Below, in pieces: positions 1 to 25,357 of a DNA stretch of 25,357 nucleotides (positions within the stretch are counted from its first letter, which is position 1; each line of letters starts with the position of its first letter). The stretch is taken from the IMG/VR virus record IMGVR_UViG_3300010316_000041, positions 1 through 25,357 of that record; one strand, 5' to 3'. This DNA comes from a virus. Made by a program: the position numbers and the translations under genes. The notes under the pieces were generated by a model that worked only from the letters and a program-made list of their open reading frames with translations, searched no databases and was not told the origin of the DNA.

Positions 1-780
1 AGCCGTGACTATAACGGTTTGGCTGGCAACTTGTCACAAGCAAGTCGTTCATTCGGTAACCAGAAATCAGAACGTGCTTACGAGCGTAACTTTGTTGGTA
101 TGGTTGCAGGTTTTGACACATACAAGTTTGATTATGCAAACCGTCTTACCGCTGCGGCTGGTGGTGGTAGCATTACTATCGACACCAATGGTGCAGGTAC
201 TCAAGCTAGTTTTGTGCCACAAGCTACATCGACTTCTGTCGGTGGTCAAATCAACGTTGATAACCGTTTCCAAACAGTTACCGTTTCTTCAACTGCAAGC
301 GTTGCCGCAGGTGATGCTTTCACAATTGCTGAAGTGTACGCTGTTCATCACATCACCAAGCAAAGCACAGGTCAGTTAAAGACATTCCGTGTCGTATCAG
401 TTGATTCAGGCACAACAATGACTATTACTCCACCTATCATCGGTGCACAAGGTACACCTACCGATGCTGAGTTGCAGTATAAGAACGTTGATGTCGCTAT
501 TGCCGCTGACGCTGCCGCTATCACTTTCTTGAACGTTAACGCTTCACAAGTTAACGTCTTCTGGCAACGTGATTCGCTTGAGATGTTACCTGGTCGCTAC
601 GCTGTACCTGCTGACGCAGGTGTTGCCGTTATGCGAGCAAGTACTGACCAAGGCATCGAGTTGGTTATGCAGAAGTTTTATGACATTGACAGCATGACCA
701 TCAAGTATCGTCTTGACACGCTGTTCGGTGTCGTAAACAAGAATCCTGAAATGTCAGGCATCTTGTTGTTTAACCAGTAA
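1..780 (+). CDS. P22-type major capsid (coat) protein, C-terminal part
   Basis: Open from the first base in frame 1, so the 5' end lies outside the window; 259 residues remain. The C-terminus has the pattern of P22-family coat proteins: FWQRDSLEMLPGRYAVPADAG, then STDQGIELVMQ, KYRLDTLFGVV and the end PEMSGILLFNQ. The middle (about residues 40-150) is Ser/Thr/Ala/Val-rich beta sequence, consistent with the inserted domain of this HK97-fold coat. It would form the procapsid with scaffold and portal, which should lie just upstream. Following genes include P22 gp4 and gp10 homologues, which supports the call. An internal ATG at base 19 exists but is not the true start, because the frame runs open through it. 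Confidence 0.85.
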   Translation, partial: SRDYNGLAGNLSQASRSFGNQKSERAYERNFVGMVAGFDTYKFDYANRLTAAAGGGSITIDTNGAGTQASFVPQATSTSVGGQINVDNRFQTVTVSSTASVAAGDAFTIAEVYAVHHITKQSTGQLKTFRVVSVDSGTTMTITPPIIGAQGTPTDAELQYKNVDVAIAADAAAITFLNVNASQVNVFWQRDSLEMLPGRYAVPADAGVAVMRASTDQGIELVMQKFYDIDSMTIKYRLDTLFGVVNKNPEMSGILLFNQ

Positions 781-789
781 GCAAGGTTT

Positions 790-809
790 GGGGGGGCGAA
801 TGCCTCCCC
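790..809 (+). terminator. GC-rich hairpin after the coat gene, probable attenuator/terminator
   Basis: Ten bases after the coat stop codon, GGGGGGGC and GCCTCCCC form an 8-bp stem (one G-U pair) around the four-base loop GAAT. Only ATTT follows, so this is a weak intrinsic terminator or an attenuator/3' mRNA stabiliser rather than a full stop. This would let the coat mRNA exceed the downstream genes, which is common in phage late operons; that role is inferred. Confidence 0.5.
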
Positions 810-826
810 ATTTACAGGATACTAAA

Positions 827-997
827 ATGCCATTGTCAAAAGGTTACTCTAGCAAGTCCATCGGTAAGAACATTAAGATGGAAGAGAAGTCAGGCAAGCC
901 ACGAAAGCAAGCAATTGCTATTGCGTTGAATGTTGCAAAAAAGGCGGCAGAGAAAGCAGGCAAACCTAGTAAAGCACCTAAAAAGGCAAAGAAATGA
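827..997 (+). CDS. small Lys-rich phage protein (DUF6496-like)
   Basis: 56 residues from the ATG at 827, which has AGGAT 5-9 bases upstream; an upstream TTG at 788 would run through the hairpin at 790-809 and is rejected. The motif SIGKNIKMEEKSGKPRKQAIAIALNVA is typical of small phage and bacterial proteins I know as DUF6496-like. Lys makes up 16 of 56 residues, with a basic tail ending KAPKKAKK. The stop overlaps the next ATG (ATGA, 994-997), so translation is coupled. Function is unknown; a nucleic-acid-binding virion or packaging-associated role is a guess from charge. Confidence 0.7.
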   Translation: MPLSKGYSSKSIGKNIKMEEKSGKPRKQAIAIALNVAKKAAEKAGKPSKAPKKAKK

Positions 998-1152
998 AGA
1001 CTGGATTATATGCAAACATCGCAGCTAAGAAAAAGCGTATCGAAGCAGGTTCGGGGGAGAAGATGCGTAAAGTAGGCGCAAAAGGTGCACCGACAGCTAA
1101 AGCGTTCAAGCAAGCAGCGAAGACAGCCAAGCCCATGAAGAAGGCAAAATAA
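994..1152 (+). CDS. small Lys-rich conserved phage protein
   Basis: 52 residues beginning MKTGLYANIAAKKKRIEAGS and ending KPMKKAK. Start overlaps the upstream stop as ATGA, and its own stop overlaps the next start as TAATG, so it sits in a coupled chain of three small genes. The GLYANIxAKKKRIxAGSGEKMRKxG pattern recurs in small phage proteins of unknown function. Lys is 14 of 52 residues. I cannot assign a function; the position between coat and gp4 genes and the basic charge fit a minor virion or DNA-associated protein (inference). Confidence 0.7.
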   Translation: MKTGLYANIAAKKKRIEAGSGEKMRKVGAKGAPTAKAFKQAAKTAKPMKKAK

Positions 1153-1430
1153 TGGAAAAGAACATTCTTATGCCAAAGTACATGAAGGGCAAGAAGCCAG
1201 TCAAGAAGCGTAAACCATCTAAGCCAATTGACGGTATCAACCATCGTCTGCTTAGAGAGCAAGCCTTGGCAAAAGATGTTGTCGCAGTAGAAGATAATTC
1301 AGCACCAACACGCACAGAGCTAGAAACTAAAGCGACTGAGCTTGGCATCAAGTTTGATGGTCGGACAACTGATAAACGGTTGCTAGACAAGATTGAGCAT
1401 ACATTAGGGGCTAATGATGTCGTGGACTAA
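1152..1430 (+). CDS. basic protein with C-terminal HeH/LEM-like helical motif
   Basis: 92 residues. The N-terminal half is basic (MPKYMKGKKPVKKRKPSKP). The C-terminal about 40 residues (TRTELETKATELGIKFDGRT, then TDKRLLDKIEH) match the helix-extension-helix pattern LxxKAxELGIxFDGRTxDxxLxxKI, seen at the ends of many phage structural proteins and resembling SAP/LEM/Rho-N DNA-binding motifs. SD AAGAAGG lies just upstream of the ATG. It overlaps the gp4 homologue by 17 bases. It could bind DNA at the portal or act as an accessory head protein; function is not established. Confidence 0.65.
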   Translation: MEKNILMPKYMKGKKPVKKRKPSKPIDGINHRLLREQALAKDVVAVEDNSAPTRTELETKATELGIKFDGRTTDKRLLDKIEHTLGANDVVD

Positions 1431-1899
1431 AAGACAGTTCGTGGAAGCAGCGTTTGATGAGATTGGTTTAGCATCTTATGTGTTTGACTTAACACCTGAA
1501 CAGCTACAGTCTGCGTTAAGACGCTTAGACACGCTCGTAGCGGCTTGGAATGCTTTAGGCATACGATTGGGTTACCCATTACCATCAAGCCCACAGGATA
1601 GCGATTTAGATGAGCAGACAAATGTTCCTGATTCATCTATCGAGGCACTATATACAAATCTAGCTGTAAAACTTGCACCGAGTTACGGTAAGCAAGTTAT
1701 GATTGAGACTAAGGTCACAGCTAAAGAATCATACAATACGTTGTTGTCGCTTGCGGCTATGCCAATGGAACAACAGTTACCGATGACAATGCCAGCAGGT
1801 GCAGGTAATAAACCGTGGCGTAATTACGACAACCCATTTTTACCACGACCTGTTGACCCATTGTTAGCGGGTCAAGATGGTCAAATAGAATTTAATTAA
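1414..1899 (+). CDS. P22 gp4-like tail accessory factor / head completion protein
   Basis: 161 residues, close to P22 gp4 (166). The helical N-terminus WTKRQFVEAAFDEIGLASYV, then LTPEQLQSALRRLDTLVAAWNALGIRLGY and SSIEALYTNLAVKLAPSYGK, follows the gp4 family (Phage_tail_accessory_gp4). In P22, gp4 binds beneath the portal as the first head-closure ring and holds gp10 and the tailspikes. Two ATGs sit in tandem (1414, 1417); the SD GGGG ending at 1410 has better spacing for the second. Overlap with the preceding gene implies coupling. Confidence 0.85.
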   Translation: MMSWTKRQFVEAAFDEIGLASYVFDLTPEQLQSALRRLDTLVAAWNALGIRLGYPLPSSPQDSDLDEQTNVPDSSIEALYTNLAVKLAPSYGKQVMIETKVTAKESYNTLLSLAAMPMEQQLPMTMPAGAGNKPWRNYDNPFLPRPVDPLLAGQDGQIEFN

Positions 1900-1909
1900 G
1901 GATTTAGAT

Positions 1910-2365
1910 ATGCCAACAATCAATCAACTTGCAGGTGTAAGCCAATTGTCGGGTGGTGATTTACTGCCTATCTATGTGCCTAACAATGGTGATGCTCGTA
2001 AAATATCGCTTACGCAATTGCTACAGTACTTTCAGCAGACATTCGCTGCGCCTACCGTTGCCACTAGCGTTTATACGCCAGCTACAGGGTTTAACATAAC
2101 CGTACCAACACCAACAAGCGAACAGCAATGGATGTTGTTACAACCTGCGAGTACGCTTGCCACAGGCACGATTACCTTACCGTTGAATACGGGTGTTCCA
2201 TCAGGCACACAGATTTTAGTGACAAGTACGCAGACAATCACAGCGTTAACAATTGGTTTGAATGGTTCAAGCGCTGCGTCAGGCGCACCAACAACTCTAT
2301 TAGCGGGTGGATTCTTTACACTACGATTCTACCAAGCCACTAACTCTTGGTATCGTGTCGGTTAA
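1910..2365 (+). CDS. beta-rich structural protein with tail-fibre-type N-terminus
   Basis: 151 residues, SD AAGGAT, start MPTINQLAGVSQLSGGDLLP. The first about 45 residues (INQLxxVSQLxxGDLLPIYV, then ARKISLTQLLQYFQ) are the short adaptor-like module found at the start of many phage tail fibre and appendage proteins. The rest is Thr/Ser/Ala-rich beta sequence (PASTLATGTITLPL, TQTITALTIGLNGS). No enzyme motif. It lies among head-tail connector genes, so a minor virion protein is likely. The same kind of N-terminus recurs in the tail protein at 13836-15179. Confidence 0.6.
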   Translation: MPTINQLAGVSQLSGGDLLPIYVPNNGDARKISLTQLLQYFQQTFAAPTVATSVYTPATGFNITVPTPTSEQQWMLLQPASTLATGTITLPLNTGVPSGTQILVTSTQTITALTIGLNGSSAASGAPTTLLAGGFFTLRFYQATNSWYRVG

Positions 2366-2379
2366 TCAAAGGAAATAAC

Positions 2380-2682
2380 ATGGCTTTTAATACTTCACCA
2401 TTCGCACCAGGCTACGGTCACGGTGCTGTTCTCACAGCTACGGCAACATCTGCTAACGCTGCGATTGACGCTGCATCACAGACACTATGTTTGACCAACT
2501 TAGGTTCAGCCGTTGTGTATATCAAACTTAGCGAAGACTCTACCGATACAGCTAGTACGGCTGATTACCCTATCCCTGGTGGTGCACAAGTTAGCATCAC
2601 TAAGAACCGTAACTACAATCGTATTGCTTACATCTCAGCCGATGGCACGTCTTTGCACGTCTTGCCTGGTGAGGGCTTCTAA
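2380..2682 (+). CDS. small beta-rich virion protein, unknown role
   Basis: 100 residues from ATG 2380, chosen because AAAGGA lies 6-12 bases upstream; an earlier in-frame start at 2347 would overlap the previous gene and has no SD. The sequence (LTATATSANAAIDAASQTLCL, VVYIKLSEDSTDTASTADYPIPGG, GTSLHVLPGEGF) is a predicted beta-sandwich resembling small phage decoration or tail-associated proteins whose pattern is NxGxxxVYIxxxxxxxxAxxxDxPIPGG. No catalytic motif. Stop TAA overlaps the next ATG (2682). Confidence 0.6.
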   Translation: MAFNTSPFAPGYGHGAVLTATATSANAAIDAASQTLCLTNLGSAVVYIKLSEDSTDTASTADYPIPGGAQVSITKNRNYNRIAYISADGTSLHVLPGEGF

Positions 2683-2813
2683 TGTATCCATTAACCAGAA
2701 TGCGGTGTCGGTGTAGGTTCTGGAACGTGAACGGTGGGCCTGTCTTGGGCGCATTGTTACTGCAAGACGGTTCGTTCCTACTTTTAGAAGACGGCAGTTA
2801 CATTTTGCTGTAA
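2682..2813 (+). CDS. 43-residue micro-protein with tandem LLLxDGS repeats
   Basis: Short ORF whose ATG overlaps the previous TAA (TAATG). After a basic, Cys-containing start (MYPLTRMRCRCRFWNVNGGP), residues 26-43 repeat one short motif: LLLQDGSF, LLLEDGSY, ILL. The LLLEDG(S/G) repeat is common in phage and viral structural proteins, where it probably forms stacked beta strands. The next gene follows after 19 bases with its own SD. Coupled overlap and repeated structure favour a real gene. Function unknown. Confidence 0.55.
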   Translation: MYPLTRMRCRCRFWNVNGGPVLGALLLQDGSFLLLEDGSYILL

Positions 2814-2832
2814 CAACTTAAAGGCATTTGGT

Positions 2833-3117
2833 ATGGCAACGAAAGACCCAAGGCTTGCACGTGTGAAGGTTGAAGGCTATAACAAGCCTAAACGTACTCC
2901 CTCACATCCTACTAAATCTCATGTTGTGGTGGCTAAAGATGGTGATCAAATTAAGACCATTCGATTTGGTCAACAGGGTGTTAAAGGCTCACCAAAGACA
3001 GAGGGCGAATCAAGTAAGGACAAAGCTAGACGAGAATCATTCAAAGCTAGACATGCTAAAAATATATCCAAAGGCAAGATGAGTGGGAGCTTTTGGTCGA
3101 ATTTGGTTAAATGGTAG
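2833..3117 (+). CDS. conserved basic phage protein of unknown function
   Basis: 94 residues, SD AAAGG about 8 bases before the ATG. The sequence MATKDPRLARVKVEGYNKPK, then THPxKSHVVVAKDGDQIKTIRFGQQGVKGS and a basic stretch SSKDKARRESFKARHAKNI ending SGSFWSNLVKW, matches a conserved family seen in many phages and large viruses (pattern KxxxVxxKxGDKIKxIRFGQxGVxGS...FKxRHxxNIxKG...YWxxxxxW, which I recall as DUF5872-like). Strongly basic. Immediately upstream of the gp10 homologue. No tested function known to me; a DNA-contacting or head-closure accessory role is inference. Confidence 0.65.
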   Translation: MATKDPRLARVKVEGYNKPKRTPSHPTKSHVVVAKDGDQIKTIRFGQQGVKGSPKTEGESSKDKARRESFKARHAKNISKGKMSGSFWSNLVKW

Positions 3118-3133
3118 TCAAACGGTAACATAA

Positions 3134-4546
3134 ATGCAGATTCCAATTCTAAGTGGCATATTTACAGACAATACGCCAGAGTTGCGTACAAGTTACCCTG
3201 TCAACCTTGTGCCTGTTCCTAAAGAGTCGGGCATTAGCGCAGGGTTCTTGCGACCTGCTGACGGAATTGTAGCCAATGGCACAGGCCCTGGCATTGACCG
3301 TGGTGGCGTAGTATGGGATGGCATCTACTATCGAGTCATGGGCACTAAGTTAGTCTCAATTGATGAGGATGGTGTCGTTACCATACTTGGTGATGTTGGT
3401 GGCACGGAAGACAATCAAGTAACCTTTAATTACAGCTTTGACTTGCTTGGCATTGTGTCAGCACAAAAGCTATTTTATTGGAATCCAGTAGCCTCCACTC
3501 TAGTAGAAGTAACTGACCCTGACTTGGGCATTGTGCTTGATATGGTATGGGTAGATGGTTACTTTATGACTACAGACGGTGCAAACCTAGTGGTGACCGA
3601 GTTAAACGACCCAACACAAGTAAACCCATTAAAGTACGGTAGCTCTGAGGTTGACCCTGACCCTGTAGTCGCATTGATTAAGTTACGCAATGAAGTCTAT
3701 GCGCTTAACAGAAACACAATCGAAGTTTTTGATAACGTGGGTGGGCAGTTCTTTCCATTTGTACGTATTGATGGCGCACAGATTCAAAAGGGTGTAGTCG
3801 GCACACATGCTTGCTGTGAGTTTGTAGCTAGTATTGCGTTTTTAGGTAGCGGTAGCAATGATGCACCTGCTATCTATATCGGTGCTAATGCTACTACGCA
3901 GAAATTAAGCACACAAGAGATTGATGAAGTCTTATTGCAGTTTACCGAAGAGCAATTGGCAACGGTCAAGCTAGAAGCACGTAACGATAAAAGCCATCAA
4001 TACTTATATGTACATTTACCCGATAGAACGCTTGTCTATGACTACGCTTCATCTCAAGTATTAGGCTCACAAGTATGGTTCACATTGACATCGAGCCTCT
4101 CTGGGTTCTCTAAATACCGTGCTAAGAACTTTGTATGGGCTTATGGCAAATGGCTTGTAGGTGACACGCAATCATCAAGCATTGGCTATCTCGTACAAGA
4201 TACTGGTCACAATTGGGGTCAGCAAGTACGGTGGGAATTTGGCACGATGATTGTGTATAACGAAGGCAAGGGTGCAATCTTTAATCGCCTAGAATTAGTA
4301 GCGTTAACGGGTAGTGTTGCCGTAGGGACTAACCCTATGATCAATACTAGCTACTCGGTTGATGGTAAGAACTGGAGTCAAAACCGTAGCATTACGGTTG
4401 GCACGATTGGTAACACACAAAAGCGTTTAGCATGGTTTCAACAAGGTCACATGAGAAATTGGCGCATACAGCGATTCCGTGGCGATAGCGATGCACATGT
4501 ATCCTTTATAAGACTAGAGGCTCAAATCGAGCCATTGGCTTACTAA
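3134..4546 (+). CDS. P22 gp10-like packaged DNA stabilisation protein
   Basis: 470 residues against 472 for P22 gp10. Family patterns visible: start QIPILSGIFTDNTPELRTSYPVNLVPVPKE with GFLRPADGIV, YYRVMGTKLVSI, the GxxVLVWVDGYFMTTDG-type blade, NTIEVFDNVGG, IQKGVVGTHACCEFVASIAFLGSG, and the later LPDRTLVYDYASSQ. gp10 forms the hexameric tail hub below gp4 and closes the channel after packaging. The repeated beta segments fit a propeller-like fold. No good SD precedes the ATG at 3134 (AACGG only), so modest expression or coupling is possible. Its TAA overlaps the next ATG. Confidence 0.88.
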   Translation: MQIPILSGIFTDNTPELRTSYPVNLVPVPKESGISAGFLRPADGIVANGTGPGIDRGGVVWDGIYYRVMGTKLVSIDEDGVVTILGDVGGTEDNQVTFNYSFDLLGIVSAQKLFYWNPVASTLVEVTDPDLGIVLDMVWVDGYFMTTDGANLVVTELNDPTQVNPLKYGSSEVDPDPVVALIKLRNEVYALNRNTIEVFDNVGGQFFPFVRIDGAQIQKGVVGTHACCEFVASIAFLGSGSNDAPAIYIGANATTQKLSTQEIDEVLLQFTEEQLATVKLEARNDKSHQYLYVHLPDRTLVYDYASSQVLGSQVWFTLTSSLSGFSKYRAKNFVWAYGKWLVGDTQSSSIGYLVQDTGHNWGQQVRWEFGTMIVYNEGKGAIFNRLELVALTGSVAVGTNPMINTSYSVDGKNWSQNRSITVGTIGNTQKRLAWFQQGHMRNWRIQRFRGDSDAHVSFIRLEAQIEPLAY

Positions 4547-5841
4547 TGGCTACTAAGCTCAACCTTACCCGTGATCAGCTTGCGACCTTTCTGTCCGATC
4601 ACGAACAAATCAAACAGTTTGAAAAGTTGTTTGCTATTGTTGACCAAGTTGCACCTAGTGCCGACACCCCTGGCATTGAGATACTTGCAGGTAATGCAGA
4701 TGCCAATACTAATGACGCACTAGCGCAAATTATCACATTAGCGAAAGATTCAGCTATCAATAGTGGTAACGCAGACCAAAAGGCTGTTCAGGCATTAGAT
4801 TCATTAGAGCGTATAGCCAAAGCATTAGAACTGTTATCCTCTGCTCCTACTATTGAAAACAACAATTCCATCAAGACAGATTACATTGATTACAACATTA
4901 CCGCACCATTCTCTGACCAAATATCACGGCTTGGGTGGAATAGCGTAGACGAAACGCTAAACCTTGGCATGGCTTATGGTGTGACGCAACAAATCGGTCA
5001 GGAAACATACGCAAGGGTAGAGAACAATACAGGTGTCACGATACCTAATGGCACGGTTGTTGGCTTCTCTGGTGTAGGCGCAGGTGGTACGTTACGAGTA
5101 GCCCCGTATTTAGCAGATGGTTCTCAGTCTAGCCTTTATATTCTTGGCGTAATGACTCATGATTTACCCGACTCACAAGATAGAGGGTATTGCACGGTTT
5201 GGGGTTCAGTTAGAACATTAGATACTAGTGCTTTTAGTGTGGGCGATATTCTTTATGCCTCACCTACCGTTACAGGTGGTTTGACAAACGTAAAGCCGAC
5301 TGCTCCCGATAATGTGGTTGTGGTAGCGGCTTGCTTAATATCTGACCCGACTGATGGCGTGATATTTGTTAGACCAACCATTAGCCAAATGCAATATTAC
5401 GGAGTATTTGCCAAGACTGTTGACACAACTCCCGCTTTAATAGATACAGCTTACCCAATAACATTTGACACAACACGCATCAGCAATGGCGTGGTCATTG
5501 GTGGAACAGCATCACAGTTAATAGTTCCTGAATCTGGTCTCTATCAGTTTGTTGCCACGTTACAATTCATAAGTAATTCAGCGGTAGACAAAAACATTTG
5601 GGTTTGGTTTAGAAAGAACGGTGTTGACATTGCGAATTCTGCACGGTTAATAACCGTATCCATCAATGGCGCATACACTCCAATCAGCCTAAACGAAGCT
5701 ATATCATTAAATGCACTAGATTACGTAGAGTTGGTTTATGCTTCAAACAATGTCAATGTCAGAATTGATGCAGTTCCAGCCACAGCCTTTGCACCTAGCG
5801 CACCAGCGGTGGTGATAGAAGTAAACCAAATTCAATTATAG
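4546..5841 (+). CDS. virion protein with C1q/TNF-like C-terminal knob, in the tail-needle position
   Basis: 431 residues. Residues 1-100 are helical (LTRDQLATFLSDHEQIKQFE, then ALDSLERIAKALELLSSA). 140-285 is a beta domain (TYARVENNTGVTIPNGTVVG, GYCTVWGSVRTLDTSAFSVGDILYAS). 300-431 has the C1q/TNF jelly-roll pattern (VPESGLYQFVATLQFISNSA, KNIWVWFRKNGVDI, LNEAISLNALDYVELVYAS). In P22 the gene between gp10 and gp14 is gp26, the tail needle, and the Sf6 needle ends in a TNF-like knob. That synteny and knob suggest a needle or fibre-tip function, but the N-terminus does not look like gp26. Structural role is secure, exact role is inferred. Confidence 0.65.
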   Translation: MATKLNLTRDQLATFLSDHEQIKQFEKLFAIVDQVAPSADTPGIEILAGNADANTNDALAQIITLAKDSAINSGNADQKAVQALDSLERIAKALELLSSAPTIENNNSIKTDYIDYNITAPFSDQISRLGWNSVDETLNLGMAYGVTQQIGQETYARVENNTGVTIPNGTVVGFSGVGAGGTLRVAPYLADGSQSSLYILGVMTHDLPDSQDRGYCTVWGSVRTLDTSAFSVGDILYASPTVTGGLTNVKPTAPDNVVVVAACLISDPTDGVIFVRPTISQMQYYGVFAKTVDTTPALIDTAYPITFDTTRISNGVVIGGTASQLIVPESGLYQFVATLQFISNSAVDKNIWVWFRKNGVDIANSARLITVSINGAYTPISLNEAISLNALDYVELVYASNNVNVRIDAVPATAFAPSAPAVVIEVNQIQL

Positions 5842-5850
5842 GAGTTACAA

Positions 5851-6183
5851 ATGGCAGTCACAGCAAAACCCCTGATACCGTCTAAAGAGATGGAAGCTGC
5901 TCAGACCACGCAATACACAGCGGTCAACTGCACCACAATTGTAGACAAGTTTACCGCTACCAATACAAGTGCCTTAAACGCTGTTATTAGCGTTAACCTA
6001 GTCACCTCTGGTGGCACAGCGGGTGCGTCTAACTTAATAGTTGACGCTCGTGCTATAGCTCCCAATGAAACATACACATTCCCCGAGATAGTTGGGCAAG
6101 TATTAGCACCTAGTGGGTTTATATCTACTACGGGCACAGCAACAGCTTTGACCATTCGCTCCTCTGGGCGTGAGATTACTTAA
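5851..6183 (+). CDS. small beta-sandwich structural protein
   Basis: 110 residues with a strong SD (AGGAG, 6 bases spacing). Sequence is almost all beta with Thr/Ala/Val bias: TQYTAVNCTTIVDKFTATNT, AVISVNLVTSGGTAG, VDARAIAPNETYTFPEIVGQVL, ending TALTIRSSGREIT. This resembles small phage proteins made of one beta-sandwich (pattern DKFTxTNTSxxxxxxSVNLV...RxIxPGETYxxPExVGQxLxxGxxI) encoded beside head-tail genes, often decoration proteins. No enzyme motif. Assignment beyond minor virion protein is not supported. Confidence 0.6.
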   Translation: MAVTAKPLIPSKEMEAAQTTQYTAVNCTTIVDKFTATNTSALNAVISVNLVTSGGTAGASNLIVDARAIAPNETYTFPEIVGQVLAPSGFISTTGTATALTIRSSGREIT

Positions 6184-6192
6184 AGGATTAGC

Positions 6193-6591
6193 ATGAAAGA
6201 TTTTATGATTATGCCTAAAGGGTTTATCGGTCTACCGATGGAAGAAGAGTTCATCACTACATCTGAAAACCGTAAGAATACGCAGATGGTGATTGAGGAA
6301 TGGAAGCTCGGGCCTGAAGTCCCATCAAATGAGCCTACTGCTAACAAAGTCTATTGGGTAAGTCTTGGCGAAGCTATGCAAGTAGATGAGAAAGAGGCTC
6401 GTAGACGTAGATGCTCAAACTGCGAATATTACGACAACAGCACGATGACTCAAGCCAAGATGGAAAAGATACCACGTAACGATTGGGATACAAATGCAGG
6501 GTTTCGTGGGTACTGTAATAAGTTTGACTTTATCTGCCACGACTTACGCTCATGCCAAGCGTGGGAAGAGCGAGAGTGTGAAATAGATTGA
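6193..6591 (+). CDS. Cys-rich phage protein, likely metal-binding
   Basis: 132 residues, SD AAGGA. Six cysteines are clustered in the C-terminal half: C74 and C77 (RRCSNCEYYD), C108 (GYCNKFDF), C115 with H116 (ICHDLRSC), C121 and C129. Spacing CxxC...C...C...C resembles a zinc-ribbon or small Fe-S/HiPIP-like site, though the metal cannot be deduced. The N-terminus (MIMPKGFIGLPMEEEF) is unremarkable. Similar Cys-rich proteins occur among structural genes of aquatic podoviruses. It is the last gene before the promoter at 6588-6615, which overlaps its final codons. Confidence 0.55.
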   Translation: MKDFMIMPKGFIGLPMEEEFITTSENRKNTQMVIEEWKLGPEVPSNEPTANKVYWVSLGEAMQVDEKEARRRRCSNCEYYDNSTMTQAKMEKIPRNDWDTNAGFRGYCNKFDFICHDLRSCQAWEERECEID

Positions 6592-6615
6592 CAGAGTGGT
6601 GAGTTGCGATAAAAT
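6588..6615 (+). promoter_or_regulatory. near-consensus sigma70 promoter
   Basis: TTGACA (6588-6593, perfect -35) and TAAAAT (6610-6615, 5 of 6 for -10) are separated by 16 bases. The predicted start near 6622 leaves a roughly 50-base leader before the ATG at 6674 with its GGAGA site. It lies in an 82-base gap in an otherwise packed late operon, and overlaps the stop codon of the upstream gene. It would let host RNA polymerase transcribe the gp14-like and ejection protein genes separately. Confidence 0.6.
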
Positions 6616-6673
6616 AGGGTGTCTGAGGTTACAGAGCCACCAGCAGCTCACAATTCCCAATTATGGAGATGTG

Positions 6674-7135
6674 ATGCCTAGCGTTTGTGTAACAGAATAT
6701 ATATCAGACGAGCAATTGCTCGAGGTATATGCTGACCCTTATATTAATAAGATAGGTCACGATCACAGACGAGCCACGCCTATTATCAATCCGCAAGTTA
6801 CATACTTGTCCGCATGGATAGATAACAACTTTGCTGGCGCATTTATGGCGATACGCTTTTCCGCATTGGAATTAGAGCTTCATTCATTACTTAAAAAGTC
6901 ATCATTACCTTATTCCCGTGAACTAGGTAATAAGTTTTTAGAGTGGGCATTTAGCCACGAGTCTATTCAGCGGGTTACGGCATATATTATTGCTGGTCTT
7001 GAGACAGCTAAGAACTATTGTTTAAAACTTGGGTTTAAAAATGAAGGTTGTCGCAAAGATGCTTGTATGCAAGGTGGCATATTGAAAGACGTATATATTC
7101 TAGGAATGACTAGAAAGGACTGGGTATTATTATGA
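6674..7135 (+). CDS. GNAT-fold protein, P22 gp14-like (DUF2824 type)
   Basis: 153 residues from ATG 6674, preceded by GGAGA at proper spacing; a GTG at 6596 in frame is too far upstream and lies in the promoter. The C-terminal half has the GNAT pattern: a helix (LGNKFLEWAFSHESIQRVTAYI), then GLETAKNYCLKLGFKNEGCRKDACMQGG and VYILGMTRKDW. In P22 and relatives the gene just before gp7 is gp14, which I recall as DUF2824, of this type. Whether it acetylates anything is unknown; the usual RxxGxG/A acetyl-CoA loop is not obvious. Its stop overlaps the next start (ATGA). Confidence 0.65.
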   Translation: MPSVCVTEYISDEQLLEVYADPYINKIGHDHRRATPIINPQVTYLSAWIDNNFAGAFMAIRFSALELELHSLLKKSSLPYSRELGNKFLEWAFSHESIQRVTAYIIAGLETAKNYCLKLGFKNEGCRKDACMQGGILKDVYILGMTRKDWVLL

Positions 7136-7863
7136 GTTTTATAACAGACACAATTCAAAATGTTGTGGGTAGCGTTACAGGGACTAAGCAAGCGGCAAGC
7201 GCAGCGCAAAACGCAGCGGCTACGCAAGCACAAGCATCTCAAGCAGGTATAGACGAACAAAGGCGTCAGTTTGATGCGATGGTTGCGTTGATGGCTCCTT
7301 ATGTTGAGGCTGGCACGGCTGCGTTGCCTGGCATTCAGCCTTATATGCAAGCGGGTGAAACAGCATTAGGGCAACAATCAGCATTGCTTGGACTATCAGG
7401 CCCAGAAGCCCAAGCCCAAGCTATAAAAGGTATTGAATCAGGCTCAGAGTTTCAAGCACTAGCTCGTCAGGGCGAAGAAGCTATGTTGCAAAACGCATCT
7501 GCTACAGGTGGCTTGCGTGGTGGTAATGTACAGGCGGCATTAGCACAATTTAGACCTGAGTTATTGCAATCGTTAATCAATCAACAATATGGCAGACTCG
7601 GTGGGTTATCTGACGTTGGCGCAGCGACTACACAGAATCTTATCCGTGCAGGTCAAGCATCTGCGGCAGGAACAGGCGCGGCAGGTTTAGAGTCAGCCTC
7701 ATCTATTGCAGGTTTGTTAGGGCAACAAGGCGCAGCTACCGCTGGTGGTCAACTTGCCTATGGTCAACAAGCAGGGTCAAACTTTGGTGCTCTTTCGGGT
7801 GGCTTAGGTAGCTTTATGGGTGCGGGTGGCATACCAGGCATTAAGAAAGCATTTGGCTTTTAA
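7132..7863 (+). CDS. P22 gp7-like DNA ejection (injection) protein
   Basis: 243 residues, first of three consecutive ejection genes as in P22 (7, 20, 16). Ala/Gln/Gly-rich, with a short N-terminal segment (MSFITDTIQNVVGSVTGTKQ), a helical Ala-rich stretch, then the diagnostic core FQALARQGEEAMLQNASATG and LRGGNVQAALAQFRPELLQSL, and a Gly-rich tail. Such proteins are commonly annotated DNA transfer protein p32 or gp7. They are packaged inside the head and leave with the DNA to form a conduit across the envelope. Start overlaps the upstream stop (ATGA). Confidence 0.78.
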   Translation: MSFITDTIQNVVGSVTGTKQAASAAQNAAATQAQASQAGIDEQRRQFDAMVALMAPYVEAGTAALPGIQPYMQAGETALGQQSALLGLSGPEAQAQAIKGIESGSEFQALARQGEEAMLQNASATGGLRGGNVQAALAQFRPELLQSLINQQYGRLGGLSDVGAATTQNLIRAGQASAAGTGAAGLESASSIAGLLGQQGAATAGGQLAYGQQAGSNFGALSGGLGSFMGAGGIPGIKKAFGF

Positions 7864-7874
7864 AGGATAAAAAA

Positions 7875-9173
7875 ATGGTCGCACCTATTAACTACATGGG
7901 CGTATATGGTCAACAAAATGCAAATCCATTTATGTCAGGCTTGCAGTCTGGCGCATTGGCAAAACAAGCAGTAGATACCGCAATTGCCGAGCGTGATGCA
8001 ATCGAATTAAGAAAGCAATATTCAACAGATTTACAAAATGCTTTGCAAAACCCAACAGCTAAAGGGTTTGCGGAATTGACTTTAAAGTATCCTCAACAGC
8101 GTGAAGCGTTTAAGCAATCATGGGAAACGTTGAGCAAAGACCAACAAAACAATGAGTTTTTGATTGGGTCACAAGCCTTTAACGCACTTGGCTCGGGTAA
8201 TGTTGATGTTGCTAAAGATTTAATCAATCAGCAAATCATAGCCGCTGAGAACGCAGGACAGCCAACAGATAAATATAAAGCAATGCTAACCACGTTAGAC
8301 GCTGACCCTAAAATCGTACAGAGTCAGCTTGGTTTAATTCTATCTAACGTTGACCCTGATAAATGGTCTGGCATTGCTAAAGAAAGCCGTGAGTCTACCT
8401 TATTCCCAATTCTGCAAAAACAAAAGATGGCAGAGCTATCTAAGGCTGGCTCTGAAGCACAAAAAGCAAACATTGAGGCTAAGTATGCTGATAAATTTGC
8501 AAATCTTGAGTTAGAGCAAAAGGCTGCAAATCTTGGGTTGACTAAAACGCAAACTGATAACGCTTTAGTGACAGGGCAAAAGTTAGGCACAGAAGTAGCA
8601 AAAGCTGTCATAGACCTTGAGGCATATAAAAAATCAGGTGGTGTAGACCCAACTACAAAGTTTAACCAAGAGGAAAAGATACGAAAAGAGTTCCAAAGTA
8701 GAACTAAAGTATATGGTGAGTTAGGCGCAACGTTTAACAACATTAAGTCATCAGCTCAAGCCAAGAATGGCCCTGGTGACGTTGCCTTGATTACTGGCTT
8801 TATGAAGATGTTAGACCCTGGCTCTGTTGTGCGTGAAACTGAATTTGCTACAGCACGAGATACTGCGGGCTTGTATCAGCAATTAGCCAATAGTTTAACT
8901 AAAGCAAAAAGCGGTCAATTTTTATCTGATGGTCAACGTAAACAATTTACTGCATTAGCCACACAGTACTACAAATCCGCTGAGAAAAAAGCTGAACAAG
9001 AAAAGTCATCTTTAATGAAAGTTGTTAAAAACTATAAACTTAATCCTGATAACGTGTTCGGAGAAGAAACCGTAGCCGATTCAATTACGGTACAAGGAAC
9101 AACATACGCTAGACCAGTTCAGTTTACTGATTCCCAATGGAACGCATATAAAAACGCTATGGGGGTTAAATGA
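7875..9173 (+). CDS. P22 gp20-like DNA ejection protein
   Basis: 432 residues, SD AAAGGA. The N-terminus INYMGVYGQQNANPFMSGLQ, then a long helical, Gln/Lys/Ala-rich body, and the segment GDVALITGFMKMLDPGSVVRETEF are typical of gp20-type ejection proteins and internal virion proteins of many podoviruses. The MLDPGSVVREGE pattern recurs in this family. No signal peptide or membrane segment. Placed between gp7-like and gp16-like genes, with ATGA overlap to the next, so the three are probably made in fixed ratio. Confidence 0.75.
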   Translation: MVAPINYMGVYGQQNANPFMSGLQSGALAKQAVDTAIAERDAIELRKQYSTDLQNALQNPTAKGFAELTLKYPQQREAFKQSWETLSKDQQNNEFLIGSQAFNALGSGNVDVAKDLINQQIIAAENAGQPTDKYKAMLTTLDADPKIVQSQLGLILSNVDPDKWSGIAKESRESTLFPILQKQKMAELSKAGSEAQKANIEAKYADKFANLELEQKAANLGLTKTQTDNALVTGQKLGTEVAKAVIDLEAYKKSGGVDPTTKFNQEEKIRKEFQSRTKVYGELGATFNNIKSSAQAKNGPGDVALITGFMKMLDPGSVVRETEFATARDTAGLYQQLANSLTKAKSGQFLSDGQRKQFTALATQYYKSAEKKAEQEKSSLMKVVKNYKLNPDNVFGEETVADSITVQGTTYARPVQFTDSQWNAYKNAMGVK

Positions 9174-11518
9174 GCCCAGAAGAATGGTTAGCTAGTCAAG
9201 GACAATCGGCTGGTGTTGTTGAAGTTGGTAATGTACAAGCAATTCCAACACCACCAATGGGCGAGCAAGTTGCACCAACTGAGCCAGCGCAAAGACCAGT
9301 TATGTCACCAGAGGATTGGTTGGCATCGCAAGCCGTTCCTGAACAACCTGAATTAGGTTTTTTTGAAGGCATTGGCGAGCAGATTACTGGCGCTCAACGT
9401 GCTACACCAACCACGGAAACATTGCCTGACTGGGCTTCAATGCCTGAGTTAAATACGTTTAGCATGGCAAGCTTTAAGTCTGGATTAGGCACGGTATTAA
9501 CAAACCCAGAAGAAACTGTACAAGTCATACAGTCTAACTTTCCTAATGTGCAGATACGTCAAGACGAGCGAGGCAATTATTTGCTACGGTCATCAATTGA
9601 TGGGCAAGAATATGCGATCAAGCCTGGCTTTCAACCTAGCGACATTCCACGAGCTGCGGCTGGCATGGCGGCATTTACCCCTGCGGGTCGTGTTGCCACA
9701 ATACCTGCGGCTATTGGTGCGGGTGCAGGCACTCAAGCATTGATTGAAGGCACACAACTAGCTACAGGTGGCGAGTTCTCACCTATGGAAGTAGCCACAG
9801 CGGGTGCAATGGGTGGCGCTGTACCTTTAGCATCTCGTGCATTGCAAGCGGCTCAACCTGCGGCTCAACGTATGGTGCAACGTTTTACGGGTGCAACACC
9901 AGAAGCTCCACCAGTAGCACCGATGACACAACCCATTACAACTGCTCCACCAATCACTACCGCACCACCAGTTAGCCCTGATGAAATTAACAGGCAGGTT
10001 GGTGATTTAGTCAAACGAGCATCGGGTAAAGGGATAGGCGCATCAACCGCACGTAATGAATTAGCAGACTTAGCGCAGATTAACCTTGACGCTCGAGACG
10101 CTGCTCAACGACTTAAAATTGAGCTACCTGCTGACGTGTTTAGTGACAATCCACAGATAAGAGCCGCAGCGGGTTTAACTCGTTCAAGAGCAGGTAGTGA
10201 AGCAGAAGCCACATGGCGCAATACAGTTAGCCAAGCAGTAGACCAAGCTGATAACGTTATTAAGCAATTTGATACAGTCTTTGTAGAGGGTACGGTAGCA
10301 CCTGCTGTCGTGTCTGAAAGAATCAAAGACTCATTAGTCAAGACTCGTCTAGCCTTAAATGCAGAAGCTCAATTACTTTATGATGCAGTTGATGATGCAA
10401 TAGCTAAAACTGCAAGAGTTACTTTAAAACAATTACAATTAACATTAAATGAAGTTCAAAAAGAAGTAGGCACGTTCGGGATGTCTAAGGCTGAAAAAAG
10501 ACTAGCAAACATGTTAAAAAGTGGCAATGTAACTTATGCCTTATTGTTGCGTGAAAAAAACTTAATTGGCAAAGCATTAAGAAAAGAAAAGTCTCCTTAT
10601 GGCAGTATGGCAGAGTCAGATTTAAAACGTCTTTACGCTGCATTAGCTGAAGACCAGCTAGAAACTGCACAGAAATATGGCGGTGAAGAGTTACGCAAAA
10701 AGTTACGCTCTGCCAACTTAATATATGCAAAAGAACGTGCATTAGGCAAGCGTATTGTTAGTGCCTTTGGTAATGACGTAGAAGGCAGTATTGCTAACAA
10801 GATGATAACCGCTATCAATAGCGCATCTAAGGGTGATTCAGCCGAGTTTACAAGACTGCTTAAAATCGTGCCAGATGATTTGAAAAAGGAAACCATTGCT
10901 ACGGCATTAGCTTCCGTTACTCGGTCATCTAGGGGTGCTGAAAAGGGCGCATTCGGCTTCTCTGAGTTTGCATCTATCTATCCTAAGATACGAGCCAATC
11001 CAACTGTCTACAAGGCTATTGTTGAATCACTAGGTAAAGACTCAGCAGATGTCTTACGTGACTTGTACGAGATTTCCAAGCGCATTACAGACGCTCGTGC
11101 CAATGTCTTGATGACAGGTAAAGCTAATCAGGCGTTATTAGAAGGCTTAGAGGCGGAGAGTTTAATCGGCAAGGTTATGGAAAGCACACTAGGAAAAGGT
11201 GCTGTAACGGGTGCGGCTGCGATTGGTGGGCCAATCATGGCGGGTGGTGCATCGGTTATCTTAAACGCTATGACACAAGGCAATAAAGATGCCGTCAAAG
11301 CGGCTGGTGCGTTGTTTGCAGATGAGGCTTTCCAAAAACTAGCGATTGAAGCCGCAGAGAAAGGTACACTAGCAGCATCTAGCGCAAAACGAGTATCTAT
11401 GTCACAATCATTCAAGAAATATGCAGACGCTATTATGCTACCTAAATCATTAGACTTCAGGCTAAAATGGCTTCAAAGCGCATTGCAAACTGAACGCCAG
11501 CTAGATCAGGAGCCATAA
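9170..11518 (+). CDS. P22 gp16-like large DNA ejection protein
   Basis: 782 residues. The N-terminus carries two copies of one short motif, MSPEEWLASQ (1-10) and MSPEDWLASQ (45-54). Then come an Ala/Gly-rich hydrophobic region near 165-190 (AAAGMAAFTPAGRVATIPAAI), a Pro/Thr linker (about 242-270), a long helical body of about 400 residues, and a second hydrophobic stretch near 685 (GAAAIGGPIMAGGASVIL). Amphipathic or hydrophobic helices fit membrane insertion of the ejected conduit, the known job of gp16. No lysozyme or transglycosylase motif is seen. It is the third gene of the ejection triplet. Confidence 0.75.
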   Translation: MSPEEWLASQGQSAGVVEVGNVQAIPTPPMGEQVAPTEPAQRPVMSPEDWLASQAVPEQPELGFFEGIGEQITGAQRATPTTETLPDWASMPELNTFSMASFKSGLGTVLTNPEETVQVIQSNFPNVQIRQDERGNYLLRSSIDGQEYAIKPGFQPSDIPRAAAGMAAFTPAGRVATIPAAIGAGAGTQALIEGTQLATGGEFSPMEVATAGAMGGAVPLASRALQAAQPAAQRMVQRFTGATPEAPPVAPMTQPITTAPPITTAPPVSPDEINRQVGDLVKRASGKGIGASTARNELADLAQINLDARDAAQRLKIELPADVFSDNPQIRAAAGLTRSRAGSEAEATWRNTVSQAVDQADNVIKQFDTVFVEGTVAPAVVSERIKDSLVKTRLALNAEAQLLYDAVDDAIAKTARVTLKQLQLTLNEVQKEVGTFGMSKAEKRLANMLKSGNVTYALLLREKNLIGKALRKEKSPYGSMAESDLKRLYAALAEDQLETAQKYGGEELRKKLRSANLIYAKERALGKRIVSAFGNDVEGSIANKMITAINSASKGDSAEFTRLLKIVPDDLKKETIATALASVTRSSRGAEKGAFGFSEFASIYPKIRANPTVYKAIVESLGKDSADVLRDLYEISKRITDARANVLMTGKANQALLEGLEAESLIGKVMESTLGKGAVTGAAAIGGPIMAGGASVILNAMTQGNKDAVKAAGALFADEAFQKLAIEAAEKGTLAASSAKRVSMSQSFKKYADAIMLPKSLDFRLKWLQSALQTERQLDQEP

Positions 11519-11527
11519 GGTGAAACA

Positions 11528-13462
11528 ATGTTTTCAACACTTAAAAGATGGTTTGCGTGGCTTATTGCATGGTTCAAGTCATACTTTAAAAGGGACACAG
11601 TAATGTCAGCACTTTCAATTGAAGTTCCATTCCCAGTTTTTCAAGACAAAGATGGTCAGCCATTAGATAGTGGTTATGTTTGGATTGGTGTAGCTGATTT
11701 AAACCCACAAACAAACCCTGTTTCAGTATATTTTGATAGCGCTTTAACTGTACCAGCAACACAACCATTGAGAACATTAAACGGTTATATTTCTAGCACA
11801 GGTAGCCCTGCACAAGTTTATATTGATGGTAATAACTTTTCTATTTTAGTTCAAGATAGTAAAGGTTCGATGATTTATAACTTCCCGCAGGGAACTGGAA
11901 TTGAACCAATTCCAAACAATGCATCAGGAATTGTATATGACCCAGCAGGTACGGGTGCAGTTCCTACAACCGTACAAACAAAATTGCGTGAAACAGTATC
12001 GGTCAAAGACTTTGGTGCTGTGGGCGATGGGGTTACTAACGATACAGACGCTTTTGTAGCAGCCACCAATTACATTAATTCACAAGGTGGCGGTACGCTT
12101 GAGATTCCTTACGGCACTTATGTTGTAGGACAACAGCTTGCAACTTCACCATACACAAAAACCGACCCACTAAATTTTTTAAATTGCACTTTGCCTGTTG
12201 TAGTACGAGGTAACGGTTCAAAACTAATGCCTCCTACAGGCATGAAATACGGGGTCGTTGATGGCGTAACCTGTGATGCAATTCAGTTAATACATCCCGT
12301 GAGTTGCAGCAGCATAGTCATTAGCGATCTTGAGTTGGATGGCAGAGTCAGTACCGTTGTTGTTGGAACTGGGGTGTTTCAACGGCAAGGCGATGGGATT
12401 GTAGCGTTGCTATGTGATTCCGTTACCGTCAGCAATGTGTATTCTCATCATCATTGTCGTGATGGAATAATGATTGGTACTGCCGTTGATTCGAGTACGA
12501 CAACTATTTACCCAGTTTCAATCACTAACTCCCGTTTTGAATATAACGGAAGGCAAGGATTTTCTTTTATTGGAGGTAACAACCTTACCGTCACAAACTG
12601 TTATTTTGGTCACACAGGAAAAAATGGCTTTGTGTCTATGGCTCCTGGCGCTGGCGTTGACATAGAATCTGAATACGGGCTTATTAGAAACGCTGTGTTT
12701 TCAAACTGTAAGGTTTTTGACAACGCTGGTGCAGGGCTTGTGGCGGATTCAGGTGATTCTGCTGATTGCACTTTTTATGATTGTGATTTTATCGGCACAA
12801 CTACTTGGTCTTGTTGGACTAAGAAACCAGGCTTTAAGTACTATGGGTGTAACTTTATTGGCGCAGCGGTCAACATGAGTGTTGATTATGTCAGTTCATT
12901 TGGAACACCAACAGCGTTTTATAGTTGCGGTTTTCATATGAATCCCAGTTTATCCCCATCTGGCGTTATATACGGAGTAAGAATGTCTTTCGACACCTCG
13001 CCATATATGGAATTTTATAATTGCGAATTTACTGCGGTAGATGGTTATGCGCTTCCTTTTGCATCTAGTGAATACTACACTAACTGCGTATTTACACAAA
13101 CTGGCACTCCATATAGCATTGGCTATTTAAATGGAAGTTTCTTTGCACGCAACGACATCACTACAACAGGAACTTTATCTGGCGTTACTAGTTACGGATT
13201 TACTTACATAAATACTGTTTTGCAACAAGCTGCGTTTCCAGTAGCAACTTATAATGGTTTAGGTTTAACAAATAATACTTCTGCTGTTCAACGAATTGTT
13301 GCAAGTTCTAGCGCAACAGGATGGGCTACAAGTGTAGGTGGGGCAAATGTAGGAGACATAGTTATAGATTATTCACCTACTGCTGGAGGTTTTATTGGCT
13401 CTGTTTGTGTAGCGGCAGGAACACCTGGCACTTGGAAAACATTTGGCGCAATTAGCGCATAA
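11528..13462 (+). CDS. tailspike: P22-like head-binding domain plus right-handed beta-helix
   Basis: 644 residues. Residues about 26-130 resemble the P22 tailspike head-binding domain (IEVPFPVFQDKDGQPLDSGY, VWIGVADLNPQTNPVSVYFD, LRTLNGYISSTGSPAQVY). Residues 158-200 are a pectate-lyase-type beta-helix start (VKDFGAVGDGVTNDTDAF, GGGTLEIPYGTYVV). The body is repeated beta rungs rich in Asn and Cys, and the end (GTPGTWKTFGAISA) is a frequent fibre terminus. It should bind and cleave host surface polysaccharide; the active site cannot be placed. The first 25 residues are an extra Trp/Phe/Lys-rich helix, and a second SD (AGGGA) precedes Met26 at 11603, so two starts are possible. Confidence 0.85.
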   Translation: MFSTLKRWFAWLIAWFKSYFKRDTVMSALSIEVPFPVFQDKDGQPLDSGYVWIGVADLNPQTNPVSVYFDSALTVPATQPLRTLNGYISSTGSPAQVYIDGNNFSILVQDSKGSMIYNFPQGTGIEPIPNNASGIVYDPAGTGAVPTTVQTKLRETVSVKDFGAVGDGVTNDTDAFVAATNYINSQGGGTLEIPYGTYVVGQQLATSPYTKTDPLNFLNCTLPVVVRGNGSKLMPPTGMKYGVVDGVTCDAIQLIHPVSCSSIVISDLELDGRVSTVVVGTGVFQRQGDGIVALLCDSVTVSNVYSHHHCRDGIMIGTAVDSSTTTIYPVSITNSRFEYNGRQGFSFIGGNNLTVTNCYFGHTGKNGFVSMAPGAGVDIESEYGLIRNAVFSNCKVFDNAGAGLVADSGDSADCTFYDCDFIGTTTWSCWTKKPGFKYYGCNFIGAAVNMSVDYVSSFGTPTAFYSCGFHMNPSLSPSGVIYGVRMSFDTSPYMEFYNCEFTAVDGYALPFASSEYYTNCVFTQTGTPYSIGYLNGSFFARNDITTTGTLSGVTSYGFTYINTVLQQAAFPVATYNGLGLTNNTSAVQRIVASSSATGWATSVGGANVGDIVIDYSPTAGGFIGSVCVAAGTPGTWKTFGAISA

Positions 13463-13471
13463 GGAATTGAC

Positions 13472-13726
13472 ATGGCATTTTCAAAAACCTCTGAAACAGT
13501 TTATGGCATTACTATTAACAACGCTTATCATCGTGTTGAATCTGTATCATTATCTGGCAAAGACAGAATAAATTTTCATGTACGTAGTTATGTATCGCCA
13601 GACAAAGCATTTTTTGCTGAACAAGTATTGTCTTCCGCATACTTGCTTGACGGAGCAAACCCAATCAAACAAGCATACGAGTATTTAAAAACCCTACCTG
13701 AATTTGAAGGCGCAATTGATTGCTAA
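13472..13726 (+). CDS. small conserved protein following the tailspike
   Basis: 84 residues with good SD (AAGGA). Sequence TVYGITINNAYHRVESVSLSGKDRINFHV, then PIKQAYEYLKTLPEFEGAIDC. The pattern (YGIxxxxAYxRVExVxxxxKxxxxFxVxSYxxxxxxFxxxxxxxxYxLxGxNPIxQAYEYLKTLPEFxGAxDC) recurs in small genes next to tail fibres in many phages. Likely a beta-strand virion protein with a C-terminal helix, perhaps a fibre base or connector. No function is established. Confidence 0.6.
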   Translation: MAFSKTSETVYGITINNAYHRVESVSLSGKDRINFHVRSYVSPDKAFFAEQVLSSAYLLDGANPIKQAYEYLKTLPEFEGAIDC

Positions 13727-13763
13727 GCTAGATTGTTTATCTGTATAGTTATATTGTACTGTC

Positions 13764-13799
13764 CCAATGTTAAATTGGATACTGCCAACGGTTGCAGTA
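13764..13799 (+). other. two adjacent small hairpins in the gap before the lectin-type tail gene
   Basis: The 109-base gap 13727-13835 contains CCAAT-GTTAA-ATTGG (13764-13778) and TACTGC-8 bases-GCAGTA (13780-13799) back to back. Neither is followed by a T run, so they are not classical terminators. They might mark mRNA processing or an operator in front of the second adsorption gene. No convincing promoter is seen (TTGCAG-16-TATATT would start transcription inside the SD). Confidence 0.3.
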
Positions 13800-13835
13800 A
13801 TAACAGTATGCGTTATATTTAATTAAGGAATTACT

Positions 13836-15179
13836 ATGAGTGATAAAAAGATTAGCCAATTAACTGCGTTGCCTAGCGCAGAAGTTGCTAGTGACGATTT
13901 ATTGGTGATTGTTGATTCTTCAGCTGGAGCCAACGGTACAAAAAAGATTCTTGTTTCTGATATGGCAACTGCATTTAACAATTTGCAGATAGGGTCATTT
14001 ACTTGGGACTCGGCAACTTCTACACCTAATTCTGTAAATGGTTTATCGCAAGTGGTAACAAGTATCCACGACATGATGCGTGGGTGCGTGTTGTTAGATA
14101 ACGGAGCGGTTAATTATTACCTTAACCCATTGAATTGGGCAGAGAAAGTAGACGGTACTGCAAGTGACTTAACAGGCGCAGACGGTCAGGTAATGGTTGA
14201 GATTCCTAAGTTTTACTACCGCACAATACGGGTCGGCACGATTACTACGTGGTCTATATCAGCGTTTAATCAGTCTGGCTATGTTCTGCACCCCGCTTTC
14301 ATTAAAGATGGCGTAGAGGTTAACTTTAGATACTACGGTGCTTATGATGCGTGTGTCTACGATGTAAGTGGTGCTACTTATATTTCAGGTACTAACCTAG
14401 ACGATAATTCTGCTAACGTAGACACAACTGCTACCACAGGTGACAAACTAGCCTCGGTTAAAAGTATCTACCCAATGGTAGGACTTACTCGTGCTCAGTT
14501 TAGGACTATTGGGTTTAATCGTGGTGCAGGGTGGAGACAGTTAGACTTTACACTTTGGTCTGCGGTACAAATGCTTTATCTTATTGAGTACCAATCGTTT
14601 TACAGCCAAAACATTTTAGGCGCTGGTAATACAAATGGTGGCTATGGAGCTGCTAGTGCAGTACAAGCAGACAGCCCACACACCATAGCGGGCGCTGGCG
14701 ATTCTATATCAGACGGCTCAACCAATATTACAAGTGGGGCAGGTGTCAATGCCAAGCCTGGCACATCGTTTATGAAGTATCGTGGCATTGAAAACCTTTA
14801 CGGCAATTCAGCATATTTTGCAGATGGCATTAACGTAAACGTTAGCTCTGCTGGCAATGTTTATGTCACAAATAATGCTACCAATTGGGCTGATGACACC
14901 GCAACTAATTACACACTTATTACTTCTGGTTTATCGACTGTAGCGGGTTTTATTAAAGACTTATTACCAACAGACGGTTATTTTTTAAGCAGTACTAATG
15001 TGGGTGGTAGCAGTTCAACTTACATTACTGATTACCATGTTGGTAGTGCCGCTTCAAATCTAGTCGTTTTTGTCGGAGGTAGTGCAAATTATATTGGAGA
15101 AGCGGGGGCTTTTTGTCTGTCTTCTTATGTTGGTGCGTCAACTGCTTTTCGTTCTATTGGCGGTAGGCTCGCCTTTTAA
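13836..15179 (+). CDS. tail protein with C-type-lectin (FGE-like) variable C-terminus, DGR-target type
   Basis: 447 residues, SD AAGGAA. Residues 1-50 are a tail-appendage module (KKISQLTALPSAEVASDDLL, TKKILVSDMATAF). Residues 120-447 match the formylglycine-generating-enzyme/C-type-lectin fold used by phage adhesins: VEIPKFYYRT, HPAFIKDGVEV, a RAQFRTIGFNRGAGW segment, MKYRGIENLYGNSAYFADGI, and the end GEAGAFCLSS...RSIGGRLAF. That terminus corresponds to the variable region of diversity-generating retroelement targets (NIGGRL-type end). 18 of 26 codons at residues 416-441 end in T, as expected if NNT codons arose from AAT template codons. No reverse transcriptase or template repeat lies in the window. 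Likely a second receptor-binding protein. Confidence 0.72.
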   Translation: MSDKKISQLTALPSAEVASDDLLVIVDSSAGANGTKKILVSDMATAFNNLQIGSFTWDSATSTPNSVNGLSQVVTSIHDMMRGCVLLDNGAVNYYLNPLNWAEKVDGTASDLTGADGQVMVEIPKFYYRTIRVGTITTWSISAFNQSGYVLHPAFIKDGVEVNFRYYGAYDACVYDVSGATYISGTNLDDNSANVDTTATTGDKLASVKSIYPMVGLTRAQFRTIGFNRGAGWRQLDFTLWSAVQMLYLIEYQSFYSQNILGAGNTNGGYGAASAVQADSPHTIAGAGDSISDGSTNITSGAGVNAKPGTSFMKYRGIENLYGNSAYFADGINVNVSSAGNVYVTNNATNWADDTATNYTLITSGLSTVAGFIKDLLPTDGYFLSSTNVGGSSSTYITDYHVGSAASNLVVFVGGSANYIGEAGAFCLSSYVGASTAFRSIGGRLAF

Positions 15180-15190
15180 GGGAATAAATT

Positions 15191-15496
15191 ATGAAAACAT
15201 ATTCAACACAAGAGCCAACCGTATACGATGCGTCTGGCAATGAACTTAGAATCCGATGGGATATACAGGAAGTTGTAACCGATGAACTAACTCAATGGTC
15301 AGCAAACGAAGCTATCTGCTCTGTCTTTTGTAATCGCTCACAGATTATCGAAGCTATTATCGGTTCTGTCTACGACACAGGTGCAGAGATTGCGCTTATC
15401 AATAACCAAGCAGATAAACCTGAAGCATACGCTGAGTACCAAGCATTTAGAGTGTTGGCTAAAGAAATTGCTGATAACTGGTTAGCTAGTAAATAA
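15191..15496 (+). CDS. small protein paired with the lectin-type tail gene
   Basis: 101 residues, SD AGGGA, 11 bases after the tail gene. Start KTYSTQEPTVYDASGNELRIRWD, then ANEAICSVFCNRSQIIEAII and a helical C-terminus AYAEYQAFRVLAKEIADNWLA. No catalytic or membrane motif. Genes of this size directly after lectin-type or fibre genes are often assembly or attachment partners; I cannot confirm that here. It does not resemble the DGR accessory protein Avd, which is a four-helix bundle. Confidence 0.55.
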   Translation: MKTYSTQEPTVYDASGNELRIRWDIQEVVTDELTQWSANEAICSVFCNRSQIIEAIIGSVYDTGAEIALINNQADKPEAYAEYQAFRVLAKEIADNWLASK

Positions 15497-15497
15497 A

Positions 15498-15734
15498 ATG
15501 CGCCTAGCACTTGCTAAACAAGCGCACTTTTGGTCAGGTTTAGCTCTTATGCTATCAGCCTCGTTATTCTTTGGCTGGGGCATAGGGCTATGTATTACTG
15601 TAGTGGCTGGTCTAGCAAAAGAATGGTTCGATAGTTTAGGCTATGGCACACCTGATATATGGGACATCATTGCAACATTAACAGGCGCTGTATTGGGCGC
15701 TATACTATACTTAGTTAAATCTTATTTGGTGTGA
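15498..15734 (+). CDS. small inner-membrane protein, possible holin-class
   Basis: 78 residues with three hydrophobic stretches: about 11-27 (FWSGLALMLSASLFFGWGI), 28-41 (LCITVVAGLAKEWF) and 57-75 (IIATLTGAVLGAILYLVKSY). It follows the phage and bacterial pattern KQAHFWAG...GAAKEAxDxxGxGxxDxxDxxATxxG. The start lies one base after the previous stop and has no clear SD, so it depends on coupling. At the head of the lysis region, hence a holin or holin-modulator candidate, but another holin-like gene follows at 16962. Confidence 0.55.
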   Translation: MRLALAKQAHFWSGLALMLSASLFFGWGIGLCITVVAGLAKEWFDSLGYGTPDIWDIIATLTGAVLGAILYLVKSYLV

Positions 15735-15737
15735 GCA

Positions 15738-16010
15738 ATGGAAGAACAGCGACTGGCAAGAATCGAACAAAAACTTGATAAACTTTCAGAAGCTGTGGTT
15801 TCCTTGGCTCGTATGGAGGAACGTATCATTACTCTGTTTAACCGCATGGACACCTACGATGCGAGACAGCTAAACATGGAAGACCGTGTGGCTGAAATTG
15901 AACGAATAAGCGTTGGTCGTGGTGCAATATTTAAGTTGGTCGATAAACTCATTTGGATAGTCGTTGGCTTGTCCGCTGCGGTGTTAATCGAAAGTTTTAT
16001 AAAGCGTTAA
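15738..16010 (+). CDS. coiled-coil protein with one C-terminal transmembrane helix
   Basis: 90 residues. Residues 1-58 form a heptad coiled coil (EEQRLARIEQKLDKLSEAVV, RMEERIITLFNRMD, NMEDRVAEIERI), followed by a basic spacer and a hydrophobic anchor (about 67-86, KLIWIVVGLSAAVLIESFIK). The shape is like XhlA-type or tail-anchored lysis-associated proteins. Encoded between a small membrane protein and the phosphoesterase. Function is not demonstrated; membrane anchoring is clear from sequence. Confidence 0.6.
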   Translation: MEEQRLARIEQKLDKLSEAVVSLARMEERIITLFNRMDTYDARQLNMEDRVAEIERISVGRGAIFKLVDKLIWIVVGLSAAVLIESFIKR

Positions 16011-16023
16011 TACTGGAGTTCTA

Positions 16024-16965
16024 ATGGGCGACAGAATCAAAGATGTGGATTTTATAGAAGCGTGGAATCAACTTAAATCCGCATCAGCAGTCAGCAAAAA
16101 ACTCAAACTTGAAGTCAGGGGTGTTTACCTCAGACGCAGACGAATTGAGAACAAATATAAAATACGTTTAGTTGCAGATCACTCTGAAGCTGCGGACTAT
16201 TACGTTCGTGACTACATGAGTCGTATGGATGTAGACATAGACAATGCCACCATCTTTATAGCATCTGACGCACATTACTGGCCTGACGAAGTATCTACAG
16301 CACATCAAGCGTTCGTAAAACTTGTTAAAAAGCACAAGCCTGCAATTATCATAATGAATGGCGATGCCGTAGACGGTTCATCAATCTCACGTTATCCTAA
16401 AGCATCGTGGTCAACAGTTAAAATGCCAACCGTCAAGGAAGAGCTAGAAGCGGTTGCAGATAGGTTAAACGAGATAGAGAAAGTCGCAGGTAACGCTAAA
16501 CTTATTTTTACGCTCGGTAACCACGATATGCGGTTTGAGTCTAAGTTGGCTAACCTTGCACCTGAGTACGAGGGATTGCCAGGCTTTTCTTTGAAAGACC
16601 ATTTCCCACGTTGGCTATTCTGTATGTCAGTTATGGTCAACCGTAACCTTATGATCAAGCATCGGTACAATAATGGCCTTCATGCAACTTACAACAATGC
16701 CCTTAAATCGGGTACGTCAATCGTGACTGGCCATCTACATCGCTTACAAGCCACCATTTTGTCGGATTATAACGGCACTCGTTGGGGGGTTGACACAGGC
16801 ACATTAGCCGAGACAGACGGTGACCACATGGGCTACGGGGAAGATAATCCAAAGAACCATTGTTCAGGATTCGCTGTGTTGTCTATTCGCAACGGTAGAT
16901 TGATTCAACCTGAGTTCTGCGCTGTGCTTGATGGCATTGCTTACTTTAGAGGTCAACCTGTATGA
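16024..16965 (+). CDS. calcineurin-like metallophosphoesterase with N-terminal HTH-like segment
   Basis: 313 residues, SD GGAG. All core motifs of the metallophosphatase fold are present: SDAHYW (D82, H84), NGDAVDG (D114), GNHD (165-168), and GHLH (236-239), with H213/H220 between as extra ligands. Residues 9-45 (FIEAWNQLKSASAVSKKLKL...YLRRRRIENK) look like a DNA-binding HTH, as in other phage phosphoesterases of this type. Probable substrate is a phosphodiester in nucleic acid or a nucleotide; unknown. Odd place: it lies in the lysis region and its stop overlaps the holin-like start (ATGA). Confidence 0.8.
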   Translation: MGDRIKDVDFIEAWNQLKSASAVSKKLKLEVRGVYLRRRRIENKYKIRLVADHSEAADYYVRDYMSRMDVDIDNATIFIASDAHYWPDEVSTAHQAFVKLVKKHKPAIIIMNGDAVDGSSISRYPKASWSTVKMPTVKEELEAVADRLNEIEKVAGNAKLIFTLGNHDMRFESKLANLAPEYEGLPGFSLKDHFPRWLFCMSVMVNRNLMIKHRYNNGLHATYNNALKSGTSIVTGHLHRLQATILSDYNGTRWGVDTGTLAETDGDHMGYGEDNPKNHCSGFAVLSIRNGRLIQPEFCAVLDGIAYFRGQPV

Positions 16966-17231
16966 ATCTAGTTCCTGATGCTCAAAACTGGTCTAAGTGG
17001 TGGTCAATTAGATTGTCTATCTTTGGTGGCTCGTTATTAACCTTTTTGGAGTTATTTCCCCATCATGTCGCTATTGTCATCAATTCTCTCCCATCTCTCG
17101 TTACCGAAAACGTTGGAAACGAAGTCCTCAAAGTCATTGGAATCGTCTGCATCGTTGCAAGCCCAATCGCTCGAGTCATTAAGCAATCAAAACTTGATAA
17201 CGCAAGCGACCAAGCAGATAAAGAGGCATGA
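16962..17231 (+). CDS. putative holin (two-helix membrane protein)
   Basis: 89 residues, start coupled to the phosphoesterase stop (ATGA). Segment WSKWWSIRLSIFGGSLLTFLELF is the entry to a first membrane helix (about 17-36), and VLKVIGIVCIVASPIARVIKQ gives a second (about 55-74). The pattern W+xWxSxRLxxxGxxLxxxxxxxP...xPxxxxxxxxVxxxxxVAxxxARxVKQ is common in genes directly before phage endolysins. A charged C-terminus follows. It overlaps the endolysin frame extensively. Holin role inferred from topology and neighbours. Confidence 0.7.
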   Translation: MNLVPDAQNWSKWWSIRLSIFGGSLLTFLELFPHHVAIVINSLPSLVTENVGNEVLKVIGIVCIVASPIARVIKQSKLDNASDQADKEA

Positions 17232-17625
17232 AGGTTTTGTAAGTAACGCTTATAAGGATAGTCTCGACTATTTAACGATTGGATATGGGCGTTTAATTGA
17301 CAAGTCTAAAGGTGGTGGCATTACAGAGGCAGAGGCAGAGTATCTATTAGCTAATGATGTTAATGGTGTCTACGAGGCTTTGAATCGCTCTATACCTAGC
17401 TTTAAGAATCTAAATGAGCCAAGGCAAGCAGTTTTATTAAACATGGCATTTCAAATGGGTGTGCACGGTCTGATGCAGTTTAAAAGCACACTCAAGCTAA
17501 TTGAGATTGGTGACTATGACGCTGCGGCTGACAATATGCTTAAATCACTTTGGGCAAGCCAAACGCCTAACAGAGCAAAAGAGATGGCAACGCAGATGAG
17601 GACTGGTAAATGGCAATCTGGTTAA
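17194..17625 (+). CDS. T4-type lysozyme endolysin (GH24)
   Basis: 143 residues if started at TTG 17194. Motifs match T4 lysozyme: IKRHEGFVSNAYKDSLDYLT with Glu, Asp (+9) and Thr (+15) as in T4 E11/D20/T26 (here 13, 22, 28), IGYGRLID, then ALLNMAFQMG-like LLNMAFQMG and SQTPNRAKEMATQMRTGKW. It cleaves peptidoglycan glycan strands. No signal or SAR segment, so export needs a holin. The frame is open to ATG 17065, but that start would add 43 Ser/Leu-rich residues read from within the holin gene and has no SD at usable spacing. The catalytic Glu codon overlaps the holin stop, so the start must lie inside the holin gene. Confidence 0.85.
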   Translation: MITQATKQIKRHEGFVSNAYKDSLDYLTIGYGRLIDKSKGGGITEAEAEYLLANDVNGVYEALNRSIPSFKNLNEPRQAVLLNMAFQMGVHGLMQFKSTLKLIEIGDYDAAADNMLKSLWASQTPNRAKEMATQMRTGKWQSG

Positions 17626-17855
17626 GATTCAAAGGCTATCTTATTGCTTTGGCTGGAGCTGTATTGGGCGTTCTAGCGATTTATTTAACAGGTCGCAAGC
17701 AAGGGTATGACTCTGCTGAAAATGCTATGAGAGAGGCTGATAATGCACAAGCAAGGAAAATCGAGGATTTGGCTGACCGTGTGCGTCACGCTGATGGTGA
17801 TAACCGTACCGCTATTGAACGGCTGTCAAAATTTAAAAAGCTCAGAGACCTCTAG
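17610..17855 (+). CDS. Rz: i-spanin (Rz-like)
   Basis: 81 residues, SD GAGGA 7 bases before ATG. N-terminal membrane anchor (residues 8-27, KGYLIALAGAVLGVLAIYLT) then a charged periplasmic coiled coil (GYDSAENAMREADNAQARKI, LADRVRHADGDNRTAIERL). This is the topology of inner-membrane spanins. It is shorter than lambda Rz (153). It overlaps the end of the endolysin gene by 16 bases and contains the start of the o-spanin in another frame. With Rz1 it fuses inner and outer membranes at lysis. Confidence 0.75.
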   Translation: MAIWLRFKGYLIALAGAVLGVLAIYLTGRKQGYDSAENAMREADNAQARKIEDLADRVRHADGDNRTAIERLSKFKKLRDL

Positions 17856-17985
17856 GGCGGTTTGTAGAGAGTTAGAGAGGGACTTGCCTACCTATTCCGT
17901 TAATGACACGCCACAGACCCTAGAATCAGGCGCAAAGTTCATTGAATTGTTTACCGCTGTGTGTAATGTGGCGAACCCTCGATAA
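17743..17985 (+). CDS. Rz1: o-spanin lipoprotein (Rz1-like)
   Basis: 80 residues in a frame different from Rz, sharing 113 bases with it and then running 130 bases beyond. SD GAGAGG 6 bases upstream. A lipoprotein signal (RIWLTVCVTLMVITVPLLNGC) ends in the lipobox LNGC, so C28 is the lipidated residue; Asn at -2 is slightly unusual. The mature part is about 53 residues with one C-pair (RAVCRELERDL, FTAVCNVANPR). Placement after endolysin and Rz is the classic arrangement, and implies a host with an outer membrane. Confidence 0.78.
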   Translation: MHKQGKSRIWLTVCVTLMVITVPLLNGCQNLKSSETSRAVCRELERDLPTYSVNDTPQTLESGAKFIELFTAVCNVANPR

Positions 17986-18044
17986 AGCACGATTTTCTGA
18001 GAATAAATAAACTATTGGGTCGCTGACACCAAACAATTCGCCAC
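17968..18044. terminator. convergent junction with nested inverted repeats
   Basis: Rightward genes end at 17985 and leftward genes at 18067. Across the junction GTGGCGAA (17968-17975) and TTCGCCAC (18037-18044) are perfect inverted repeats, and inside them TTGGGTC-GCT-GACACCAA (18015-18032) folds as a 7-bp stem with one bulged A. T-rich sequence follows on both sides (TTTATTTATT on the minus strand; TATTTTTATTTTTT from 18071 on plus). A bidirectional terminator is the natural reading, though no textbook hairpin plus T-run is exact. Confidence 0.4.
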
Positions 18045-18066
18045 GGTAAAAAAGTATATCAAAAGG

Positions 18067-18414
18067 TTAAGTATTTTTATTTTTTGATGCTAATTCTACA
18101 GCACGAGCAAATTTCATTAAAAAATCATGCACGACGGCATAGTCACCTTTGTCATCTGTGCAATAGACATCAATTGATTCACTAAATTTTATGCACAAAC
18201 CTTTATGAGTAGTTTCCATAATAAATACTGGAGACTGTGAAACATCGTGTGCAAAACCTGCAATTTCATAGTCTGTCAAACTTTTCCATTTACGCTTAGC
18301 TACAGCTTTGTTTTTAGTAGCAGGTGGATTCTCAACTAACTGCATACATGGGTAACATAGCGCAACAGTCAAAAGAAATGATGTATTTTGACAACCTTTA
18401 GATAAACATTTCAT
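18067..18414 (-). CDS. hypothetical protein with N-terminal Cys cluster
   Basis: 115 residues, last gene of the leftward block, start overlapping the upstream stop (ATGA). N-terminal MKCLSKGCQNTSFLLTVALC then CYPCMQL gives C3, C8, C20, C23, a spacing possible for a zinc ribbon. The middle is basic (KNKAVAKRKWKSLTDYEIAG). The rest is a mixed alpha/beta sequence (DYEIAGFAHDVSQSPVFIME, YAVVHDFLMKFARAVELA). No family recognised. The N-terminal stretch is mildly hydrophobic but not a convincing signal peptide. Confidence 0.5.
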   Translation of the reverse strand: MKCLSKGCQNTSFLLTVALCYPCMQLVENPPATKNKAVAKRKWKSLTDYEIAGFAHDVSQSPVFIMETTHKGLCIKFSESIDVYCTDDKGDYAVVHDFLMKFARAVELASKNKNT

Positions 18415-18716
18415 TTGACAATCAGCCTGTTAGATTCACAAAGCCATCCGATACTTTTGCGATGCGCTTCTTCCCACATCTCGACTCTTTCCTGCTTGCT
18501 CATGTCTTTTCCCTGGTCAAGTTCTAGGTGGCAAACGTAACAAAGGAAAGCAATACGGTAGTCGTGTGCCTTTAATCCTCTACCCTTACCGTCTCTTAGT
18601 TGGTTTGAATGAGCCGCCACCACATCATCGTGATTGCTCTTGCCGCAATGCATACACACAGGGCATTCCCGAGCCATGGCAAGCAGTTTAGGATTTCGAT
18701 AGATTCCAGATGACAC
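18411..18716 (-). CDS. HNH-like endonuclease, YbcO/DUF1364 type
   Basis: About 101 residues from GTG 18716, chosen for an AGGAC site 8 bases upstream and because the family motif begins just after it (IYRNPKLLAMARECP). An upstream GTG at 18755 is the alternative and would add 13 residues. Motifs: CPVCMHCGK, DVVAAHSNQLRDGKGRGLKA, FLCYVCHLELDQGK. These match small phage HNH-like proteins (YbcO/DUF1364), with cysteines binding zinc and the AAHSN histidine as catalytic base. In lambdoid phages this gene lies with nin-region genes, as here with NinB. Confidence 0.75.
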   Translation of the reverse strand: MSSGIYRNPKLLAMARECPVCMHCGKSNHDDVVAAHSNQLRDGKGRGLKAHDYRIAFLCYVCHLELDQGKDMSKQERVEMWEEAHRKSIGWLCESNRLIVK

Positions 18717-18897
18717 GAATATTGTCCTGTAATGTTTGTGCGGCTTTTTGACCACGAACTTTGGTAACTGATTCTATGTATAGCTGACGGTCATTTAGCT
18801 TAGTTAGTTTAAGAACATGACGAGCCTCACACCATGCTCGCCACTCCTCTGAGCTTGAATCAATTATCTCACCCAGAGGGGTCTTAACAGGGTTCAA
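18688..18897 (-). CDS. small conserved phage protein (DUF7696-like)
   Basis: 69 residues if begun at TTG 18897, which overlaps the upstream TGA as TTGA. The frame is open further to 19080, but that part is the shadow of the Cys-rich gene, so the long version is rejected; an ATG at 18996 is possible but overlaps that gene by 103 bases. Core: TPLGEIIDSSSEEWRAWCEAR, HVLKLTKLNDRQLYIESV, RGQKAAQTLQDNIRVIW. This TPxGE...SxEWRxxCEARxVLxLxxxxxRxxYLxxVxxxRGxxAAxxL pattern is common in phages (I recall DUF7696). Helical; function unknown. Confidence 0.5.
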   Translation of the reverse strand: MNPVKTPLGEIIDSSSEEWRAWCEARHVLKLTKLNDRQLYIESVTKVRGQKAAQTLQDNIRVIWNLSKS

Positions 18898-19043
18898 TTG
18901 CAAGTCGTATTGCAGTTGCCACCAGCGTAACAGCAAGTCATGCAGTAGACTGTTTTGCCATTGATTGTATAACTGTGACTCGTACAGGCTGCCCATACTG
19001 CGGTAGCTGATAATGATAAAAGGATTGCGGCTAAGATTTTCAT
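18894..19043 (-). CDS. secreted Cys-rich micro-protein
   Basis: 49 residues. The ATG overlaps the NinB stop as ATGA, with AGGA about 8 bases upstream. Residues 1-18 form a signal peptide (MKILAAILLSLSATAVWA, cleavage likely after AWA). The mature 31 residues contain six cysteines (CTSHSYTINGKTVYCMTCCY, then CNTTC), with the pattern C...T.NG+.V.C.TCC...G.C.T.C that recurs in small phage and bacterial proteins. The spacing suggests a disulfide-bonded periplasmic peptide. It is encoded amid recombination genes, which is unexpected. The stop (TGA, 18894-18896) was checked codon by codon. Confidence 0.6.
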   Translation of the reverse strand: MKILAAILLSLSATAVWAACTSHSYTINGKTVYCMTCCYAGGNCNTTCN

Positions 19044-19393
19044 TTGTTGTGTTCCTGAAAAGATAAAACTTCATTAACAAAGTCCGAGAATTCTTCCTTA
19101 GAAAGCTCGGTGGTGGTTGCGTCAGCCTCTACTAACTGACCGTTCGGTAGTTCAATCATGCGACCCGACAAGTACCTTTGCTTGAAGTAGACGTGCCACA
19201 CTTCAGGGGTAAATGCCTTGCCGTTTAAGAACGTACTTTCTGCTATCTCGTGAACAGCAGTCCAGTACAAAGCGTTTTGCTCGGTTGTGCGATTCGCTTG
19301 TTTTATCTCAACCACATAACCATCGGGCGCTTGTGTTACCATTTGAATGACACGAGACCTGTCTGCGGTGAGGGTAACTATTGCCTTTTTCAT
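19040..19393 (-). CDS. ninB: NinB / Orf-type recombination mediator
   Basis: 117 residues, near lambda NinB/Orf (146). Family pattern visible: EIKQANRTTEQNALYWTAVH, TFLNGKAFTPEVWHVYFKQRYL, GQLVEADATTTELSKEEFSDFVNEVL. Lambda Orf is a single-strand DNA-binding mediator that helps annealing protein load in place of RecFOR. Its neighbours here (SSB, ERF annealase, exonuclease) make the same role likely. Starts in ATGA overlap with the preceding gene and ends in ATGA overlap with the Cys-rich peptide. Confidence 0.82.
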   Translation of the reverse strand: MKKAIVTLTADRSRVIQMVTQAPDGYVVEIKQANRTTEQNALYWTAVHEIAESTFLNGKAFTPEVWHVYFKQRYLSGRMIELPNGQLVEADATTTELSKEEFSDFVNEVLSFQEHNK

Positions 19394-19740
19394 CTACGTT
19401 GCACTTTGTAGGTTGCCATAAAGACTAACTTTTTGTTTTTTTCTTGCACCCATTTACGATAATTGATTCTGAATTGACGTCTTTTAACTTCAGTTATGAC
19501 ATGTCCAGTTATGCCTTTATCGAACATTTGTTTAATAGTATTTTTTTGAAAGTAGTCTTTATCAATATCTAAAAAGTGTAAGTAAAGTTCAACATCTTCA
19601 CCAAACAGAAACTCAAAAGCACTTTCTACTATCGGGTTAAGTTTTTTACTTGTTTTGTCGGACATAATCATAGCGTCTAAGATTGCTTGCTTAATGATTG
19701 CACTCAGTAGCCCTTTGTGACCATTGATGTCATCTAGCAT
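19390..19740 (-). CDS. hypothetical helical protein of the recombination block
   Basis: 116 residues from ATG 19740 (AAGGT upstream); an earlier in-frame start at 19773 has no SD. Sequence MLDDINGHKGLLSAIIKQAILDAM, then SAFEFLFGEDVELYLHFLDI, DKDYFQKNTIKQMF and a basic end. The layout (helix, FxxGEDxELYxxxLxIDxxYFxxxxI) recalls small phage regulators that sit near nin genes, but I cannot name a family. Basic C-terminus may bind nucleic acid. It overlaps the winged-helix gene by 11 bases. Confidence 0.45.
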   Translation of the reverse strand: MLDDINGHKGLLSAIIKQAILDAMIMSDKTSKKLNPIVESAFEFLFGEDVELYLHFLDIDKDYFQKNTIKQMFDKGITGHVITEVKRRQFRINYRKWVQEKNKKLVFMATYKVQRR

Positions 19741-20038
19741 GGCGTTGACCTTTACACCAACCAAATGGGTCATGGGCAGGTAGCAATTCCAATAAGTTAC
19801 CCATTTGCATATCGTCTGATTGATGTAACAAGTGTTGATGTTCAGGGGTGATGTACATCCATTTCATAGATTTACCCACACTTTTTTTCCCTTTCATAAT
19901 TAGCTTTTGTTGAATAAGCTGATTCATAATGCAATGAGCGACTCCGCTACTCAACACAAAGGTAGCCATAATGTCCCTACTTGTGCGTGGTTTGTTGCAA
20001 AAGTCAATTATTGGTTGTCGGTCTCTAGCTTTTCTCAT
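19730..20038 (-). CDS. winged-helix/HTH-like protein
   Basis: 102 residues from ATG 20038 with GAGGT 6 bases upstream; a TTG at 20050 is the longer option. RDRQPIIDFCNKPRTSRDIM, ATFVLSSGVAHCIMNQLIQQ and KLIMKGKKSVGKSMKWMYIT give a helix, a turn-helix and a beta wing ending in MYITP, a pattern of winged-helix DNA-binding proteins. The C-terminus is unstructured (HLLHQSDDMQMGNLLELLPA). Overlaps DUF3310 by 14 bases. Could regulate the block or serve replication; no target is known. Confidence 0.55.
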   Translation of the reverse strand: MRKARDRQPIIDFCNKPRTSRDIMATFVLSSGVAHCIMNQLIQQKLIMKGKKSVGKSMKWMYITPEHQHLLHQSDDMQMGNLLELLPAHDPFGWCKGQRHAR

Positions 20039-20240
20039 TTGATACCTCAACTTCTATTAGCTTTTCTATAAAGTGAATGGCTTTTCTCAGGTCATCTACA
20101 CCACCTTTTTTACGCCACCGAGCTAGGTACTTAACAGCTGACCCATCTAAATAGCCCAATTCCCAACTTAAAATTGCATCCCAAGGTTCTATTGAAGTTT
20201 TGTAGTGATTGCCACCAACTTGCTTGCTATTTGCGCTCAT
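20025..20240 (-). CDS. DUF3310 family protein
   Basis: 71 residues with a strong GAGGTGA site. The diagnostic pattern is complete: KQVGGNHYKTSIEPWDAILS, LGYLDGSAVKYLARWRKKGG, DDLRKAIHFIEKLIE. DUF3310 proteins are widespread in phages, often called nucleotide kinase-like from fusion partners, but no activity is shown for the small stand-alone version. Between SSB and the winged-helix gene. Confidence is high for the family and low for any biochemical role. Confidence 0.85.
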   Translation of the reverse strand: MSANSKQVGGNHYKTSIEPWDAILSWELGYLDGSAVKYLARWRKKGGVDDLRKAIHFIEKLIEVEVSNEKS

Positions 20241-20248
20241 ATGTCACC

Positions 20249-20644
20249 TCAAAATGGAATATTATCGTCGATGTCAGCTAATGATTGCTCTACTGGTTTT
20301 GCTACGGTTTGCGGTGCACGTTCAGCCTGTACTTGACTACCAATTAACTCTAAGTCCTCAATCTTGCCAACTAACTTGACACCTTGACCTGACTTGCTTT
20401 CATATGTCTGAATGTTTACATCTGTCAAATAAGCAACAATCTGCCCACCCTTTTTAAGGTACGGTGCAAGTGATTCCGCACGTTTGCCAAAGAGCGTAGC
20501 GTCTACCCATTGAGTAGCACGTTTGCCGTCTGACTGTTTCTTTCCATAACTGAACGCCAGGCTAATGTTAGCGATTGCGTCACCACTTGGTGAGTAGCGT
20601 ACTTCAACGTCTTTGCCTATACGTGCGATTCCTGATGCTTTCAT
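20249..20644 (-). CDS. ssb: single-stranded DNA-binding protein
   Basis: 131 residues. OB-fold SSB pattern: ARIGKDVEVRYSPSGDAIAN, ISLAFSYGKK, TQWVDATLFGKRAESLAPYL, KKGGQIVAYLTDVNIQTYES. The C-terminal tip DIDDNIPF is the acidic protein-interaction tail that recruits partners. It is shorter than host SSBs (about 175), with only a brief linker. Start is ATGA-coupled to the HTH gene. It would coat ssDNA made by the exonuclease and cooperate with ERF and NinB. Confidence 0.9.
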   Translation of the reverse strand: MKASGIARIGKDVEVRYSPSGDAIANISLAFSYGKKQSDGKRATQWVDATLFGKRAESLAPYLKKGGQIVAYLTDVNIQTYESKSGQGVKLVGKIEDLELIGSQVQAERAPQTVAKPVEQSLADIDDNIPF

Positions 20645-20844
20645 GTCGATTCCTTAAGTGAGTAAACTGCGATATTTTTGCCATTATCTAAGCGTTGCAT
20701 ACGTTTTTCTATCTTGTGTCCAGCTTGTTTTAACCTGTAGATTCTTGCTGCTAAACGAAAACAATTGAATTTTTTTAAAGCATCTAATGCTGTCAATTCA
20801 CCGTTTTGTAGTGCTTCAAGGGTCATTTCTTCTTGTGTCATCAT
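20641..20844 (-). CDS. small helix-turn-helix protein (HTH_39-like)
   Basis: 67 residues, ATGA-coupled both to the exonuclease upstream and to SSB downstream. GELTALDALKKFNCFRLAAR, IYRLKQAGHKIEKRMQRL, NGKNIAVYSLKE match a short winged-helix domain (GxxTxxxALxxxGCxRLAARIxxLRxAGxxIxxxxxxxxGKxxAxYxL) common beside phage SSB and recombination genes. Probably binds DNA; regulation of the operon is a reasonable but unproved idea. Confidence 0.7.
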   Translation of the reverse strand: MMTQEEMTLEALQNGELTALDALKKFNCFRLAARIYRLKQAGHKIEKRMQRLDNGKNIAVYSLKEST

Positions 20845-21455
20845 TGCACCTTTTTATAAAGTTCAATAATCTTTGCATCGACCTCTGCTAAAAACTTAAT
20901 AGCTTCAGCCTCTATTTTTGCAACCATTTCGTCATCACGCTCTATACGCACTACAAGCAGTTTTAATCCATCGGGTAACCTTGGGTCAAAGCTAACAAAG
21001 TCACACCACCTGCGACCCGTTACGCTCATCTGAGACATCATCTGTGTAAGGTACTTAGTTGGCGGCTTGCGTGTTTCTATGTACTCTAGGTGTGTAGACG
21101 AATTTGGGCATTTTATCTCTATCAATCCTTCGTCACCTACCAAACCATCAGGGCTACACCCGAAGTTTGCAATAGTAGGGTGGTCAACAAATGGTACTTG
21201 GTCAACAAAGTTATAGCTAAAAACCTCGTATGTGGCTCTAGCTTGTGGCTCTGTTTCGATACCCCAATTCATAGCAGAGTTACTGTAAGAATCGGTCTTG
21301 TTACCTGTTAAACGTTCGGCAATCAGGTCAGCACGTAGGTTCTTGCGTGACATAGACTCACCCGTCTTAACTGTTGCAAGCATATCGGCAACACGTGAGG
21401 CTGTCAGCTTGCCTATTCTGAGCGCCTGCCATTCAGGTGTACCTTGTTCAATCAT
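20841..21455 (-). CDS. YqaJ / lambda-Exo type recombination exonuclease
   Basis: 204 residues. N-terminus QGTPEWQALRIGKLTASRVA is the classic YqaJ/lambda-Exo entry; WGIETEPQARATYE holds the conserved Glu (E68); GCSPDGLVGDEGLIEIKCPN gives D103, E113 and K115, the PD-(D/E)XK metal site (compare D119, E129, K131 in lambda Exo). It resects dsDNA 5' to 3' to give 3' tails for the ERF annealase encoded just before it (8-base overlap). Confidence 0.9.
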   Translation of the reverse strand: MIEQGTPEWQALRIGKLTASRVADMLATVKTGESMSRKNLRADLIAERLTGNKTDSYSNSAMNWGIETEPQARATYEVFSYNFVDQVPFVDHPTIANFGCSPDGLVGDEGLIEIKCPNSSTHLEYIETRKPPTKYLTQMMSQMSVTGRRWCDFVSFDPRLPDGLKLLVVRIERDDEMVAKIEAEAIKFLAEVDAKIIELYKKVQ

Positions 21456-22002
21456 TTTTCACCTCTAGCAGTTCAGCTTTGCGTACATCTTTAGCTTTGC
21501 TGATTTGTGAAAGTAAGGCTTTATTGTCACCAAACAGGGAATAAGAGGCTGTGTAATGGGCTTTTAGTTCGTCTAGTGTGTTACTACCCTGTATAGATTT
21601 AATCGCAATAGAGGCGTCTTGTGGTGCTTTACGTGAACCTGCATTGCCGTCATCATCTTCGGGTGCAATGCCGCAAGCCGCCATCAAGCTGTAGCGTCTA
21701 GCATAAGTTAATGCAGAGCCAAAACCTTGCGGGTCTTGTTTGCTTGCAGGGACAAATAACTTGCCTGATGATAATGTTTCACCTGATTCATGGATAAACA
21801 TTGTTTCAACAGTCACGCCACCTTGCGATTCGTGGTTAAGTTGCATCAACGCTATACCGTGGTTGTTAAGAGCGTCTATGACGGCTTCTACGCAAGCGGC
21901 AAGGTCAGCATATTTAGACTTGAAGTGTGGGTTAGTTGCAGACTTTAATGCAGGGTTAAATTCTTTTTGTGCCTGTACAAAGGCGGTGCATATTTGTTTC
22001 AT
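21448..22002 (-). CDS. erf: ERF-family single-strand annealing protein
   Basis: 184 residues from ATG 22002; a longer version to 22047 would overlap the preceding gene. Family motifs: AFVQAQKEFNPALKSATNPH, FKSKYADLAACVEAV, NHGIALMQLNHES, GSALTYARRYSLMAACGIAP and EDDDGNAG. P22 Erf is the prototype; these form rings on ssDNA and pair complementary strands for recombination and genome circularisation. C-terminus (DELKAHYTASYSLF...SKAKDVRKAELLEV) is a variable helical region. Forms an exonuclease/annealase pair with the next gene. Confidence 0.88.
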   Translation of the reverse strand: MKQICTAFVQAQKEFNPALKSATNPHFKSKYADLAACVEAVIDALNNHGIALMQLNHESQGGVTVETMFIHESGETLSSGKLFVPASKQDPQGFGSALTYARRYSLMAACGIAPEDDDGNAGSRKAPQDASIAIKSIQGSNTLDELKAHYTASYSLFGDNKALLSQISKAKDVRKAELLEVKND

Positions 22003-22009
22003 AATAGTC

Positions 22010-22198
22010 TCAGATAAAGTTAGCGGTAAGTAAGGTAAGAAAAGCAATAAAAGCTATGACATATGCAACGGGCGGTATACGGTTAGCAACTGCATGTTCA
22101 CGAGCGTATTCGCCACCGATGCTTTCACGCAATGTGCGACCTGTAAAGTTTGGGTGGCTGAGGTCGGCAAAGTAACCGTAGTTGTGGTCGTTTTTCAT
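22010..22198 (-). CDS. small protein with C-terminal transmembrane helix
   Basis: 62 residues with a clear AAGGAG site. N-terminal half is polar (NDHNYGYFADLSHPNFTGRT, LRESIGGEYAREHAV), then PVAYVIAFIAFLTLLTANFI is a tail-anchor membrane helix. The ERF start lies 8 bases downstream. No family recognised. It is the first gene after the 70-base gap containing the repeated box at 22249-22266, so it may lead a separate transcript. Confidence 0.5.
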   Translation of the reverse strand: MKNDHNYGYFADLSHPNFTGRTLRESIGGEYAREHAVANRIPPVAYVIAFIAFLTLLTANFI

Positions 22199-22248
22199 TT
22201 TAATCTCCTTGTGAAACTAAATATTAACGGTGTGTTGGAAATAAATAC

Positions 22249-22266
22249 ATAGGTATTTACCCTTAT
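22249..22266 (-). promoter_or_regulatory. 18-base box shared with 25248-25265; overlapping palindrome
   Basis: ATAGGTATTTACCCTTAT matches ATAGGTACTTTCCCTAAT at 25248-25265 at 15 of 18 positions. Read on the minus strand the shared form is AGGGnAAnTACCTAT, pointing into leftward genes in both cases (51 and 89 bases before the next ATG). It also overlaps a 7-bp palindrome, TAAATAC-ATAG-GTATTTA (22242-22259), absent from the other copy. An operator or promoter element controlling the leftward operon is likely. Confidence 0.45.
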
Positions 22267-22268
22267 TG

Positions 22269-22577
22269 CTAAAATTCAAATTCCTTTAATTGATAGCGGC
22301 CATTGTCACCTTTCCACCAACCATGGACAATGACACGCCACCCTGACCGCAACATCTCAGGTAGAGCCTCACTTTCCTCAATCTTCTTGATTCGGCTTGA
22401 CATATTGCTTTTGCTCGTCACTTGTACTGCAAGAGTTTCATTGTTGCCAATTGCCAAGATGTCTATCACTCCAAACAAATCCTTTTTACGTTTAGTAAAG
22501 TGATTAAAAGACTCGACATTGGCTGTTTGGTAGCCTAGTTTGCGTAGGTGTGCGACTGTGCGTTGGCTAGGTGTCAT
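22269..22577 (-). CDS. PD-(D/E)XK-like nuclease-fold protein
   Basis: 102 residues. TPSQRTVAHLRKLGYQTANV, RKKDLFGVIDILAIGNNETL, AVQVTSKSNMSSRIKKIEES, MLRSGWRVIVHGWWKGDNGR. The GVIDILAI...LAVQVTS arrangement (D39, Q52, T54) follows the Holliday-resolvase/VRR-NUC style PD-(D/E)XK core but the last positions are Q and T rather than E and K, so it may be inactive or a divergent catalytic set. The sequence recurs in phages as a hypothetical. No strong SD (GGAT at distance). It lies between the methyltransferase and the repeated box. Confidence 0.6.
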   Translation of the reverse strand: MTPSQRTVAHLRKLGYQTANVESFNHFTKRKKDLFGVIDILAIGNNETLAVQVTSKSNMSSRIKKIEESEALPEMLRSGWRVIVHGWWKGDNGRYQLKEFEF

Positions 22578-22601
22578 TGAGTAATATCCAATATTGTTAA
22601 T

Positions 22602-23477
22602 TTAAACTTTTTTAAACACCAAAACATTTTGATGAATTTTTACTAGCTTTTCAGTCTTCATGTTGCCGTTTGCTCTCATGCTTGCACTTGCTACGGGGTT
22701 TAATAATATTGCCTCGTTATAAAACTTCATGCCACACTTTTCAAAGGCTCGAATTGTGTCAGGCACAAATCCGATGTAATAGCCGTTTTTATCCCTAACT
22801 TCACCAACCACAAAGCAAACATACCCACCTTTTTTTAGTAGTTTGCAACTTTTGCCAATGATGCTTTCATACAAAGATAAAAATTCGGAATACGGTTTAT
22901 TGCTTATATCGCCATCTAAATCGCTATATACCTCTAAGTCTGCATAAGGTGGGCAACTAAAAACCAAATCAAAGTCATCATTCCATTTACTATCTAGTAA
23001 TTCGTTGCTATCACCAACATACCAATTTGGCTGATTATTAACGTCTAAAATGTCTAAACCTTGCTCACGATTACTATCTATTTGTTCTTGACGTATATCA
23101 ATACCCGTGTACTTAAATCCCAAATAATTAGCGACAATTCCACGAACGCTACCACCTGCAAACGGGTCAAGAATTTTGCCGTTTTCAGGGCAAAACCATC
23201 GGTAAATAATTTCACATAAGGCAGGGTCAAAAACACTTACATAATTATCTTTATTGTCATAATTTATGTTTTTTGAAATATCTCTGTACAAATCTGTACC
23301 TGAATTAATTGCTGTTGCCGACCTGCCAATTTCGCTTTTTAGACCTCTGCTAACCCAAATGCGTTTTCTTTGCTGCCAACTTGCAGTTTTTGTATCTAAT
23401 ACAGAAAATGGAGGTTCAATAAATTTATCCCTTAATAGTTCATCAACAATAATTTCATCACCAAATAAGTCTTTCAT
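22602..23477 (-). CDS. DNA methyltransferase (N6-adenine / N4-cytosine type)
   Basis: 291 residues. SAM motif I DPFAGGS (104-110), motif II GIDIR (125-129), motif III GDS (155-157), and catalytic motif IV SCPPY (174-178). The order I before IV shows it is not the usual beta order. N-terminus MKDLFGDEIIVDELLRDKFI and PPFSVLDTKTASWQQRKRIW belong to a well-known phage methyltransferase family. The target base is likely adenine or cytosine amino group; the site is unknown. It has no paired restriction enzyme here, so protection of phage DNA is the likely job. ATGA-coupled to the Arc-like gene, with AAGGAG as its SD. Confidence 0.85.
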   Translation of the reverse strand: MKDLFGDEIIVDELLRDKFIEPPFSVLDTKTASWQQRKRIWVSRGLKSEIGRSATAINSGTDLYRDISKNINYDNKDNYVSVFDPALCEIIYRWFCPENGKILDPFAGGSVRGIVANYLGFKYTGIDIRQEQIDSNREQGLDILDVNNQPNWYVGDSNELLDSKWNDDFDLVFSCPPYADLEVYSDLDGDISNKPYSEFLSLYESIIGKSCKLLKKGGYVCFVVGEVRDKNGYYIGFVPDTIRAFEKCGMKFYNEAILLNPVASASMRANGNMKTEKLVKIHQNVLVFKKV

Positions 23478-23623
23478 TTTTTAGACTCCTTAACAGGATT
23501 AAGCAACGCTGCAAGCATAAAGTTAATCTGAGCCGACACGCTCCTACATTCTTTGTCAGCCAATTCTTTAATTTGCTTTCGCATCTCTGGTGTCATGCGT
23601 ATGTTTACGAATACTGTTTTCAT
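23474..23623 (-). CDS. Arc/CopG-like ribbon-helix-helix regulator
   Basis: 49 residues, close to P22 Arc (53). Begins MKTVFVNIRMTPEMRKQIKE, whose first strand (TVFVNIRM) and helix fit the RHH fold, followed by LADKECRSVSAQINFMLAAL. The RSVSAQI turn and helix resemble Arc's RSVNSEI. Perfect SD (AGGAGG, 5 bases). Overlaps its neighbours on both sides as ATGA, so it is translated together with the methyltransferase. RHH dimers bind DNA by beta strands; it may repress its own or a neighbouring promoter. Too short for length-cutoff gene finding. Confidence 0.7.
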   Translation of the reverse strand: MKTVFVNIRMTPEMRKQIKELADKECRSVSAQINFMLAALLNPVKESKK

Positions 23624-23808
23624 GCTTCCTCCTGATAATTGTGGTCATTGGTTACGTCTGTTACAAAAACATCGTCAGGCTCGTGGGTGTCTATCACATC
23701 CCAATCAGAAGACTCCAGAGCGTTGTCAAACGCATCGTCTTCATTTACACCACAAACCATAATCTCAACCGTCTGTAAGCGTTTTGCTCGTACTATGTAT
23801 CTATTCAT
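23620..23808 (-). CDS. small acidic hypothetical protein
   Basis: 62 residues, AAGGAGA site before the ATG. RYIVRAKRLQTVEIMVCGVN looks like a beta-strand segment, then a very acidic tail (NEDDAFDNALESSDWDVIDT, HEPDDVFVTDVTNDHNYQEE) with about a quarter Asp/Glu. The beta-then-acidic shape is seen in small early phage proteins, including DNA mimics, but that is speculation here. ATGA overlap with the Arc-like gene downstream. Confidence 0.5.
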   Translation of the reverse strand: MNRYIVRAKRLQTVEIMVCGVNEDDAFDNALESSDWDVIDTHEPDDVFVTDVTNDHNYQEEA

Positions 23809-24043
23809 GATTTTTCTCCTTAATTTTGGCTATCACTTTGCGAAAGTCAGACAAGTAAACTTCATCAATCGGACTACCTACAGCTTCTGCTATTTCTTTG
23901 TCAGTCAATTCTACCCATTGACGTTTAGGCTGGGCAAGTGCTTGGCGTAGTGCGTCTATTGCTAGGTAAACGCCACTATGATGTTCGACTTGCGTTTTTA
24001 ATTCTTCTAACGCCATCTCAGCAGCTTTTCGTAACTCAGTCAT
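23801..24043 (-). CDS. small helical hypothetical protein
   Basis: 80 residues. Start MTELRKAAEMALEELKTQVE, then AIDALRQALAQPKRQWVELT, DKEIAEAVGSPIDEV, IAKIKEKNHE. The LRKAAxxALExL...AIxALRxALAQP...WVxLTDxEI pattern is very common in phage early regions, with no known function. Coupled by overlapping stop and start to the upstream gene; overlaps the next by 8 bases. Confidence 0.55.
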   Translation of the reverse strand: MTELRKAAEMALEELKTQVEHHSGVYLAIDALRQALAQPKRQWVELTDKEIAEAVGSPIDEVYLSDFRKVIAKIKEKNHE

Positions 24044-24282
24044 AATTCAACCTCCGATTCTGCAAATGCTATTGCTGTACCTAAGCCATCAAACCTGCCC
24101 TCTTCATAGTCATTAGTTTGGTCTTGTCGTGAGCGCAATACTTTTAGGTTGGTGACAATGCGTTGGTTTTCTAGTTTGTGACCTGCGTTCCAACCTGTGC
24201 GGAAAATGCGGTATGCAGGGTCTTGGGTAGTTAGGTTAAATTCACCGTACAACTCTAAAAACTTTTTTTCTATCTCGTTCAT
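24040..24282 (-). CDS. small hypothetical protein
   Basis: 80 residues with a perfect AAGGAGA site. NEIEKKFLELYGEFNLTTQD, PAYRIFRTGWNAGHKLENQR, EEGRFDGLGTAIAFAESEVE. The FxxGWNAGHKLE element recurs in small phage early proteins, usually as FxxAWxAG. Predicted helical. Function unknown. It is the gene immediately after the Mom-like gene in the leftward block. Confidence 0.5.
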   Translation of the reverse strand: MNEIEKKFLELYGEFNLTTQDPAYRIFRTGWNAGHKLENQRIVTNLKVLRSRQDQTNDYEEGRFDGLGTAIAFAESEVEL

Positions 24283-24300
24283 TATTTTCTCCTTGAATTG

Positions 24301-24912
24301 TTAAAATAATAGTTTTTGAATTGGAACACTTTTACCTGCATCGTAATTTTTTGTATCCCCTTTTGGGTAAGGAAAAATTTCATAATTTAATTCTTTAGTC
24401 AAATTTAACTTTTCCTTTTTGCTACCAGTAATAAAAATATACCTATGTTTTGCACTTCTAAATGAACGATTTTGACTATCACCTTTGTTGTGTCTTGAGT
24501 GTTTGCCATCATCACTAGCCATATCTGTACGCTCTTTTGTCGTACCAGTAAATAAAAAATTTGTAGCTTGATAAACATAGCCTACGTGGTCTTGTGCTGT
24601 ATCTGCATAACTGACTATAATTTTTGGTTTAGGTAACATTTGTAAACTTCTACCAACTAATATTGAAGCACTATTTTTAGTAGTAGTTTCAATACACAAG
24701 CGGTTTAATTCAAGGACTTTATGTTTGTGCCCAATACCACATACACCCATGCACAAACTTGGCGATGCTGGCATACCGTAAGTACAAACACCAACCAATT
24801 CATTGTTTTCATATAAACCAAATGCGTAGCTTATGCTTGGCATTCTTTTTGCATAATGTTTAAGTAATATCCAAGGTTTAGCTTCAAATGATTTAATTGG
24901 TAAAACTTTCAT
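24301..24912 (-). CDS. Mom-family adenine modification protein
   Basis: 203 residues. Pattern KHYAKRMPSISYAFGLYENN, LVGVCTYGMPASPSLC, VLELNRLCIE, KNSASILVGRSLQMLPKPKI, IVSYADTAQDHVGYVYQATN, FLFTGTTKERTD and a C-terminal HRYIFITGSKK matches the Mu Mom family, a GNAT-fold group converting adenine to the N6-acetamido (methylcarbamoyl) form. It would make phage DNA resistant to many restriction enzymes. No Com-type translational activator is seen. The ATG has no strong SD, unlike its neighbours, and a GC-rich hairpin lies 19-32 bases upstream. Family call is by pattern memory. Confidence 0.75.
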   Translation of the reverse strand: MKVLPIKSFEAKPWILLKHYAKRMPSISYAFGLYENNELVGVCTYGMPASPSLCMGVCGIGHKHKVLELNRLCIETTTKNSASILVGRSLQMLPKPKIIVSYADTAQDHVGYVYQATNFLFTGTTKERTDMASDDGKHSRHNKGDSQNRSFRSAKHRYIFITGSKKEKLNLTKELNYEIFPYPKGDTKNYDAGKSVPIQKLLF

Positions 24913-24930
24913 AATATGTCTTTGTAATAA

Positions 24931-24944
24931 GGGGGCAAGCCCCC
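24931..24944 (-). terminator. GC-rich hairpin in the Mom leader
   Basis: On the minus strand GGGGG-CTTG-CCCCC is followed by TTATTA. It begins 9 bases after the stop of the previous gene and ends 19 bases before the Mom-like start. The stem is strong, but the trailing U tract is imperfect, so partial termination or an mRNA control element is most likely. Confidence 0.55.
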
Positions 24945-24952
24945 GTTTGTGT

Positions 24953-25159
24953 TTAATCTACTTTTACCCAACGAACATTTTCTCTGCCGAACAATATCAA
25001 GGCTCGTCTATTCATTTCTAAAATCTGTCTTAAACCAAGGGGTTTGGTGTAGTCTTCCCACATAGATTCTTCCCCATATCGAACTTGAATCTTTTCGGTT
25101 TTTTTGAAGTTGTTAACATTGCCTTTGTGCTGTGAGTGCCTAGGGTAAGTGTTTGTCAT
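24953..25159 (-). CDS. first gene of the leftward block, hypothetical
   Basis: 68 residues with AAGGAGA 7 bases before the ATG. MTNTYPRHSQHKGNVNNFKK, TEKIQVRYGEESMWEDYTKP, LGLRQILEMNRRALILFGRE. The segment YGEESMWEDYTKP resembles small proteins that are early phage regulators, but no family is recognised. Predicted soluble, basic N-terminus. It is followed at once by the hairpin 24931-24944, so its transcript may partly end there. Confidence 0.5.
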   Translation of the reverse strand: MTNTYPRHSQHKGNVNNFKKTEKIQVRYGEESMWEDYTKPLGLRQILEMNRRALILFGRENVRWVKVD

Positions 25160-25357
25160 TTTGTTTCTCCTTGGTTGTGGTGTTAATCACCATGTACACA
25201 TTATTGCACATAAATTGATTCTTGTGTAAAAAAGAACAAATATTTTTATAGGTACTTTCCCTAATATGGAACTAATCATATTTATGGTTTATAATTACGT
25301 TATCCCTTGGCAGGGGTATTAAACAGTAAGGTCTCACATGAATTTGCAGTAGGTTAC
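25160..25357. promoter_or_regulatory. 198-base gene-free control region at the right edge
   Basis: AT-rich, no coding frame of note. Contains the second copy of the 18-base box (25248-25265) and a perfect TATAAT on the plus strand (25290-25295) with only a poor -35. The SD AAGGAGA for the first leftward gene is at its left end. A divergent promoter region between this block and genes to the right is the best reading, unconfirmed since the right neighbour is outside the window. Confidence 0.45.

Follow-up and report, generated by a model that had tools for sequence, protein, structure and literature searches.

The Bordetella phage BPP-1 has an active template repeat (TR) and an active reverse transcriptase (RT). 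Its Mtd (PDB 1yu0-1yu4) is a receptor-binding protein of the C-type lectin type diversified by this diversity-generating retroelement (DGR). A C-type lectin fold is likewise seen in TaqVP, the DGR variable protein of Thermus aquaticus (PDB 5vf4; PMC6328139). In crAss-like phages (crAssphage LMMB, AlphacrAssvirinae genus I) the elements of the DGR follow the order target-VR-TR-RT, where VR is the variable region, with no avd gene (PMC7290462). Incomplete cassettes with orphan VRs have already been reported in this group: among about 90 genomes, a VR was found in 80 and a TR in only 30 (PMC7290462). An orphan VR that persists after loss of its cassette is, then, a locus of a known kind. To this we add further phages whose loci range from intact through eroding to empty, a tree that cannot be explained without repeated changes of state, and leads on the exchange of variants between DGR-bearing and cassette-less phages.

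The stretch analysed here, hereafter the window, is the whole of the linear IMG/VR record IMGVR_UViG_3300010316_000041 (25,357 bp). Because it starts inside the gene of the major head protein (phrog_283), it represents an incomplete genome. Head, connector, internal and tail genes succeed one another, and recombination and DNA-modification genes then follow on the minus strand. This small phage genome combines a Mom-family DNA-modification protein (24301-24912, minus strand) with a DNA methyltransferase (22602-23477, minus strand). The tail gene at its centre (Table 1) is, in the reading that we prefer with a probability of about 0.82, a former DGR target that has lost both TR and RT and whose VR is frozen. 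By contrast with BPP-1, its contig holds neither TR nor RT.

The tail protein and its DGR-bearing relatives

The tail protein matches the phrog_5302 profile over residues 77-447 (E 1.7e-73) and ends in ...GEAGAFCLSSYVGASTAFRSIGGRLAF, a C-terminus that the first-pass annotation, made from the letters alone, had read correctly. Its eight nearest homologues share 56-72% identity with it, the closest being 72% identical; no near-identical relative of the gene was found in a search for one. Several of the eight are targets of intact DGRs, and three have an RT directly behind the target, which makes the window's protein a homologue of the targets of complete DGRs. An AlphaFold model (pLDDT 84) has TaqVP (5vf4) as its best Foldseek match (E 1.6e-9, TM 0.41-0.49), and a profile search independently found the same structure (E 4.9e-6). 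TaqVP lies outside the tail-protein family of the window, with about 15% identity; Mtd of BPP-1 comes up weakly in the fold search, at ranks 4-8 (E 0.03-0.3). The model predicts a C-type lectin fold and places the VR at its C-terminal end, as befits a DGR target, and what is known of the family suggests a role in receptor binding. The tail-collar target of crAss-like phages was recovered by tblastn with the window's protein, and is a distant homologue with only about 24-29% identity.

Table 1. Features of the tail locus in the window.
Feature	Position	Strand	Basis or remark
DGR-target tail protein, 447 aa, phrog_5302	13836..15179	+	Profile, homology, AlphaFold model/Foldseek
Putative relic variable region, codons 408-445	15057..15170	+	Codon-by-codon alignment with VRs and TRs of relatives
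Cassette-free junction, 11 nt	15180..15190	+	DGR-bearing relatives have TR and RT here, about 1.1-1.3 kb
Gene of a 101-aa protein	15191..15496	+	Homologue behind RT in DGR-bearing relatives; directly behind target here

Related records that bear an RT number 61, and in every one of them 116-638 nt separate the target from the start of the RT downstream. Their order is target, TR, RT and a small gene; the TR was located between target and RT in L005, L007 and L008 (related records carry L numbers). The RTs display IGNYTSQ and YCDD motifs, and NCBIfam and PADLOC gave general RT matches only. VR and TR differ almost exclusively at adenines of the TR: the VR/TR pairs of 41 RT-bearing loci show 41 non-A mismatches in 4,791 aligned nucleotides. 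Two of the records (L025:2846-6048 and L045:3608-6092) have two tandem target genes ahead of a single RT. A third record has a DGR that is complete but for its target (L005:5100-5260): the gene is cut short, its VR lacks the 3' end and passes directly into the TR, and this DGR may be disabled.

The variable region

The first-pass annotation had based its case for a DGR in part on codons ending in T, of which it correctly counted 18 among the 26 codons from 416 to 441. As evidence this does not hold. With 42.5% of the tail gene's codons ending in T, a binomial test gives p 0.005 for that segment, and after scanning the excess is not significant (P about 0.48). T-richness alone is weak because 48% of codon-shuffled genes contain an equally T-rich window of 26 codons somewhere. 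Furthermore, only 9 of the 18 codons fall in columns that read AAY in the TRs of relatives. The evidence that counts for a DGR origin is not T-richness, it is the comparison with relatives.

In that comparison 11 codon columns are AAT or AAC in the relatives' TRs. The window reads AAT, AGT, AAT, TAT, GAA, TCT, TAT, GTT, ACT, TTT and TCT at these columns, hence NNT in 10 of 11 (p=0.0013 against the gene's own codon usage). The window has the same residue as any given relative in 1-4 of the 11 AAY columns, as against 13-22 of the 27 other VR columns. Substitutions are thus concentrated at template AAY codons, with the third base kept, as a DGR leaves them. At C427, R444 and L445 the window has the VR form, where TRs mostly have A and VRs are near-constant. 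There is an exception: codon 422 is GAA in an AAY column, next to an unusual I420/G421, which fits either drift or a different TR. The first-pass annotation had held that its proposal would fall if RT and TR were absent and the variable sites were conserved, or changed synonymously, among relatives; the former is the case (see below), but the sites are hypervariable.

The comparison also bears on the possibility that no DGR ever acted on this protein, an ordinary tail protein with a C-type lectin domain whose likeness to DGR targets would be due to the fold. The ordinary frequency of T-ending codons, across all windows of the gene, is what one would then expect. High identity to DGR targets, the gene order in common with them, the nesting of the window among RT-bearing targets and the footprint at AAY columns make such an origin highly improbable.

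The missing cassette and its decay in relatives

No RT was found in the whole contig with PF00078 and a DGR-RT profile. The best A-tolerant match of the VR on either strand scores 14, just as shuffled VRs do (14-15), while the same scan recovers the TRs of L003 (54) and L026 (96); an all-against-all scan of the window yielded no TR either, and a pattern search through other IMG/VR records brought up neither its TR nor its VR. Hence the window contains neither a DGR-type RT nor a repeat near-identical to the VR except at adenines, and what had been said of the visible gaps between its genes extends to all 25,357 bp. The small gene starts 11 nt past the target stop. Its product gives a 176-bit match, with a profile of five sequences that include the window's own, to the genes found behind the RT or its remains in L003, L005, L006 and L007. 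Judging from this alignment of gene orders, the cassette is missing at exactly the site where relatives have TR and RT.

Could the DGR still be active, with RT and TR in the missing part of the genome? The contig is partial, beginning as it does inside a head protein gene, and the NNT pattern has been kept in 10 of 11 AAY columns. However, the close spacing of target and RT holds in 61 of 61 RT-bearing relatives, and 26 related records without RT or with RT remnants, up to 90 kb long, contain no intact RT anywhere. We regard a distant cassette as very unlikely. The wider sampling also comprised 25 records that lack an RT although their downstream sequence extends for 1 kb or more, and three with RT fragments; a search for an RT elsewhere in 27 RT-less records retrieved only the remnants of L006 and L026, and a scan of 13 longer RT-less records disclosed no distal TR. 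The first-pass annotation had left two options, an RT elsewhere or a decayed DGR. Its assignment of the gene to DGR targets stands; as to the options, no RT-bearing relative among the 61 has its RT farther than about 640 nt from the target, which disfavours the first, while the second is favoured by the empty orthologous site, with neither TR nor RT, and by cassette remnants in six relatives.

A tree built on the target without its VR has RT-bearing and RT-less rows interleaved, with 15 changes of state, at least 12 of them on firm branches. Six RT-bearing targets share with the window a clade of 11 rows (SH-aLRT 99). The direction of change, which the tree alone cannot tell, is that of loss, because relatives retain remnants of TR and RT. 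Six loci keep such fragments: 71 nt of TR and the last RT codons in L003, the whole TR and the RT C-terminus in L006, the TR and 36 RT residues in L026, a degraded TR in both L048 and L078, and 53 RT residues in L215. In VR/TR pairs without an RT, non-A mismatches are more frequent than in the RT-bearing loci (15 in 488 nt against 41 in 4,791; Mann-Whitney p=0.04, with only five loci), as expected once homing stops. The youngest case of loss is RT-less L067, which shows no difference in 879 nt from RT-bearing L070 outside the VR and 16 inside it, all at codon positions 1 or 2, with a 1.1-kb deletion at a 7-nt microhomology. L067 was set aside as a perfect proof of deletion: some 370 nt separate the junction from the contig end, divergence beyond it is 12%, and the contig may be chimeric. 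Loss of the cassette has occurred repeatedly among these phages. Compared with the crAss-like case, the losses can here be followed along a tree, remnant stages are at hand, and one RT-bearing and one RT-less record form a near-identical pair.

Under the preferred reading, an ancestor would have had the order target, TR, RT and small gene, and TR and RT would later have been deleted between the target stop and the next gene. Alternatively, the tail module may have been acquired from a lineage already devoid of the cassette. The last VR would now be inherited as ordinary sequence, fixing the receptor-binding specificity. Counting against this scenario, the window has no remnant of TR or RT, so that its loss, presumably by deletion in its own lineage, is read from relatives. 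The freezing of the VR in this phage is likewise presumed, the closest target being only 72% identical.

Possible exchange of variants between phages

A VR without a cassette might still be renewed from outside, by recombination of the target with DGR-bearing relatives or by retrohoming in trans. The VRs of RT-less L002 and L004, which have their cassette-free junction in common, fit the TR of RT-bearing L018 with three and five non-A mismatches; apart from L018 and its near-twin L015, no record offers a TR with fewer than 12. Just upstream of the VR, L002:10633-11133 is 98-100% identical to L018:5600-6100. The easy reading is recombination with a DGR-bearing phage. We do not count this pair as a clean example of trans diversification, since the gene is a mosaic. 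RT-less L027 and L029 have an identical cassette-free junction (targets ending at L027:6104 and L029:5789) and flanks about 5-7% apart, yet 9 of their 10 VR replacements lie at AAY columns; the known TR nearest to their VRs is that of L026, itself without intact RT. This may reflect import, retrohoming in trans or a junction formed by two deletions at one site. Both pairs lend some credit to renewal from outside in the window as well. By contrast, none of the relatives' TRs compared fits the window's VR (the best has 20 non-A mismatches), its target has no near relative, and VRs are identical within the cassette-less groups L028/L029/L030 and L053/L054/L055. For the window, then, we consider such renewal improbable, and retain a frozen VR as the preferred reading.

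The lead from these cases is that some cassette-less phages carry VRs made from the TRs of other phages, probably obtained through recombination. Going further, DGR-bearing phages may form a shared source of variants, from which cassette-less targets keep gaining VRs randomised at A sites through recombination or retrohoming in trans; we put this forward tentatively, as a rather unlikely generalisation; the cases that might exemplify it are L002/L004 with the TR of L018, and L027 compared with L029.

The tail slot itself is exchanged between phages. L131 shares the window's downstream genes (about 72% nucleotide identity from window position 15738 on), and its corresponding slot is occupied by another target, which comes with a complete DGR of its own (VR 1405-1519, TR 1942-2056, RT ORF 1304-3190; VR/TR mismatches 19 A and 1 non-A). 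The gene of a neighbouring metallophosphoesterase has relatives of up to 98% identity, but with other tail genes, and relatives chosen by it are therefore no population sample of the target. On the minus strand of the window (20841-22047) a YqaJ/RecE-like exonuclease adjoins an ERF annealing protein; these two phage recombination partners might favour module swapping of the kind observed.

The imprint of a DGR can outlast its machinery in a phage receptor-binding protein, and loss of that machinery is recurrent across one tail-protein family. Surveys of DGRs that start from the RT overlook such cassette-less targets. With intact, eroding and cassette-free loci side by side, one can now ask at what point targeted mutation ceases to benefit a phage, and the same collection of loci allows one to ask whether cassette-less phages borrow variants from those that still bear a DGR.
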